Assembly (NCBI GenBank): GCA_002050165.1 | Contig: MWSW01000014.1 | Coordinates: 124,001-188,000 of the forward strand | DNA from: Candidatus Tepidiaquacellales bacterium OLB4/UTCHB1 | GTDB lineage: Bacteria > Bacteroidota > Ignavibacteria > Tepidaquicellales > Tepidaquicellaceae | DNA: 64,000 nucleotides | Direction of reading: 5' to 3' | Part shown: positions 1 to 64,000 of the stretch, piece by piece | Layout of the letters: every line of letters begins with the position of its first letter | Numbering within the stretch: position 1 is the first letter of the stretch | Notes under the pieces: generated by a model | What the model was told of the DNA's origin: nothing | What the model saw: the letters and a program-made list of their open reading frames with translations, nothing else | The model's database searches: none | Program-made: the position numbers and the translations under genes

Positions 1-595
1 TCAACAATCCAAAAGGAATCGAAAGGATAACAGGAATCCATGAGAACGATCCGGTTTGCACTATATAAGCACCAAGGGTCATCCCGACCCCGAAAGAGAG
101 GATCACCTGCAAATCGCCCAGAGCCTTATATTTCAATGAAACCGGTGTTGCCGTATAAAATATCGCCGACAGCAAACCAAATAAACTAAGATAAAGTATC
201 CATTCACCCGCGTGCGTAAAAAGAAAGACTCCTATAAGCGATGCAATTGTTAGCGATACAATAGCAATCATTTTCATTTGTTTCTCGGTAGCCCATCCGA
301 AAGACAACACCATTGACCCTCCTGCCGGAACGCCGTTCTCTTTATCCTCCTTATCCATTCCTGTACGGTAATCGTAAATGTCGTTAATTACATTTGAACC
401 GATGTGAACAAGAATGGCACCTGTTAATGTAATTGCAAACAAGCCCCAATTAAAGCTCAGATCAGGGTTTAAAGCAACAGCAAGCACTGAACCGAAAAGT
501 ATTGGTATAACTGATGCAGGAAATGAATAGGCTCTCACTGCCATCAGCCATAGTTTAATTCCCGTAGGTTTCAGTTGATTATTATTCTCTGTCAT
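1..595 (-). CDS. menA: 1,4-dihydroxy-2-naphthoate polyprenyltransferase (partial, C-terminus off the window)
   Basis: Integral membrane UbiA-family enzyme that attaches a polyprenyl chain to dihydroxynaphthoate in menaquinone synthesis. Translating the minus strand from the ATG at 595 gives an open frame to the window edge, about 198 residues. It begins MTENNNQLKPTGIKLWLMAV and carries the Asp-rich signature NDIYDYRTGMD (NDxxDxxxGxD), which binds the Mg-prenyl diphosphate, near residue 70, followed by hydrophobic helices. The second Asp-rich motif and the C-terminus lie outside the window. The ubiquinone homologue UbiA shares the first motif, but the N-terminal sequence (RAYSFPASVIPILFGS) is MenA-like. 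It suggests menaquinone-based respiration. Confidence 0.88.
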   Translation of the reverse strand, partial: MTENNNQLKPTGIKLWLMAVRAYSFPASVIPILFGSVLAVALNPDLSFNWGLFAITLTGAILVHIGSNVINDIYDYRTGMDKEDKENGVPAGGSMVLSFGWATEKQMKMIAIVSLTIASLIGVFLFTHAGEWILYLSLFGLLSAIFYTATPVSLKYKALGDLQVILSFGVGMTLGAYIVQTGSFSWIPVILSIPFGLL

Positions 596-673
596 TATAG
601 AATTATTTTATGATAAATTATTTTTGCGCTGAGATCGTAATTATGGATTTTAAACTGTAATCTAAAAGGATTA

Positions 674-1162
674 TTAATCTAAAATAACAATTCCTGTAGC
701 CTCCAGGATAAACGCAGTTTGAGGACCCGTGATTTCACTTGGATCAACCGGATTTTGTGATTCCGAATTGTAGTGCTCTGCGGTTTCCTTTGAAATTTCT
801 GTAATTTTAAAAATCCCTGCAACTTTTACATTCTTTCCGCTTGCATCCTTCGGTATAAAGAATTCATGTTTCGTCATTACTCTAACATTTTCCTTACCTT
901 CGCCAAATGTAAACCAGCATCCGGAATTCTGACAAACCTCATTGACTTTTCCCTCAACAATAATCTCCTGCCCGTCGTACTGTATGGCTGACGGAATCAG
1001 ATTATCGTACGATACCATTGTAAGATCATTTTTTAGTTCTGTCCCGTATAATATACCGCCCTCAACCTTTTCTCCAACCGGTTCATCATCGTTGCTAAAT
1101 GAAATATTGGAGGATAGTAGTAACACAATAATAAGTAAAAAAAATGTTTTGAGTTTTTTCAT
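674..1162 (-). CDS. DUF4920 domain secreted protein
   Basis: A 162-residue protein with an N-terminal signal peptide (hydrophobic stretch at residues 6-22), so exported to the periplasm or outer membrane. The body matches DUF4920, a small beta-rich domain of Bacteroidota: the core reads GKVNEVCQNSGCWFTF followed by a basic stretch and FFIPKDASGKNV. The two cysteines four residues apart are typical of the family. Its biochemical role is not known; the cysteine pair would suit a metal or a disulfide, which is inference. It is 15 bp from the end of the upstream methyltransferase gene, so the two may be co-transcribed. Confidence 0.8.
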   Translation of the reverse strand: MKKLKTFFLLIIVLLLSSNISFSNDDEPVGEKVEGGILYGTELKNDLTMVSYDNLIPSAIQYDGQEIIVEGKVNEVCQNSGCWFTFGEGKENVRVMTKHEFFIPKDASGKNVKVAGIFKITEISKETAEHYNSESQNPVDPSEITGPQTAFILEATGIVILD

Positions 1163-1177
1163 TTAATTTTTTAAAAT

Positions 1178-1993
1178 TTAATTTTTTGCAATATAATTCA
1201 AAAACGAATCCATGGCAAAAATATTAAATAATTCCTTCGATTTAGTGTATAAAAAATTTCTCCCGGGTACGTTATAGGAAATATTCAGCCGTTTTACCGT
1301 TTTAAAGCCGGAACGTAATAACATTTCTCGCAAATTCCGCCCGGTAAAAAATGACCTGTGGTATAACGGGTGGTTTCCGCCTTGCCATTTCCTGCCTGAT
1401 AACCTGAACTTTGCGCTGTTTAAATTCGGAACTTCAATAAATAAAACCCCATCGGGTTTTAGCATCGTACGGATTTTTTTTAAATCATCCAATGGATTAA
1501 CGAGGTGTTCCAGTACATGCCAGAGAGTTATTACGTCAAACTGCATATCGCTTGGGTTGAGATCGGAAATAAGTTTTCTGTCCGCATTGATTCCGAACTG
1601 CTCCCTCGCATTCTTAATCGCAACATTAGAGACATCAATTCCGGTAACATCGAATCCGTAATTTGATGCAGTTTTCAGAAACAAACCTGTGCCACATCCT
1701 ATATCAAGGATTGAACCCTTAATCTTTAATTTTCTGATATAATATAACCGTTGTTCATTAATTGCATAAATCTCCGCAAGAAATTTCTCTTTTGAAAATT
1801 TTGTATAGTCTTTACTGTAAATTGTTTGTTCAAAATAATCCTCATATATCTCCGATTCATCCGGCAGGTTATCAAGAAAAACAAATCCGCACATATTGCA
1901 TTTGACTAATCGCAGTTCACCTTCGGATAAGTAAGGTGATTTTTTATCAGCGTTGCAGAGCGGACAATTCCTTGTTTGAGAGATAAACTTCAT
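1178..1993 (-). CDS. Class I SAM-dependent methyltransferase with N-terminal zinc-ribbon-like segment
   Basis: A soluble methyltransferase of the UbiG/Methyltransf_11/23 type. Two CxxC pairs at the N-terminus (CPLCNADK and CNMCGFVF) look like a small zinc ribbon, as in methyltransferases acting on sugars or cell-surface glycans. The SAM-binding motif I is ILDIGCGTGLFLK, and the later motif is FDVITLWHVLEHL. The ATG at 1993 is preferred over an upstream TTG at 2056 because the zinc-ribbon motif begins a few residues after it and the extra segment is unconserved in character. The substrate cannot be told from the sequence. Confidence 0.75.
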   Translation of the reverse strand: MKFISQTRNCPLCNADKKSPYLSEGELRLVKCNMCGFVFLDNLPDESEIYEDYFEQTIYSKDYTKFSKEKFLAEIYAINEQRLYYIRKLKIKGSILDIGCGTGLFLKTASNYGFDVTGIDVSNVAIKNAREQFGINADRKLISDLNPSDMQFDVITLWHVLEHLVNPLDDLKKIRTMLKPDGVLFIEVPNLNSAKFRLSGRKWQGGNHPLYHRSFFTGRNLREMLLRSGFKTVKRLNISYNVPGRNFLYTKSKELFNIFAMDSFLNYIAKN

Positions 1994-2108
1994 TGTGCAA
2001 GTTAAGGAATCTATACCGAGCGTTAAATGTAAATTAGTCGATAGTAACCCGTTCAATAAACTCTCTCGTTCAAAAATGATTAATACAGAAAATTTTTTTC
2101 ATTTAAGT

Positions 2109-2116
2109 TATATTTA
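2109..2116 (+). promoter_or_regulatory. Possible -10 element (TATATTTA)
   Basis: The sequence TATATTTA lies 18 bp before the TTG start of the TMEM175-type gene. It resembles the Bacteroidota -10 element TAnnTTTG except for the last base. Similar TATATTTC or TATATTTTC strings precede the peroxiredoxin (48861) and queG (53176) starts. In DNA this AT-rich such matches are common, so the call is tentative. Confidence 0.25.
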
Positions 2117-2133
2117 TACCAAACCCGAAAACT

Positions 2134-2772
2134 TTGGATAAGAGAGTAACAACCATCCCAAAATCGAGGTTGGAGGCTATCAGTGACGGTATATTTGCAA
2201 TTGCAATGACGATTATTGTGCTTGAGTTGAAAGTTCCGGATGAACCTGAGTTCGGATTGGGTTCGGAGAAAATCTTCCAGTTCCTGTACTCCATTCTCCC
2301 AAAAGTCGAAACCTACAGTTTGAGTTTCATAATTGCAGGTGTGTTTTGGATGAGGCATCAACTGCAATTCATGCACATAAAGGGAGTTGACCGGGCGATA
2401 ATCACCATCAACCTCATATTTCTTCTTTTTGTAACCTTCATACCATTTAGCACCGGATTTGTGATGGATTTCCCGAACACAGAAATCCCATTTCTGATTT
2501 ATGGTTTTAACCTCTGGACAATTTCGATGATGTTGGTTATTAATTGGTTATACGTTACCAGAAACAAAATGCTGATGCTCGATACCCTTACAGACAAAGA
2601 GATTCGTGAGTTTACGATATTGACGTACGTTGCGCCTGTAATCTTTACAATCGCTATTGTGTTCTCATTAATTAATGTGAGGATAGCGACATTTATGCTT
2701 TATCTTGAACCAACTTTTTACATTTTCTTCAGAACGGTGAAAAAAGTAAATAAAGTTATCAAGGATGTTTGA
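2134..2772 (+). CDS. TMEM175-family (DUF1211) potassium channel-like membrane protein
   Basis: A 212-residue membrane protein with about six hydrophobic segments. The first carries ISDGIFAIAMTIIVLEL, matching the FSDGxFAIAxTLLVLE pore-helix signature of the bacterial TMEM175 family, which forms potassium-permeable channels. A second diagnostic stretch, FWMRHQLQFMHIKGVDRAI, follows helix 3. The start is TTG at 2134; no ATG lies before the signature. The gene overlaps the following histidine kinase by 8 bp (ATG at 2765, stop TGA at 2770-2772), so the channel, kinase and response regulator are probably translated from one message. Whether the channel and kinase work together is inference. Confidence 0.82.
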   Translation: MDKRVTTIPKSRLEAISDGIFAIAMTIIVLELKVPDEPEFGLGSEKIFQFLYSILPKVETYSLSFIIAGVFWMRHQLQFMHIKGVDRAIITINLIFLLFVTFIPFSTGFVMDFPNTEIPFLIYGFNLWTISMMLVINWLYVTRNKMLMLDTLTDKEIREFTILTYVAPVIFTIAIVFSLINVRIATFMLYLEPTFYIFFRTVKKVNKVIKDV

Positions 2773-4087
2773 TGAATTAGAGGATGGCTTCACAAAGGAG
2801 AATATCCGCAATGCCCTGAAGATAAGCATCGTTTACATTACCGTAGGTATGTTGTGGATTTTTTTCTCGGATAAAATTATTCACAGCATCTGGGCTGAAG
2901 ATACACATGCATTTTATACAATTGAAATTTTCAAAGGATGGTTCTTTGTTATTACAACCGGAATATTGTTGTTCTTTCTCATTCTAAAGTTATACAAACG
3001 TATTTTTCAATTAAAGAAGAAGCACTTGGGCGAGCGAAACCTTTGGCTTTCGGGTTTTGAAAAGATTAATGACAGCGTCTTTATTCTGGATGAAAACCTA
3101 AATATTTTAATGACCAATAAACCTGCTTTAAAACAGTATGGCTATAGTCAGGAGGAAATAAAAAAACTAAGGTTGAGAGATATCAGGTCAGTTTCAGAAT
3201 CTATGAACCTCGAAGAATTTTTTAAAAAAATTAAAGTCCACAAAAGCCTAAACTATAAAACAACACACAGGAAGAAAAGCGGTGAAGAATTTCCTGTTTC
3301 GGTAATAACCAACAAAGTTGTTCAGTTCGGAAAGATTTATTATATACACGTAAGTTGGGATATTAGCAATCAAATCGAACAGGAAATTCTTATAAGACGC
3401 AACCAGGAACTATTAAAGAAAACCAACGAGACACTTCACAACTTATTGAAAAATTTTCAACAAAAAGTTGAGGACGAAAAGAAGATTATGTCCAGAGAAA
3501 TTCACGACCAACTGGGACAGGAATTAACTGCAATAAAAATGGATGTTTCAATATTGAAAAAAGATGTAATGGAAGTAAAGGATGAGCAGTTACGTTCTGG
3601 AATGTTAAAGGAAATCAATTCAATCAATATGCTTATTGATCGCGCAGTTAATTCAGTCCGTCAGCTTGCAACCAAACTCCGACCGGGAGTATTAGATAAA
3701 CTCGGACTTCCGGATGCAATCAGATGGCTTGCCAACGATTATGAATCAAGAAGTAACCTAAAGTTTGATATCAACATTGTTCCTGAAGATATTTACCTCG
3801 ACGACGAAAAAACCACAAATATTTTCCGGATTTTTCAGGAAGCACTTACAAACATCGCCCGACACTCAAAGGCAGAGAATGTTAACCTGAATTTGATTAA
3901 AAACGGTTTTGTTTTAATCATAGAGATTCGTGATGACGGTATCGGTATTCCAAAAGAGAAATTGCAGAACAGGAGGTCAATTGGTTTGTATGCAATTGAG
4001 GAAAGGGTTAACAGTATGGGAGGATTATTTGAGCTTATCTCGGCGCCGGGCAAAGGTACAACCATTAAAATTTCTATACCAGCTTAA
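2765..4087 (+). CDS. Membrane sensor histidine kinase, NarL type (HisKA_3), with PAS domain
   Basis: A 440-residue kinase. Two transmembrane helices (about residues 20-39 and 58-78) flank a short loop, so there is little periplasmic sensing domain. A PAS domain (about 97-205) and a coiled coil (about 205-240) follow. The phosphoacceptor is His247 in REIHDQLGQELT, the HisKA_3 form found in NarX/DesK-type kinases. The HATPase domain (about 335-440) shows IFQEALTNIARHS (N box) and IRDDGIGIP (G1). The next gene, 6 bp downstream, encodes the expected LuxR-type response regulator. The signal may be membrane state or something bound by the PAS domain; the overlap with the channel gene is suggestive only. 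Confidence 0.9.
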   Translation: MFDELEDGFTKENIRNALKISIVYITVGMLWIFFSDKIIHSIWAEDTHAFYTIEIFKGWFFVITTGILLFFLILKLYKRIFQLKKKHLGERNLWLSGFEKINDSVFILDENLNILMTNKPALKQYGYSQEEIKKLRLRDIRSVSESMNLEEFFKKIKVHKSLNYKTTHRKKSGEEFPVSVITNKVVQFGKIYYIHVSWDISNQIEQEILIRRNQELLKKTNETLHNLLKNFQQKVEDEKKIMSREIHDQLGQELTAIKMDVSILKKDVMEVKDEQLRSGMLKEINSINMLIDRAVNSVRQLATKLRPGVLDKLGLPDAIRWLANDYESRSNLKFDINIVPEDIYLDDEKTTNIFRIFQEALTNIARHSKAENVNLNLIKNGFVLIIEIRDDGIGIPKEKLQNRRSIGLYAIEERVNSMGGLFELISAPGKGTTIKISIPA

Positions 4088-4093
4088 TTTATA

Positions 4094-4729
4094 ATGATAA
4101 GAGTTATTGTAGCTGATGATCACAACTTAATGCGTGAAGGCATTAAAAAAATTATTGACCAGGAACCTGGAATAGAGGTCATTGGTGAAGCATCAGATTC
4201 TTTCGAACTATTTGAAATCCTCGACCGTACCGACTGTGGTATCTTGCTGCTGGATATTTCTATGCCGGGCAAAAGCGGAATTGAAATTTTGAAATATCTC
4301 AAAGGAATGAAAAAAAATTTTAAAACAATTGTACTAACCATGCACCCTGAGGATCGCTTCGCCATACGGTCAATAAAATCAGGCGCATTGGGATACCTCA
4401 CGAAAGAAACCGCACCTGAGGAACTTGTCATTGCCATTCGAAAAGTTTACAACGGCGGAAAATATATTACAGAAAAAGTTGCGGAACTTTTAATGCAGGA
4501 TATCACTCATGACCCAAACGATTTACCATTACATCAGTTATTGTCTGACAGGGAATTTGAAGTATTAGTGAAAATTGCCTCAGGGAAAAAAATTAATGAA
4601 ATATCCACAGAGTTGGGCATCAGTCCTGCAACCGTTAATACTTACAGATCAAGGCTCCTCGAAAAGCTTGGACTAAAGTCCAATGTAGAGCTCACCAGAT
4701 TTGCGCTCGAAAAAAAAATCATCGAATAA
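4094..4729 (+). CDS. NarL/FixJ-family response regulator (receiver + LuxR HTH)
   Basis: A 211-residue two-domain regulator. The receiver shows the acidic pair (VADDHNLMREGI), the phosphorylation site Asp54 in LLLDISMPGKSG, the Thr of VLTMHP and the Lys of YLTKETAPEEL. The C-terminal HTH reads LSDREFEVLVKIASGKKI...ISTELGISPATVNTYRSRL, a complete LuxR/GerE domain. It lies directly behind the NarL-type kinase and is almost certainly its partner. Target promoters cannot be told from this window. Confidence 0.93.
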   Translation: MIRVIVADDHNLMREGIKKIIDQEPGIEVIGEASDSFELFEILDRTDCGILLLDISMPGKSGIEILKYLKGMKKNFKTIVLTMHPEDRFAIRSIKSGALGYLTKETAPEELVIAIRKVYNGGKYITEKVAELLMQDITHDPNDLPLHQLLSDREFEVLVKIASGKKINEISTELGISPATVNTYRSRLLEKLGLKSNVELTRFALEKKIIE

Positions 4730-4893
4730 TTTCTCAATTGTTATCGGAAGTTTTGTAGTCATTTTTATGACACTAAAATCATAATTCTGTCTATACAGAA
4801 CACCAATTTTATTAAGTAAGTTTGTATTAGATTAAACGATGAACATATACAGATAATTGGTTTTTGGTTAAGGTATTTTTTGCTTTCATTGGT

Positions 4894-4962
4894 TTCCCCA
4901 TACTCCCGGTATTTGGATATTCCCCCCGTAATCTACACCGGGAGCAAAATGGGGGAATTTTT
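4894..4962 (+). promoter_or_regulatory. Attenuator or pseudoknot-like set of inverted repeats upstream of the receiver gene
   Basis: Three complementary arm pairs interlock. CCCCAT (4896-4901) pairs with ATGGGG (4949-4954). CTCCCGGT (4903-4910) pairs with ACCGGGAG (4937-4944). ATTCCCCC (4919-4926) pairs with GGGGGAAT (4951-4958). The first two pairs nest into one long hairpin. The third uses the same G run as the first, so they exclude each other, and together with the second it makes an H-type pseudoknot. A five-T run (4958-4962) follows, and the ATG of the next gene is 20 nt downstream. It could be a terminator of the kinase-regulator operon or an RNA switch for the next gene; the pairing is directly visible, the function is not. 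Confidence 0.45.
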
Positions 4963-4981
4963 AAAATTGTAAACTCCTGAA

Positions 4982-5362
4982 ATGAAGCTATTCATCGTTG
5001 AAGATTCCGAGTTAGTAAGAGAACGGCTGATACGGTTAATTAACCGGAATGATAACGTTAAAATCGTTGGTTACAGTGATAATATTGTTGAATCAATTGA
5101 GATGATGAAAAAGCTCAAACCGGATTTTATTATTCTTGATATTATTTTGGACGGTAAAAATAGTCTCGATTTTCTTGATAAAATTTATGAGGCTTTGCCT
5201 CAGGCGGAAATTGTGGTTTACACGAACTACCCGTATTCGTTGATAAAAAAGTACAGTTCAAATAAAGGAATTAAGCATTTCTTCGATAAATCTAAAGATC
5301 TTGAGAGTTTGCTTGAGCTGATTAAAAATACTGCAATGAAATATTCTGAAAAAACCCTCTGA
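4982..5362 (+). CDS. Receiver-only response regulator (CheY-like)
   Basis: A 126-residue stand-alone receiver domain. It has the acidic pocket (IVEDSELVRERL), the phosphoacceptor Asp53 in FIILDIILDGKNS, the Thr of VVYTNYP and the conserved Lys of FFDKSKDLE. There is no output domain, so it must act by protein contact or phosphotransfer. It is preceded by a structured 250-bp leader and followed 23 bp later by a PAS histidine kinase, its probable partner. Confidence 0.88.
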   Translation: MKLFIVEDSELVRERLIRLINRNDNVKIVGYSDNIVESIEMMKKLKPDFIILDIILDGKNSLDFLDKIYEALPQAEIVVYTNYPYSLIKKYSSNKGIKHFFDKSKDLESLLELIKNTAMKYSEKTL

Positions 5363-5385
5363 TAACTATCAACAATCTGAAATCC

Positions 5386-6519
5386 ATGCATACCACAAAA
5401 TATTCCGAAACTGAAAAAGGGGATATGTATGAATTTGCAATACGTGGCGCAAAATTAGGGTTGTGGGATTGGGACTTGAGCACCGGAACTATAAGGCATA
5501 ATAAGCGATGGGCTGAAATTCTGGGTTTTGAAAATGAAACGAAAGAGCACGATCTGGAGAGTTGGGAATCTCTTGTTCACCCGGATGATAAAGAGGAAGT
5601 CCTCAATAAACTCAACTTTCACCTTAATGGTGGCTCTGAACTCTATAGCGCTGAGTATCGCATAAAAACAAAAAACGGAAATTGGATCTGGATTCTTGAT
5701 ACGGGTATGGTAGTGGAGGAAGATGCTCAAGGGAAACCATTGAGGATGTCAGGTATCCATTGCGATATTACTTTACAAAAGGAAGCCGAAAAGAATTTTC
5801 AGGAAGCCAGAAAACTATCTGAAGAAATTGACCGCGTCAAAACGATTACATTAAGAAATATTTCACACGAATTCAAAACACCGTTGATTGGTATTCTCGG
5901 ATTTTCTGATATATTACTAGAAGAAGTCAAGAACCCTGAACAACTTGAAATGATAAAAATGATTAATGCTTCCGCGTTGGAGCTGAACCTGAAATTAGAT
6001 CAGGTGATTAATTTGCTTAAAATAGAAAACAGGGAATATAAACCGAAACCTCAGAAGATTAACCTGCTAAACATTGTCGAGAAAAAGGTAAAATACTTTA
6101 GGCCGAAAAGCCTTGAAAAAAATCTTTTCATTGACTTAATTGTTATCAATCACAATCAAATTATAAACTCGGATGAGCAACTTATTAGAATTCTCTTAAA
6201 AAGTATAATAGATAATTCAATAAAGTTCACTGATTCGGGTGGGATAAAAATTACGCTTGATAGAGTTGAAGAAAACGGAAAATCGTTCTCTGTAATAGAA
6301 ATAAAAGATACCGGGATCGGTATCCCGCAAAAAAATCTGGATCATATTTTCGGGGAGTTCAGACAAGCGGATGAAAGGCTTAATAAACGATACAACGGTA
6401 CAGGATTAGGTCTCTCTATTGCCCACAAAATAATTTGCCTCCTTGATGGGAAAATTGAGATATATTCTGATGTTGGTTTAGGGACAAAATTCATCGTTAA
6501 ATTGCCCTCTATAATTTAG
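5386..6519 (+). CDS. Cytosolic PAS-domain histidine kinase
   Basis: A 377-residue soluble kinase with no transmembrane helix. A PAS domain with its PAC motif spans about residues 10-130 (LGLWDWDLSTGTIRHN... NWIWILDTG). HisKA follows with His161 in NISHEFKTPLIGILGFSDIL, then an HATPase domain (about 260-375) with SIIDNSIKFTDSG, IKDTGIGIP and GTGLGLSIAHKI. The start chosen is the first ATG; a second Met at residue 14 would also keep the whole PAS domain. Paired with the receiver-only gene just upstream; no DNA-binding output is visible. Confidence 0.9.
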   Translation: MHTTKYSETEKGDMYEFAIRGAKLGLWDWDLSTGTIRHNKRWAEILGFENETKEHDLESWESLVHPDDKEEVLNKLNFHLNGGSELYSAEYRIKTKNGNWIWILDTGMVVEEDAQGKPLRMSGIHCDITLQKEAEKNFQEARKLSEEIDRVKTITLRNISHEFKTPLIGILGFSDILLEEVKNPEQLEMIKMINASALELNLKLDQVINLLKIENREYKPKPQKINLLNIVEKKVKYFRPKSLEKNLFIDLIVINHNQIINSDEQLIRILLKSIIDNSIKFTDSGGIKITLDRVEENGKSFSVIEIKDTGIGIPQKNLDHIFGEFRQADERLNKRYNGTGLGLSIAHKIICLLDGKIEIYSDVGLGTKFIVKLPSII

Positions 6520-6602
6520 AAGCTTCGGACTCCCCGTTTTTTTGAATTGGAATAAAGAGACAATATTTCTATTATTGACGTTCGTTTAACAATAACACAA
6601 AA

Positions 6603-6863
6603 ATGCCATTAAGACACAAATCCGCTCAAAAGCGGGCAAGACAAACCGTTACAAGAACAGAGCGAAATAAAAAATATAAAGCGCTCATTAAAGGCGCTAT
6701 AAAGAGGACGCTTAGCGATACAGACAAAAAATCCGTTGAAGAACAGGTAAAAAAGACAACTCAAATTCTCGACAGGGCATCAGTAAAGGGTATCATCCAC
6801 AAGAATAAAGTGTCGAGAATAAAATCAAAAATCAGTTTGCATCTAAATAAAATTTCAAAGTAA
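6603..6863 (+). CDS. rpsT: 30S ribosomal protein S20
   Basis: An 86-residue, very basic, helical protein of normal S20 length. It begins MPLRHKSAQKRARQTVTRTE and contains the conserved RASVKGIIHKNKVSRIKSKI segment near the C-terminus. It binds 16S rRNA early in assembly of the small subunit. Expressed as a single gene; a perfect 17-bp palindromic terminator follows 17 bp after the stop. Confidence 0.97.
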   Translation: MPLRHKSAQKRARQTVTRTERNKKYKALIKGAIKRTLSDTDKKSVEEQVKKTTQILDRASVKGIIHKNKVSRIKSKISLHLNKISK

Positions 6864-6880
6864 TTTTTTCCCCTTTTAAT

Positions 6881-6918
6881 AAATAAAAAAAGAGGCTACA
6901 GAGCCTCTTTTTTTATTT
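6881..6918. terminator. Bidirectional intrinsic terminator between rpsT and ridA
   Basis: The left arm (6881-6897) and right arm (6902-6918) form a perfect 17-bp palindrome around a 4-nt loop. The core is AGAGGCT/AGCCTCT flanked by seven A on the left and seven T on the right, so it gives a hairpin plus U tract on either strand. It lies between two convergent genes, as expected for a shared terminator. Confidence 0.93.
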
Positions 6919-6939
6919 GAATTTTGCCGCAATATTTTT

Positions 6940-7320
6940 TTAATTGTTTTGTATTGCAACAACATCAATTTCAACCTTTACATCTTTCGGCAACCTCGAC
7001 ACTTCTATTGTAGATCTCGCCGGAAGCGAAGTCCCGAAAAATTCAGCATAAACCTTATTCATCGCCGCAAACTCATCCATACTTTTTAAATATATTGTAA
7101 CTTTTAAGACTTCGCCTAAACCTGAATTGTTTTCATTAAGAAGCGATTGGATGTTAGTAAGTACAGTCCGGGTTTGGCTCTCTATATCCGATGAGGTTAC
7201 ATTTCCCGAATTGTCAATTGAAATTTGACCGGAAGTATAAATCAACCCGTTATAGGAGACAGCCTGTGAATACGGACCTATCGGCGGTGGAACGTTTTTA
7301 GAAAATAATTTTTTTTTCAT
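6940..7320 (-). CDS. ridA: RidA family reactive intermediate deaminase
   Basis: A 126-residue protein of the YjgF/YER057c/UK114 family. RidA hydrolyses reactive enamine/imine intermediates released by PLP enzymes such as threonine dehydratase. The signatures GPYSQAVSYNGLIYTSGQI, a central VLKVTIYL stretch, and LPARSTIEVSRLPKDVKVEIDVVA near the end are all present, including the Arg (PARS) that binds the substrate carboxylate. Full family length. It ends 22 bp from the bidirectional terminator, convergent with rpsT. Confidence 0.95.
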   Translation of the reverse strand: MKKKLFSKNVPPPIGPYSQAVSYNGLIYTSGQISIDNSGNVTSSDIESQTRTVLTNIQSLLNENNSGLGEVLKVTIYLKSMDEFAAMNKVYAEFFGTSLPARSTIEVSRLPKDVKVEIDVVAIQNN

Positions 7321-7353
7321 GTTGTAAATTTAAATACTGTTGGTTTTATCAAT

Positions 7354-8253
7354 TCACTGTGAATTACATTTCTCCAAAATCCGTTCGAGATCTTCATTGG
7401 AATAATATTCAATTACTATCTGACCGGTCTTACCGTTGATTGAATTAATCTTTACTTTCGTTCCGAAAAATCTCATTAACTTTTCACTTAACTCTTGAAG
7501 ATACGGATATCCCGCGCTTGAAACCTTTACCGTTGTCTTCTTCCGTTTAGTCCGAGCCTCTCCTTTGGTCAGGTCTTCAAGCTGACGCACTGAAAGTTTC
7601 TCACGGATTATCCTTGCAAGTAAATCTACCTGATGATGTCTGTCGTCAATTCTGAGTAACATTCGGGCATGCCCTTCATTTATTTCATTTTTCTTCAATG
7701 CTACTTTCACTTCCGGTTGTAGCTTTTGTAACCTCAAATAATTCCCAATTGTACTGCGCTGTTTCGATACCCTTTCAGCTATTTGTTCCTGCGTAAGCCT
7801 TAATTCATCCATCATTCTTTGAAAGGTGTTGGATAATTCTATCGGGTTTAAATCCTCCCGCTGGATATTTTCAATGAGTGCGAGCTCAATCAGTGTGTTT
7901 TCATCCTGCTCCTTAAGGTCGTAAATATAAGCGGGAATACTTTTGATACCGGCGATTTTTGATGCACGTAATCTTCTCTCACCCGAAATCAGTTCAAATT
8001 TATCCCCCTTTTTCCTGACAGTAACCGGTTGAAGCAATCCGTTCCGCTTGATGGAATCTGCAAGCTCGTTCAATTTGTCCAGGTCGAATTCTTCCCTCGG
8101 CTGGTGAGGATTTACTGCAATATCATCCACGAATACCTCGAAACTTTGGTTAACCTGTCTGTTCAGTTCTTCGGTATTGATTGACGACAAATCAACCTTA
8201 TTTTCTATAAACAGCGCCGAGAGCCCTTTTCCAAGAGTTTGTTTCCTGTTCAA
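7354..8253 (-). CDS. parB: ParB chromosome-partitioning protein
   Basis: A 299-residue DNA-binding CTP switch that loads on parS sites and spreads. After a basic N-terminus (KQTLGKGLSALF, the ParA-stimulating peptide) comes the ParB/sulfiredoxin domain with VNPHQPREEFD and the CTPase motif LISGERRLRASK, then the HTH (LTQEQIAERVSKQRSTIGNYLRL) and a C-terminal dimerisation region. It starts at TTG (8253), which overlaps the parA stop (TGA 8250-8252), so it is translationally coupled to parA. No parS site was noticed nearby. Confidence 0.96.
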   Translation of the reverse strand: MNRKQTLGKGLSALFIENKVDLSSINTEELNRQVNQSFEVFVDDIAVNPHQPREEFDLDKLNELADSIKRNGLLQPVTVRKKGDKFELISGERRLRASKIAGIKSIPAYIYDLKEQDENTLIELALIENIQREDLNPIELSNTFQRMMDELRLTQEQIAERVSKQRSTIGNYLRLQKLQPEVKVALKKNEINEGHARMLLRIDDRHHQVDLLARIIREKLSVRQLEDLTKGEARTKRKKTTVKVSSAGYPYLQELSEKLMRFFGTKVKINSINGKTGQIVIEYYSNEDLERILEKCNSQ

Positions 8254-9071
8254 AATAAATCCTCCGTTTCGGAAGATCCCTCACGCTTTAAAGTTGAGAC
8301 ATCAACCCCGTTCTTACTGAGAAACTCCACCGCAAGTTGCAGATAGTTCTTTGCGCCTGTGGAATCCGGTTCGTAATTGATAATCGGCTTACCAAAGCTT
8401 GGAGCTTCACCAATCTTTACATTCCTTGATATTTTAACGTCATAAACCTTTTCACCGAAAAATTTTCTGAGTTCACCCTCTACCTGATTTGCAAGTTTCA
8501 ACCTTGAATCGAACATTGTTAGCAAGTATCCCTCTATATTTAGATAGTGGTTATAATTATTCTTAACGTTCTTAATTGTATTGAGCAACTGTGATAATCC
8601 CTCCAAAGCATAATATTCACACTGAACCGGTATCAAAACTGTATTTGCGGAAGTGAGGGAATTTAAAGTAATAATTCCAAGTGACGGCGGGCAGTCTATA
8701 AAAACGAAATCATACATACCGGACGGCAACCCGGCAAGTTTATCCCTGAGAACTCTTTCCCTGCTCAGTACTGATACAAGTTCAATCTCTGCTGCAACGA
8801 GATTAATGTTTGAAGGAATCAGATCAAGGTTTTCAAAATCTGTTTTTTTTATACATTCGGTTACCGGCTCGTTGCTAATCAACAATTCGTAAGTTGACTT
8901 TCCTTCATCGTTAACTTCTACACCAACTCCTGATGTAGCGTTTGCCTGCGGATCAGCATCAATTAACAAGACTCTCTTTCCAAAATACGCAATAGCTGAT
9001 GACAGATTTACAGCTGTTGACGTTTTACCTACGCCACCTTTCTGGTTTGATATGGATATTATTTTCGTCAA
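8250..9071 (-). CDS. parA: ParA/Soj chromosome-partitioning ATPase
   Basis: Deviant Walker ATPase that works with ParB in origin segregation. The Walker A motif SNQKGGVGKTSTAVNLS has the signature lysine; FVFIDCPPSLG is Walker B. The TTG at 9071, giving MTKIISISNQKGG, is preferred as the start. The longer frame to 9119 would overlap the upstream hydrolase gene by 40 bp and adds a tail (residues before LTKIIS) that ParA proteins lack. With this start the protein is 273 residues and the intergenic gap is 8 bp. The parA-parB order on the minus strand is canonical. Confidence 0.95.
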   Translation of the reverse strand: MTKIISISNQKGGVGKTSTAVNLSSAIAYFGKRVLLIDADPQANATSGVGVEVNDEGKSTYELLISNEPVTECIKKTDFENLDLIPSNINLVAAEIELVSVLSRERVLRDKLAGLPSGMYDFVFIDCPPSLGIITLNSLTSANTVLIPVQCEYYALEGLSQLLNTIKNVKNNYNHYLNIEGYLLTMFDSRLKLANQVEGELRKFFGEKVYDVKISRNVKIGEAPSFGKPIINYEPDSTGAKNYLQLAVEFLSKNGVDVSTLKREGSSETEDLF

Positions 9072-9079
9072 GGTTTCTC

Positions 9080-9766
9080 TTAGATTTCTATCGTATCGCC
9101 GGGGTTCATTATTTTGCACTGTTTTCCGGTTGACTCTAGCTTACGTTTAAACTCTTCTGCATCAACTTTTATTACATCAAAAGTATTGTAGTGAATCGGG
9201 GTTATAGTTTCTGCGTTAATAAATTCAGCAGCTTTTACTGCATCATCAATTCCCATGGTGAAATTATCCCCGATTGGGAGAAAAGCGTGATTTATCTCGT
9301 TCATTTCCCCTATAAGTTTCATGTCCATAAACAAAGCTGTGTCGCCGGCATGATAAACAGTTTTGTCACCTGATTTGATTATAACCCCGGCAGGGTCTCC
9401 GGCATAGGAACCGTCGGGCATTGATGATGAATGATGTGCAATGGTCATTTTCACCGATCCGAATGGAAATTTAAATAATCCACCGATGTTCATCCCATGC
9501 GTTTTAATCCCAAGCGATTCCATTTTATACGAAATTTCTGCAGTGGCTATTACAGTTGCATTATTGCTTTTCGCAATGGTTTGTGTATCACCAAAATGAT
9601 CGCCGTGCCCGTGAGTCAAAATAATATAGTCGCATTTCAAATCATCGGGAGTAACCGGACATAGAGGATTGCCGGTAATGAATGGGTCTATCGCAACCGA
9701 ATAACTATACCCGTTATTTTCAATTTTAATTAAAAGAAATGAATGACCATAATAAGTAATATTCAT
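9080..9766 (-). CDS. UPF0173 metal-dependent hydrolase (UlaG-like metallo-beta-lactamase fold)
   Basis: A 228-residue metallo-beta-lactamase-fold protein. It has ILTHGHGDHFGDT (HxHxDH metal site), HHSS near the middle, VYHAGDTALFMDM with the second metal Asp, and a C-terminal PIHYNTFDVIK carrying the last His. This pattern is that of the UPF0173/UlaG group, whose members hydrolyse phosphodiesters or lactones; the substrate here is unknown. It lies 8 bp upstream of parA and probably shares its transcript. Confidence 0.88.
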   Translation of the reverse strand: MNITYYGHSFLLIKIENNGYSYSVAIDPFITGNPLCPVTPDDLKCDYIILTHGHGDHFGDTQTIAKSNNATVIATAEISYKMESLGIKTHGMNIGGLFKFPFGSVKMTIAHHSSSMPDGSYAGDPAGVIIKSGDKTVYHAGDTALFMDMKLIGEMNEINHAFLPIGDNFTMGIDDAVKAAEFINAETITPIHYNTFDVIKVDAEEFKRKLESTGKQCKIMNPGDTIEI

Positions 9767-9934
9767 GACATTTGATTTTTCACTTCAAGTTAAGTTTATT
9801 GATAAACGTTTTCAATTTAATAAAACAGAGGGTTCAACTCTCCGAAGTTGCAGTTAAAACTAGCAAATGGGGTCGAATCTATATTTAATTCCGAACGGTA
9901 ATGTTTTTTAATACCGTATTGTGTAAATTTGTTC

Positions 9935-10447
9935 ATGAAAATATTATTAGTAATATCACTAATTTTCTTTTTGAATTTCAATTGCATGAACGAGATTGGA
10001 AACCTTTCAGACTCTGATGAAAAGTTGACTTTAATCGAATATAACTTTTCTTCGGGAGCTATTTCACCTGAATATCAATACAGCTATAAGGTACTGATTA
10101 ATTCTGACGGCAGCTGTGTTTATTCACTTCACAAGGGGGATGATAATTTGACCGAAATGTTTTCAATCAGTAATCAAAAGTTTGCTGAGCTCAGCGATAA
10201 AATTATCAGCTCGGGAATAATGAACGGAAATGTTGCTTCACTTCCATCTGGAGAAATTCCAGACGGTAGTGCGAGCGAATGGATTGTACTGCTCATTGAA
10301 AACACGAACCCTGACCTTGACCAACCACCAAAAAAAATTGAAATTCCTCCACATGTTGAAAAGAAGTTTGAAGCAAGCCTTAATGAAATTTACTTGACAA
10401 TAAAAAATTTGATTCCAAACGAAATTAAGAAACGCGATGAGAAATAA
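9935..10447 (+). CDS. Secreted or lipoprotein of unknown function, first of a tandem paralogous pair
   Basis: I do not recognise this family. From the ATG at 9935 (preferred over a TTG at 9929) the protein is 170 residues with a hydrophobic leader ending in a cysteine (FFLNFNC), so it may be a lipoprotein although the lipobox is poor. The mature part resembles the next gene product: LIEYNFSSGAISPEYQYSYK versus LVEYEYSTGPVSPEYFYSMK, and ENTNPDLDQPPKKI versus ENTNPNLDQPPKKI. It overlaps the next gene by 11 bp, so the pair is co-translated. Both look like small beta-rich periplasmic or surface proteins. Confidence 0.6.
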   Translation: MKILLVISLIFFLNFNCMNEIGNLSDSDEKLTLIEYNFSSGAISPEYQYSYKVLINSDGSCVYSLHKGDDNLTEMFSISNQKFAELSDKIISSGIMNGNVASLPSGEIPDGSASEWIVLLIENTNPDLDQPPKKIEIPPHVEKKFEASLNEIYLTIKNLIPNEIKKRDEK

Positions 10448-10952
10448 ATTTATCTTGTTGGTTCTGCTCACCTCTTTATTCTTTACTCAGGGCGAATTAA
10501 TTTCTAAGGATAAGTGGACATTGGTAGAATACGAATACTCAACCGGACCTGTTTCGCCCGAATATTTTTACTCAATGAAAATATTTATTAATCGAGACGG
10601 AACCGCCGGCATTTCTTATTCAACTTCAGGTACATCAACTGTAAAATCCAAAGAATTTAGAATCAGCAAATCTAAAATCCGGCAGTTAAATTATGCTATA
10701 ATCAAAAGCAGAATAATGACAGTACCGGTTTCAGAAATGAAGTATGAAGGTGAAATTATAATTGGCGGACAACAACGTTCCGTAACTCTCACAGTTGAAA
10801 ACACCAATCCGAATTTAGATCAACCGCCAAAGAAAATTTTTGTTTCAGGGCAAGTAAAGGAGCAATATAGCATTAAGCTCAATGAACTTTTTGACCTTAT
10901 TGAATTATTAGTTCCGGCAAGTGTATTGAATGAAGTTAGTGCTAAACCGTAA
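10437..10952 (+). CDS. Secreted protein of unknown function, second of a tandem paralogous pair
   Basis: A 171-residue protein with a signal peptide (residues 1-19, FILLVLLTSLFFTQGE). It lacks the cysteine seen in its upstream paralogue and so should be soluble or otherwise anchored. It shares the two conserved blocks described there (VEYEYSTGPVSPEYFYS and VENTNPNLDQPPKKI). The middle is more diverged. The 11-bp overlap and the similarity point to a tandem duplication followed by divergence. No function can be assigned. Confidence 0.6.
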   Translation: MRNKFILLVLLTSLFFTQGELISKDKWTLVEYEYSTGPVSPEYFYSMKIFINRDGTAGISYSTSGTSTVKSKEFRISKSKIRQLNYAIIKSRIMTVPVSEMKYEGEIIIGGQQRSVTLTVENTNPNLDQPPKKIFVSGQVKEQYSIKLNELFDLIELLVPASVLNEVSAKP

Positions 10953-11069
10953 CAGGATTTGTTTCGTTACCTTAAGTTATCAGGTATTCGGTAAATTTCC
11001 TGCAATAACTCCACTTCACATATTTAAATCTTTTGAGCATCTAAATATCTCACCGCCAATGTTAGAAAA

Positions 11070-12182
11070 ATGAAAGTAGTTACAATCATCAGTATAATTC
11101 TGGGAATAATTTATTTCTCCTGCACAAAACAAGTCCACACTGAAAAGAGAAAGTTAACTGTTGCGGATGCAATGGGTAACTTTGACACAAGCGGTTACAA
11201 ACTTGCTATTGAACCACGTAAATTTTCTTTTCCTGACGATCATGGACCTCATCCCGGGTTTCGTACAGAGTGGTGGTACATCACAGGCAACCTCACATCG
11301 CAAAGCGGAAAAATGTTCGGATATCAGTTCACAATTTTCAGAAACGATATTTCTACCGATACTATTACTTCTGCAAACAGTTGGTCAACGGATCAGGTCT
11401 ATATGGGTCACCTTGCAATAACAGATATTTCTTCCGGCAGGTTCTTTTTTAAAGAAAAAATATCACGAGGTGCGGCCGGGATAGCTGGCGCAATCTCAAA
11501 GCCGCTTAGAATTTGGATTGAAAACCTAAGTTTAACCGCAACTGACACGGTAAACCCTACCCCGGTATTTTCACTCCAGGCGAAGGATTCCCTGCTTGGG
11601 TTACAACTAACACTTGAATCTTTGAAACCATACGTTTTACAAGGTGATTACGGACTTAGTCAAAAAAGCGCTGAACCAGGAAATGCTTCTTACTATTTTT
11701 CTTTGACCCGGCTTGAAACTTCAGGGGAAATTTTTCTAAACGGGATTGAATATAATGTAAGTGGCTATTCATGGATTGACAGAGAATGGGGTACAAGTGC
11801 GCTTTCAGATGATCAGGCAGGCTGGGACTGGTTCTCTATACAGCTTGACGACAATACCGAGATAATGTATTACCAACTTAGAAAAAAAGATGGCAGTATA
11901 AATAAATTCAGCAAAGGCATAATTGTGAATCAAGACGGAAGTACATACCCGCTTGAATTCAATGATGTAAATCTTGTCGTTACTGATATGTGGAGAAGTA
12001 ATTCTGGTATTAATTATCCTTCAGGGTGGAAATTAAATATCCCCCAAAAAGAAATATATCTGTTTATTACTCCTTCGGTAAAGAATCAGGAACTTGATTT
12101 GACGATAACCTACTGGGAGGGATCTGTAAGAGTTTCCGGAAGTCATACCGGTCGCGGTTATGCAGAATTGACAGGATATTAA
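11070..12182 (+). CDS. AttH/CrtC-like lipocalin-fold lipoprotein (predicted secreted hydrolase family)
   Basis: A 370-residue lipoprotein: the leader ends IIYFSC with Cys18 as the lipidation site. The body matches the COG5621/AttH family, whose double-lipocalin fold is shared with carotenoid 1,2-hydratase CrtC. The hallmark is FPDDHGPHPGFRTEWWYITG near residue 55, followed by GYQFTIFRN, a central SGYSWIDREWG and a late YWEGSV. No AttEFG transporter genes lie next to it, so its partner and substrate are not visible. It is a single gene followed by a convergent operon. Confidence 0.8.
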   Translation: MKVVTIISIILGIIYFSCTKQVHTEKRKLTVADAMGNFDTSGYKLAIEPRKFSFPDDHGPHPGFRTEWWYITGNLTSQSGKMFGYQFTIFRNDISTDTITSANSWSTDQVYMGHLAITDISSGRFFFKEKISRGAAGIAGAISKPLRIWIENLSLTATDTVNPTPVFSLQAKDSLLGLQLTLESLKPYVLQGDYGLSQKSAEPGNASYYFSLTRLETSGEIFLNGIEYNVSGYSWIDREWGTSALSDDQAGWDWFSIQLDDNTEIMYYQLRKKDGSINKFSKGIIVNQDGSTYPLEFNDVNLVVTDMWRSNSGINYPSGWKLNIPQKEIYLFITPSVKNQELDLTITYWEGSVRVSGSHTGRGYAELTGY

Positions 12183-12211
12183 AAAGATCGTCTGCCCGTA
12201 TCGCTGACTTT

Positions 12212-13552
12212 TCAGGAACTCATAGATTTCAATAACACATTGGTAGTTTTCCGGAATACAGGTTCGAGCACTTTTCCCTTCAAATATTTTCGAATATCTT
12301 TTTCTTCCACAGCTTTTTTCAGAATTGCCAGCGTCTCATCGTAAGCTTTGAGAGTATAGTTGATGTCTTCATCTGAATGCGAGAAACACATATTATGGAA
12401 ACCTCCCCATAGAATTCCGCGCTTAATCATCTCCTGTTGCATTAGAGTTTTCATTTCCAGTTGATTGCAACCGGATTTTACTGAATCGAAGGTAATTATT
12501 GATCTGCAGTTGTAACCCGAACAAGCAGTGTAATCAATCCCGTGTTTTAAGACTAAGCTGTTGTATCCTTTCTGAATCAAAGCACCTTTCTCATCGAGAT
12601 ATCCTGTTACATTCTTTTCCACAATTTCATTAATGGTTGCAATTGCGGCTGCAAGTGATAATGCTTCACCACCGAATGTTGTGAAAAAGAAAACGTCTTT
12701 TTCGATAAGCGACATCACATCCTTTCTACCGGTTATAACTGAAACCGGCATTCCGTTTGCTATGGCCTTTGAAAAACACGCAAGATCGGCATTCACTCCG
12801 AAGAAATCCTGTGCTCCACCCGGGGCAATTCTGAAGCCAGTCCACATTTCATCGAATATGAGAAGAATATTATTTTGGGTGCAAATTTCTCTGACTTTTT
12901 TCAAAAAGTCGTCTTTGGGTTTCTCGAAAATAAATGGTTCGAGAATTACACATGCAATATCATCGTCAATTGAATTTATCAGCGAATCAATATCATTATA
13001 ATTAAAAGTGAAGCTCAGGTCTTTCACAGCGTCAGGAATTCCGTTATTCCTATCGGTAACCGATATATACCAATCGTGCCATCCATGATACCCGCAGCAA
13101 AGTACTTTACTTCGACCGGTAAATGCCCTTGCAAGCCTCACTGCCGCAGAAGTTACGTCGCATCCGGTTTTAGAAATCCGCACCGATTCTGCATTTGGAA
13201 CGACTTTCCTGATGAGCTCCGAAAATTCAACTTCAAGTGGATGTGTTAGCGAAAAAGTTATACCTTTTGCGAGTTGCTTTTTAATGGCATTGTCAACACT
13301 GTCATAAGCGTAACCAAGTGATATGGGGCCAATTCCCATATTGTAATCAATAAACTCATTTCCATCAACATCCCAAACATGCGATCCTTTACCGTAATCG
13401 AGATAAACCGGCGCAACTCCGAAAGACCATTGCGTCGGACCTTTTGCGAGAGTTTGAGTAGAAGCAGGAATCAGCCCTTCGGACCTTTTGAATATTTCAA
13501 GTGAATTCTTTATTTCAGGATAATCTTTATTGAACTGGATTTTGTTTGCCAT
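12212..13552 (-). CDS. Class III PLP aminotransferase, glutamate-1-semialdehyde-aminomutase-like
   Basis: A 446-residue PLP enzyme of the HemL-like class III group. Key features are YHGWHDWY in the PLP phosphate region, IFDEMWTGFR with the PLP-ring Asp, and the Schiff-base lysine Lys262 in CFSKAIANGMPVSV. It is unlikely to be the haem-pathway HemL, because it sits in a sugar operon: its ATG overlaps the stop of the transketolase C-half (TAATG, sharing position 13552). Homologues of this type occur in surface-polysaccharide loci next to SpsF-type nucleotidyltransferases, where they are thought to aminate a sugar ketone or aldehyde. That role is inferred from context. Confidence 0.78.
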   Translation of the reverse strand: MANKIQFNKDYPEIKNSLEIFKRSEGLIPASTQTLAKGPTQWSFGVAPVYLDYGKGSHVWDVDGNEFIDYNMGIGPISLGYAYDSVDNAIKKQLAKGITFSLTHPLEVEFSELIRKVVPNAESVRISKTGCDVTSAAVRLARAFTGRSKVLCCGYHGWHDWYISVTDRNNGIPDAVKDLSFTFNYNDIDSLINSIDDDIACVILEPFIFEKPKDDFLKKVREICTQNNILLIFDEMWTGFRIAPGGAQDFFGVNADLACFSKAIANGMPVSVITGRKDVMSLIEKDVFFFTTFGGEALSLAAAIATINEIVEKNVTGYLDEKGALIQKGYNSLVLKHGIDYTACSGYNCRSIITFDSVKSGCNQLEMKTLMQQEMIKRGILWGGFHNMCFSHSDEDINYTLKAYDETLAILKKAVEEKDIRKYLKGKVLEPVFRKTTNVLLKSMSS

Positions 13553-14457
13553 TAATTTCCGTTTAGTTTGTTTACTATTTTCTTGGTTAATTTCTCTGCG
13601 GTATAACCCTCGTATTCAAGCACATCAGGTAGTGTTGCAGGTTTAAACCATTTTTCATCAAATGAGATCGGAAGTACATTTGCACTTTGACCATGCTCCA
13701 ACAAACACTCAGCTAAAACCGAGAACAAACCACCTTTTTTAAAGTGATCCTCAACTGTAACAATCAGCTTTGAATTTGAAGTAACCTCAAGTATAGTTTG
13801 AAAATCAACGGGTTTGAGGGTTCGGAGGTTTACCAAGCCTGCCGAGACGCCGCGTTCCGTAAATAGATTCAACGATTTATAACATTCGCTGAAACAAAAT
13901 CCATAGGTTAAAATTGTAACGTCCTTCCCGGTAGAAATAATTTCAGCTTTTCCGATTTCAAAGTTTGTCGAATGTTCTACGACAGGTTTCATGTTATTAT
14001 ACCTGATGTAAAAAGGCTGTGGGTGTTCCAAGACTGTTTTAAATCCAATCAACATATCCGCTTCATCAGCGGGACACCAGACGTTTACATTTGGAATACC
14101 TCTCATGATTGATACATCTTCAAGAGATTGGTGAGTGGGACCGTTACCATCGGATAAAAAACCGGGAAATGCACCGACAAGTTTAACCGGTAAACCGGGT
14201 ATTCCGATATCGGTACGAATAAATTCAAATGCCCTCATCGTAAGGAAAGAGGCGAGTGCATGTACGACAGGAATTCTCCCTCTAAGCGCCATCCCCGCTG
14301 ATGCACCTACAAGCGTCATCTCTGTGATTCCGGTATCAATAAATTTTCTGCCAATTTGCGAAGGTAGATTTCTGATAGCTGCCCGATTTTCAGCTGTCAT
14401 TACAACAACCCGTTCATCTTCATCAACAATTTGCCTAAGCAACTCTTCGTATGTCAT
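13552..14457 (-). CDS. Transketolase C-terminal subunit
   Basis: A 301-residue half-transketolase holding the pyrimidine-binding and C-terminal domains. It contains GITEMTLVGASAGMALRG with the catalytic Glu that activates thiamine diphosphate, GPTHQSLEDVSIMRGIPN, and the late ILTYGFCFSECYKSL typical of the C-domain. The partner N-half is encoded at 18881-19738 in the same operon but 4.4 kb away, with two kinase genes in between. Its ATG overlaps the stop of the upstream kinase (ATGA, 14454-14457). Such split transketolases in glycan loci probably act on a specialised sugar rather than in the pentose phosphate pathway. Confidence 0.86.
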   Translation of the reverse strand: MTYEELLRQIVDEDERVVVMTAENRAAIRNLPSQIGRKFIDTGITEMTLVGASAGMALRGRIPVVHALASFLTMRAFEFIRTDIGIPGLPVKLVGAFPGFLSDGNGPTHQSLEDVSIMRGIPNVNVWCPADEADMLIGFKTVLEHPQPFYIRYNNMKPVVEHSTNFEIGKAEIISTGKDVTILTYGFCFSECYKSLNLFTERGVSAGLVNLRTLKPVDFQTILEVTSNSKLIVTVEDHFKKGGLFSVLAECLLEHGQSANVLPISFDEKWFKPATLPDVLEYEGYTAEKLTKKIVNKLNGN

Positions 14458-16793
14458 TTTTGGGCGTTACCTTTCATTACCGATTTAAATTCTACAATAA
14501 ATTCCGCACCTTTACCGGGTTTACTTTTGATTTTAACTTTTGCATTTAAAAGTGTAATGAGCTTCTTAACGATCGAAAGTCCGAGACCTGTTGAAGATTC
14601 GCCCCCTGTTGGTTTTGCCGAAAGATGAGAATATCTTTGGAAAACTTTTTGCTTGTCTTCGACTGTTAAACCTGGTCCCTCGTCTTTTACTGATAATAGC
14701 AACTTGCTATCCTTATGAATCAATGTAACGTAAATATTGCCACCTCTGGGTGAAAACTTAATCGCGTTTGTAATAAGATTATCGAAGATTTGGAGTACCA
14801 GACTTTTATCATAGTATAATATGATTTCATTGGACGGATAATTCTTGTGTATCGTAATCTCTTTCCTTTCAGCATCTGCCTTTACTTTTGATATTCCAAA
14901 ATCTATAAGGTTAACAATATTGAATTCTTCCGGTACCATATTAAACTCGTTTTGCTCTATAGCTTCAAGATTCAGGAAATTTTTCACTATGCTTAGCATC
15001 GAATTTGCGGAGTTAATAATATCGTGCATGAATTCATCTACCTCATCGCGCGTTATCGATTCATCCTCAATAATATAGTTTGAAAGTCCGATTATGGCGC
15101 TTAATGGATTCCTCAGGTCGTGCGATGCAATTGCAAGAAACTCAGATTTTTGTTTCTCCCGCTCAAGCAATTGAAAATGAAGTTCACGCAATTCGTCAAG
15201 TGCTTTTTGGTGTTCAACATATTTCAACCTGTAAATTTCTTTCTCCTTTTCTGCGTTTTCAAGATCGTAAATGATTTTTATTTGTTTCAGGTTCTTATCC
15301 CTTTTTTCGTTAAATAATTCTTTATTTATATCGCAATATTTCTGTGAATACTCGAATGCCTTTTTGTAATTCTTTTGCTTTTGAAATAGAGTTCTAAGCA
15401 TATCATAGCATTCCACCAGCATTAATTTTTCATGATCCTTTATAATCAAATGTATAATTTTCAACAGCTCTTTTTCAACAATAGCATATTGACGTTTCTG
15501 CATCTGAATACTTAGCTGAAGCAACCGGTTCTCAAGTCCGAACATATGCGATCCAAGTTCAGAGCAAATTTCCTGAGCTTTTTCCAAGAGTTCAATTGCT
15601 TTTTCAAGGTTGCCCCTGTATCTGAAAATCTTCGCATAGAGGTTGTATGAATATGCCTCTAATCTTTTATTCCCGGATTCGGTTGAATTCTTCAAAGCTT
15701 GTTCAGCATATCGTTCGCAATGATTGAAATTGCCGGTCAACGTACAGAGGTAACCAAGATTAATCAGGCATTCAATAAACCCATTCATATCCTTGATTTC
15801 CTTTTTCATTTTCAAAGCTTTTTTGAAATAAATCTCAGCGTTCCGATACTCATTTCTTTGTTGATAAAGTGTACCAATGTTCATGTAACCGGTTGAAAGC
15901 CCTACGGCATCACCAAATTTCTCCTTCAGGACGGTTGCCTTCAAAAGCAAATCTAAGCTCTTTTCAAAATCACCGAGGTTTTTGTATGCAAGACCTAGGT
16001 TGCCGTAAACAGAGGAAAGTGAATAATCATCCTTTGCTTCTCTACTGAACTTCATTGCTTTGTTCAGGTTAAAAATAGCCTTCGGTAACTCACCGAGCTC
16101 CCAGTAAATATATCCAAGGTTACCGTAAACAACCTGAATTGTATTGAAATTTTTAAGTTCGGAAAAAATCTTCTTTGCAGATTCAAGGTTACTTATAGAT
16201 TTCTGCACCTGACCTGATCTGAACTGTGTATTTGCAAGATTGATATAAATAATCGCTCTGGTTTTTTGTGACTCCGCAGAATTATCACTTACATATTCAA
16301 GAGCTTTGTTAAATAACGAAACACCGTATTTGTATTTTCCCCTTTTTGATTCATTTATACCTAAACCCATATAACATCTCGCAATACCGGTATTATTTTT
16401 TAACTCTTTATAAACTTCAAGACTTTGCATAAGATATTCATGGCACATTTTAAAACCACTACTGAAGCTGTGTTGGGTAGCTTTCTCATACAATGCTTCA
16501 GCTCTTAATTCGGGATCGTTAAGTTTTACTGATAACGCCAACGCTTCGTCAGTGAGCGCATTTGCAGTCTCTCGCTTTGAAAGTCTGCGGTTAACATCAA
16601 TGAGTTTGATAATTACCTTTAAGAGTAATTTCTCGAGTCTTTGTTTGACTGATTCTTTTTTTGTCAATCTGATTTTTTCCCGTAGCTCATTTTCAAGAGG
16701 CGATAGAGAATCTAACAGAGATTTTCTATCTGCTGTGTCATCTGATAACAATGAGTCAATTTTGTCAGATATTTTTTTTTCAAATTTATTCAA
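14454..16793 (-). CDS. Cytosolic TPR-repeat histidine kinase (second of two paralogues)
   Basis: A 779-residue kinase with no signal peptide or transmembrane segment. Roughly residues 55-480 are tandem tetratricopeptide repeats (for example ARCYMGLGINESKRGKYKYG and YGNLGYIYWELGELPKAIFN), then a coiled coil (about 495-550). HisKA follows with His558 in AIASHDLRNPLSAIIG, and an HATPase domain with NAIKFSPRGG, VKDEGPGL and STGLGLSIVKKL. All catalytic boxes look intact. It is 8 bp behind its paralogue and overlaps the transketolase C-half. TPR arrays usually bind a peptide or protein, so it may sense a cytosolic partner. No response regulator lies in the operon. Confidence 0.88.
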   Translation of the reverse strand: MNKFEKKISDKIDSLLSDDTADRKSLLDSLSPLENELREKIRLTKKESVKQRLEKLLLKVIIKLIDVNRRLSKRETANALTDEALALSVKLNDPELRAEALYEKATQHSFSSGFKMCHEYLMQSLEVYKELKNNTGIARCYMGLGINESKRGKYKYGVSLFNKALEYVSDNSAESQKTRAIIYINLANTQFRSGQVQKSISNLESAKKIFSELKNFNTIQVVYGNLGYIYWELGELPKAIFNLNKAMKFSREAKDDYSLSSVYGNLGLAYKNLGDFEKSLDLLLKATVLKEKFGDAVGLSTGYMNIGTLYQQRNEYRNAEIYFKKALKMKKEIKDMNGFIECLINLGYLCTLTGNFNHCERYAEQALKNSTESGNKRLEAYSYNLYAKIFRYRGNLEKAIELLEKAQEICSELGSHMFGLENRLLQLSIQMQKRQYAIVEKELLKIIHLIIKDHEKLMLVECYDMLRTLFQKQKNYKKAFEYSQKYCDINKELFNEKRDKNLKQIKIIYDLENAEKEKEIYRLKYVEHQKALDELRELHFQLLEREKQKSEFLAIASHDLRNPLSAIIGLSNYIIEDESITRDEVDEFMHDIINSANSMLSIVKNFLNLEAIEQNEFNMVPEEFNIVNLIDFGISKVKADAERKEITIHKNYPSNEIILYYDKSLVLQIFDNLITNAIKFSPRGGNIYVTLIHKDSKLLLSVKDEGPGLTVEDKQKVFQRYSHLSAKPTGGESSTGLGLSIVKKLITLLNAKVKIKSKPGKGAEFIVEFKSVMKGNAQK

Positions 16794-16801
16794 ACTGAAA
16801 A

Positions 16802-18871
16802 CTAAACTTTTTTTATTTCAAAACGAAAAATTGAACCTTTAGGTGAAGTGGAATGAAGCGATACTTCTGCGCCGATCAAATCGGAAAGTTTCTTTATAAT
16901 GGAAAGTCCCAGCCCGGTTGACTCTTCACCACCTGTTGGTTTATTGAATTTAACCGAATATTTCCGGAATAAATTTTCTTCCGACATTGACGGAAATCCC
17001 GGACCACGATCTTTAATATAAATCCCAACCGAACTGTTCGAGTCAATCACTGCAATTTCTATCTTCGTTTCCGGCGGTGAAAATTTCAAAGCATTGGATA
17101 TAATATTGCTCAATATTTGCCTGATAATGTTTTTATCATTAAAAATCCTGACAGCATTTTCAGAAGTTTTTATTTCGATTGCCTGCGTTTTTGAACTAAG
17201 AAGTCTTTCAAATGATTTAATTATCTCTTTCAGCAAAGTTAACAAATCAAATTCGACTTTTACAATATCAAGATTTCCTTCTTCAATCCTGTTTATATCA
17301 AGCAGTTTGTTAATTAATTGAAGCATGTTATCTGCGCTTTCATTGATGTCTTCTAAGATTTCAAGAAACTCCGTCGGATGCTCCGATTTCGGACAAATTG
17401 AAATCAAATAATTACAATTTCCAATTATTGCGCCAAGGGGATTTCTAAGGTCATGAGCGGCTATTCCCAAAAATTCATTTTTGTCCTCATTTAATATTTC
17501 GAGTTTTTTGTTCATTCGAACAAGCTCCTCATTTTTGACCGTGAGAATATCTGCCCTCTCTTTCGCCTTTCTGAACTCGAAATCAGCCTGCATTATGGCA
17601 GTTTTATTTTGATACTCTTCACTTTTCATCGTCTCGCGTAAATCCATAAGCTCATTCTTAAATTTAAGCGCCTGTTCGAAATCGCGAACGCCTTCGAAAA
17701 TCCCGCTGAGATTGTGACACGCGTTTGCAATGAGCCTTTTATCGTCAAGTTTGACAGCACAATCATAGGAAAGTTTGGCATACCTCAACGATTCTTTAAA
17801 ATTGGATTTATTTAATTCGGATAATCCGTCATAGATTTTTATCTCAGTAAAAACATTATTGATTGATTTGCATACTTCGAGCGCTTTATTAAAATTTTCT
17901 TTTGCCTTATCCGTGTACTTCAGGCGGGTTTCTATAATCGCAACGTCACTATATGCGTTTGCAATTTCATACTTCGAGTGAAATTGTTTTGCAGTCTCAA
18001 GTCCCTTAAGCGCGTATTCGTACGCTTTATTGTATTCGCCGGAATTAATATAAAAAACGGCAAAGTTAGAAAACGTTTGAGCCAGTCCGCTTTTATTGTT
18101 AATCTTTTGCTGTTCTGCAAGACTCTTCGAATAATATTCAAGCGTCTTCTCTGAATCTCCAATATCAGTATAATAAATTCCGAGGTTCAGATAGATAACT
18201 GACTTTGCAAAACTATCGTTGAAATCATCAGCAATTTTTAATGCTTCGTGGTAATACGAGAGGGCTTTTTCCATCAAACCGGAAGAGAGAAAAATTATAC
18301 CGGCGTTATTGTAAGGTTTATAATGCTCGAGACACCTGTCATATTTTTTTGAAGCGTCAATTGCCTTGAGAAAGTAAACGAGCGCATCGGAATAATTGCT
18401 TGACTGCCAGTAAAGTCTGCCGAGATTATTGTAAGCAATAAATTCCGTTCTTGAATTACTCGTTTTTTTAGCAATCTTCAGTGTTTCATTTAAAAGTTCA
18501 ATTGCTTTATCAAATTCAGATTTTTGGAAGTAGATTTCTGAAAGCCCTACATTCAACTCTGCAATTTCATCCAAATAGTTTTCCTTTTCAGGAATCGAGG
18601 CGAGAATATTTTGTATCTCATGAATATTGATTTTTACGTCTTGAACTCTCGTAATTCTATATGCTGCAAGTCGTTTACTTTGAACCTGTATATATAATTT
18701 ATTAAACTGTCCGTCAGAAAATTTTTTATCTTTAACAATTCCAGATATCTTTTCTGAAAGTTCATTCGCTTGTTCAAATAGTTTCAACGAATCATTTGCC
18801 AGTAGTTCTTCAGAAAGTTCAACCAGCTCCTGTGCTTTAATGGCAATTTCGGATACGTTCTTTTCACTCAT
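16802..18871 (-). CDS. Cytosolic TPR-repeat histidine kinase (first of two paralogues)
   Basis: A 689-residue kinase built like its downstream neighbour: TPR repeats (about residues 80-430, e.g. AYNNLGRLYWQSSNYSDALV and NAGIIFLSSGLMEKALSYYH), a coiled coil, HisKA with His473 in GIAAHDLRNPLGAIIG, and HATPase with NALKFSPPET, IKDRGPGFP and STGLGLSIIKKL. There are no membrane segments. It starts 9 bp after the transketolase N-half stop and ends 8 bp before its paralogue. Its TPR array is shorter by several repeats. Duplication within the operon is the simplest origin. Confidence 0.88.
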   Translation of the reverse strand: MSEKNVSEIAIKAQELVELSEELLANDSLKLFEQANELSEKISGIVKDKKFSDGQFNKLYIQVQSKRLAAYRITRVQDVKINIHEIQNILASIPEKENYLDEIAELNVGLSEIYFQKSEFDKAIELLNETLKIAKKTSNSRTEFIAYNNLGRLYWQSSNYSDALVYFLKAIDASKKYDRCLEHYKPYNNAGIIFLSSGLMEKALSYYHEALKIADDFNDSFAKSVIYLNLGIYYTDIGDSEKTLEYYSKSLAEQQKINNKSGLAQTFSNFAVFYINSGEYNKAYEYALKGLETAKQFHSKYEIANAYSDVAIIETRLKYTDKAKENFNKALEVCKSINNVFTEIKIYDGLSELNKSNFKESLRYAKLSYDCAVKLDDKRLIANACHNLSGIFEGVRDFEQALKFKNELMDLRETMKSEEYQNKTAIMQADFEFRKAKERADILTVKNEELVRMNKKLEILNEDKNEFLGIAAHDLRNPLGAIIGNCNYLISICPKSEHPTEFLEILEDINESADNMLQLINKLLDINRIEEGNLDIVKVEFDLLTLLKEIIKSFERLLSSKTQAIEIKTSENAVRIFNDKNIIRQILSNIISNALKFSPPETKIEIAVIDSNSSVGIYIKDRGPGFPSMSEENLFRKYSVKFNKPTGGEESTGLGLSIIKKLSDLIGAEVSLHSTSPKGSIFRFEIKKV

Positions 18872-18880
18872 GAATTGAAA

Positions 18881-19738
18881 TCACCTTGCAATTATAGTTT
18901 CTGATGTAAGTTCTGCACCTGCTTCACCCTTTAATTCCTTGTGCAACATCTCAATTTCCTCCGGTGTAAAATTAACAAACCATCTGTCAGCTCTGGCTTC
19001 AATGCTCGGGAGGCCTTTACCGCGAATAGTGTCAGCGACAATCAGAGCCGGTTTTCGGAGCCCGGATTTTAAGCTGGAAAAAGTTGAATGCATATCTTCA
19101 AAATCGTGTCCGTTACACGTTAATGCGAACCACCCGAAAGCCTTGAATTTATCTTCTATAGACTCCAACGGAATGAGATCCTCAGTCTGAACATTAGCCT
19201 GAAACTTGTTCCTATCAACAACAACAATAAGATTATCCAGTTCCTTTGCGGACGCAACGAGCGCCGCCTCCCAAATTGATCCTTCATTTAATTCGCCGTC
19301 ACCTAATACTACAAGCACCTTGTTGCTTTGTTCGCTTAGTTTACAATCCATCGCGATTCCGATTGCAACGCTAAGCAAATGCCCGAGAGAACCGGAATGA
19401 AACTCAACCCCGGGTATGTTTGTATTCGGATGCCAGTAAATATTGTCATTTGTTTTCAGATGATACTTTAACCGCTCAGCGGAAATTATTCCGATTTCCG
19501 CTAACGTACCGTACAACGCCGGAACATCATGGCCTTTTGACAGGAGAAAATAATCCCGTTTCGGATCTGCGAGATTGTCAGGTGTAACATTTAAAAATTT
19601 TTTATACAGATACACTATCAGATCTGCGCATGAAAGAGAAGCACCGATAAAACAACCACCTCCGGTTGACATATTGATAATGTGTTGCCTTACCTTAAAC
19701 GCGGTTGAAGTCAATATTTCAATGTCCTGCTTATTCAC
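18881..19738 (-). CDS. Transketolase N-terminal subunit
   Basis: A 285-residue half-transketolase with the thiamine-diphosphate (PP) domain. It shows YFLLSKGHDVPALYGTL, the ThDP/Mg motif VVLGDGELNEGSIWEAALVA (GDG...N-like), VVVDRNKFQA, and a late TIRGKGLPSIE. It starts at GTG (19738). The complementary C-half is at 13552-14457. Together they make a full ThDP enzyme transferring two-carbon ketol units. A 125-bp gap separates it from the upstream SpsF-like gene, so it may have its own promoter and head the downstream five-gene operon. Confidence 0.87.
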   Translation of the reverse strand: MNKQDIEILTSTAFKVRQHIINMSTGGGCFIGASLSCADLIVYLYKKFLNVTPDNLADPKRDYFLLSKGHDVPALYGTLAEIGIISAERLKYHLKTNDNIYWHPNTNIPGVEFHSGSLGHLLSVAIGIAMDCKLSEQSNKVLVVLGDGELNEGSIWEAALVASAKELDNLIVVVDRNKFQANVQTEDLIPLESIEDKFKAFGWFALTCNGHDFEDMHSTFSSLKSGLRKPALIVADTIRGKGLPSIEARADRWFVNFTPEEIEMLHKELKGEAGAELTSETIIAR

Positions 19739-19863
19739 TAAAGAAAATTTTATTCACTTTCTTATATTTATTTTTCAGAAATCTCAACTAAGTCAACATA
19801 AAATGTATAATCAAAAAACATGCTAAGCAAGTCAAAGATAATAGTTGTAATCTAATAATATTT

Positions 19864-20667
19864 TTATAAGAGTTTAGTTTGTGACGGAGATATTGTCTTA
19901 AGTTTATCGAGATTTTCTCTGTACCAATTGACACCCGCATACTTTCGGTTAATTTTCATTAAATTTGGATTTTTTTCAAGGATTGACAAAATATCTGAAA
20001 GCGTAAACTCCGGGTTTACATCAAACAGTTCGTCATAAACGGCTTTTATAAATAAATAGTCTTCCAAGTAATCAATTGTAAATCTATGCGACATTGAATA
20101 ATCAAGCCCGGTTTCCCAAACTACATTTCCGATTCTGAACCTATCAGGACGTTCCCAGATAAACGGAGTAGTGTGTTCCCGTTCAAATGATTCTGCAGCT
20201 TCAACCCATGCTGTTTCCAATATTTTCAACGGCATAATTTCAACATCATTGCCGTCCGGATATGACGGTGGATGCAGATTGCTGACAAAATCGAAATCGT
20301 CAATATTGTTCAGATAAAAATTTATTACCCGGTCAATAATCGCAGGATCAATCAGCGGACAATCAGAAGGGATTTTAACAATGTGTGTTGCTGAATATTT
20401 TACTGCAGCCTTGTAATGTCTGTCAAGCAGATCATTTTCATCACCCCTGAAACACGGGATATTAAATTCATTGCAGAGCTCTTCAATTTTATCATCTGAA
20501 ATTCTATTGGTGGTTGCGATTACAATTGAATCGCAGGTTTTTGCAGATGCAACCCGCTGGTACATTCTGATAAGCAGGGGCATTCCGGCTAACGGTAAAA
20601 ATACTTTATCGGGTAGTCGGGATGACCCCGTACGGGCTTGAATAATAGCTAAAATATTACGTTTCAC
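19864..20667 (-). CDS. SpsF/NeuA-type cytidylyltransferase-like sugar nucleotidyltransferase
   Basis: A 267-residue GT-A-fold nucleotidyltransferase. The N-terminal signature AIIQARTGSSRLPDKVFLPL is that of the SpsF/CMP-KDO synthetase-like family, followed by VIATTNRISDDKIEELC and IPSDCPLIDPAIID (metal-binding Asp). It would activate an acidic or amino sugar with a nucleotide, probably CTP, for surface glycan assembly. It starts at GTG 5 bp after the upstream gene. SpsF-like genes are commonly next to HemL-like aminotransferases in such loci, which fits the rest of this operon. The sugar is unknown. Confidence 0.82.
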   Translation of the reverse strand: MKRNILAIIQARTGSSRLPDKVFLPLAGMPLLIRMYQRVASAKTCDSIVIATTNRISDDKIEELCNEFNIPCFRGDENDLLDRHYKAAVKYSATHIVKIPSDCPLIDPAIIDRVINFYLNNIDDFDFVSNLHPPSYPDGNDVEIMPLKILETAWVEAAESFEREHTTPFIWERPDRFRIGNVVWETGLDYSMSHRFTIDYLEDYLFIKAVYDELFDVNPEFTLSDILSILEKNPNLMKINRKYAGVNWYRENLDKLKTISPSQTKLL

Positions 20668-20672
20668 TTTTA

Positions 20673-21689
20673 CTACCCTACGGTTGAGTAACTTACTTTT
20701 TTCTTAATGTGCGGGACATAATCACCTTGACCTATCACTTCACCGAAAAGTTTTTTGATTTCCTGCGCAATATTACCGGCCGAAGTTCCACCGTTCTGAA
20801 GCGGTGTCAATTTTTTAAGTTCATTGATGTCAAATTCTGAATACACTTCCTTACCGAGCACAATACCTACATAAACGAGGGTTGAAAACCTTGTAATCAG
20901 TAGATCGCAGTTGGCAACCATTTCGTACGCATTCCCGTCCTGAAAAATGAGCGAACCCGGTGCATATTTTTCAATTTCCCTTTTCGCCCGCCGGTATTTC
21001 TCATTTGGATGTAGTTTAAAAATTAATTTCTTATTGCCTGCAAGCTTTACAGCATTGAGGATAAATTTTTTCCGGTTTTCAAACTTATACGTTTCCCTAG
21101 AATCTGAAGATGCTACAAGTACATAGTTCCTATAAGGGAAATTGTTATCATAATACTTGATACAATCATCAAAATTCGGAATTCCGGTAACTTTAATCTT
21201 TCCGGGTTTAACACCTTTCCGGATGAAATGATCTCTGTAACCGTAAGAAGCCACACAAAAAATTTCATATTCATCCGACAATCCCGTCATTGAAGTTGAT
21301 GCAAAATATCTCGGGAGATTGAGCGCTTTTACTAACTTGTATGCAACATTCTCCGGATCGGTCATTCCTTCCTGAACAAGCACGATACGTTTGTCTTTAA
21401 TGTTTTTTTGCACAATCAGATCGCTGCAGGATACAACAAGGTCGTAATCATTATTCTCCCCTCTGTAATCGAACTTCAATTGATTTTCCCTGAGATATCT
21501 TTCTGTATTCTCCCTGAACTTTCCACCAAGAATTGAGAAATCAAGTAACCCGAGCTTTGCAACCAGATTTTCTTTTCCATCGGCATAATAAGGAGTGAAG
21601 TAAGCATCGTAATCGGGTAACTCAAGGGAAATTTTATGCAACATTGAAGTTTGGTTCAGAGAACCACAGATGTATAAAATTTTCTTCAT
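20673..21689 (-). CDS. Probable GT-B glycosyltransferase or capsule-type transferase
   Basis: A 338-residue soluble protein, starting at the ATG at 21689 (a TTG at 21698 is the alternative). The C-half reads FKLHPNEKYRRAKREIEKYA, then a hydrophobic strand and ANCDLLITRFSTLVYVGIVLGK, which resembles the nucleotide-sugar-binding half of GT-B proteins and UDP-GlcNAc 2-epimerase/CDP-glycerophosphotransferases. The family cannot be fixed by eye. It is the first gene of the sugar operon, 5 bp before the SpsF-like gene, and divergent from dnaG across a 251-bp intergenic region that must hold both promoters. Confidence 0.5.
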   Translation of the reverse strand: MKKILYICGSLNQTSMLHKISLELPDYDAYFTPYYADGKENLVAKLGLLDFSILGGKFRENTERYLRENQLKFDYRGENNDYDLVVSCSDLIVQKNIKDKRIVLVQEGMTDPENVAYKLVKALNLPRYFASTSMTGLSDEYEIFCVASYGYRDHFIRKGVKPGKIKVTGIPNFDDCIKYYDNNFPYRNYVLVASSDSRETYKFENRKKFILNAVKLAGNKKLIFKLHPNEKYRRAKREIEKYAPGSLIFQDGNAYEMVANCDLLITRFSTLVYVGIVLGKEVYSEFDINELKKLTPLQNGGTSAGNIAQEIKKLFGEVIGQGDYVPHIKKKVSYSTVG

Positions 21690-21940
21690 CTTAATCAAAT
21701 ATGTTTAATTTTGTTTCTAAATTAAATTGCTTAATAATATCCGAATCGGCACCTCATTCGGTTATAAGAATTGTTCTTTAGCAATATAAACACAGAACTA
21801 ATGTTTTTTACTTAGTGAGGTAATACCGGTTTCCTTAGAAAGGGAAAAAACTTAATAAAAATGATTGTTCAGATGGTTTTCACAGTCAGCACAGTAATTC
21901 AAACATCGTTTATGGTTTATAGAATTATTATTTTCAGTTG

Positions 21941-23776
21941 ATGAGGATAAGCGAGGAAAAAATAAACGAAATTGCTCAGGCAAATGATATCGTTGAGGTG
22001 ATTTCATCTTACACAAGAGTGAAGAACAGCGGTAAATCATATCTTGCGATTTGCCCGTTCCATCAGGATAAAAATCCATCCATGAGCATTTCGCAGGAAA
22101 AGCGGGTATATCACTGTTTCTCATGTGGAGCAAGCGGTAACCTGTTTAAGTTTGTTCAGAATATCGAAAAGATTACGTTCATGGACGCGGTTGAAAAACT
22201 TGCTCAAAGGGCGGGAATCGCGCTTGACCTTCAATCTTATTCTCCTGACCTGACAAATGAAATTACCCTCTTGCTTGAGATTAACAAAATCGCAGCAAGA
22301 TACTTTCATGATACATTGTTTGACCTGAGCGGAGCAGAAAAGGATTTTATCTTTTCCTATCTACGGAAACGAAATTTAAAAGATTACACGATAAAAAAAT
22401 TCGGTTTAGGTTACGCAAAAAAGGACTGGAATTCCCTTCATGATTACTTCAGAGAGAATACGGAATTTTCTGATGACAATCTGGAGAAAGCCGGCTTAAT
22501 CGTCAAGAGCACAAAGGATAATAAGTATTATGATAGGTTCAGGGGAAGGCTAATGTTCCCGATATTTAACGAAAGTGGTAAAGTAGTTGCATTCGGGGGC
22601 AGGAAACTGTTTGAAGATGACAATACAGCAAAATATATCAATTCACCTGAGAGCAAAATTTACAATAAAAGTAAAATTCTTTACGGTTTGAATTTTGCAA
22701 AGGATTCAATCAGGTCAGAAAAAAGGGTTCTGCTTGTTGAAGGTTATATGGATCTTATTGCACTCGTGCAGGCTAAATTCACAAACTGTGTTTCGTCCAG
22801 CGGAACGTCGCTTACAGATGATCAGGTAAAAATCCTGTCGCGTTATACATCAAATGTTTCAATTTTATTTGATGGCGATTTTGCAGGTATAAAAGCCGCC
22901 AAACGTGGGATAGAGAAAATACTGCAAGGCGGCGCGGAGCTTAGAATTACGGTGTTCCCTGAAAACGAAGACCCAGATTCTTACATAGCAAATAAAGGTA
23001 TCAATGAGTTCGGACAACTTATAAATTCCGGCAGCGATTTCATCGAGTTTATTTCAAATCTTTTGGCGAAAGAAAATAAACTAAAATCCGTTGCAGATAA
23101 AACAAATTTCATTAGGGAGATAATTTATTTTATCTCGTTCATTCCGGATAAAATCAAACGATCCTTCTACATAAAAAAATTAGCTTCGGAATACGGACTC
23201 TACGAATCGCTCCTGCAGGATGAACTGAATATAGCGTTGAAAAAAAATACTGCAGTAAAATCATCTACAGAAATCAGGAAGGAACAACCATTCAACAATC
23301 TAAAAAAAAACAAACAATCAGTAATTTCACGCATTGAAACTGAACTGATTGAGCACTTTATTCACGGCGATAACGAGGTTATAGAATATCTTGAAAATAA
23401 CCTTGAGACTTCATTCATTCGGTCAGAACACGCATTGAAAATTATCCAATTGTTCCTCGATGAATATTTAAATGATGGGAAAATTGACGTTGCGAAAATA
23501 ATGAATTCAATCAAGGATGAGAAATTAATTGAGATTATTGCAGCAGCTTCAACGGAAAAATATAAAGTCAATGATGCCGGTATAAAGGATAGAAATGCTA
23601 TTCTCAACAGTGTGGCTTCAATAAAAATGAACTATTTGGAGTCGGTAAAGGGGTTGATTAAAACACTTCGTATTGAAAAACTTGAACGCGAATACAAAGA
23701 GAAAGCAAAAGATAGTTCTAAGCTCGATGAATGTGTTAAGCTAAAAAAAGAAATTTTCCAGCTTTCCAAAAATTGA
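21941..23776 (+). CDS. dnaG: DNA primase
   Basis: A 611-residue primase that makes RNA primers for replication. The N-terminal CHC2 zinc-binding domain begins at Cys38 (CPFHQDKNPSMS ... YHCFSCGASGN). The TOPRIM catalytic core follows with LLVEGYMDLIAL and VSILFDGDFAGIKAA. The C-terminal DnaB-interacting part is poorly conserved, as usual. The ATG at 21941 is preferred to an in-frame TTG just before it. The next gene starts within its stop codon (TTGA), so a small secreted protein is translationally coupled to it. Confidence 0.95.
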   Translation: MRISEEKINEIAQANDIVEVISSYTRVKNSGKSYLAICPFHQDKNPSMSISQEKRVYHCFSCGASGNLFKFVQNIEKITFMDAVEKLAQRAGIALDLQSYSPDLTNEITLLLEINKIAARYFHDTLFDLSGAEKDFIFSYLRKRNLKDYTIKKFGLGYAKKDWNSLHDYFRENTEFSDDNLEKAGLIVKSTKDNKYYDRFRGRLMFPIFNESGKVVAFGGRKLFEDDNTAKYINSPESKIYNKSKILYGLNFAKDSIRSEKRVLLVEGYMDLIALVQAKFTNCVSSSGTSLTDDQVKILSRYTSNVSILFDGDFAGIKAAKRGIEKILQGGAELRITVFPENEDPDSYIANKGINEFGQLINSGSDFIEFISNLLAKENKLKSVADKTNFIREIIYFISFIPDKIKRSFYIKKLASEYGLYESLLQDELNIALKKNTAVKSSTEIRKEQPFNNLKKNKQSVISRIETELIEHFIHGDNEVIEYLENNLETSFIRSEHALKIIQLFLDEYLNDGKIDVAKIMNSIKDEKLIEIIAAASTEKYKVNDAGIKDRNAILNSVASIKMNYLESVKGLIKTLRIEKLEREYKEKAKDSSKLDECVKLKKEIFQLSKN

Positions 23777-24642
23777 AATATTTTTTTCTCATATTATTTT
23801 TTCCATTAACACTGTCAGCAAACTTTGATCCCATAATTATTACTGAAGGGGACTCAGCACTTGCAGGTTCAAATTATATTAAACTTGTTTCGATAGAATA
23901 TTCGGTATCAACAATGTTCGCGCGGGTTACGGTAAACGGAAATGAGAGTGTTTACCTTTCTGGTGATAAGTTACATTCCATCGACAGCGGGATTTATTAC
24001 ATCAACGAAATCATTAAAACAGGTTACAGGCTTCCCGGGATTATCTCAATAGATACTTCGGTAGAATTATTACCTTCCGCTTTGCAGAGGGACTCAATCA
24101 CTCTTGTTCCTGACAGCACATTTAAAATCGGATTATCACATGTGTTTTTACATTCTACTTCAAATAAAATTCAGATTAAAACAAACACAGGCGGACTTGT
24201 AAGTACAATAAATGAAGTCTCGCCTGTTATACACAATGAAATCTGGTTTGGCAATACGGTTTATAAAATTAACAAAATAGCCGAAACAAACGACGGTATT
24301 CATTCAATTGGGATGATACTGCTAAGTGAAGCGCAAAGCGGTTACGAAATGATGACGGAAAATTCAGATCTATCAGAGATTGACCTTTCGCAAAAAGATG
24401 ATTTGATAATTTGCAAGATTAAATCCATAGCTTCAACAAATCAAGGTAACGGTGAATTCTCAATTTGCCTGATAAGATTACTTCGCGGATTTAGCGAGAA
24501 TATTTCCATGCCTGTCTGGGCTGTCGAAGAGAATGGCAATGTGGAATATATTCCGTATAAAATTTTGTTCATCTTCGATAACGTAGAATCTGCTGTCAGG
24601 TTCGCACTCGAGAATGATATTGCCAATATCGCACTTGAATAG
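23773..24642 (+). CDS. Secreted protein of unknown function
   Basis: A 289-residue protein starting at TTG (23773) that overlaps the primase stop. The leader (FFLILFFPLTLSA, cleavage after about residue 16) sends it to the periplasm or outer membrane. The remainder is beta-rich without recognisable motif; it contains no cysteine pairs, no T9SS tail and no membrane span. A domain of about 80 residues, IISIDTSVELLPSA to INEVSPVIHNE, has no match I know. Its placement behind dnaG is probably just operon packing. Confidence 0.6.
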   Translation: MKYFFLILFFPLTLSANFDPIIITEGDSALAGSNYIKLVSIEYSVSTMFARVTVNGNESVYLSGDKLHSIDSGIYYINEIIKTGYRLPGIISIDTSVELLPSALQRDSITLVPDSTFKIGLSHVFLHSTSNKIQIKTNTGGLVSTINEVSPVIHNEIWFGNTVYKINKIAETNDGIHSIGMILLSEAQSGYEMMTENSDLSEIDLSQKDDLIICKIKSIASTNQGNGEFSICLIRLLRGFSENISMPVWAVEENGNVEYIPYKILFIFDNVESAVRFALENDIANIALE

Positions 24643-24710
24643 TTGAATAATATTCTCATACATTTTCTGATATTAAAATTTTATATTCCTTAAACTATCC
24701 AATTTCAACC

Positions 24711-26495
24711 TTGTCCCAGGAAACAATATATCAGGGAATACCTGCGTCTCCCGGAATTTCTTATAGCCGGGTTTACAGGTATCAAAAGAGCGATATAATA
24801 ATAGACGACGGTGAACTTCACGAGCGGGAGATATCACTTGAACTTGAGGAATTCGATAAAGCAATTGAGCGGTCGCTTAAGGAGCTGAAGAAAATATTTG
24901 AAATTTCCAAAGAGAGAATCGGGAACGATGATTCAATGATATTTGACGCACAGATTGAAATTTTAAACGATCAGTACTTCATTAATAAAATCCGTGAACG
25001 GATACAGATAGAGAAACGAACTGCTGGATATATTTTTCACGATGAAATTCAGACTTTGGGGAAAATTTTTTTCAATTCTACCGATGAATATTTCAGACAA
25101 CGGTTCTCTGATATTGAAGATGTAAAAAATCGCGTCATCAGAAATATGAAGAGCGATAAACTGGTTTCAAAGGTCGAGGAGAACTCTATCATTGTTGCGC
25201 ACGAGCTTACACCGGCGGATACAATCCTTTTCAGCAGGCGAAAAGTTCAGGGATATGTTACAGACGTGGGCGGTACAACTTCGCACGCCGCCATAATCTC
25301 ACGTGCGCTTAGGGTGCCGGCTGTTACCGGAATTAAAAATTTTTCATTTCAGATTAAAACCGGTGAATTCATTATCCTCGACGGATTCGAAGGGTTGGTA
25401 ATTACTAATCCGACCGGCGAAACTCTTGAGCGCTACGAACAAAAACTCTCCGAAGTTAAAAATTATGAAAATACCCTTCTGAAATTTATTGACCTGCCGA
25501 GCGAAACTCTCGATGGTAAAACAGTATCTCTCACGGTAAATATTGAGTTTGACGAGGAAATAGATTTTGTAACAAAGTACGGACATTGCGACATTGGATT
25601 GTACAGAACCGAACACCTTTTCCTTGAAGCCGGTGATTTCCCATCCGAAAAATATCAATACGATGAATACTCACACATTGCAAATGTAGTTTATCCGAAA
25701 ACCGTTACTATCAGAACATACGATATTGGCGGCGATAAATTATTACCCGGTTCACAAAGGGAAGCGAACCCGTTTCTCGGCTGGCGCGGCATAAGGTTGT
25801 GTCTCGATAAGGAGATTGTTTTCCGGGAGCAACTCCGGGCAATCCTTATGGCGTCAACACTTAGAAACATTAGAATAATGTTTCCGATGATTTCTTCGCT
25901 GCTCGAGTTCCGGAGGGCAAAGGAAATACTTGATGAGGTTAAGCGTGAACTTGATGAGAATGAAATATCTTACGACACTGAAATTAAAGTAGGGATTATG
26001 GTTGAAGTCCCCTCGGTTTACTTTATTGCGTCTGAACTTGCGAAGGAAGTGGATTTTTTCAGTATTGGCACAAATGACCTTATTCAGTATCTGATTGCAG
26101 TTGACAGAGGAAATGAAAAAGTTGCAGACCTGTTTGACAGCTTCCACCCAGCCGTTATAAGGTTCATTAAAAAAATTATTGACATAGCCCACGAAAATAA
26201 AATACCCGTTAGCCTTTGCGGTGAAATGGCTTCCGATCCAAAAGCAACTGTATTATTAACTGGGTTAGGAATTGACGAGATGAGCGTTGTTCCTTATGAA
26301 TATCCGGAAATAAAAAGCTTAATCAGGAACACAAATTTTAATTCTGCGGAAAAACTTGCGGAAGAAATTTTAAACTGTAACAATGCCGTATCAATCCGCC
26401 AAAAACTTACCTATCAATACGAATCAACACGAATTGATAAAAGTAAAAACAACATCGGCCTAACAGGTGAATCTACTCAAATAAACATTTCCTGA
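24711..26495 (+). CDS. ptsI: Phosphoenolpyruvate-protein phosphotransferase (PTS enzyme I)
   Basis: A 594-residue enzyme I, which passes phosphate from PEP to HPr. The N-terminal part is YQGIPASPGISYSRVY; the phosphohistidine is His192 in VGGTTSHAAIISRALRVPA; the PEP-binding region has IGLYRTEHLFL, TYDIGGDKLLP and GIMVEVPSVYFIA; and the catalytic Cys is in SLCGEMASDP. It begins at TTG (24711). No HPr or sugar-specific EIIBC is visible in the window, but a PtsN-like EIIA lies at 60474, so the system may be regulatory. Confidence 0.95.
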   Translation: MSQETIYQGIPASPGISYSRVYRYQKSDIIIDDGELHEREISLELEEFDKAIERSLKELKKIFEISKERIGNDDSMIFDAQIEILNDQYFINKIRERIQIEKRTAGYIFHDEIQTLGKIFFNSTDEYFRQRFSDIEDVKNRVIRNMKSDKLVSKVEENSIIVAHELTPADTILFSRRKVQGYVTDVGGTTSHAAIISRALRVPAVTGIKNFSFQIKTGEFIILDGFEGLVITNPTGETLERYEQKLSEVKNYENTLLKFIDLPSETLDGKTVSLTVNIEFDEEIDFVTKYGHCDIGLYRTEHLFLEAGDFPSEKYQYDEYSHIANVVYPKTVTIRTYDIGGDKLLPGSQREANPFLGWRGIRLCLDKEIVFREQLRAILMASTLRNIRIMFPMISSLLEFRRAKEILDEVKRELDENEISYDTEIKVGIMVEVPSVYFIASELAKEVDFFSIGTNDLIQYLIAVDRGNEKVADLFDSFHPAVIRFIKKIIDIAHENKIPVSLCGEMASDPKATVLLTGLGIDEMSVVPYEYPEIKSLIRNTNFNSAEKLAEEILNCNNAVSIRQKLTYQYESTRIDKSKNNIGLTGESTQINIS

Positions 26496-26507
26496 CGTCT
26501 CTGAAAC

Positions 26508-28574
26508 TTATTTAAGTAAGACCATTCTGTTCGTTTTTGTCCGGTCGCCTGCTTCAATACTGTAAAAGTAAACGCCGCTCGTCAATCCAGTCGCATCAAA
26601 GGAATAGCTGTAGCTTCCGGATGATAAATAACCTTTAAAAGGTATTGAAATTAAACGTCCCGCAATATCAAAAATTCTCAATGTTACAATTCCGCTTTTA
26701 ACGAGGTCAAACCTTATATTGGTTACCGGATTAAACGGGTTGGGGAAATTCGGATAAAGCCTGAACCCATCGGGCAGTTCGTTACTTATATTTTCAATGC
26801 CAATAATATCCTGATTCTCATAATAAATTATGCCACCTTTCACATTCCCGATGAACATATCGGGATCGGTATCGTTATCAATATCGCACCATTGCGGAGC
26901 TGCGTTTGAGAACGCATAAAGATCTTTGTAACTATCGGATACAAACGTAAAATCCGGTTGCTGCGGTGTTCCGGTATTCTTGAAATACCAAATCCTGCCC
27001 AACCTGTTACCAATAAATAAATCTAATGTACCGTTAGTATCAATATCGTAAAATCTTGGAACGCTCTCATCACCGACATCAATTGAATCCAGAAAGTTTG
27101 TAATGTATGTGAATTGCGGATTCTGCGGTGTCCCGTCATTTCTGTAAAAATGAATTCTGCCGTTCCAGTTACCGCTGAACAAGTCAAGATCAGCATCACT
27201 ATCAATATCAACAAGCGCGGGCGTGCTGCTTTGTCCGAGATTTGTAACCCCCAGAGTTGCAACTGTACCCTGCAATGTAAACTGTGGATTCTGAACGGAA
27301 CCTGTATTTGTGAAATACCACATTGAATCCCTTAGAAAGCTGCCGACAAAAAGGTCAAGTGTACCGTTACCATCCAAATCACCGAAAGCCGGACTGAGAT
27401 TAAAATTGTACTGAGAAATTCCAAGTGGCAATGAATCATGAGTAAGATTAAAAGCAGGTTGCGTCACCGTTCCGGAATTTGTGTAAAGGGATATTTTATT
27501 GTTGGAACTCCCGATGATCAAATCTTGAAGACCGTTTCCATCTAGGTCTGCAAAGACAGGATTGCTGTTACTTCCGACATCAAGCGGGTTCATATAATTC
27601 TCGGTTCGTCTCACAAACTGCGGCGATTGTGGCGTTCCGATATTTTCGTAAAAAATGAAATTGTCAGAAGTTTGAGAAATGTATAAGACGGTAATAAATA
27701 AATCGAGGTCACCGTCATTATCAAGGTCAGAAAATCTCGGTGCATTATAACCGTACGAAAAGTATGGATCGCCCGGAGGGTTAATTGAATCCGTCATGCT
27801 CATCTGGGGGTTACCCGAAGTTCCGAAATTTGTCAATTTGTAAAAACTCGGATTAAACAAATCACCCCAGTAAATATCCGAAACTCCATCACTGTTCAAA
27901 TCTGTAAACACAAATGAATTTGCACCGTGATCGGCTTTCCCTATGATCAGAATGTTTTGCCAAAAATCAGTCTGAAACTGAAATCTGATTTCGCCGGTGG
28001 TACTGACGTTACGGTAAAGGGTAACTGTCCCTGATACTGATCCGAGGAACATATCCTTTAATCCGTCATTATCTATATCGAAAAATGTCGGGATTGAATT
28101 TGCATCCTGATAAATTACTGTATCACCGGTTGACCTCAGTTCGCTGATCTCAAGATTAAATTGTGGATTAGAGGGCGAACCGTTATTCCTGTAGAAATAT
28201 ATTTTCTGATCGGGTGATCCGCTGAACAAGTGGTATATCCCATTATTATACAAATCAACAAAGTGATACCAGTTTTTTATGTTAAGGTTCTGAAACTTTT
28301 TGGTAATCAATGTAAACTCAGGATTGAAAGCTGTTCCGGTATTCTTATAAAAATAAAGTGTTGTATCTTTGTCATACATAAAAAGGTCAATCAATCCGTC
28401 GTTATCAATATCAAGGAACTGAACTTTGGGGTTATCTCGACCACCGTCAAACGGCACTTGTGAAAGTTGTGAACTTATTGTTACCGGAATACCATCAAAT
28501 TTTTGTACAAGATTTTGAGCTTCGAGGTTCAAGGAAAATGAAATGAACAGCAGTAAGACCAATAAACTTTTCAT
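26508..28574 (-). CDS. FG-GAP/VCBS-repeat secreted protein with T9SS sorting domain
   Basis: A surface or secreted beta-propeller protein. The ATG at 28574 gives MKSLLVLLLFISFSLNLEAQ, a clean signal peptide; a TTG at 28595 is an alternative. It contains about ten repeats of the type FxDIDNDGxxDLFxG (calcium-binding DxDxDG loops), e.g. FLDIDNDGLIDLFMYD and FSDLDNDGDLDLFITV, which fold as a seven-bladed propeller or a chain. The last 80 residues are the type A T9SS sorting domain (YPNFPNPFNPVTNIRFDL ... SGVYFYSIEAGDRTKTNRMV). It is likely cell-surface attached. Ligand unknown. Confidence 0.88.
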   Translation of the reverse strand: MKSLLVLLLFISFSLNLEAQNLVQKFDGIPVTISSQLSQVPFDGGRDNPKVQFLDIDNDGLIDLFMYDKDTTLYFYKNTGTAFNPEFTLITKKFQNLNIKNWYHFVDLYNNGIYHLFSGSPDQKIYFYRNNGSPSNPQFNLEISELRSTGDTVIYQDANSIPTFFDIDNDGLKDMFLGSVSGTVTLYRNVSTTGEIRFQFQTDFWQNILIIGKADHGANSFVFTDLNSDGVSDIYWGDLFNPSFYKLTNFGTSGNPQMSMTDSINPPGDPYFSYGYNAPRFSDLDNDGDLDLFITVLYISQTSDNFIFYENIGTPQSPQFVRRTENYMNPLDVGSNSNPVFADLDGNGLQDLIIGSSNNKISLYTNSGTVTQPAFNLTHDSLPLGISQYNFNLSPAFGDLDGNGTLDLFVGSFLRDSMWYFTNTGSVQNPQFTLQGTVATLGVTNLGQSSTPALVDIDSDADLDLFSGNWNGRIHFYRNDGTPQNPQFTYITNFLDSIDVGDESVPRFYDIDTNGTLDLFIGNRLGRIWYFKNTGTPQQPDFTFVSDSYKDLYAFSNAAPQWCDIDNDTDPDMFIGNVKGGIIYYENQDIIGIENISNELPDGFRLYPNFPNPFNPVTNIRFDLVKSGIVTLRIFDIAGRLISIPFKGYLSSGSYSYSFDATGLTSGVYFYSIEAGDRTKTNRMVLLK

Positions 28575-28700
28575 GGGATTATAAATTGGAGTCAAACTAA
28601 TTTAATTGACATTTTTTTTAAAGTCATTACTAATAAAAAAAATTAATTTTATATTGAATCTGTAAAATTTCAACTTCAAATTTAAATCAAAAAAACGGAA

Positions 28701-30098
28701 ATGACACGTTCTCTCTTTGTTCTTTTCATGTCACTTTTATTCTGCCCATCTCTTTTTGCACAGTTAGGAAATCAAAACATGATTTTGATTGCAAATAAGG
28801 ATGAACACATCACAGGCTCACAGCGGTATTCTGCCATATGGGGTTACCTTTCCCCGACAGGAAGGGAATATGCAATTTTGGGGTGCCATACCGGAACAGT
28901 ATTTTACGATGTAACTGATTCGGCAAATATCGTTGAAGTAGGTTTCGTCCAGACACCGGCACCTATTAGTAGTTCCGGTAACGGATGGAGGGAAATGAAA
29001 GTGTATTCTCATTACGCTTACATTGTCTCAGAAGCTTCAAACACTGCAATTCAGATTGTGGACCTTCAATATCTTCCCGATTCGGTGAGATATGTGGGAA
29101 AGTTTACTCTACCCGGTCATTCAAGAACACATACGATTTCACAGGACGGTCCATATTTGTACCTCAACGGTTGCAATTCTTCATTCGGAAACGGGACTAA
29201 AATAGTTGACCTTACTTCAAATCCGGAAGTGCCTGTTCTGCGTGGATCGTGGAACCAATATTACGTTCATGATTCAAGAATTATTGATGACACAATGTAT
29301 CTCTCAAATATTTACGAAGGTTTGCTTTCGATAGTTGATATTACCAACAAAGATAACCCTCAAACTATAACTTCATTCTCAACTATTCCTAACCCATTTA
29401 CGCACAATTCAGCGCTAACAACGGACAAGAAGTATATCTTTACAACAGATGAAACAGACAATCCTCCGGGTAAACTTAAAGTATGGAACATTGAAGACCT
29501 GAACAATATCATGTACGTTAATTCATGGACTCCAACCGGCATAACAACTTCAATCGTTCACAACGTTGAAATTTACGGTGATTATGCGCTGATAGCTCAT
29601 TACACTGCAGGGATAAGATTACTCGATATTTCAGATCCTACAAACCCGACAGAGGTTGCATGGTACGATTCGCGACCCTCAACTAACACAAACACTTTCA
29701 CCGGTTGTTGGGGTGTTTATATGTTCCCTTCAGGAAAAATCATTGCATCGGATATGAATACAGGGCTTTACGTTTTGAAACCAACTATTACCATGCTAAA
29801 TGCCGGGAATGTATCTAACACAATTCCGGAGAATTTCAGACTTGAACAAAATTTCCCGAACCCGTTCAACCCAAGTACAATGATTAAATTCTCATTACCG
29901 AAGAACACAAATGTATCTTTGAAAGTGTTCAACATGTCTGGGAAAGAAGTTGCACAAATCATAAATGACCGCCGTGATGCAGGAAATTACGAAGTATGGT
30001 TTGATGCATCTGAATATTCTCTCACCAGTGGAATTTATTTTTACGAACTTAAAACAAACGACTCAAAAATCGTGAAGAAGATGGCCTTCGTAAAATAA
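28701..30098 (+). CDS. LVIVD/choice-of-anchor B propeller protein with T9SS sorting domain
   Basis: A 465-residue secreted protein with an N-terminal signal peptide (SLFVLFMSLLFCPSLFAQ). It carries LVIVD-type repeats (VSEASNTAIQIVDLQYLPD, YLSNIYEGLLSIVDITNKDNP, LIAHYTAGIRLLDISDPTNP) forming a propeller, which matches the choice-of-anchor B family. The final 75 residues are a T9SS type A sorting domain with FRLEQNFPNPFNPSTMIKFS and SGIYFYELKTNDSKIVKKMAF. It is thus exported through the outer membrane and left on the surface. A strong terminator lies 18 bp after the stop. Confidence 0.87.
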   Translation: MTRSLFVLFMSLLFCPSLFAQLGNQNMILIANKDEHITGSQRYSAIWGYLSPTGREYAILGCHTGTVFYDVTDSANIVEVGFVQTPAPISSSGNGWREMKVYSHYAYIVSEASNTAIQIVDLQYLPDSVRYVGKFTLPGHSRTHTISQDGPYLYLNGCNSSFGNGTKIVDLTSNPEVPVLRGSWNQYYVHDSRIIDDTMYLSNIYEGLLSIVDITNKDNPQTITSFSTIPNPFTHNSALTTDKKYIFTTDETDNPPGKLKVWNIEDLNNIMYVNSWTPTGITTSIVHNVEIYGDYALIAHYTAGIRLLDISDPTNPTEVAWYDSRPSTNTNTFTGCWGVYMFPSGKIIASDMNTGLYVLKPTITMLNAGNVSNTIPENFRLEQNFPNPFNPSTMIKFSLPKNTNVSLKVFNMSGKEVAQIINDRRDAGNYEVWFDASEYSLTSGIYFYELKTNDSKIVKKMAFVK

Positions 30099-30116
30099 TT
30101 TTTATCACGTAGCTTA

Positions 30117-30155
30117 CCCCCCACACTTACAAGCATAAAGTGTGGGGGGTTTTTT
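30117..30155 (+). terminator. Strong intrinsic terminator
   Basis: A perfect 12-bp stem, CCCCCCACACTT (30117-30128) with AAGTGTGGGGGG (30138-30149), has a 9-nt loop and runs straight into six T. The high GC of the stem contrasts with the AT-rich surroundings. It closes transcription of the propeller gene and separates it from the surface-protein block that begins at 31048. Confidence 0.95.
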
Positions 30156-31047
30156 ATTCAACTAAACCCCAAACAAAGTTACTTGTATTTTGTGACTTGA
30201 CATTTAAATTTATTTTTAATAAATATGCACCAACAAAACTAAGAAGTGAACCTATGTTACGGATTACGGTTTATTTGAAATATTCTGAGGAATAATTTAA
30301 GATTTTATTGAAAATCATTTCACATCTCAGTTTTTGAAAATAGTAAGTTTTTCCACTTTGTAGCCCAGGACAACTCGTTTGACCGTGACAAAATTTAACC
30401 GAGAAATGGAAAAGAAATTAAGCATACTATTAATTTACATTGAAGTTCAATTTATTATGATTAAAAGGTTCAATAGAGCAATGGTTAACGTCTAAGTAAT
30501 ATCTGCATTCTTTTTAAAGTTTAATAATACTGCTTTTTTATTTAAGTAATATATAAAGTTCTTATAAAAATTTTAAGGACTGAGCTTATTTAATCACTCA
30601 TTCTCCCAAGCAATTAATTCGGTAAGTTAGAGGAACTTATGTCCTTTTTTACTGAATCTTAGTAACTACATACTTACACACTCAATCAACAGATTCAGCG
30701 AGTATCGTTTAGAGATAGAACCTTACTTGTTGAAGCGGTGGATATTTACTACCTGAGAAATCAAATTAATTATTTTCAAAGCCCGGGATGGAGGTGCCAT
30801 TTATTTCGCAATCGTTCTAAACAATCGTGAAAGGATAATATATTTTGTATTTGTATAAGTGTATTGATTTACACATAAACTAAATGAAAAAGTTTTTTTC
30901 CATGAAATTTTTAAAATTATGAATTCTCTAAGACCAACAATTCACTGAAAGAAGCTAATTTATAAATTGAACCCTGCATCAAAGAAACTATTACATCGAT
31001 ATTAATTTGCAAAAAGTTTAAACAACCATAAAACCCGAAAAAGACCC
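30156..31047. other. Apparently gene-free 0.9 kb region upstream of the giant surface protein
   Basis: No frame of credible length is open on either strand. A possible -35/-10 pair (TTGACA at 30197-30202 followed 17 nt later by an AT-rich hexamer) is present, but the region is so AT-rich that this is weak. A small hairpin (TAAGTT, 5 nt, AACTTA, near 30622-30638) precedes a T run, and CTGAATC (30652-30658) has an inverted copy at 30692-30698. Neither is strong. The stretch could be a long leader, contain an RNA gene or be the trace of a decayed gene; nothing visible decides this. Confidence 0.4.
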
Positions 31048-34000
31048 ATGAGACATTTAATACTAACAGCAATCTCAATTGTTTTATTTACAGCAAACTT
31101 CATTTATTCTCAAGTAACGATTAAACTCAACCAACCGCCTCCAAATCAACTAAACATTGCGGATTTGTGGACATTTACGCTCTTTAATAGCTCAGATGAA
31201 AATTTGGAGGTTTACCTTAAAGGAACGGCAGTTGAAGAAAAAGACGGCTTAATCGCTACAGGCAAGACGGTAAACATTACACTTAAAGCAAAAGAGACAA
31301 AGAATATGAAAGTTTCTGATTTGCCAAAAACACCGGAAATAGATTACACTGCAAAAAACCCAAAATATAAAGAATCTCTTATACGACAGGGAAAATTTCC
31401 TGCGGGCAGTTATGAAATTTGCGTAAATGTATTTTCCTCGGGAATAAACGAAGAACTTGGAAGTGACTGTATAAATCAGGAAGTTCAGGAATCGGGAATA
31501 TTATCGTTAATAAATCCTTCGGATGGTCAGGAAATTGACAAAAAGATGTCCTTAATATTCACCTGGTCATACAGCGGCAAGATGCCCGACGGCGGATATA
31601 CATTGAAGATAGTAGAAATGAAGAAAGGACAAACACCCGAAGGAGCGATGGAAAGAAACAAGGCATTTTTTGAAAAAGAAGAGATAAAGGCAACGGCATT
31701 TTCGTATCCGCTTAATGCTCCGAAGTTTGAGGAAGGAAAGAGTTATGCGTGGGGAGTGAAGAGTGGGGAAGTGAAGAGTGAGGTGTGGGGATTTTCAAGA
31801 AGTATAGATTCAATCACATTATTTTGCAACAATCCTGATCCTGATTTTTGTCCTGGCAATTATTTCATGAATGGTAATTTTGAAGAAATAACAGGAGATC
31901 CGAATGCGAACACCGACCAAGATATTAATTTAGCTACTGGCTGGAGAGCGATGTGGGGCAATAGTTCTTTAGCTGACTTACATTGCACAAATGGTTCTAA
32001 ATCAACAGGAACAGCTCCGACACCAAATTCTAATATCTATGCTGGAATGTGGATTGAAAACACAACAACTACAAATACTACATCGAATACTTACAGGGAA
32101 GGCATGTATAATAAGTTAGAAACACCCATCTCAAGAACGCCTATTAGAACGTATTCATTTAATTTCAACATAGCTAATGCGCAACTGACAAGTGATGAAC
32201 CTGTAAGCATTGGTATTTATGGGGTATATAACCCAGATACTGTGCTAGCTGCTACACCAACTGGTTCTAATGCGAATCCAACAAATGTTAATTTGTGGAC
32301 AAGTGCTGATCCTTCGGTAGAGGTTGTTCTATTGGGTATTATAACCACCCCAGTTTCTTTTACAAATACTTGGTCAGCACAAAGCATTTCATTCAACTCC
32401 AGTATTTTACCGAGCAATGGAATAACACACATAATGATAACAGCAGATGATAATGCTAGACCTTCCAGCTATAGAAAGATATATATCAATTTCGATGATT
32501 TTTGTATGAGGGAAAGTGAAATTCAATCTGATCCGTGTGATTCATTTTCTGCGGAAATATTTTCTAATGTTGTTCAATCAGGTTGTTGCTGGAGCCTAAA
32601 CTTGCAACACCCACAAAACACTTCAGATGTCAGAGCTATAAAGATTTTCCCATTATCACCAACGACTTTTATAACTTCTTCAGTGATTATAAATAGTTCA
32701 TCTGTTTTTGCGAATACCATAAATTCAAACCTTATTGAAATACTTCCGAATTATCCGAATGTAACTTTTCCTCCCGGAACGATGAACGATGTATTATCAT
32801 ATTGCTTGAATTTTATGAATTCACCTCAGCAAATGGTTATTAGTTGGATGGGCGGACAAAATAATGACAGCGTTATCTGTTCCGATACTGTAGAAAGTTA
32901 TTGTGAGATTCCATGTGTTATACCTGATTCGGTTGATGTAGAATGCGATGGAGATAATTATAATATTGAATATTCATTTACAAATATTTCACATTTTCCG
33001 TTTGATAGCATTGAATATACAGTTTTAAGTCCAACTGGAATTACTGTTGCACCATCTTTATTTAATCTTTCTCCAGATGTATCACCAAGTAATACTGGCA
33101 GTGCAGAATTTAGTATTACCGGCGCACAACCAAATACTCAGGTTTGTGTACAAATGAAGTACATAAGTCCAGATACCTGCTGCTGGTGTTTTGACACTTT
33201 ATGTATTTTAATACCTGAGTGTATTTGTGATACAACAACACTGGACGCAAATCTCAAAAATGAGGATCCATATAATTGTTGCTACGATGTAACAATAAAA
33301 AATTTAAATGTTAATAATTTCGATCAATTGCAATTGGAGACTTTAGACCCCGGGGTTTTCTTTAGAGAGCGAACAATGAGTGCCGGTTGGGTCGGTAGCG
33401 CTGTTCCATCAGTTTCTCCTACTCTTGTTAACATATTTAAAACTCCGGTATGGACAACACCTGTTCCCAACGGAAACAATATTTCTTTATTGAATTTTTG
33501 TTTAGGCGGTTACTCTACATCACCACAAACTTTAGTTTTGAGGTGGATAAGAAATGATTCGATTATGTGTACCGATACTTTAAAAACAAACTGTATACCG
33601 CCACCACCTACGAGCGATACGTGTGCTCAAATTTTCAATGATACCCTGATATGTAATTCTGATGGTACATTTACATATAATTTCCAAGTATTAAATTCCG
33701 CAACGTGGATTGCACAGGGTTTAAAGTTAAGTGTTTCTACGCCTACCGGTCTAACCATTACACCTTCAGACTTCAATGTAAACATATTACCAGGTGGGGT
33801 ATCACCAGTTTTATCCACGAATATTAGCGGAGTAACCCCTAATTCGAATATCTGTTTTAAGGTTGGCCTTTATGATCATACAGAAGCATGGAGCAACTGT
33901 TGTTTTTCAGATGATTATTGTTTAACTGTGCCACTTTGTGGCTCTTTCGACTGCAACTTTGATATTAAAATTGATTCAATTACTTGTAAAGAAATAAATC

Positions 34001-35823
34001 CAACAGGAAATCCATCGTATAAGGTTTGGTCAAGTATTAACAATTTAACCGGGGGATCTGCGTTAATCCAGAAAGTAGTTCCAAATACTTTTGTTACAAA
34101 TCCTTCCTCCACGCTTCTTAATCCCGGGCTTAATAATTTCAGCTTTACTTATTCGGGTCCTCAAGTAAATCCGTTATGTTTTGTTTTTAAAGTTATAAGG
34201 CCTGATCTACCTTCGGATACGTGCGAGTTTAAAGTTTGCGGGAAATTACCGGACTGCAAACCAACCGAGTGTGAGTGTGGAAACTGGAAAGATGGTAATA
34301 CAATAAACGTAACTATAAACGGGAAAAAATCTAAGGTTGAATGTAATTCAACAATAACAGGAAAATTGAATGATCAGTTTAGTTTTAGTTTACCAACTTA
34401 TTCCTGTAAATCCAATTGTGAGACATCATACTTATGGACAATAAAAGGTGATGAAGTAACGCCACCGATCATTATTAACGGAACCGGACAAATTGCCAAT
34501 CATTTGTTTAATACCCCCGGCACATATATTCTAAATTATGATGTGTTTTGTGGCAACAGAAAATGTGATTCCTGTCGAATAATAATAAATATTGAACCAC
34601 CTGACAAATGTAAATGCGGCGAGTGGATTAACATGAATTATTCTATTGAAACAACAAACCCAATACTTAAAGCCGATGATTTAAAGAAAAAGCTAAACTG
34701 CAACGATACGATTTCACTAAAAAAGCCAACTAACATTTCAATAAATTACGGGTACGCCTGTATCCCTAAGGACTGTAAATCATCAATTCATTGGAAAGTA
34801 GAAGGTCCAATTTCCGGCAATGGCATTGGAAATAGTGGATTTCATTTTAATTTTTCTTCTCCCGGAATATACAGTGTAATATTAAGCGCAGATTGCAATG
34901 GGAAAAGTTGTCCACCTTGTACTTTGGTCGTGAAGGTGGAAAAAAAACCTACCGGTTGTGACTGTTTAGGTTGGGAGGGGAATTCAGTAACATTAAGTAA
35001 CAATGGTCAAATTCACTCCATAAATTTCGGTAGTACTTTCTCACAAACACTTGCAGCGGGATCTTACACCGTTTCAGCTCCTAACTATAATTGCGGTGAT
35101 CCTCATTGTATGAGAAAATACACTTACAGAATAACCAAGAATGATGTTGATATCACACTCCCAAATTCTTATGGACAATCTTTTAGTTTCAATTTCGCTG
35201 GTCCAATTTTGTTTCCCGTAAAATACAAAATTCAATTTTTTGTGTATTGCAATCCTCCGGGTTCTCTTTGTGGTGAGAGCGAAGTTACATTCTGGGTAAG
35301 AAAATCTTTTAAGCCAATTGATCTGGGAAAACTTCAATTGTTAAACTTAGGGGTTAAAAACCCAAATGTATCACCAACATTATTTAATCCTAATTCTTCA
35401 TTACGCCCGGATTTTAAATGGGAGAATTCAGGTGGTTCAAATAATATTAAATTGTTTCGCCTGATTGAAATCGCACAAAAAGACGGACTAACAAATTTAG
35501 CTGATATTGAAAATGAACTAGTTAACAAAGTGCCATACTTTGAAGTTAACACGGCAACTGAATCTCTTAATTACCCATCAAGTTTTCCTGATTTAATTAA
35601 AGGTGAAATTTATTTATGGATTGTTTATGAGATTAATAAAAATGGTGAAACAACTTTGCTTGATGGAGGAATTTTTCAAGCAGGAAATACAACTGAGCAT
35701 AAATTTTCAGACTCGTGTGAGGAATGTGAATACAAATGTCAAGGTGGCAGATGTTTTGAATTCAAAGAGGGATGTATTTGTATAACAAGGTTGCAAAGGG
35801 ATTTTGAAAAAAATGATTATTAA
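31048..35823 (+). CDS. Giant cysteine-rich modular surface protein with TANFOR-like N-terminus
   Basis: A 1591-residue exported protein (signal peptide about residues 1-21). Residues 22-145 resemble the TANFOR domain of Bacteroidota (VTIKLNQPPPNQLNIADLW ... AGSYEICVNVFSS). Residues 150-255 look like an FnIII-type domain (LINPSDGQEI ... LIFTWSYSG). Residues 261-490 are like a carbohydrate-binding jelly roll (CPGNYFMNGNFEEITGD). Then come repeat modules: type A at 494-620 and 726-850, type B at 627-725, 856-965 and a looser copy at 968-1071, and type C, about 115 residues each, at 1072, 1186 and 1302, the last resembling PKD domains. The tail is Cys-rich. No T9SS tail or membrane anchor is visible. 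It shares its first two domains with the next gene, 15 bp downstream. Confidence 0.7.
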   Translation: MRHLILTAISIVLFTANFIYSQVTIKLNQPPPNQLNIADLWTFTLFNSSDENLEVYLKGTAVEEKDGLIATGKTVNITLKAKETKNMKVSDLPKTPEIDYTAKNPKYKESLIRQGKFPAGSYEICVNVFSSGINEELGSDCINQEVQESGILSLINPSDGQEIDKKMSLIFTWSYSGKMPDGGYTLKIVEMKKGQTPEGAMERNKAFFEKEEIKATAFSYPLNAPKFEEGKSYAWGVKSGEVKSEVWGFSRSIDSITLFCNNPDPDFCPGNYFMNGNFEEITGDPNANTDQDINLATGWRAMWGNSSLADLHCTNGSKSTGTAPTPNSNIYAGMWIENTTTTNTTSNTYREGMYNKLETPISRTPIRTYSFNFNIANAQLTSDEPVSIGIYGVYNPDTVLAATPTGSNANPTNVNLWTSADPSVEVVLLGIITTPVSFTNTWSAQSISFNSSILPSNGITHIMITADDNARPSSYRKIYINFDDFCMRESEIQSDPCDSFSAEIFSNVVQSGCCWSLNLQHPQNTSDVRAIKIFPLSPTTFITSSVIINSSSVFANTINSNLIEILPNYPNVTFPPGTMNDVLSYCLNFMNSPQQMVISWMGGQNNDSVICSDTVESYCEIPCVIPDSVDVECDGDNYNIEYSFTNISHFPFDSIEYTVLSPTGITVAPSLFNLSPDVSPSNTGSAEFSITGAQPNTQVCVQMKYISPDTCCWCFDTLCILIPECICDTTTLDANLKNEDPYNCCYDVTIKNLNVNNFDQLQLETLDPGVFFRERTMSAGWVGSAVPSVSPTLVNIFKTPVWTTPVPNGNNISLLNFCLGGYSTSPQTLVLRWIRNDSIMCTDTLKTNCIPPPPTSDTCAQIFNDTLICNSDGTFTYNFQVLNSATWIAQGLKLSVSTPTGLTITPSDFNVNILPGGVSPVLSTNISGVTPNSNICFKVGLYDHTEAWSNCCFSDDYCLTVPLCGSFDCNFDIKIDSITCKEINPTGNPSYKVWSSINNLTGGSALIQKVVPNTFVTNPSSTLLNPGLNNFSFTYSGPQVNPLCFVFKVIRPDLPSDTCEFKVCGKLPDCKPTECECGNWKDGNTINVTINGKKSKVECNSTITGKLNDQFSFSLPTYSCKSNCETSYLWTIKGDEVTPPIIINGTGQIANHLFNTPGTYILNYDVFCGNRKCDSCRIIINIEPPDKCKCGEWINMNYSIETTNPILKADDLKKKLNCNDTISLKKPTNISINYGYACIPKDCKSSIHWKVEGPISGNGIGNSGFHFNFSSPGIYSVILSADCNGKSCPPCTLVVKVEKKPTGCDCLGWEGNSVTLSNNGQIHSINFGSTFSQTLAAGSYTVSAPNYNCGDPHCMRKYTYRITKNDVDITLPNSYGQSFSFNFAGPILFPVKYKIQFFVYCNPPGSLCGESEVTFWVRKSFKPIDLGKLQLLNLGVKNPNVSPTLFNPNSSLRPDFKWENSGGSNNIKLFRLIEIAQKDGLTNLADIENELVNKVPYFEVNTATESLNYPSSFPDLIKGEIYLWIVYEINKNGETTLLDGGIFQAGNTTEHKFSDSCEECEYKCQGGRCFEFKEGCICITRLQRDFEKNDY

Positions 35824-35838
35824 AAAAAACTACTAATC

Positions 35839-38406
35839 ATGAAAACCTTGATTTTTTTTACATTCATATTATTGATGAATATAACTAATTCAGTTAATTC
35901 ACAAGTTCAGGTCATTCTTGATCAACCACCTCCATTCCAATTCAAAACTGAAGACTTATGGAAAGTAACACTTGTAAACCCAGGGAATGCTGAACAAGTT
36001 TATTTATACGGGACGGTAGAAAGTTCTTCTGTATTATTATTAGAAGCAAAAACCGGAATGTTTAATATGCCAAGCGGAATTAAACGGGTTACTGCGAGTG
36101 AACTTAGTCCTGTTGATGTTACAAAATATTCAGACGAAGTTGATCGAACTCTGACCAAAACAGGTTCATTTCAAACAGGCGTATATAGTATATGTGTTCA
36201 CGTTTTTTCCGCTTCAACAAATGTAGAACTGGGTTCAACCTGCGCAAATTTTGAAATACTCAATATTTCTGAACCGGAGCTTATTTTCCCAAGCGACGGA
36301 GAAGTAGTTAGAGAACTGCAACCAACATTCAATTGGTTACCACCAACACCCTCGCCGGGGAATAACTCTTTGAGTTATGAAATCATAATTAAGGAAATCC
36401 TTGAAAGGCAAACCGGTATTTCTGCAATGTCTTCAAATCAAAATTATTTCTCGAAAAAAAATATCATGGCAAATGTCTTCCAATACCCGCTTGCAGCTTT
36501 TAAACTAATAAGCGGTAATAAATATGCCTGGATGGTTAGAACTTATATCAACAATACTCTTTATAATGAAAGCGAGGTTTATGAATTTAGTTATCAAAGC
36601 CCGTTTAAAGATGTTGGCGAAATAAACGATTCTCTGAGAAGTTCAATTTCCTCATCTAAGATTAATGACTATAATGAGATTGAAGAATTCGAAAATACAA
36701 TTAAAAATGATATTCGGATTAAACAAAAAGAAAGCACATTTGCAAATAATTCTGTAAAGATAAATTTTTTCAGAAAAAATATCCCGGTACTAGAATATTC
36801 GTCGGAAACAAAACCATTCGAGTTTAAATATGATTTAAATTCTGAATTCAAACTTTTAAATAAAACTCCTGTCGGATCAGATTTAAATCACAATATTCTC
36901 AACGTAGAATTTATTCCACGTTTTATATTTTTCGGATTACCTGTTTCATTAAATCTTTACTTTGATAACCAACAGGATGAATTAAAACAAAACATCAATA
37001 GTTTTGCATTTCTATTTGACCTGGAAACCTGGAAAGACAAGCTGAAAGAGGATGCATTAAATAAGAGCAAAGAAAAAATGGGCTCGTTGTTGAAAATAAT
37101 AAATAACTTCAAAACGATAGGTTTGGGCGAAATTTATCCTAATTATTCTAAATACTCTTTAAACGGTACAAAACTTACTGGTGCAGATTTCGAGTTTAAT
37201 CCGGGAATTTTTTACTTTGCAATCTCAGGTTTAAAGAATTTGGATGCTATAGAGAAGCAGAGTTTCCGAAGATACCTCGCAGCGGGAAGAACTGGGGTGG
37301 GTTCGAAGGATGGTTCTCACTTCCATCTTACATTCCTCAAAGCATGGGACAAAGAAAACTCTATTTCTGATTACGGAAATATTACTCCAAAAGAAAATAT
37401 CGTAATGGGTACTTCTGGAAAGATAAGATTATTTAATGATATGTTGGAAATTGGTGGAGAAATTTACGGTTCAATTTTTACAAGGGACATAACCGCTCAA
37501 GACTTAGTTATCGAGGATTTTCCTTCAATTTTAAATAATTTGATTAGTCCGAAAATTAGTACTCAGTTTGACTATTTGTATGAGGCGGGCGTAAAATTCA
37601 AGAATTCCGAATCTGGGACAAAAATTGAACTTAGCTTAAAATCAATCGGACCAGGTTATGTTTCACTCGGATCTCCGGGATTGCGGAACGACTTAAGTTC
37701 AATAAAATTTTTATTAAACCAAACATTCTTAAATAAACTAATACAAGGTGAGATAACAGTTGAAAAAGAACAAAATAACATTGCTAATCTTAATAGAACA
37801 ACAAGCAAAATTTTGAAAATGGGCTTTAGTTTAAAGCTAAACTTCAAAAATATACCTTACATCATCTTAAATTATAAACCTTTCTTCTCATCGAATAATG
37901 ATGCGGCCGATTCGATAAAACTCGAATCTAACGCGAATATATTTACATTAATGACTGGAATAAATGGTGCTACTGAATTTTACAACAACTCTGCAAGTTT
38001 TATGGTAAATTTCCAAAACAGTAATACTAAAGATGGGTCTAACGATTTTAGTATATTGACATTGTTGTTTAATGATAATTTAACTTTTCTGAAGTCTCCT
38101 TTCAGTATTGGCGGGAGTTTATCATTTACTAATAAATCGGGAATCATTAAATCAACCTCATTTGCTCTGGACATGTATGGCGTTTACACAATCTCAGATG
38201 CCTGGAGTAATACATTCGGGTTAACTTTTTCTGAAGAAAGAAAATTAAACAACAAGAAAAGCCTGTATTTCATTAGTAATCTGACTCTTGAAGATCTGTT
38301 TAAATTTGGTTTCTCGATTGAACAAAGTTTTTATAGGGAAAGTGTGTTCGAATACGGAAACTCAGATGATTTATTTTTGAAATTAAATTTCTCAAGATCG
38401 TTTTAA
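35839..38406 (+). CDS. TANFOR-like N-terminus fused to a probable outer-membrane beta-barrel
   Basis: An 855-residue exported protein (signal peptide about 1-22, ending NSVNSQ). Its first 250 residues parallel the upstream giant protein: QVILDQPPPFQFKTEDLWKV, GVYSICVHVFSASTNVELGS, then an FnIII-like segment starting LIFPSDGEVVRELQPTFNW. From about residue 340 to the end it is rich in alternating polar/hydrophobic strands with aromatic ends and closes with the residues LNFSRSF, whose terminal Phe is typical of outer-membrane barrels. So it could anchor or export its partner. The barrel is inferred from strand pattern only. No enzyme motif was seen. Confidence 0.6.
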   Translation: MKTLIFFTFILLMNITNSVNSQVQVILDQPPPFQFKTEDLWKVTLVNPGNAEQVYLYGTVESSSVLLLEAKTGMFNMPSGIKRVTASELSPVDVTKYSDEVDRTLTKTGSFQTGVYSICVHVFSASTNVELGSTCANFEILNISEPELIFPSDGEVVRELQPTFNWLPPTPSPGNNSLSYEIIIKEILERQTGISAMSSNQNYFSKKNIMANVFQYPLAAFKLISGNKYAWMVRTYINNTLYNESEVYEFSYQSPFKDVGEINDSLRSSISSSKINDYNEIEEFENTIKNDIRIKQKESTFANNSVKINFFRKNIPVLEYSSETKPFEFKYDLNSEFKLLNKTPVGSDLNHNILNVEFIPRFIFFGLPVSLNLYFDNQQDELKQNINSFAFLFDLETWKDKLKEDALNKSKEKMGSLLKIINNFKTIGLGEIYPNYSKYSLNGTKLTGADFEFNPGIFYFAISGLKNLDAIEKQSFRRYLAAGRTGVGSKDGSHFHLTFLKAWDKENSISDYGNITPKENIVMGTSGKIRLFNDMLEIGGEIYGSIFTRDITAQDLVIEDFPSILNNLISPKISTQFDYLYEAGVKFKNSESGTKIELSLKSIGPGYVSLGSPGLRNDLSSIKFLLNQTFLNKLIQGEITVEKEQNNIANLNRTTSKILKMGFSLKLNFKNIPYIILNYKPFFSSNNDAADSIKLESNANIFTLMTGINGATEFYNNSASFMVNFQNSNTKDGSNDFSILTLLFNDNLTFLKSPFSIGGSLSFTNKSGIIKSTSFALDMYGVYTISDAWSNTFGLTFSEERKLNNKKSLYFISNLTLEDLFKFGFSIEQSFYRESVFEYGNSDDLFLKLNFSRSF

Positions 38407-38548
38407 CTTTTGCAGCAACAATATTGAGAGACTACCAGTACAATTATGGACTTTAAAGGTCAATATTAAGTATTCTTGTTTGAAATAACCTTTCCTCGAA
38501 ATCATTTTCACGCCCAATATTTTAAATCTGTTATTATTTCCGCAGAAT

Positions 38549-38562
38549 TTGATTTAAATCAT
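38549..38562 (+). promoter_or_regulatory. FNR/CRP-like box (TTGAT-N4-ATCAT)
   Basis: TTGATTTAAATCAT matches the FNR consensus TTGAT-N4-ATCAA at nine of ten fixed positions. A TATTAT hexamer sits at 38583-38588, which would put transcription start near 38595 and the box centre near -40, close to the -41.5 class II position. The gene it precedes has a c-type haem motif, fitting redox control. Chance matches are possible in AT-rich DNA. Confidence 0.4.
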
Positions 38563-38607
38563 TATCAATTGAGATTGGGTTTTATTATCTTCGTATAAAA
38601 AAGTTTA

Positions 38608-40083
38608 GTGAAAAGAGTAAAGAAATATTTTGTTGTATCGGTGTTATCTTTCATAGTTTACACTTTTGCATTTTGGTTTCAGGGATGTGAACAGGATTTT
38701 CTGTTACCCGAAAATGTAGTCAGATTTCCCGTTGCGATTGAAACAGAGCTCAATGCATCCGGTTGCAATGCTACCTCTTGCCACAATAATGAAGATCAGG
38801 CCGGTGGTTTAAATCTTGAAGATTGGACAAAAACAATGAACGGTACAAAAAACGGCGCAATCATCGTTCCCTATTCAAGTTTCTGGTCACACTTCACAGC
38901 AATTATAAATTCAGATACAAATGTTGCGCCTGTAAAATCCTTACTGAACCCGGAACTCGACCAGTTTCACAAACTTTCACCGGAGAAAGTTGAATTCTTT
39001 ATGAACTACATTGACGATGGGGCAAAAGATGTCAACGGTAATGTTGCGCATACGAGTATCAGTAAAAAACTTTTCATTACAAACGAAGGTTCTGACCTTT
39101 TAGCAGTCATTGATCCAGACAGATTTTTATTAACAAGGCTTGTAAAACTTGACGATGCACAACAATTAAAAGCACCTCATTACGTCATTGCCGATAAAGC
39201 AAAAGACTTTGTATATGTAAGTATGATTTCCGGTGGACAGATTTTAAAAATTGATGCAAATTATCCATACACAATCCTTGGTGCCGCAAACGTCGGCGAT
39301 AACCCTGCTCACATTGCAATCTCACCCGATGGAACAACAGGGTTTGTTACTAATTACAACGTAGCGGGAGTTGAAAGAGACATCAGGAAGTTCAATACCG
39401 CAACAATGCAGGTTACAGACACTCTGTCCGATATCAGGATGACAGCAACTCACGGGATTGTGATTTCATCCGATGGTCAATACATTTACACAACAGCAAG
39501 CCATGGTGAATGGGTTTTCAAAATAAGTACAGCTGAACTAGAAATTGAATATGCAGTACCAATGTCTCCGCAGGTTCCGCCTAACGGCAACGGAACCGGT
39601 TTAATCAGACCATTCGATAAAAAACTTTCACCGGACGGAAATTATTTATTCGTCTGTTGCATCGGGCCTGCAAATACAACCGACAATGGTGTTGTTAAGG
39701 TTTACAAATCTTCCGATTTACAGTTTGTGCGCGATATTGAAGTCGGACGTTCACCATTACTTTTATCGTTCACACCTGACGGTCAGCAGTTATGGGTATG
39801 CAACAGGAACTCAAACAGTGTTAGCGTTATTGATGTTGCGACACAAACGGTAATACGAACGATACCGAACGTCGGGCTTCAACCACATGGAATAGTTTTC
39901 AGTCCTGATGGTCAGTATGCTTTCATATCAAATGAATCGCTTGAGGGTTTTAACGGGCATCACCCGTTGGTCAGTAGCACAAGCATCGGTGTTAACTCAA
40001 TCATCAGAACTTCAGATTACACAGTATTACAACAGGTAATTGAAACCGGTTCAGTACCAGCTGGAATAATACTATTGGATTAA
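38608..40083 (+). CDS. Lipoprotein with c-type haem motif and YVTN beta-propeller
   Basis: A 491-residue protein starting at GTG. The leader ends WFQGC, so Cys27 is a lipidation site and the protein should sit on an outer or surface membrane. Residues 45-135 look like a small cytochrome c domain: Cys53-x4-Cys58-His59 (CNATSCH) near the start and FFMNYIDDGAK near its end. The x4 spacing is unusual for c-type haem but known. Residues 145-490 are a YVTN/YncE-type seven-bladed propeller (VWVCNRNSNSVSVIDVATQT-like repeats). It is followed 7 bp later by a barrel gene, likely its operon partner, and preceded by an FNR-like box. Confidence 0.72.
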   Translation: MKRVKKYFVVSVLSFIVYTFAFWFQGCEQDFLLPENVVRFPVAIETELNASGCNATSCHNNEDQAGGLNLEDWTKTMNGTKNGAIIVPYSSFWSHFTAIINSDTNVAPVKSLLNPELDQFHKLSPEKVEFFMNYIDDGAKDVNGNVAHTSISKKLFITNEGSDLLAVIDPDRFLLTRLVKLDDAQQLKAPHYVIADKAKDFVYVSMISGGQILKIDANYPYTILGAANVGDNPAHIAISPDGTTGFVTNYNVAGVERDIRKFNTATMQVTDTLSDIRMTATHGIVISSDGQYIYTTASHGEWVFKISTAELEIEYAVPMSPQVPPNGNGTGLIRPFDKKLSPDGNYLFVCCIGPANTTDNGVVKVYKSSDLQFVRDIEVGRSPLLLSFTPDGQQLWVCNRNSNSVSVIDVATQTVIRTIPNVGLQPHGIVFSPDGQYAFISNESLEGFNGHHPLVSSTSIGVNSIIRTSDYTVLQQVIETGSVPAGIILLD

Positions 40084-40090
40084 AAAAAAT

Positions 40091-40981
40091 ATGGTTAAAC
40101 AGATTTTCATAATTTCTCTTTTGATTTTAATATCGAAGAATTCCTCAGCTCAGGAATTGTACATTAATTCACCTGCAGCAGCAAACATATCAAAAGGCCG
40201 CATGGAGCTCAGAAACACGGTTGAGAGTTTTCGTAATTTTAATTATTTCTACAATTCAATCGAGGTGAATTACGGTGTAACCGGAAATCTCTCCATGTAT
40301 AATAAAGTTGATTACACCTTTAACGAAGGTTACAAATTTGTAGGTAGTTACGAGCAAGCGTTCAGGTATAGATTTTGGGATATTGACAAAAAACATCAGC
40401 ACATAAGATTTGCGTTACAATCAGGATTCAGGATGCCGTTTGATCCTGTATCTGTATCGGGTGATAATATTGAATACGAACTGCATCCCGGTCACGTTGT
40501 ACAATTTCTTTCTGGTGCCGATAACCTTACCGTACCGTTAATCGACTTCTATGCAACGGATAACTTCACATTTAAAAATAGCCTGATCGCCACAGGTCTT
40601 TTCGACAGGTTCTCATTAACTGCAGAGACCGGATATAATTTTAATTTTCCGAAGGAGCACTTCAGGTTCGGCAATTACTGGAACTGGGGACTCTCTGCCG
40701 GATATCTTTTATTGCCAACACAATACGACAGCTATAATGATGTGAATCTGAATTTGTACTTTGAGAATAAAGCGTACTTTTTTGAGAAAAACTCCTACCA
40801 TGGAAACAAGTTAAGATACTCAGGAGGATTCAGGTACGTTGCGGGTTTTGGTGTACAAACTATTTTCTTCTCTTCACTTTTACTTGAGGCAATGTATGTA
40901 ATACCGGTTCATTCAAATGAATATATTAAAGATGACACACGGTCATTACTGCTTAGCGTGAGATATCAGTTTTTCCTGTAG
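40091..40981 (+). CDS. Probable outer-membrane beta-barrel protein
   Basis: A 296-residue protein with a signal peptide (IFIISLLILISKNSSAQ, cleavage near residue 21). The mature part is a run of amphipathic strands with aromatic belts (e.g. NLSMYNKVDYTFNEGYKF, HIRFALQSGFRMPFDP, RYSGGFRYVAGFGVQTIF) and ends LLLSVRYQFFL, a classical barrel terminus. It is co-transcribed with the haem-motif propeller lipoprotein 7 bp upstream. An outer-membrane porin or conduit for that lipoprotein is a possibility, not shown by the sequence. Confidence 0.65.
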   Translation: MVKQIFIISLLILISKNSSAQELYINSPAAANISKGRMELRNTVESFRNFNYFYNSIEVNYGVTGNLSMYNKVDYTFNEGYKFVGSYEQAFRYRFWDIDKKHQHIRFALQSGFRMPFDPVSVSGDNIEYELHPGHVVQFLSGADNLTVPLIDFYATDNFTFKNSLIATGLFDRFSLTAETGYNFNFPKEHFRFGNYWNWGLSAGYLLLPTQYDSYNDVNLNLYFENKAYFFEKNSYHGNKLRYSGGFRYVAGFGVQTIFFSSLLLEAMYVIPVHSNEYIKDDTRSLLLSVRYQFFL

Positions 40982-41110
40982 ATTTTGAATTATTAGATTT
41001 TAATAGAATCTTCATTTGAAGATATTGTTCACTTAAGTTTAAGCGGAAAATCAAAACTTTTCGGTTTAAAATTAAAATTGAATAAAGTATTTTGACGTAA
41101 ACTAATTTCG

Positions 41111-41611
41111 TTGGATACTACCTTTCTACAAGAATTAGGTTTATGCAAATCTGACAGGTATAAAAACACCATTCTGAAAATCCGATCCTTAATCAAATGC
41201 GAGCCTGATCTGACAGCGAACTTGTGCAATATCACGTCCGCATTGAAATATTCTTTTCCTGAATTCAGTTGGGTTGGATTTTATCTCAGAGACGGGCAAG
41301 CTCAGGATGAGTTAATATTAAATGCCTTTCAGGGTAAACCCGCATGCACAAGAATCCGCATTGGTAAAGGAGTTTGCGGGACAGCAGCGCTCTTAGGCGA
41401 AACAATTATTGTATCTGACGTTTCTGAATTTCCGGGACATATCTATTGCGATCCGGATTCAAAATCTGAAATTGTTGTACCTCTTATGTTCAACGGAAAC
41501 CTTTTAGGAGTTCTCGATATTGACTCAACCAGTTTGAGCGCTTTTGATAATTCGGATAAACTCTATTTAGAAATTCTGATTTCTGAAATAATATATATGT
41601 TCAATCCATGA
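41111..41611 (+). CDS. msrC: Free methionine-(R)-sulfoxide reductase (GAF domain)
   Basis: A 166-residue GAF-domain enzyme that reduces free methionine-R-sulfoxide. The three conserved cysteines are present in GKPACTRIRIG, GKGVCGTAA and IYCDPDSKSEIVVP, the fRMsr signature, followed by LGVLDIDSTSLSAFD. The start is TTG (41111). It overlaps the HU gene by 4 bp (ATGA, 41608-41611), so antioxidant and DNA-binding genes share one transcript. The alternative, a generic GAF sensor, is unlikely given the complete set of cysteines. Confidence 0.92.
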   Translation: MDTTFLQELGLCKSDRYKNTILKIRSLIKCEPDLTANLCNITSALKYSFPEFSWVGFYLRDGQAQDELILNAFQGKPACTRIRIGKGVCGTAALLGETIIVSDVSEFPGHIYCDPDSKSEIVVPLMFNGNLLGVLDIDSTSLSAFDNSDKLYLEILISEIIYMFNP

Positions 41612-41889
41612 ATAAAAAAAGTCTTCTGAATAAAATAGTATTCAAATCGAAATTTGACAAAAAGAAAACGGAAGATATATTTAATTTTATCTTCAATGAA
41701 ATTTCCGGTGAATTAAAGCAACACGGCGCTGTTGATATTGAGGGACTGGGAAAATTTGAAATCAGGCACCGCGGCATTAAACGTGCAATTGATAAAAAAA
41801 GAAACCGTGAATACTTGATCCCCCCAAAAGATAAGATTTATTTTGTACCGGATGAATCGCTAATTGAAAAGATTAATCAGAAGAATTGA
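41608..41889 (+). CDS. HU-family DNA-binding protein
   Basis: A 93-residue single-domain HU/IHF-type protein. It has the helical N-half (LLNKIVFKSKFDKKKTEDIF), the beta-arm region VDIEGLGKFEIRHRGIKRAIDKKRNREYLIPP with basic residues at the tip, and VYFVP-like closing strand (IYFVPDESL). It is longer and more divergent than typical HU and resembles the Bacteroidota HU-CCDC81-type variants. It is flanked by 4-bp overlaps on both sides: with msrC and with an HU-SPOR fusion. Heterodimer formation with the HU domain of the next gene is a reasonable guess. Confidence 0.82.
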   Translation: MNKKSLLNKIVFKSKFDKKKTEDIFNFIFNEISGELKQHGAVDIEGLGKFEIRHRGIKRAIDKKRNREYLIPPKDKIYFVPDESLIEKINQKN

Positions 41890-44018
41890 ATAAGTCAGAA
41901 TTAATAAATAGAATTTCCAAAGAATTCAATGTCTCAGAAATTGAAGCATCGGAATTCTTTGAATCTTTTCTCGCATTATTAACAAAAACATTCCGAAAAG
42001 GGAAAAACATTAACATTTCCGGGTTTGGAAAGTTACGTACTTTTACAAAATATATTGAAGATGGCAGACGGGGTAAGTTTATTGCGTTCTCCCCGGTGAA
42101 GAAGTTAGCTGATGAAGTAAATAAAGATTTTAACGATCTCTTTGCTACCACTGTTGCCTTGCTTAACGACAAATCCAGATTTGATCTCATCTCGTTGGAG
42201 GAACTTGAACCGGAAGAGGATAGCATCATTGTGTTTGATGACTCAGGATACGAGGATATTCCTGTCGAAGAATTTTTACCAGTGAATGAACTTGAAGAAA
42301 CCGAACCGGATGAAGCAGTTAACGATCATATGCAGGATTTAATACTTGAAGAACTCACCACAGATGAAAAAGCAACCGATGTAGCCGGCGGAACACTTAA
42401 AGATCCCAGACAAGATTCAATTGTTGAAGAACTCACCACAGATAAAAAAGCAACCGATGAAGCCGAACCGGAAGCTTTGGATAATATTCAGCAACCAGAT
42501 CAAACGGAAATGCCGGTTGACGAAGATGAACAATCCTTTGAAAATCCTTTGGAAATTCCCGGGTTCGACGAAGCCATTAATTCACCTGTTGATCCGATTG
42601 ACAACGTTATAGAATCCGCACCTGAAATAAAAAGTGAAGCATCACCAATTGACGAAATCGGTAATGTACCAACGGAATCTAAGGAATTATCAAATACCAT
42701 AGAAACCGATGCAGAAGCAACTGATGAAGAACAACCTGAAATTATTGCCGACAGAGATACCGAGATAATTCCTTATAAAGAAGAAATCATCGAGGAATTC
42801 ACAGATCCCGATGATCTTCTCCCGAAAAATGTAAAAGATGACGTTATTGAGAACGTAATTCCGACTACTGAAGAACTTCCGGGATTAACGGACGATTTAA
42901 TGGATCTCATTCGTGAAAGACGAAAACTTTTTCTCGAATCGGAAAATGGTGATACTGAGATACCCGAAAAAGAGCCGGAGCCGGATATACAGGTATCGGA
43001 TAAGGATGAAAGAGTAGAATTTATAGATCGTGATGAATTAAGCAAGGTTGAAGAGGAAAGGGAAAAGTTTTTTGCCTCAAGGGAAGAGAAAAAAGAAATT
43101 ACAAACATTCTTGAGGAATACGGAATTTACCGCGAACCGGTTGATGATTCACAAAACGAAGAAGCCGTTTCCGACAATACAACAGTTGAGAATGGAACTT
43201 CAAGTGATACACTTAGTCCGGAAATCTCCGCTTCCGGCGAGAATACAGTCACTGAAAATTCTGAGATTCCGACCGAACCAATAATCCCGCAGGATCTCAG
43301 AGCACTTCACGAAGAAATTTCATCTGATGCTCCGAAACAGGAACAAAGTCCGAAGCAATATGAAGGAACACCTTACGATGAAGTATTTGAGGTCAGGTCA
43401 GAAACCGAAACTGTGAAACCCCGCCAGCAAAAACCGGGATACAATATCGGACTCAATAATGATCTACCAAAGGATAAAGAAGATTCGAGAATTTTTTCAA
43501 CATCATTAATTATTCTAATTGCAATTATAGTGTTGATTTCATTGTTAACCTACGGTGTGTTTAAATTTGGCTTAATTGGATCTGAAAATGAACCTCAAAA
43601 AGAACCAATAATTGAAGACAGGTTGAGGGAGGATTTTAACGAAGAACCTCAGCAGGAAAACCAAACCGGTCAGAATCTACTAAAATCTGACGATACAACT
43701 AAAGTGTCTCAACAGGAAAACACAAAATCTGAAACAACCGACCAATTGAGGGAACTGGATTCGGGAGAAGAAGAACAAATTGCATTTCCAGAAGCAGGTG
43801 TAGTTTTAATCAATACAAGCAATGGTGCCTTTATTCAGGTTGGTTCTTACTCAAATGAAAATGTCGCAAAGCAAAAAGTTGACAATCTGAAACGAAACGG
43901 AGCTGATGCTTTTATCGTAAAGAGCGAACTTGAGCGGGGGATTTTTTATCGGGTAAGAATTGGAAAATTCAATTCGCTTGATTCCGCAAAACAGTTTGCT
44001 GTTAACAAACTTAAATAA
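41886..44018 (+). CDS. HU domain - acidic linker - transmembrane helix - SPOR protein
   Basis: A 710-residue membrane protein beginning at TTG (41886), overlapping the HU stop. Residues 1-88 form an HU-like domain (NISGFGKLRTFTKY ... IAFSPVKKLADEVN). A long Glu/Asp/Pro-rich disordered linker runs to about 535 and includes two copies of a 26-residue-period unit. One transmembrane helix spans about 537-560, then another acidic stretch, and a SPOR domain at 644-710 (GAFIQVGSYSNENVAKQ ... VRIGKFNSLDSAKQFA). SPOR binds denuded septal peptidoglycan; HU binds DNA. The layout, N-terminus in and SPOR out, would tie DNA to the division site. Related HU-CCDC81/SPOR proteins are known from Bacteroidota. 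Confidence 0.85.
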   Translation: MNKSELINRISKEFNVSEIEASEFFESFLALLTKTFRKGKNINISGFGKLRTFTKYIEDGRRGKFIAFSPVKKLADEVNKDFNDLFATTVALLNDKSRFDLISLEELEPEEDSIIVFDDSGYEDIPVEEFLPVNELEETEPDEAVNDHMQDLILEELTTDEKATDVAGGTLKDPRQDSIVEELTTDKKATDEAEPEALDNIQQPDQTEMPVDEDEQSFENPLEIPGFDEAINSPVDPIDNVIESAPEIKSEASPIDEIGNVPTESKELSNTIETDAEATDEEQPEIIADRDTEIIPYKEEIIEEFTDPDDLLPKNVKDDVIENVIPTTEELPGLTDDLMDLIRERRKLFLESENGDTEIPEKEPEPDIQVSDKDERVEFIDRDELSKVEEEREKFFASREEKKEITNILEEYGIYREPVDDSQNEEAVSDNTTVENGTSSDTLSPEISASGENTVTENSEIPTEPIIPQDLRALHEEISSDAPKQEQSPKQYEGTPYDEVFEVRSETETVKPRQQKPGYNIGLNNDLPKDKEDSRIFSTSLIILIAIIVLISLLTYGVFKFGLIGSENEPQKEPIIEDRLREDFNEEPQQENQTGQNLLKSDDTTKVSQQENTKSETTDQLRELDSGEEEQIAFPEAGVVLINTSNGAFIQVGSYSNENVAKQKVDNLKRNGADAFIVKSELERGIFYRVRIGKFNSLDSAKQFAVNKLK
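42348..42464 (+). repeat. Short in-frame direct repeat in the acidic linker
   Basis: A 39-bp unit (42348-42386) coding for EELTTDEKATDVA recurs at 42426-42464 as EELTTDKKATDEA, a period of 78 bp (26 codons). The copies differ at only a few bases, so the duplication is fairly recent. It keeps the frame and lengthens the linker of the HU-SPOR protein. Confidence 0.85.
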
Positions 44019-45609
44019 CCTTCCGCTTTACCATAGCCACAATACTAACAAGAAATAACACCCCGCAAATGTATGCCGATACAATTCCTGCAATATCTCC
44101 GTTCTTAGTATAAAATGTCTTTTCTTTAACGACTCCAATGTTCATCCCGATTGTAGTAGTTTCGTCTATTTGAGTTTTGATATGTTGATTTCCATACGGA
44201 TCTATGAAACATGATATACCTGTATTTGCACATCTTGCAATCCACCTGCGATTTTCAATCGCCCTTAGAACAGCGTATTGATTGTGTTGATATGTTCCGA
44301 AAAATTTACCCCACCAACCATCGTTCGTAATTATAACACTGAAGTCAGCACCCATATTTACATACCTTGCAAAGAAATCAGGATAAACTGATTCGTAGCA
44401 AATTGCAACATTGAATTTTTTATCAGATCCCGGTAAATCAAACAACAAAGTATCCTGACCTATCTGAAATGAGCTCAGTCCAACGCTCCATTTCACAAGT
44501 GATTTCAAAAAACTCAGGTGATGTTGATAAGGCATACGTTCGCTACCAGCAACAAGTTTAAACTTATTGTGCCTTATATAAGTATTCTTGTCTTTTCCCG
44601 GTTCGACAAGTATAGCTGAGTTAAAAGTATCATATTTTTGTCCGTTGGAAAATTGTTTTGCATCTGGAGGAGAGTGTTGTGAATTGCGATAGAAATGTAT
44701 ATCAGCGCTTCCGACGAGCATAGGAATTCGGATTGAGTCAACATAGTTTTTTATCATCAGGTATTTTTCATTGTAAAGATCCCATGAGAAATGAAATGGC
44801 AGAGCTGTTTCGGGAAATATTATCAACTGCACCAAAGAATCTTTTGATATAAGTTCTGATGATAAATTGAGATAATTTGTAATTAAGTCCTCCTGCTTCG
44901 CTCCCCATTTTTTCCATGGGTTAATGTTCGGTTGAACAATGCCGATATTCACCGTTCCTTCATCAGACTTCGAGCGGTATTTATCCGCTGCATCAGAAAA
45001 CAAGTTATAAAAGTCAGGGATAAAGTAAATAACAACAACTGCAACTGCCAACGTTATAATTTTCAATCTTGAGTTATTCCAGTTGCCGGATTGAACCAGT
45101 TTAACTATGTAAAAAGTTATACAACCAATCAAACAAATCCAGTACGAAATCCCGAACATCCCGGTAAATTCGATATACTGAATTTTGTGTAAGTCGTATG
45201 TATGTGAATACCCTAGAAAAAGCCACGGAAAGTTTAACTGGCCAAACAGTTGGAAATATTCGTGGGCAATCCAAATCGGTGGTACGAACCACAAATACAA
45301 GTATGGAAATTTTCTATTGGAAATATTTCTTCTGACAAAGAACAGAAACATCATACAAAAGACAAAAAACAATGTATGAATTAAAATAGTAAGCGCACCT
45401 CCAATAATTAAAAAAGTATCCGCACCTTCTCTGAATCCGCTAAGAGCAATCCATGAAACTGACAATATCTCCCATGAAAAGAACAGGAGATACATTCTGG
45501 AAAACACCTGTCTGTAAGTTGAGCAGTTATCAAACTGGAAAAGTAAAAACGCGAAAGCGAAAAAAACAAGCGGACTAAAACTAAACGGTGGGAATGAAAA
45601 GCCAAACAA
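44011..45609 (-). CDS. lnt: Apolipoprotein N-acyltransferase
   Basis: Inner-membrane enzyme that adds the third acyl chain to lipoproteins. The N-terminal half is several hydrophobic helices; the C-terminal half is a nitrilase-like domain with the catalytic Glu in IIFPETALPFHF, Lys in HNKFKLVAGSERMPY and Cys in VAICYESVYPDFF. From the TTG at 45609 it has 532 residues, but that cuts into the first helix: the same frame is open upstream to 45690 (RLRLAFTGLLFGFSF). No ATG, GTG or TTG lies in that extension, so initiation may be at a rare codon (ATT at 45678 or 45663) overlapping the PAP2 gene. It converges on the HU-SPOR gene with an 8-bp overlap. Confidence 0.93.
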   Translation of the reverse strand: MFGFSFPPFSFSPLVFFAFAFLLFQFDNCSTYRQVFSRMYLLFFSWEILSVSWIALSGFREGADTFLIIGGALTILIHTLFFVFCMMFLFFVRRNISNRKFPYLYLWFVPPIWIAHEYFQLFGQLNFPWLFLGYSHTYDLHKIQYIEFTGMFGISYWICLIGCITFYIVKLVQSGNWNNSRLKIITLAVAVVVIYFIPDFYNLFSDAADKYRSKSDEGTVNIGIVQPNINPWKKWGAKQEDLITNYLNLSSELISKDSLVQLIIFPETALPFHFSWDLYNEKYLMIKNYVDSIRIPMLVGSADIHFYRNSQHSPPDAKQFSNGQKYDTFNSAILVEPGKDKNTYIRHNKFKLVAGSERMPYQHHLSFLKSLVKWSVGLSSFQIGQDTLLFDLPGSDKKFNVAICYESVYPDFFARYVNMGADFSVIITNDGWWGKFFGTYQHNQYAVLRAIENRRWIARCANTGISCFIDPYGNQHIKTQIDETTTIGMNIGVVKEKTFYTKNGDIAGIVSAYICGVLFLVSIVAMVKRKVI

Positions 45610-45668
45610 AAGGCCTGTAAATGCTAATCTCAGCCTTAACGGTGAAAAAAAAATTTTAAGAATTTCTT

Positions 45669-46214
45669 TCAGACGAATTTTACCTTTCTGTTAATCAACC
45701 TGAACAAATATAAAATTATATAGGCAAGAATCACACCGTAAAATGCACCGACCAAGATATCAAACGGATAATGCACCCCCACGAATACTCTAGATAGTCC
45801 TATCAAAAGCGCAACGGAATATGCAACGCCACGGAATTTAGAGAAAAAAGCTGATATCAAAAACGCTACTCCGAAATTATTAACGGCATGGTTTGATGGC
45901 AATGAAAACGATCCGGCGCAACCAACCAGAAGATTCACATTTGGTAATGTTTTACATGGTCGAAGCCTTCCTAAAATCTCTTTGATATAATTGGAAGATT
46001 GATCGGCTGCAAAAACAAAAATCAGCAATAACACTACCAGTACCCTGCCTCTTGCACCACCCTTTATAAGTAGCCACAAAATGAAAAAAATATAAAAAAT
46101 GTACCAATGCTTAACTTCGGTGATAAAGGGCATTACGGTGTCACAAGCAGGATTTGCGAGTGATTTATTAATGAAATAAAAAAGCGATACGTCTATTCCG
46201 TTTAAAAAATCCAT
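45669..46214 (-). CDS. PAP2-family membrane phosphatase
   Basis: A 181-residue membrane protein of the type 2 phosphatidic acid phosphatase family, which includes undecaprenyl-diphosphate and lipid A phosphatases. The three motifs are KEILGRLRPC (KxxxxxxRP), PSNHAVNN (PSxH, with Asn in place of the usual Gly) and SRVFVGVHYPFD (SRxxxxxHxxxD). The ATG at 46214 shares its A with the stop of ispF (TAATG). A longer frame to 46250 would overlap ispF and was not chosen. The substrate, possibly a polyprenyl diphosphate given the ispF link, is inference. Confidence 0.87.
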   Translation of the reverse strand: MDFLNGIDVSLFYFINKSLANPACDTVMPFITEVKHWYIFYIFFILWLLIKGGARGRVLVVLLLIFVFAADQSSNYIKEILGRLRPCKTLPNVNLLVGCAGSFSLPSNHAVNNFGVAFLISAFFSKFRGVAYSVALLIGLSRVFVGVHYPFDILVGAFYGVILAYIILYLFRLINRKVKFV

Positions 46215-46693
46215 TATTTGTATATGAGGCAGGTTGAATATGCCTGGCAACCCTGTTTTTTTCCAACAAATCCAATTCCTTCGGAAGTTGTTGCTTTAAT
46301 TGAAATGTTTTCAGTTTTGATAATGGAAGATATCCTCTTCTTCATTTCAGGAATGTAACGATTAATCTTCGGTTCTTCGAGAATTACCATTGCGTCAATA
46401 TTTGCAATCTTCCATTTTTTTGATTTTAAAAGTTTGTAACATTTCCCGAGTAAAACAAGACTGGATACATTTTTAAATTCGGGATTGGTGTTTGGGAACT
46501 GGTGACCAATATCATCAAACCCCGCAGCGCCGAGTAGTGAATCACAAATTGCGTGTAATAATACATCAGCATCCGAGTGTCCGGATAATCCGGTTAAATG
46601 CGGAATTTCAACACCACCAAGAATTAACTTTCTCCCCGTTGAAAATTTGTGAACATCGTAACCAAAGCCAGTTCTGATTTTGTTTATTTCCAT
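46214..46693 (-). CDS. ispF: 2-C-methyl-D-erythritol 2,4-cyclodiphosphate synthase
   Basis: A 159-residue trimeric enzyme of the MEP isoprenoid pathway. The zinc ligands lie in GFGYDVHKF and LSGHSDADVLLHAICDSLLG; SEGIGFVGKKQGCQAYSTCL forms the substrate loop; EEPKINRYIPEMK is also conserved. Family length is normal. It precedes the PAP2 phosphatase by an overlapping TAATG, so the two are translationally coupled. MEP pathway use is consistent with MenA prenyl-donor needs. Confidence 0.96.
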   Translation of the reverse strand: MEINKIRTGFGYDVHKFSTGRKLILGGVEIPHLTGLSGHSDADVLLHAICDSLLGAAGFDDIGHQFPNTNPEFKNVSSLVLLGKCYKLLKSKKWKIANIDAMVILEEPKINRYIPEMKKRISSIIKTENISIKATTSEGIGFVGKKQGCQAYSTCLIYK

Positions 46694-46801
46694 TTTTCTC
46701 CAGTGAAAAATTTTTCGGGATCGGATAAAATTAACCGCTTCATTTTGTTGATAGAATTACAAATTTATTGAACAATTTGCTTTCTATAAGTCAAAGATAA
46801 A

Positions 46802-47179
46802 ATGTACAAAGTTAACTGGATTTTCATCGGAGCTTTTTTCGGATTTATTTCAGTTGCATTCGGCGCTTTCGGGTCGCATTTGCTCAAAGGGATTCTTTCA
46901 CCTGAAAATTTTGAAATATGGGATACCGGTGTTAAATACCAAATGTTTCATGCTGTCGTGATAATTGTTTTAGGTTACAGAAAGGAGAAATATTCTTTGT
47001 CCTGTTTCCTTTTTACCATCGGAGTTTTACTCTTCTCGTTTTCACTTTATTTATATTCATACACAAATCTTAAAGCATTTGCAATGATAACACCGTTAGG
47101 TGGATTACTTCTTTTATCCGGCTGGTTAATATTAATGGTTCAATCTTTTGTTAAAAATGATCACTGTAAAGTTAATTAA
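46802..47179 (+). CDS. DUF423 small membrane protein
   Basis: A 125-residue protein with four transmembrane helices. It opens VNWIFIGAFFGFISVAFGAFGSHLLK and contains WDTGVKYQMFHAVVII and MITPLGGLLLLSGWLI, the DUF423/YgdD signature. The family has no firmly established function. It overlaps the following acetyltransferase gene by 23 bp when that gene starts at 47157. Confidence 0.9.
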   Translation: MYKVNWIFIGAFFGFISVAFGAFGSHLLKGILSPENFEIWDTGVKYQMFHAVVIIVLGYRKEKYSLSCFLFTIGVLLFSFSLYLYSYTNLKAFAMITPLGGLLLLSGWLILMVQSFVKNDHCKVN

Positions 47180-47591
47180 CCTGGAAGAACTTCTCCCGTT
47201 GCGGGCAAATATTTTAAGACATGGCAAAAAACCAAAGGAGGTAATTTTCCCCGGAGATGAAAATCAGGATACTTTTCATGTTGGTAGTTTTCTCTATGGT
47301 GAATTGATAACGATAGGTTCTTTCTACAACGAAAGCTACCCTTACGAAACCGGCTATGGATACCGGCTGAGATCTATGGCAAGTGTTCCGATACATCGCG
47401 GCAAAGGAGGAGGACGTTTACTTTTAGATTTTGGGATAAATAAATTAACCTCAATGAATGTTTTATATCTATGGTGCAATGCACGTGAAAACGCCGTTGG
47501 ATTTTATGAAAAAATGGGGTTAAAAAAAATTACCACCGTGTTTGAAATTCCCGGAGTAGGTCGGCATTTCGTAATGAAAATTCAATTTTAA
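47157..47591 (+). CDS. GNAT-family N-acetyltransferase
   Basis: A 144-residue GNAT enzyme transferring acetyl from acetyl-CoA to an amine. YRLRSMASVPIHRGKGGGRLLLDF is the acetyl-CoA pyrophosphate loop (RGKGGG, the Q/RxxGxG/A form), and LWCNARENAVGFYEKMGLKK is the usual motif B. The ATG at 47157 is taken as the start; an in-frame TTG at 47148 is the alternative. The substrate is unknown. It lies 6 bp before queA. Confidence 0.82.
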   Translation: MITVKLINLEELLPLRANILRHGKKPKEVIFPGDENQDTFHVGSFLYGELITIGSFYNESYPYETGYGYRLRSMASVPIHRGKGGGRLLLDFGINKLTSMNVLYLWCNARENAVGFYEKMGLKKITTVFEIPGVGRHFVMKIQF

Positions 47592-47597
47592 AAGTAA

Positions 47598-48806
47598 ATG
47601 GAAACTGCTTTTCTCAACGCAAATGAATTTATATACAATCTCCCGGATGAAAAAATAGCATTATATCCTTTAGCTGTGCGCTCAGATTCAAAACTTCTCG
47701 TTTACAAAAAAGGAAAAATAACGGATAGAATTTTTCATGAAATACTTGATGAGTTTCAACGGGGGGATTTACTGGTTTTCAATAATTCCAAAGTAATACC
47801 GGCAAGGATGTTTTTCGATTCCGGTAGGTCGAAACCAATTGAAATACTCATGCTTAAACCTGTGGGGAATAAAAATTTTACCGATGCTCTCAACGACAAA
47901 AGTGCGTCAAAGTGGGAGTGTATAGTGGGGAATATGCGGAAATGGAAAACCAAGATACTTCATAAAGAAATTCATACCGGAGAATGTAAATTTACTTTAT
48001 CTGTCGAAATTGTTGACCGAAACGAAAGTTTCTTCATACTTGAGTTCAGGTGGAACAACGCCAATCAAAATTTCGGTGATATTCTTGATTTAAACGGATT
48101 AACTCCGCTTCCACCCTATATCAGGAGAAATACAACATCCCGGGACAAGGAGAGATACCAAACCGTGTACGCAAAACAAACCGGGTCAGTTGCCGCACCA
48201 ACAGCAGGTTTACACTTCACAAATAATTTAATCAGAAAAATTGTAAATAGTGGCGTTAATATAACTGAGCTTACATTACACGTAGGTGCGGGTACGTTTA
48301 AACCAATTCTTGTTGATAACGTGTTTAATCACAAAATGCATTCGGAATTTGTAACAATTTCAAAAACATTTTTGCTTGCGTTATTAAACGCAGAGAATGA
48401 GGTTATTACGATAGGCACAACTTCTTTACGTTCCCTTGAAAGTGTAAAATTATTAGGAGCAAAACTAAATTCCGGGATTCCCGGGCTACACGTAATGCAG
48501 GAAGATGGCCTTCGGAAAGAATTGATTTTTGCAAACCCGTTTAAATCCTATGAAAACCTTCTTAATTACTTAGAGAAAAATTCTATTGATGAAATTACTT
48601 TTGAAACATCGCTGATGATATATCCGGGCTATAACCTGAATACTTGTAAAGCGTTAATTACAAATTTTCATCAGCCCTCAAGTACGTTACTTCTAATCAT
48701 TGCCGCGATACTTGGTGAAAACTGGAAGATTTTATACGATTACGCATTAAAAAACGACTATAGATTTCTCAGCTATGGCGATAGCTCCCTTATTTATATA
48801 GGTTAA
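47598..48806 (+). CDS. queA: S-adenosylmethionine:tRNA ribosyltransferase-isomerase
   Basis: A 402-residue enzyme that moves ribosyl from SAM to preQ1 in tRNA to form epoxyqueuosine. Signatures are FNNSKVIPARM, LPPYIRRN, GSVAAPTAGLHFTNNLI, ELTLHVGAGTFKPI and TNFHQPSSTLLLIIAA. It is some 45 residues longer than the E. coli enzyme because of an inserted segment around residues 90-145, common in Bacteroidota homologues. The next queuosine step, queG, is encoded 4.4 kb downstream. Confidence 0.97.
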   Translation: METAFLNANEFIYNLPDEKIALYPLAVRSDSKLLVYKKGKITDRIFHEILDEFQRGDLLVFNNSKVIPARMFFDSGRSKPIEILMLKPVGNKNFTDALNDKSASKWECIVGNMRKWKTKILHKEIHTGECKFTLSVEIVDRNESFFILEFRWNNANQNFGDILDLNGLTPLPPYIRRNTTSRDKERYQTVYAKQTGSVAAPTAGLHFTNNLIRKIVNSGVNITELTLHVGAGTFKPILVDNVFNHKMHSEFVTISKTFLLALLNAENEVITIGTTSLRSLESVKLLGAKLNSGIPGLHVMQEDGLRKELIFANPFKSYENLLNYLEKNSIDEITFETSLMIYPGYNLNTCKALITNFHQPSSTLLLIIAAILGENWKILYDYALKNDYRFLSYGDSSLIYIG

Positions 48807-48860
48807 TGTTAGCAGACACAAACAGCTATCAATTACATTGTTAATCTTAACCCAAAAAGT

Positions 48861-48868
48861 TATATTTC
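48861..48868 (+). promoter_or_regulatory. Possible -10 element (TATATTTC)
   Basis: TATATTTC lies 31 bp before the peroxiredoxin ATG in a 93-bp intergenic region and resembles the Bacteroidota -10 consensus TAnnTTTG, differing in the last base. A TTG trinucleotide about 20 nt upstream could serve as the -33 element. Low information content; tentative. Confidence 0.28.
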
Positions 48869-48899
48869 ATGTTCTTTAAAACAAATAATTTATTAAGTT

Positions 48900-49388
48900 A
48901 TGTCAATTAAATCAGGGGATAAAGCTCCCGAATTCACGTTAAAATCGAAAAATGTAACCGGTGAAGTTAAAGATTATTCACTCTCGGATTTTAAAGGAAA
49001 AAATGTTGTGCTCTTATTTTTTCCACAAGCGTTCACCGGAGTTTGTACTGACGAAATGTGTTCTGTATCCAATGGTTTGAGCTCTTACAGTGACCTCAAT
49101 GCAGAAGTTCTGGGAATCAGTGTTGATTCAGTATTTACGCAGGAAGCATGGGCTAAAGCAAACAATATCACAATTCCATTATTGAGCGATTTCAACAAAA
49201 AAGTTATAAACTTATACGACACTTCATATCCTGACGGTGGATTTGTTTTTGATATGAACGGTGTTTCAAAAAGAGCTGCGTTTGTAATTGATAAAGATGG
49301 GATCGTTAGATATTCAGAGGTACTTGAAAACGCAGGTGATCTCCCGGATTTTGATAAGGTTAAAGAAACCCTTAAGAGCCTGAATTAA
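48900..49388 (+). CDS. Peroxiredoxin (AhpE/BCP-like)
   Basis: A 162-residue thiol peroxidase. The peroxidatic Cys49 is in FFPQAFTGVCTDEMC, with a second Cys five residues later; the thioredoxin-fold context includes VVLLFFP and GISVDSVFTQEAWAKANN, and the C-half has AAFVIDKDGIVRYSE. The Thr and Cys of the PxxxT/SxxC motif are present in the form AFTGVC. It lies 6 bp before ribF. Whether it acts as a 1-Cys or 2-Cys enzyme cannot be told by eye. Confidence 0.9.
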   Translation: MSIKSGDKAPEFTLKSKNVTGEVKDYSLSDFKGKNVVLLFFPQAFTGVCTDEMCSVSNGLSSYSDLNAEVLGISVDSVFTQEAWAKANNITIPLLSDFNKKVINLYDTSYPDGGFVFDMNGVSKRAAFVIDKDGIVRYSEVLENAGDLPDFDKVKETLKSLN

Positions 49389-49393
49389 TCTGG

Positions 49394-50338
49394 ATGGAAA
49401 TATTTTCCGATAGGGGAAATTTAGTTTACGATAAAAATACAATTGTAACTGTTGGTACGTTTGACGGTGTTCATCAGGGACACCGTCAAATCATCAGTAA
49501 ACTCAACGATGAGAAGAAACGAAATGGATTTCGAACCGTTATTGTAACATTCGATCCACACCCGCAAGTTGTGCTCAAAAACCGGGAATCCGATATCCGA
49601 TTGCTTACAACCACTGAAGAGAAACTCCGACATTTCAAAGAGCTAGGTCTGGACGCGGTCTATATTATAAACTTCACAAAAGAGTTTTCTCAGACATCTG
49701 CAGATGATTTTTATAAAGAATATTTAATACGCGACCTCGGGTTATCTGAGCTTGTATTAGGTTTCGATCACATGTTTGGCAAAAATCGTGAAGGTAACTT
49801 TGAAACCTTGAAATCTCTTTCTGAAGAATACGGATTTAAAGTTATTAAAATTGAAGAATATAAAGTTGATGAAGAACGTCTCAGCAGTAGCTCTATCAGA
49901 AAATTTATTTCAGACGGGAATATTACCGAAGCGAACAAACTGCTCGGTTACCCTTATTCTATTGAAGGTATTGTAATTCAGGGGAACAGGCGCGGTACAG
50001 AATTTGGATTTCCTACAGCGAATCTTCAGGTTCAGAGCAATATAAAACTAATCCCGAAGAACGGAATTTACGCTGTGGAAATCACGATAGATAATGAGAA
50101 TTATTTCGGAATGATGAGTATTGGTACAAATCCAACGGTTACCGATGATAATTTTATAAAGGTTGAAGTGAACATTTTCGAATTTAATCGTCAGATATAC
50201 GGCGAACAATTACGCATTCATTTCGTCGAAAGAATTAGAGATGAGTTCAGGTTTAATTCGATTGACAACCTGATCAAGGAAATAAAAAACGACAAAAAAA
50301 GAGTACTGGAAATTTTTAACACAAATAAACAACTTTAA
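49394..50338 (+). CDS. ribF: Bifunctional riboflavin kinase / FAD synthetase
   Basis: A 314-residue enzyme making FMN and FAD. The N-terminal adenylyltransferase domain shows [17 protein letters not shown] and [11 protein letters not shown], then [13 protein letters not shown] and the [11 protein letters not shown] motif. The C-terminal flavokinase domain shows [16 protein letters not shown] and [14 protein letters not shown]. The start at 49394 is ATG. It lies between the peroxiredoxin and rpsO, spaced by 5 and 2 bp, so it is co-transcribed with translation and RNA-decay genes, a common bacterial order. Confidence 0.96.
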
Positions 50339-50340
50339 TA

Positions 50341-50613
50341 ATGGCAATTACAAAAGAGGAAAAACAAGACATCATTACTAAGTTCGGACAGAGCGATAGA
50401 GATTCCGGCAGGGCTGAAGTTCAAATCGCCATCCTGACTAAACGCATTAACGATCTCTCCGCTGATCATTTTAAAAAGAACAAAAAAGATAATCACTCCA
50501 GAACCGGTCTTTTAAAAATGGTTGGAAAACGGAGGAAACTTCTGAGATACCTTGAAAACAAGGATGTAACGCGGTACAGGGAAATACTTAAGCAACTTGA
50601 TCTGAGGAAATAA
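50341..50613 (+). CDS. rpsO: 30S ribosomal protein S15
   Basis: A 90-residue S15 of normal length. The conserved block [40 protein letters not shown] and [13 protein letters not shown] are present. It binds the 16S rRNA platform. It precedes pnp by 17 bp, the order also found in E. coli, where S15 and polynucleotide phosphorylase are each autoregulated at the RNA level. Confidence 0.98.
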
Positions 50614-50630
50614 ACTAAAAGAAAAGGTAC

Positions 50631-52754
50631 ATGATTTACAGAAAAAGTATTGAGGTCGGTGGTAAGACATTGACACTTGAAACGGGCAGACTGGCGAGGC
50701 AAGCTGGTGGTGCCGTATTGATTACTGTTGGTGATAACGTTGTCCTGTGTACAGCAACAGCAAAAGAAGAGCCGGCACCGGGGCAGGATTTTTTTCCGCT
50801 GTCAGTTGACTACCGCGAGAAAACAGCATCAGTAGGAAAAATTCCGGGTGGATTTTTCAAACGTGAAGGGAGACCAACTGAAAAGGAAATTTTATCATCA
50901 AGGTTAATTGACCGACCAATCCGACCGATGTTCCCCGACGGATTTTTTTGCGAAACCCAAATTTTATGCAACGTATTTTCGTCAGATAAAGAAACCGAAA
51001 CTGATGTCTTTGCCTGTATCGGTGCATCGGCAGCTTTGCTTATATCAGATATTCCATTCGATATTCCTATTGCTGAAGTAAAGGTAACGAGAATTGATGG
51101 CGAGTTTATTCTTAATCCTTCACACAAACAATCAGCTGAGGGTGATTTCGACATAACTATTGCAGGTACCGAGGATTCTATTATTATGGTTGAGGGAGAA
51201 GCATTGGAAATTTCCGAAAAAGAATTTCTCGACGCGGTAAAATTTGCACACGGATTTATTTCCGAAATTTGCAAGTTTCAGAAAGAGTTTGCCTCAGAGG
51301 CAGGGAAACCCAAACGTGAATTCACCCCGGTTACACGAAACAACGAAATGGTGAACGATGTAAAACAGATTTTTGAAAACGAAATAAGAATTATTTATAA
51401 CGAGAAGAATTCAAAAGAAGAACGACGGAACAAACAAAAGTTGTTGATGGATAAAGTTCAGTGTGAACTTACAGAAAAATATCCCGAATTCGAAAAAGAA
51501 ATCGCGGATATAATGCACGATATTCAGTACGACGTAATCCGAAATATGATTCTTGTTGACAAGAAGCGGTTGGACGGTCGCGGACTTGAGGATATTCGTG
51601 ATATTAGTTGTGAAATTTCCGTATTACCGAGAACTCATGGCTCGGCATTATTTACACGTGGTGAAACCCAATCACTGACAACAGTTACGCTGGGCACAAA
51701 ACATGACGAGCAGATAATCGAAGGTTTAAAGGAAGAAACCACAAAGCGCTTCATTCTGCACTATAATTTCCCGCCGTTCAGTACAGGTGAAGTTGGCGGG
51801 AGACCGGGACCGGGTCGCCGTGAAATTGGTCACGGAAATTTGGCTGAACGGGCTTTGAAAAATCTATTACCATCTGAAGACGAATTCCCTTACACTATCA
51901 GGGTTGTTTCAGATATCCTCGAATCAAACGGTTCCTCATCAATGGCAACAGTATGCGCTGGCTCAATGGCTCTGATGGATGCCGGGGTTAAACTAAAAAA
52001 ACCCGTTGCAGGTACTGCGATGGGACTGGTGACCGGTGACAATCAGGTTACAATACTAACTGATATCCTCGGTGATGAAGATCATTTCGGTGATATGGAT
52101 TTTAAAGTTGCAGGTACTACTGATGGTATCACCGCAATTCAAATGGATATTAAAATAAGGGGTATTTCATTTGATATTTTCGAGAAAGCGCTCGAGCAGG
52201 CTAAACGTGGAAGATTGCATATCCTTTCCGAAATGGAAAAAACAATTTCTGAAGCGAAACCTGAACTCTCGAAATATTCACCTCACCTCTTTTCAATGTA
52301 CATTCCTGTTGATATGATTGGTTTGGTTATAGGACCCGGCGGAAAAACAATCCGTAATATTATTGCAGAAAGCGGTGCAGAAATTAATATTGAAGATGAC
52401 GGAAAAGTAGTAATAGCAGCAGTTGATAAAAATGACGCAGACAAAGCAAAAGAAATGATAGCCAGCCTGACAGAAGTCCCGGAAGTCGGAAAGATATATG
52501 ACGGGAAAGTTGTTTCTATAAAAGAATTTGGCGCGTTTGTAGAAATTCTACCCGGGAAGGAAGGATTACTGCATATTTCTGAAATTGATTATTCAAGGGT
52601 AAACAAGGTTGAAGATGTATTGAAACGGTACGATAAAGTTAAAGTGAAACTACTTGCAATTGACGATACGGGCAAACTTAAACTTAGCAGAAAGGCTTTA
52701 CTACCAAGACCTGAAAAACAACCGGCACCCAATAAAGAATCAAAACACTCTTAA
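50631..52754 (+). CDS. pnp: Polynucleotide phosphorylase
   Basis: A 707-residue 3'-5' exoribonuclease using phosphate. Two RNase PH-like domains carry FFPLSVDYREKTASVGKIPG and the second-core ALFTRGETQSLTTVTLGT, with FPPFSTGEVGGRPGPGRREI. The C-terminus has a KH domain (MIGLVIGPGGKTIRNIIAES) and an S1 domain (GKVVSIKEFGAFVEILPGKE ... GLLHISEID). Length is normal. The STAS gene that follows begins 1 bp after the stop. Confidence 0.98.
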   Translation: MIYRKSIEVGGKTLTLETGRLARQAGGAVLITVGDNVVLCTATAKEEPAPGQDFFPLSVDYREKTASVGKIPGGFFKREGRPTEKEILSSRLIDRPIRPMFPDGFFCETQILCNVFSSDKETETDVFACIGASAALLISDIPFDIPIAEVKVTRIDGEFILNPSHKQSAEGDFDITIAGTEDSIIMVEGEALEISEKEFLDAVKFAHGFISEICKFQKEFASEAGKPKREFTPVTRNNEMVNDVKQIFENEIRIIYNEKNSKEERRNKQKLLMDKVQCELTEKYPEFEKEIADIMHDIQYDVIRNMILVDKKRLDGRGLEDIRDISCEISVLPRTHGSALFTRGETQSLTTVTLGTKHDEQIIEGLKEETTKRFILHYNFPPFSTGEVGGRPGPGRREIGHGNLAERALKNLLPSEDEFPYTIRVVSDILESNGSSSMATVCAGSMALMDAGVKLKKPVAGTAMGLVTGDNQVTILTDILGDEDHFGDMDFKVAGTTDGITAIQMDIKIRGISFDIFEKALEQAKRGRLHILSEMEKTISEAKPELSKYSPHLFSMYIPVDMIGLVIGPGGKTIRNIIAESGAEINIEDDGKVVIAAVDKNDADKAKEMIASLTEVPEVGKIYDGKVVSIKEFGAFVEILPGKEGLLHISEIDYSRVNKVEDVLKRYDKVKVKLLAIDDTGKLKLSRKALLPRPEKQPAPNKESKHS

Positions 52755-52755
52755 A

Positions 52756-53064
52756 ATGAAATACGAAGTAGATAAGCAAAAAGACCTAACCGTTTTTAAA
52801 CTAAAAGAGAGAACTCTCGGTCACGAAATTTCCGCAGATTTTAAAACTGAACTTATTTTCATGCAAAATGAAATTGATAACCAGTTCATAATAGATTTGA
52901 AGGATGTCAAGAAATGTGATTCAAGTGGGCTCTCATGCTTACTGCTCTCCGAAAGGCTGGAACGGGAAAAAAACAGAAAACTAATTCTGCGAAATGTCCA
53001 GAAAAACGTAATGGACTTAATTAATATTGCAAGGTTAGATAAAGTCTTTGAGTTTGAAAATTAG
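52756..53064 (+). CDS. STAS-domain anti-sigma-factor-antagonist-like protein
   Basis: A 102-residue single STAS domain. The central motif IDLKDVKKCDSSGLSCLLLSER carries the conserved Ser (DSSGL), the site phosphorylated in SpoIIAA-type antagonists, and the end LINIARLDKVFEFEN is typical. The ATG at 52756 is the start; the longer frame from 52654 reads through pnp in another frame. No RsbW-type kinase is nearby, so its target is unknown. An intrinsic terminator follows at 53091. Confidence 0.85.
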   Translation: MKYEVDKQKDLTVFKLKERTLGHEISADFKTELIFMQNEIDNQFIIDLKDVKKCDSSGLSCLLLSERLEREKNRKLILRNVQKNVMDLINIARLDKVFEFEN

Positions 53065-53090
53065 CTGCCGGATTTTCAACCTTTAAATTA

Positions 53091-53123
53091 AACTTCTTAC
53101 CTAATTCAGATAAGAAGTTTTTT
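53091..53123 (+). terminator. Intrinsic terminator after the STAS gene
   Basis: AACTTCTTA (53091-53099) pairs with TAAGAAGTT (53111-53119) around an 11-nt loop, and the T run extends to 53123. It lies 27 bp after the STAS stop and closes the peroxiredoxin-ribF-rpsO-pnp-STAS transcript. Confidence 0.85.
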
Positions 53124-53175
53124 GTTTATTTCCTCTTTTTCATTAACTGATTTTTTTCTTTGATAACCATAAGTT

Positions 53176-53184
53176 TATATTTTC
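53176..53184 (+). promoter_or_regulatory. Possible -10 element before queG (TATATTTTC)
   Basis: TATATTTTC lies 7 bp before the TTG start of queG and about 55 bp past the terminator, where a new promoter is required. It resembles TAnnTTTG. A TTTG about 20 nt upstream could be the -33 element. If correct, the mRNA would be almost leaderless. Tentative. Confidence 0.28.
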
Positions 53185-53191
53185 AATCCCA

Positions 53192-54136
53192 TTGGATTCT
53201 TTAAACCATCAGAAATATATTGAAGATTTATGCCTGAAAGAAGGTTTTACAAAAGTCGGTTTCGCAAAAACCGAAGAACTTGATAAAGAAGCGATAGAGC
53301 TTAAAGAATGGCTTGAGGCAGGCTATGGAGCAGATATGAAATGGATGAACAACTCGTATGAGAAAAGAATCAACTCTTCGCAAATCAATCCAAGAATCCG
53401 TTCAGTTATTTCACTTGCATATTTATACGATACACCGGTCCCCCATCCCAATGAAAAAAATATACCGTACATTTCAAGATACGCCTGGGGTAAAAGGGAT
53501 TACCATAAAGTAATAAAGAAAAAACTGAAATCCATCGTGGCTGAGCTTGAAATAAACTTTCCTGTAAATTATTTCCGGTATTATGTTGATGACGGCCCTG
53601 TAATGGATAAAGTTTGGGCTGTCCGGGCAGGGTTAGGGTGGATGGGAAAAAATACAACTGTTATTAATCCGGATTTCGGAAGTTTTTTCTTTATCGCAAA
53701 TATATTTACTGATCTTGAGTTTTCTTATGCAGAACCAATAGAGGATAAATGCAAAAGTTGCACTGTGTGTTTGACAGAATGTCCTACAGGAGCAATATTC
53801 GAAGAATATAAACTTGATGCCAACAAATGTATTTCATATCAAACTATAGAAAACAGGTGTGAAACTTTGCCGGATGAAATTAATCTCAAAGGTTGGGTAT
53901 TCGGTTGCGATATTTGTCAGGATGTGTGCCCGTTCAATCAAAACAATTTCTTTACAACTGATGATAACTTTTTCCCCAGGGAAACTATTGTAAATAAAAC
54001 TTATGATGATTTCCTTTCGCTTTCTGAAGAACAATTCAATTCGCTCTTTGAGGGTACTCCGGTGAGGCGGGCAAAGTATAAAGGTTTCATTAGAAATTTA
54101 CGTAAAGCAAAATCAGAGCAAACTAATTTACCTTAA
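53192..54136 (+). CDS. queG: Epoxyqueuosine reductase
   Basis: A 314-residue cobalamin- and iron-sulfur-dependent enzyme for the last step of queuosine synthesis. It has GADMKWMNNSYEKRINSSQI, YVDDGPVMDKVWAVRAGLGW with the catalytic Asp, and two [4Fe-4S] clusters in CKSCTVCLTECPTGAI and CDICQDVCPFN. The start is TTG (53192). Length is slightly shorter than E. coli QueG (379) because the C-terminal HEAT extension is absent, as in many Bacteroidota. After its stop the base composition changes. Confidence 0.96.
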   Translation: MDSLNHQKYIEDLCLKEGFTKVGFAKTEELDKEAIELKEWLEAGYGADMKWMNNSYEKRINSSQINPRIRSVISLAYLYDTPVPHPNEKNIPYISRYAWGKRDYHKVIKKKLKSIVAELEINFPVNYFRYYVDDGPVMDKVWAVRAGLGWMGKNTTVINPDFGSFFFIANIFTDLEFSYAEPIEDKCKSCTVCLTECPTGAIFEEYKLDANKCISYQTIENRCETLPDEINLKGWVFGCDICQDVCPFNQNNFFTTDDNFFPRETIVNKTYDDFLSLSEEQFNSLFEGTPVRRAKYKGFIRNLRKAKSEQTNLP

Positions 54137-54155
54137 AACAATTTTTGTTTTTGGG

Positions 54156-54320
54156 ATGGGTGTGTGGCGCGAGCGTGTGCGTGAAAAATTTCATGAATTT
54201 GACTACGCGTGGATTGCGGATCATTATGCAATCAGCGAGCAACAGGCGCGTCATGCCGTAGATGAAATGCTCGGAGTAATTGAACAACGACTTGTAAAAA
54301 TAAATACGGAAAATGCCTGA
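54156..54320 (+). CDS. Small 54-residue ORF upstream of aat
   Basis: An ATG-started frame of 54 codons lies between queG and aat: MGVWRERVREKFHEFDYAWI, then ADHYAISEQQARHAVDEMLG, ending KINTENA. The middle, YAISEQQARHAVDEML, could form a helix-turn-helix. Its codons (CGC, GCG, CGT, GTG) are GC-richer than neighbouring genes. It ends 17 bp before aat, whose start has an AAAGGA ribosome-binding site, so the two look co-transcribed. I do not recognise the family. Confidence 0.5.
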   Translation: MGVWRERVREKFHEFDYAWIADHYAISEQQARHAVDEMLGVIEQRLVKINTENA

Positions 54321-54337
54321 CACCAAAGGAATCAGTT

Positions 54338-55069
54338 ATGCCTGTTTTTGACCTTCCCAAAGCAGTTATTTTTCCCGACCCGGAACTTGCAGACCCAAGC
54401 GGTATTCTTGCAGTGGGTGGAGATCTCAGTCCCCAGCGGCTGCTGCTGGCATACAAGACAGGCATTTTCCCCTGGTTCAATGAAGGCGATCCGATAGTAT
54501 GGTGGGCACCTGACCCGCGCATGGTTTTATATCCGGGTAATGAACACGTTTCTCATTCCATGAAAAAAATAATGCGCGATAAAATTTTCCGTTTCACTTT
54601 TGATATAGATTTTGAAGCAGTGATTCATCAGTGTAAACGGCAATTTCGCCACGGACGAGCAGGAACATGGATTACACAAAGCATGCTCGAAGCATATATA
54701 CGGCTGCATGAAAAGGGATATGCACATTCCATGGAAGTGTGGCGGGGTAATCATTTGGCGGGTGGATTGTACGGGGTTTCGCTCGGCAGTTTTTTTTCCG
54801 GTGAATCTATGTTCAGTACAGTAAGTAATGCGTCAAAAGCAGGATTTATCACCTTAGCAAAAGTGTTGAAACACCTGCGTTTCCATTTTATCGACTGTCA
54901 AATGCACACGCTTCATCTTGCAAGTCTGGGTGCATGTGAAATCAGCAGAAAACAATACAGTAAGGAACTTGCAACCTGTCTGCTATCACGAACAATAAAG
55001 GGAAACTGGAGTAAACACGATACCGTGCGACAGGCACTTGAAACGGTTTCGCTTATGACTTACGCATAA
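54338..55069 (+). CDS. aat: Leucyl/phenylalanyl-tRNA--protein transferase
   Basis: A 243-residue enzyme that adds Leu or Phe to N-terminal Arg/Lys, creating ClpS/ClpAP degrons. Signatures: LAVGGDLSPQRLLLAYKTGI, FPWFNEGDPIVWWAPDPRMV, GRAGTWITQSMLEAYIRLHE, GLYGVSLGSFFSGESMFS, and FIDCQMHTLHLASLGACEI. It is complete. Codon and base use, like that of the small ORF before it, look richer in G+C than the rest of the window. Its stop codon (TAA, 55067-55069) is followed directly, in the same frame, by the body of an OsmC-like gene. Confidence 0.93.
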   Translation: MPVFDLPKAVIFPDPELADPSGILAVGGDLSPQRLLLAYKTGIFPWFNEGDPIVWWAPDPRMVLYPGNEHVSHSMKKIMRDKIFRFTFDIDFEAVIHQCKRQFRHGRAGTWITQSMLEAYIRLHEKGYAHSMEVWRGNHLAGGLYGVSLGSFFSGESMFSTVSNASKAGFITLAKVLKHLRFHFIDCQMHTLHLASLGACEISRKQYSKELATCLLSRTIKGNWSKHDTVRQALETVSLMTYA

Positions 55070-55126
55070 GCAGCGATTCACTCACCAAATGGAAATAAAA
55101 TACAAACTGATGCGCCGAAAGACAAC

Positions 55127-55498
55127 ATGGGCAATGGCGAAGCATTTTCTCCCACAGATCTGTTCGCTACATCGCTCGGTATTTGCGGAATAACAACAAT
55201 AGCAATTAAAATGAAAGATATGGACATCAACTTTGATAACACTGCTGTACGCGTTGAGAAACACATGACTACTGACCTCCCGCGAAAGGTGGCAAAAGTG
55301 ATAGTTGAATATACATTTGCACAAAAGATTAACGAACTTTACAGAGATACAATCAAGAAAATTGCAGAGAGTTGTCCAGTTGCCTTAAGTATTTCACCTG
55401 AGGTTGAGAAAGTCTACATTTATAATTTTCCAGATCAATTACCTTTGCGCTTTGACTTTGAAATTATTTCACCACTTTCAGCGTCAACCTTTATTTGA
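55127..55498 (+). CDS. OsmC-family protein lacking its normal start and stop
   Basis: OsmC-type proteins detoxify organic hydroperoxides with two cysteines. Both are here: FATSLGICGIT and KIAESCPVALSIS. Homologous sequence begins well upstream of the ATG at 55127: right after the aat stop the same frame reads AAIHSPNGNKIQTDAPKDN, matching the family's conserved H-x-SGNxIxTDAPxDN. The usual first dozen or so residues and an ATG are missing. At the 3' end the frame passes the expected end (near EVEKVYIY) and runs about 20 residues into the antisense of the PepSY gene. Either translation starts at 55127 or at a rare codon, or this is a truncated remnant. OsmC identity is firm; expression is doubtful. 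Confidence 0.7.
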   Translation: MGNGEAFSPTDLFATSLGICGITTIAIKMKDMDINFDNTAVRVEKHMTTDLPRKVAKVIVEYTFAQKINELYRDTIKKIAESCPVALSISPEVEKVYIYNFPDQLPLRFDFEIISPLSASTFI

Positions 55499-55926
55499 GA
55501 TGCACCGCTTTTTGTGAGATACCAGAAACCATATTCCCATTTGTCTTTTTTTTGAACAAACTCCCATTTTAATATTTTCCTTCCCAGCGATTGTTCAATT
55601 GTCTTTTTGGCATTCTGAAATGAAACGACAGATGTAATGGGGGTGAACTCGTAATCGAATTCTCCATCTTCAGATTTAATTAATATCCACTCACCCGTTT
55701 CAAGGTCAATCTCAAACTCGACCTCGGATCCGCTTTCAGATATTAATTCGACTTCCCAAAATCCGCGTTCGGATGCAAACTTCTTCTTAATCTCTATTAC
55801 ATCACCTGGAATTAACAGTTGTACTTTATCAATACAATCCTTAATCCCAAACTCAACCTGTCCTTCAATAATACGTAACGGTAGGATAAAAACAAATAAA
55901 ACGATAAACAGATTTGACCATTTCAT
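55435..55926 (-). CDS. PepSY-domain secreted protein
   Basis: A 163-residue exported protein with a signal peptide (LFIVLFVFILPLRIIEG). Two PepSY-like units follow: WEVELISESGSEVEFEIDLETGEWI and, after KKTIEQSLGRKILKWEF, SQIKVDAESGEIISKSK. PepSY domains often inhibit or chaperone proteases, or bind metals; nothing here shows which. Its last codons overlap the OsmC-like frame by 64 bp in convergent orientation, which is unusual and suggests the OsmC end is displaced. Confidence 0.75.
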   Translation of the reverse strand: MKWSNLFIVLFVFILPLRIIEGQVEFGIKDCIDKVQLLIPGDVIEIKKKFASERGFWEVELISESGSEVEFEIDLETGEWILIKSEDGEFDYEFTPITSVVSFQNAKKTIEQSLGRKILKWEFVQKKDKWEYGFWYLTKSGASQIKVDAESGEIISKSKRKGN

Positions 55927-55968
55927 GGCTTAATCCTCCTTAATGTTTAATTTGTATCTCCCCTTAAT

Positions 55969-58686
55969 TTACTTTTTCAACACTGCTTGTGCAGCTGCAA
56001 GCCGGGCAATCGGCACTCTGAAAGGTGAACAACTGACATAATTCAACCCTATGCTGTTACAAAAATCTATTGAATCCGGTTCACCGCCATGTTCACCACA
56101 TATTCCGATTTTCAGTTTCCTGTTGGTTTTTCTTCCTCTTTCAGTTGCAATTTTCATCAGTTCACCAACACCTGCTCTATCTATGGTTTCAAACGGATCG
56201 CGCTCTATAATTCCTTTGTCAAGATATTCAAGAATGAATTGCGCTGAATCGTCTCTCGATATTCCAAACGTGAGTTGGGTAAGATCGTTAGTACCGAACG
56301 AGAAGAAATCTGCACGCTTTGCAATTTTACCGGCCTGTAATGATGCCCGCGGGACTTCTATCATTGTCCCGACAGTATAATCTACTTTTGTTTTCTTTGA
56401 TGAAATGATTTTTTCAGCTGTACGGCGAATCAACTCTTCCTGAACTACAAACTCTTCCAAGGTTGCAATTAATGGAATCATGATTTCCACCTTTGGTTTT
56501 ATTTTTTCTTTTTGGACCTCGATTGCGGCTTCGATAATAGCGCTTACCTGCATTTCGGTGATTTCGGGATATGTAATTGCAAGCCTGCATCCACGATGAC
56601 CTAACATCGGATTGAATTCATGCAATGAGTCAATCTTGTATTTAATCTCATCAATCGTTGTACCGATAAGTTCTGCGAGCCGTTTTATTTCAATTTCAGT
56701 TTTTGGTAGGAATTCATGCAGCGGCGGATCCAAAAGCCTGATGTTGACCGGCAACCCTTTCATTACCCTGAATATTTCCATAAAATCTTTTCTTTGGTAA
56801 GGGAGAAGTTTTTTAAGCGCTTTAACCCTTCCTTCACGTTGATATGCAAGTATCATTTCTCTAACCGCATCAATCCTGTTACCACCAAAGAACATGTGCT
56901 CGGTTCTACAAAGTCCGATTCCTTCAGCTCCGAATGCTACTGCATTTTTACTCTGATCAGGTTGATCTGCGTTAGTACGGATACTCAGATGACGTACTTC
57001 ATCTGCCCATTTTAAAAACCTGGAAAAATATTTATACTCATTTGATTGATTCGGTTTTAGTGAATTATCAATTAAAACCTGAAGAATTTCTGAAGGCTTA
57101 GTTTTCAACTTCCCGTTTAATACCTCACCGGTTGAACCATCGATAGAAATGAAATCTCCTTCCCGGATAATAATTCCGGGTTTGTCCTCTATTTTGATAT
57201 GTTTTAGCAGGTAATCAATCTCAAGTTTACCACATCCGGCAACGCAGACTTTACCCATTTGTCTTGCAACAAGCGCAGCATGAGAAGTCATCCCACCTCG
57301 GGAGGTAAGAATACCTTCGGAAACATTCATTCCTCTGATATCTTCAGGTGAGGTTTCAATCCGAACCAATATCACTTCTTCACCTCTTGCAGAAGCATTA
57401 ACCGCATCGTAAGAATTAAAATAAACTCTCCCTGATGCTGCACCCGGTCCGGCATTAAGCCCCTTCGCCAGCAAGTTCCCGCTTTTAATTGCAGCCGATT
57501 TTTCTTTCAAATCAAAAACCGGACGGAGCAACTGATTTAACTGCTCCGGTTGAACTCTCATAAGTGCATCGGTTTTTGAAATTAATTTTTCATTTACCAT
57601 ATCAACTGCCATTTTCAATGCAGCCAAACCGGTTCGTTTTCCAATCCGGCATTGTAGCATATAAAGATTTCCTTCCTGAATCGTGAATTCAATATCCATC
57701 ATATCCTTATAATGTTTTTCAAGTTTTAACCTTATCGATTCAAGTTGGTTATAGATTTTTTTATTTGTCTTTTTTAAATCTAAAATCGGATGCGGAGTTC
57801 GCGTACCAGCAACCACATCTTCACCCTGTGCATTCATAAGATACTCACCATAAAATTTATTTTCGCCTGAGGCAGGATCACGGGTGAATGCGACACCGGT
57901 TCCCGAAGTTTCTCCCATATTGCCGAATACCATTGATTGTACATTAACTGCAGTTCCCCAATCATCAGGAATTCTATTAAGAGAGCGGTAAACAATTGCA
58001 CGCTCGTTCATCCATGAATTGAATACAGCGCCAATCGCTCCCCACAATTGCTCTTCCGGATCTTCAGGAAAACGATGACCGGTATGATCTCTGATTATTT
58101 GCTTGAAGTCATCACAAAGTTCCATCAGGTCATTTGCAGTGAATTCAACGTCAAGGATTATTCCAAGAGAACGCTTCTTTTTTTCAAGCAATTCTTCAAA
58201 CGGATCAACTCCTGACTTATCTGCCGGCTTGAGGTTTAGAACTACATCTCCATACATCTGAATGAACCTTCGGTACGAATCGTAAACAAATCTATCGTTT
58301 GAAGTTTTGTTAATCATTGCATTGACTGTATTCTTGTTAAGCCCCAGGTTTAATATTGTATCCATCATACCCGGCATTGAAGCCCTCGCACCTGAACGTA
58401 CACTTAGTAAAAGCGGATTAGTGTTGCTGCCAAAAGTCGCACCCATCTGGCTTTCAATCAGGGAGATAGCATTCTTTACCTGAGTTTTTAATTCTTTTGG
58501 GTATCGCAATTTATTATTGTAATAATAAGTGCAGACTTCTGTTGTAATCGTGAACCCGGCAGGAACAGGTAATTTCAGATTTGTCATTTCAGCAAGATTT
58601 GCACCTTTACCGCCAAGCAAATCCTTCATTTCCGAGTTACCCTCGGCTGCACCTTTACCAAAATTATAAACGTATTTTTTCGCCAT
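55969..58686 (-). CDS. ppdK: Pyruvate, phosphate dikinase
   Basis: A 905-residue enzyme interconverting pyruvate + ATP + Pi and PEP + AMP + PPi. The ATP-grasp N-part starts [20 protein letters not shown] and [18 protein letters not shown]; the swivelling domain carries His469 in [20 protein letters not shown]; the C-terminal TIM barrel has [19 protein letters not shown] and the catalytic Cys of [12 protein letters not shown]. Full length. It can supply PEP for gluconeogenesis and for the PTS enzyme I encoded at 24711. Confidence 0.97.
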
Positions 58687-58744
58687 GGTGTTAATATATT
58701 TAATATTGAAATTCTATGGTAATTTTAAAATCTATAACCCGGAA

Positions 58745-60454
58745 TTAACCGTTCAACCATTTATCCCGGAAAGCTTTTTGTTGTTCACTAATTTCTTCTA
58801 TCAACTCAATATTGTAATTCGGAAGAGCCGGAATTAACTTTACAGATTGTGTTTCGATATATCCGCCTCGGTTGATCATGACTTCAATTTCATCGCCGTA
58901 TTTAAATGAACCTAAAATTTTATCAAGTTGATTTCGCGAAACCCTGATGTTATTTATTGCAATTATTTCGTCACCAGATTGGAGACCCGAATCATATGCA
59001 GTACCACCTTTGTAAACTTCATTTAAATAAACGCCTTCGTGATTGGAGGAATATGCGACATCAAGCGAAATTTTACCAGAGTTTGTGTCAACTAATTTTA
59101 ATCCGGAAAGTTCAAAATACTGGTCTATCGGAATATCCTTTGTCCCGTAAATAAAATCCTGCCAGAACGTTTCAAAACTTTTTCCGCAAATGCTTTCGCA
59201 CAAGTCTCTTACACGTGATTGTGTATAACCTGTTTCGGGATTTTCTTTATAATCTTTCCAAAGGCAAAGCAACACATCATCGAGGGAATGTTTACAGTCG
59301 GTCAGCTTTATAATTTCAAGATTCAGTAGCATTGCTACAAGCGCACCTTTGGTATAATAAGAGATCTGTTCGTTTCTCGTGTTTTCGTGTTTTCTGTAAA
59401 ACTTAATCCAGTTATCAAAACTTGATTCCGCAAGCGACATTTCGAATCTGCCCGAATAGTGTAAGACTTCGTTCACTTCGCGTTTGATCAGCGAATAATA
59501 TTCACTCTCGTTTATTAACCCCGAACGATACAAAAAAAGGTTATCGTAAAAACTCGTCCACCCTTCAGTTATCCAATGTGATTCAGTATAGTTTTCTTTA
59601 TCGTAGTCAAACGGACCAAGCTCAACCGGTCTGATTCGTTTGACATTCCACAGATGGAAATATTCGTGTGAAATCAAACCGAGGAATTTTCTATATGCCT
59701 CCGGGTCGTTAAAATCCCACGATGGAAAAATAGCCGCAAAAGAATTTTTGTGTTCCAGACCACCGTAACCACTTTCCTGAAAGTCTATTAAAAAAGTATA
59801 AAAGTCATAAGGTATTCCGCCGAAAAAATTACTCTGAGTTTCAACAATACTTTTGAATTCTCCCTGTAATCTTTTGGGGTCATAATTACCTTTACCGTGA
59901 ATTGAAATTGTGTGTTTAATACCGTTCACCTCAAATGATTCAATTATCTGGTTGCCGATTTCAACCGGGCAATCTATGAAATCATCGTAATTTTTATGAT
60001 AGAATATAAACTGCGACCGTTGATATAATCCGGTAGAAATATTACGCCATGCATCAGGAACTTTAAACTCGACCTCGTGTTCGAGATGCTCCTTGTTTTC
60101 AACTCTCATGAAAAAATTTGAGCCGTTAAGAAATGCGCGCTTGTTGTTTATTACCGAACTTCTCACAGTAGTCTCGTTACAATAAACTCTATATGAAACT
60201 ATTCTCTCACCAGGTTGTCCGTTAATCTGCCATGTGTTTTTGTTCACTTTTTGAATTGAAACCAGGTCATTGTTTTCATCTCTGCAAGATACATTAGATA
60301 CAAATCTTGCGAACTCCCGTATCAGATAGGAACCGGGAGTCCAAACGGGCAATGAAATTTTATCTGTCGTATGTTCAGACCTGAACCTTAATTCAACATT
60401 GCAATAATGTGTTGATGGCTTTTCAATTGAGAGCTTGTAAGAAATTTTTTCCAT
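58745..60454 (-). CDS. M61 family metallopeptidase with PDZ domain
   Basis: A 569-residue peptidase of the glycyl aminopeptidase family. The zinc-binding motif is His263-Glu-x-x-His267 in LISHEYFHLWNVKRIRP, with WITEGWTSFYDNLF supplying the distal Glu. The C-terminal PDZ domain reads GTAYDSGLQSGDEIIAINN. No signal peptide is obvious, so it may be cytosolic. The ATG at 60454 is chosen over the in-frame TTG at 60460. It lies 13-20 bp downstream of ptsN and is probably in the same transcript. Confidence 0.92.
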   Translation of the reverse strand: MEKISYKLSIEKPSTHYCNVELRFRSEHTTDKISLPVWTPGSYLIREFARFVSNVSCRDENNDLVSIQKVNKNTWQINGQPGERIVSYRVYCNETTVRSSVINNKRAFLNGSNFFMRVENKEHLEHEVEFKVPDAWRNISTGLYQRSQFIFYHKNYDDFIDCPVEIGNQIIESFEVNGIKHTISIHGKGNYDPKRLQGEFKSIVETQSNFFGGIPYDFYTFLIDFQESGYGGLEHKNSFAAIFPSWDFNDPEAYRKFLGLISHEYFHLWNVKRIRPVELGPFDYDKENYTESHWITEGWTSFYDNLFLYRSGLINESEYYSLIKREVNEVLHYSGRFEMSLAESSFDNWIKFYRKHENTRNEQISYYTKGALVAMLLNLEIIKLTDCKHSLDDVLLCLWKDYKENPETGYTQSRVRDLCESICGKSFETFWQDFIYGTKDIPIDQYFELSGLKLVDTNSGKISLDVAYSSNHEGVYLNEVYKGGTAYDSGLQSGDEIIAINNIRVSRNQLDKILGSFKYGDEIEVMINRGGYIETQSVKLIPALPNYNIELIEEISEQQKAFRDKWLNG

Positions 60455-60473
60455 CGTCAAATTTTATATGAAA

Positions 60474-60944
60474 CTAAATATCGAGGTAGTTTTGCTCTTC
60501 TTCAGTAAACAACTTTAAAACCATTCCGGGAGATTTGGCATTTGATAATTTTTCACGGAATTCATCTTTATTCATTATTCTTGAAATCCGGCTCAGAAGT
60601 TTTATATGCGCATTCAGAAGGCTTTCTTTTCCGACAAGCAGAAATATAAACTTTACAGGTTTGGAATCAATTGAATCGAAGTCAATCGGATTTTCAAGAA
60701 CTGCAAATGAAGCAGTTACATCCTTTATCTCGTCAGTTTTACCGTGAGGAATTGCAAACCCTTTGCCAACACCGGTGGAGACAAGTTTTTCGCGCTCAAA
60801 AACACTTCTCCTCACTTCTTCAATTTCAATAAAGTTGCCGGAATTATCTGCAAGTTCTATCATCTGGTTTATCGCCTCATCCTTATTTTTAGGGTGAAGT
60901 GTTATTGAGATCAGTTTTTCGGTTAATATTTCACTGATTTTCAT
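60474..60944 (-). CDS. ptsN: PTS EIIA domain protein (PtsN/fructose type)
   Basis: A 156-residue EIIA domain of the nitrogen/fructose class. The phosphoacceptor is His67 in GVGKGFAIPHGKTDEI; VSTGVG and FLLVGKESLLNAHIKLLSRI are conserved. No EIIB or EIIC domain is fused and no HPr is in the window. It sits in an operon with an M61 peptidase and a sugar-nucleotide enzyme, a context different from rpoN-ptsN in Proteobacteria. A regulatory rather than transport role is likely. Confidence 0.88.
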   Translation of the reverse strand: MKISEILTEKLISITLHPKNKDEAINQMIELADNSGNFIEIEEVRRSVFEREKLVSTGVGKGFAIPHGKTDEIKDVTASFAVLENPIDFDSIDSKPVKFIFLLVGKESLLNAHIKLLSRISRIMNKDEFREKLSNAKSPGMVLKLFTEEEQNYLDI

Positions 60945-60954
60945 ACGAAAGTTT

Positions 60955-63402
60955 TTAATAATTTAAACTTGATAAATATCTCTGAACTTGTGATTTGTAC
61001 TGTGCCATTAATTCTTTTGACAATTCAAGTGAACGTGATTCTACATTCAGGTGCAAAAGATTTCTATCCCGATCGGGAATAAACAATACGGTTGTATCAT
61101 CATCAAGCAACAATCTTACACCGTCAATGAGATACTGTCGTTCATGAATATTTTCTTCCATGAACATTCTCATAACTTTTCCTTTCAACTCTTTAGGGCA
61201 GATAATATTTTCTTTCAACATATGGAGTTTTTCAATTCCGGAGTTCAGCGCATTTAAGTCTGAATTAGTTTTGGCAATCAGCTCCAGAATTTTCACAACT
61301 GAAAACATCCCGTCAGTTGCGTACAGAAATTCCGGGAAAAGGAACCCACCTTTTGTGCCACCGACAAATTTCACTTCGGGGTCATCACATGCATTCATCA
61401 TAGCGAAATGGGTGTCTTTAACGCGAATTACTTCTACATTATATTCTTTTGCAACGATATCAACTTCAGAGGTTGCGGGAACGGGGACTGCGATTTTTTT
61501 CACTCCCGAAGTCGCCATGAGAAACATTTTAAGTACAAGCACAAGGAATCTATCACCGTTAAGTTTTTCCCCGTCCGAGGTAACAAGCCAGATTTTCTCA
61601 CTTCCTGCATCAATCATAAACCCCAGATCGTAATTAAGCGATTTGATAACATAGGTGAAATTTGTGAACGCGAGATTGAATTCATCAATCGTTCTTGTAA
61701 TCTTTTCCTTATCCAGATGCGCCGATAATGAAACAACTTCGCAACCTAGATCACCTATTATATTTGGAAAAATTGTTGAGGCGATACCGTAGGAATAATC
61801 AATCACTAACCTGAATTTCTTTTTCTTTATAGCGTCCACATCAAGGCATTCGAGGAAATGCTCCCGATACCGTTGATTTGTCCGTTCGGGAAATTTAAGC
61901 ATTCCGACGTTATAGAAATCCGCCCGCTGATATTCCTCGCTAAAGAACATCCGCTCGATTGCTTTCGTTCTGTTGCCTGAGAGGTCTTTACCGCTTTTAT
62001 CGAGAAAAATAATATCGGTTGAGGCTTTATCGAACGGCGATTTCCTAACAAATATTCCTCCCGCACCGTTACCGTTTTTCAATTCCTGTCTGAGAATAGG
62101 CACAGAAATTACCTGCAGGTCGTTAACTTCAATTCCGGAAGATAACATCCCGGCAGATATAGATCGCTTGATGAGATTTGATACATCGTCTATATCCCTT
62201 GCCAGCAGTACTTTTTTGCCCACTCCTAAAGTCGCGCCGTAAACAGTTCCAAGTTTTGCCCCAAACTCCGGATTAATCTGTAAATTTGACAATCCGGTTA
62301 TCCTTGAATCTGTAAACAATTCATTGAAAAAAGTATCTTCGTAAATTAAAGATTTGGTAACCTTCGTATTGCTATCAATATTTTTCTTATTCCATATTTT
62401 GATGCTTGAGCTGATGAATACATTTTTCCCTATCTGACAATCATCGCCAATAAAGACGTAATCATTTATTCTCGTGTTTCTTCCGATTGTACAATTCCTT
62501 CCGATTACATCGAATAAAGCAGAAACACCGGGTTCGATTTTTACACCTTCCCAGAGGATGCTGTTTTTTATTACAGCATCGTTTTCAATTATACAATTAT
62601 CTCCAATTATGCTGTTTTCGATTATTGCGGATTTATCTACAATAGCTGATTCACTGATGTAATTCTGGTTTGTACCCGAAGTATTGATGTAAGATAGCTT
62701 ACCCTGCAATACATCAAGATTGGAAGTTATATACTCCTCAAGGTTGCCAACGTCACGCCAGTAACCGGAGGTTTTATAACCAAAAAGTTTAGTATTATTT
62801 CCGAGAAGTTTGGGAAATAGGTCTTTAGAGAAATCGTAATTTTCTCCTTCAGGAATATGATTGAAAATTTCCTTTCTAAAGAAGTAAATTCCGGTGTTGA
62901 TTGTATCGGAGAAAACTTCCGATGAAGATGGTTTTTCGAGAAAACGTACAATCCTATTATTCTCGTCAGTCAGCACTATACCGAACTGGAGCGGATTTTC
63001 AGCGCTGTAAAGTGAAAGCGTTGCAATTGTATTTTTACTTTTATGGAAATCGAAAACTTCGCGAAGGTTAAAGTCAGTCAACACGTCACCGCTGATGACA
63101 ATGAAATCCCCTTTAATAAATTTCTCGGCGAGCTTTACTGCTCCCGCAGTGCCGTAATCAGCATCGGGTAAAATATACTGAATATTGACACCGAATTTTT
63201 CACCGTTTCCAAAGTAACCCCTGATAACTTCCGGCATAAAATATAACAACATAACATAATCATGGAATCCATTCGATTTCAGAAGATTGAAAATGTGTTC
63301 TAGGATTGGTTTATTTGCTATAGGCGTCATTGGTTTCGGAATGTTATTGGTAAGAGGTCTTAGCCTTGTACCGAAACCGCCCGCCATTATTACTGCCTGC
63401 AT
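60955..63402 (-). CDS. Nucleotidyltransferase / phosphomannomutase-like fusion (mannose-1-phosphate guanylyltransferase family)
   Basis: An 815-residue fusion. Residues 1-230 are a sugar-1-phosphate nucleotidyltransferase (MQAVIMAGGFGTRLRPLTNN, then the metal Asp in FIVISGDVLTDFNL). Residues about 250-370 are a left-handed beta-helix of hexapeptide repeats. Residues about 375-815 are related to phosphoglucomutase/phosphomannomutase, but the usual TASHNP phosphoserine loop and DGDxDR metal loop are not evident: the equivalent region reads MIDAGSEKIWLVTSDGEKLNGD. Same-architecture proteins are known in Cyanobacteria, Chloroflexota and others. It should make an NDP-sugar for the glycans; the mutase-like half is probably regulatory or structural. 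It is 10 bp before ptsN. Confidence 0.85.
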   Translation of the reverse strand: MQAVIMAGGFGTRLRPLTNNIPKPMTPIANKPILEHIFNLLKSNGFHDYVMLLYFMPEVIRGYFGNGEKFGVNIQYILPDADYGTAGAVKLAEKFIKGDFIVISGDVLTDFNLREVFDFHKSKNTIATLSLYSAENPLQFGIVLTDENNRIVRFLEKPSSSEVFSDTINTGIYFFRKEIFNHIPEGENYDFSKDLFPKLLGNNTKLFGYKTSGYWRDVGNLEEYITSNLDVLQGKLSYINTSGTNQNYISESAIVDKSAIIENSIIGDNCIIENDAVIKNSILWEGVKIEPGVSALFDVIGRNCTIGRNTRINDYVFIGDDCQIGKNVFISSSIKIWNKKNIDSNTKVTKSLIYEDTFFNELFTDSRITGLSNLQINPEFGAKLGTVYGATLGVGKKVLLARDIDDVSNLIKRSISAGMLSSGIEVNDLQVISVPILRQELKNGNGAGGIFVRKSPFDKASTDIIFLDKSGKDLSGNRTKAIERMFFSEEYQRADFYNVGMLKFPERTNQRYREHFLECLDVDAIKKKKFRLVIDYSYGIASTIFPNIIGDLGCEVVSLSAHLDKEKITRTIDEFNLAFTNFTYVIKSLNYDLGFMIDAGSEKIWLVTSDGEKLNGDRFLVLVLKMFLMATSGVKKIAVPVPATSEVDIVAKEYNVEVIRVKDTHFAMMNACDDPEVKFVGGTKGGFLFPEFLYATDGMFSVVKILELIAKTNSDLNALNSGIEKLHMLKENIICPKELKGKVMRMFMEENIHERQYLIDGVRLLLDDDTTVLFIPDRDRNLLHLNVESRSLELSKELMAQYKSQVQRYLSSLNY

Positions 63403-63414
63403 AATCTGAATTAT

Positions 63415-64000
63415 TTATTGTTCAGGCACTTCCGAAAGCCCTTCGGGCTCGGGTTGGTTGAATAGTATTTCTTCAATCGTAATATCCGTTACAAAATTTT
63501 TTATCTTTTGTTTTAGCTTGAACGGGCGGGTTAATCCACTTGAACCAACTTCTTTATAATCACTGTAGTTTACACTCAATTCGTTTTCGTAATCTTCGGA
63601 ACGGATAAGGTAACCACTATGTGCATCGAAGACCAGCAATTTTTTGGGTTCACCGTTTTTGCTGAATGTAATATTATAAACGTTTCCAAGTTCAGTCTCA
63701 ACTGCTTCCATCTCTGCAGAATATCCAAGCTCTTTATAACCAACGGCAAGTTTATAGATATTTTCATCCAGTGCATTTCTCAATCGCGTTTCAATTTCCT
63801 CAGCCGAATGGTTTACGGTCGTACCCATTTGAAAAGTGAATGCTTTATCCGGACTAATATAGTCACGCATTAAAACCGAACGGGAATCACCTTCACCAAT
63901 CTGGACATTTACAATGAGCATTCGTAAATCCTTATTTGTGTAAATTAAAATATTACCCGAAAAGCCCATAACTTCAAATTTTCCTTTTGCCAGTTCAGAA
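63415..64000 (-). CDS. LolA-like / outer-membrane lipoprotein-sorting family domain (partial, N-terminus off the window)
   Basis: The frame is open to the window edge, so the N-terminus is missing and the ATG at 63969 is internal. The visible 194 residues (ELAKGKFEVMGFSGNILIYT ... VYNITFSKNGEPKKLLVFDA ... GSSGLTRPFKLKQKIKNFV ... IEEILFNQPEP) have the strand pattern of LolA-like domains that end many Bacteroidota secreted peptidases and sorting proteins: a 'YfD-x-G-xL' stretch and 'g-x-xxP' near the end. It may be the tail of an M16-type peptidase or a stand-alone carrier. The gene lies 12 bp before the sugar nucleotidyltransferase fusion and should be co-transcribed. Confidence 0.5.
   Translation of the reverse strand, partial: SELAKGKFEVMGFSGNILIYTNKDLRMLIVNVQIGEGDSRSVLMRDYISPDKAFTFQMGTTVNHSAEEIETRLRNALDENIYKLAVGYKELGYSAEMEAVETELGNVYNITFSKNGEPKKLLVFDAHSGYLIRSEDYENELSVNYSDYKEVGSSGLTRPFKLKQKIKNFVTDITIEEILFNQPEPEGLSEVPEQ

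Follow-up and report, generated by a model that had tools for sequence, protein, structure and literature searches.

The locus lies on contig MWSW01000014.1 of Candidatus Tepidiaquacellales bacterium OLB4/UTCHB1 (genome G000), in a stretch of 64,000 nucleotides that is referred to as the window. The following features were identified, with window coordinates:

20673..21698, minus strand: putative glycosyltransferase / CDP-glycerol-transferase-like protein, operon gene 1 (ORF list)
19864..20667, minus strand: SpsF/KdsB-like cytidylyltransferase (CTP_transf_3; Pfam, 100.7 bits)
19739..19863: AT-rich leader of 125 bp located 5' of TKN, possible promoter region (sequence reading)
18881..19738, minus strand: TKN, N-terminal (TPP pyrophosphate-binding) chain of a split transketolase, GTG start (Pfam, motif, structure match)
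16802..18871, minus strand: HK1, soluble TPR histidine kinase of 689 aa (Pfam, boxes, alignment)
14454..16793, minus strand: HK2, soluble TPR histidine kinase of 779 aa, TTG start (Pfam, boxes, model)
13552..14457, minus strand: TKC, pyrimidine-binding plus C-terminal chain of a split transketolase (Pfam, motif, structure match)
12212..13552, minus strand: AT, class III (HemL-like) aminotransferase, here the last gene of the operon (Pfam Aminotran_3, 163 bits)

An earlier note had described the minus-strand order of the five genes from TKN to AT, and its coordinates, gaps and overlaps proved exact when compared with the ORFs, the junction reading and the Pfam assignments. The TGA stop codon of TKN is followed by 9 bp, TGAtttcaattcATG, and the ATG start of HK1; the TAG stop codon of HK1 is followed by 8 bp, TAGttttcagtTTG, and the TTG start of HK2. 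HK2 and TKC overlap by ATGA, TKC and AT by TAATG. Upstream the operon extends to the cytidylyltransferase and the putative glycosyltransferase genes. The genes are tightly packed and probably translationally coupled, so that the tight coupling proposed in the note is supported by the junctions. A sigma-70 promoter scan of the TKN leader gave hits not above those of shuffled sequences, and this promoter type may not apply in the phylum. We ruled out a chance array of ORFs or one broken gene, and likewise a single transketolase gene carrying an insertion, as nearly all of the ~80 relatives encode the N- and C-terminal halves by separate genes.

Pfam finds Transketolase_N in TKN (108 bits) and Transket_pyr and Transketolase_C in TKC (93 and 78 bits), i.e. 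the PP domain resides on one chain and the Pyr and C-terminal domains on the other, the arrangement by which split-gene transketolases are recognised. The TPP-binding GDG...NK motif is kept in TKN and the catalytic-Glu motif GITE in TKC. The closest solved structures are those of the split transketolase from Carboxydothermus hydrogenoformans, 6yak for TKN and 6yaj/6yak for TKC. Judged from domains and motifs, TKN and TKC most likely form a putative alpha2beta2-type transketolase. The genome also encodes a single-chain transketolase (G000:C16, 455 bits), suggesting that the split enzyme is probably pathway-specific. A split transketolase has been reported to be active when assembled from its two chains alone, and the same work restricts such enzymes to archaea and a number of thermophilic bacteria (PMC7661550). 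This statement has to be seen against the Bacteroidota examined here, in which gene pairs for a split transketolase occur widely and most of which are unlikely to be thermophiles.

The same genes recur in relatives in the order putative glycosyltransferase, SpsF-like cytidylyltransferase, TKN, TKC and aminotransferase, with the aminotransferase adjoining TKC and often followed on its 3' side by an SDR (PF13561) and a NeuB-family synthase (PF03102). Orthologues of the glycosyltransferase-like protein, 54-68% identical, head these operons, and the SpsF-like cytidylyltransferase gene lies directly upstream of TKN there as well. The glycosyltransferase-like ORF has no Pfam match and matches the BFO_1060 glycosyltransferase NCBIfam model weakly, far below its cut-off. 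AT scores below every HemL equivalog cut-off of NCBIfam (TIGR00713, 246 versus 527 bits; PRK06209, 380 versus 486 bits); by family scores it is HemL-like and not HemL. In G000 the SDR and NeuB genes stand together on another contig (G000:C10), their products being 60% and 78% identical to proteins of G041. Divergent to this relocated pair lies a gene for a PorX-like protein combining a receiver and a PglZ domain (L225 11620-13212; G000:C10, ~30.6-32.2 kb).

A NeuB synthase and a CMP transferase thus occupy one locus in relatives, with the NeuB of G000 on its separate contig, and from the biochemistry of these families this combination suggests a CMP-activated 3-deoxy-ulosonic acid. The product of the operon is probably a CMP-activated, PEP-derived 3-deoxy-ulosonic (sialic-acid-like) surface sugar, for which transketolase, aminotransferase and SDR would make the acceptor of NeuB. 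The proposal of the earlier note that the split transketolase belongs to a surface-sugar operon is supported. Our literature search found no description of an operon combining split transketolase, aminotransferase, NeuB and cytidylyltransferase; the present analysis documents that it is widespread in Bacteroidota.

HK1 and HK2 both contain TPR_12, HisKA and HATPase_c (Pfam), and an alignment of 16 sequences shows their H, N, G1 and G2 boxes to be complete and invariant. A hydropathy search detected no transmembrane segment in either protein (maximum 19-residue value 1.1). Together with the Pfam domains and the intact boxes, this bears out the claim that the sensor kinases between the transketolase halves are soluble TPR kinases. 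The two share only 28% identity. The model of HK2 (pLDDT 81.9, pTM 0.58) shows a TPR solenoid of ~10 repeats and a helix of ~100 residues leading into DHp, followed by CA; Foldseek matched it to HK853 and to the LGN TPR domain. The best NCBIfam match of both kinases is the FimS family, NF053520, with scores of 160-185 against a cut-off of 600. No response regulator is present among the ORFs of the operon. Composition gave no signal of foreign origin, the GC content of the kinase genes being 0.353-0.354 versus 0.372 for the window and their GC3 resembling that of the neighbours, so that a recent foreign origin is unsupported.

Elsewhere in the order TPR kinases are frequent and often stand in tandem. 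In G000 at least one further TPR kinase is encoded divergently from a sigma-54-type response regulator, and tandem arrays of TPR-type kinases occur elsewhere in G030 and G041 (L222 6905-12718; L223 4056-10130), so that pairs of TPR kinases are nothing unusual in this order. The window also holds, outside the sugar operon, a receiver-only response regulator gene followed by a PAS histidine kinase gene (4982-6519).

The conservation of the TKN-TKC junction was examined in 294 genomes of the class, in which 80 close TKN homologues were found. TKC follows 2-87 bp downstream of TKN in 63 of these 80 loci. TPR kinase genes occupy the gap in three, with two in G000 and one each in G030 and G031, which represent another genus and where 15 and 16-18 bp separate the kinase gene from its neighbours. 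The gap of G033 and G034 measures 1.6-1.8 kb and contains a small ORF together with a gene on the opposite strand, which in G033 is MazF/PemK-like (L052 7753-8678; L060 7399-8216). At the other 12 loci a TKC homologue either lies on a different contig or strand, or none passed the cut-off applied. A sample of 395 genomes of the phylum gave 35 TKN-TKC pairs, 32 of them within 161 bp; larger gaps separate the other three, with a HicA gene and its probable partner in one, a gene for a 23S-IVP four-helix protein (23S_rRNA_IVP) in another and an aldo/keto reductase gene in the third. Other genes have repeatedly been inserted at the junction of the split-enzyme genes, and the presence of HicA, 23S-IVP, aldo/keto reductase and MazF-like genes in the same gap elsewhere identifies it as a permissive insertion site.

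The search for the same gene order in relatives thus recovered a one-kinase version in G030 and G031, so that G000 is not alone in having such an order, and, in most other relatives of the family, order, class and phylum, TKN directly followed by TKC. A conserved linkage of kinases and transketolase, which the reading in the earlier note calls for, is largely absent, and on present evidence kinase and transketolase are not a conserved functional unit. Since most relatives lack the kinases and unrelated genes occupy the same gap, the kinase arrangement looks like a local gene-order variant and not like a new enzyme-kinase machine. Nothing relevant to kinases between split-transketolase genes was found in the literature searched for this combination.

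These data also bear on the idea that the TPR domains attach to the chains of the split transketolase and scaffold or gate its assembly, the kinases being part of the complex. The position of the kinases between the two halves, the tight coupling, the capacity of TPR solenoids to bind proteins and the resemblance of the HK2 model to LGN TPR domains would fit such a role. The large majority of relatives, however, need no such partner, unrelated genes sit in the same slot, and the split transketolase with the nearest solved structure can be reconstituted from its two chains (PMC7661550). We consider this explanation highly improbable, and the scaffolded or stoichiometric production suggested earlier has found no support.

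Whether the kinases entered the slot once or twice depends on partly conflicting evidence. Among the genomes examined, dnaG is arranged head-to-head with the sugar operon only in G000 (window 20673-23776), G030 and G031, with one or more genes between dnaG and the operon in G030 and G031 and none in G000. This shared junction makes it probable that the whole block was passed on together, by inheritance or by transfer. When the other 43 genomes of the order are compared, HK1 and HK2 both match the G030 kinase best. The identity of the G030 and G031 kinases to HK1 and HK2 is 31-33%; as these kinases evolve rapidly (G030 and G031 share 65% identity in the kinase and 90% in TKN), this value is compatible with orthology. 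For the kinase pair G030/G031 dN/dS is ~0.09 (0.26/2.99, with dS saturated), suggesting that the kinase is maintained.

Marker proteins do not fit a simple common origin. RpoB, partial RpoC and the two adjoining ORFs of their locus reject a clade of G000 with G030 and G031 (AU p 0.00016), and with it G000 as their sister; these markers place G000 with G022, G041 and G042, whose operons lack kinases. For the operon genes the grouping is not rejected (p 0.40). Block inheritance consequently implies a transfer or no fewer than two losses, and otherwise two independent insertions have to be assumed. Chance insertion of common TPR kinases, separately in two lineages and without relation to the operon, would agree with the permissive junction, with the species markers and with the kinase tree, which does not join the kinases of G000, G030 and G031, without rejecting their union (p 0.42; long branches). 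The dnaG-operon arrangement common to these three genomes and absent from the others examined, and the best matches of HK1 and HK2 to the G030 kinase, speak against such insertions, which we regard as unlikely. The shared dnaG junction favours an older arrangement that was lost at least twice, or block transfer, over two insertions.

The kinases might instead be dedicated regulators of the sugar pathway that sense a pathway protein, a precursor or the state of the envelope and act via an unlinked response regulator on the operon or on SDR-NeuB. They are kept in the slot in two genera, and the G030/G031 kinase is under purifying selection. Signalling genes also accompany the operon elsewhere: an OmpR-type regulator and a HAMP kinase, typed by Pfam, lie directly upstream of it in G033 (L052 2326-4303), and genes matching these two in size are found upstream of the glycosyltransferase gene in G034, G029 and G028 (L060, L061, L062). 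In G038 and G036 a hybrid histidine kinase of 935 aa with a receiver is encoded 3' of TKN-TKC (L078 9701-12508; L082 8142-10949); in G038 the TKN-TKC pair concerned is a second, divergent one. The PorX-like response regulator divergent to SDR-NeuB in G000 would be in line with such a role. However, the slot lacks a kinase in most relatives, the kinases that flank related operons belong to other types and stand at different positions, the operon contains no cognate regulator, and these genomes encode many TPR kinases at other sites, often as tandem genes. Operon-specific regulation by the kinases is possible, and a dedicated function of this kind is a tentative alternative. It is a good deal more doubtful that, specifically, the kinases are dedicated sensors of the sugar-synthesis enzymes or intermediates, which would read the status of the pathway through a protein of it bound to their TPR region and relay it to an unlinked response regulator, e.g. 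the PorX-like protein, that tunes the surface sugar. To our knowledge, the ligands of TPR kinases are mostly unknown; if the kinases regulate the pathway, the locus would offer a simple system for the coupling of a TPR kinase to envelope sugar synthesis.

The explanation we prefer, at a probability of roughly 0.6, is a surface-sugar operon whose permissive TKN-TKC junction holds two cytosolic, cotranscribed, orphan TPR kinases that are neighbours of the transketolase and not components of it. It builds on the observed gene order, the intact motifs, the absence of a membrane segment, the recurrence of the slot in two other genomes and the unrelated inserts found in it. The two transketolase chains would assemble after translation into an alpha2beta2-type enzyme, and because they are separate, an insertion between their genes need not harm it. 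In this lineage the junction would have come to hold the two predicted cytosolic TPR histidine kinases, probably cotranscribed and translationally coupled with the sugar enzymes. HK1 and HK2 may well be intact and functional, passing their signal to response regulators whose genes lie elsewhere, presumably with no physical link to the transketolase. Against a role as mere neighbours stands that the kinase genes lie in the sense direction, are densely packed and have stayed in the slot while diverging to 31-33% identity, which is beyond what a random passenger needs.

Like FimS of Porphyromonas gingivalis (NF053520; PMC11053733), HK1 and HK2 combine a TPR sensor region with DHp and CA, and both have the TPRs and the HisKA/HATPase_c domains with intact H, N and G boxes of a FimS-type kinase. 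FimS carries periplasmic TPRs between two transmembrane helices and has FimR as partner regulator (PMC11053733), whereas HK1 and HK2 lack a transmembrane segment and a linked regulator and score below the NF053520 cut-off. With the split transketolase of C. hydrogenoformans (6yak, 6yaj; PMC7661550) TKN and TKC share the separate N-terminal (PP) and C-terminal (Pyr and TKC) chains and the absence of an inter-domain linker. Unlike that enzyme, they are encoded in a sugar operon, as a probably pathway-specific pair beside a separate full-length transketolase, and kinase genes lie between the two transketolase genes. NeuB-dependent loci for nonulosonic or ulosonic acids resemble the operon of relatives in linking a NeuB-family synthase to a cytidylyltransferase. 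The operon differs from Neu, Leg and Pse loci in its precursor genes, which are those for transketolase, HemL-like aminotransferase and SDR, and, in G000, from NeuB-type loci with a CMP transferase in that SDR-NeuB is unlinked.
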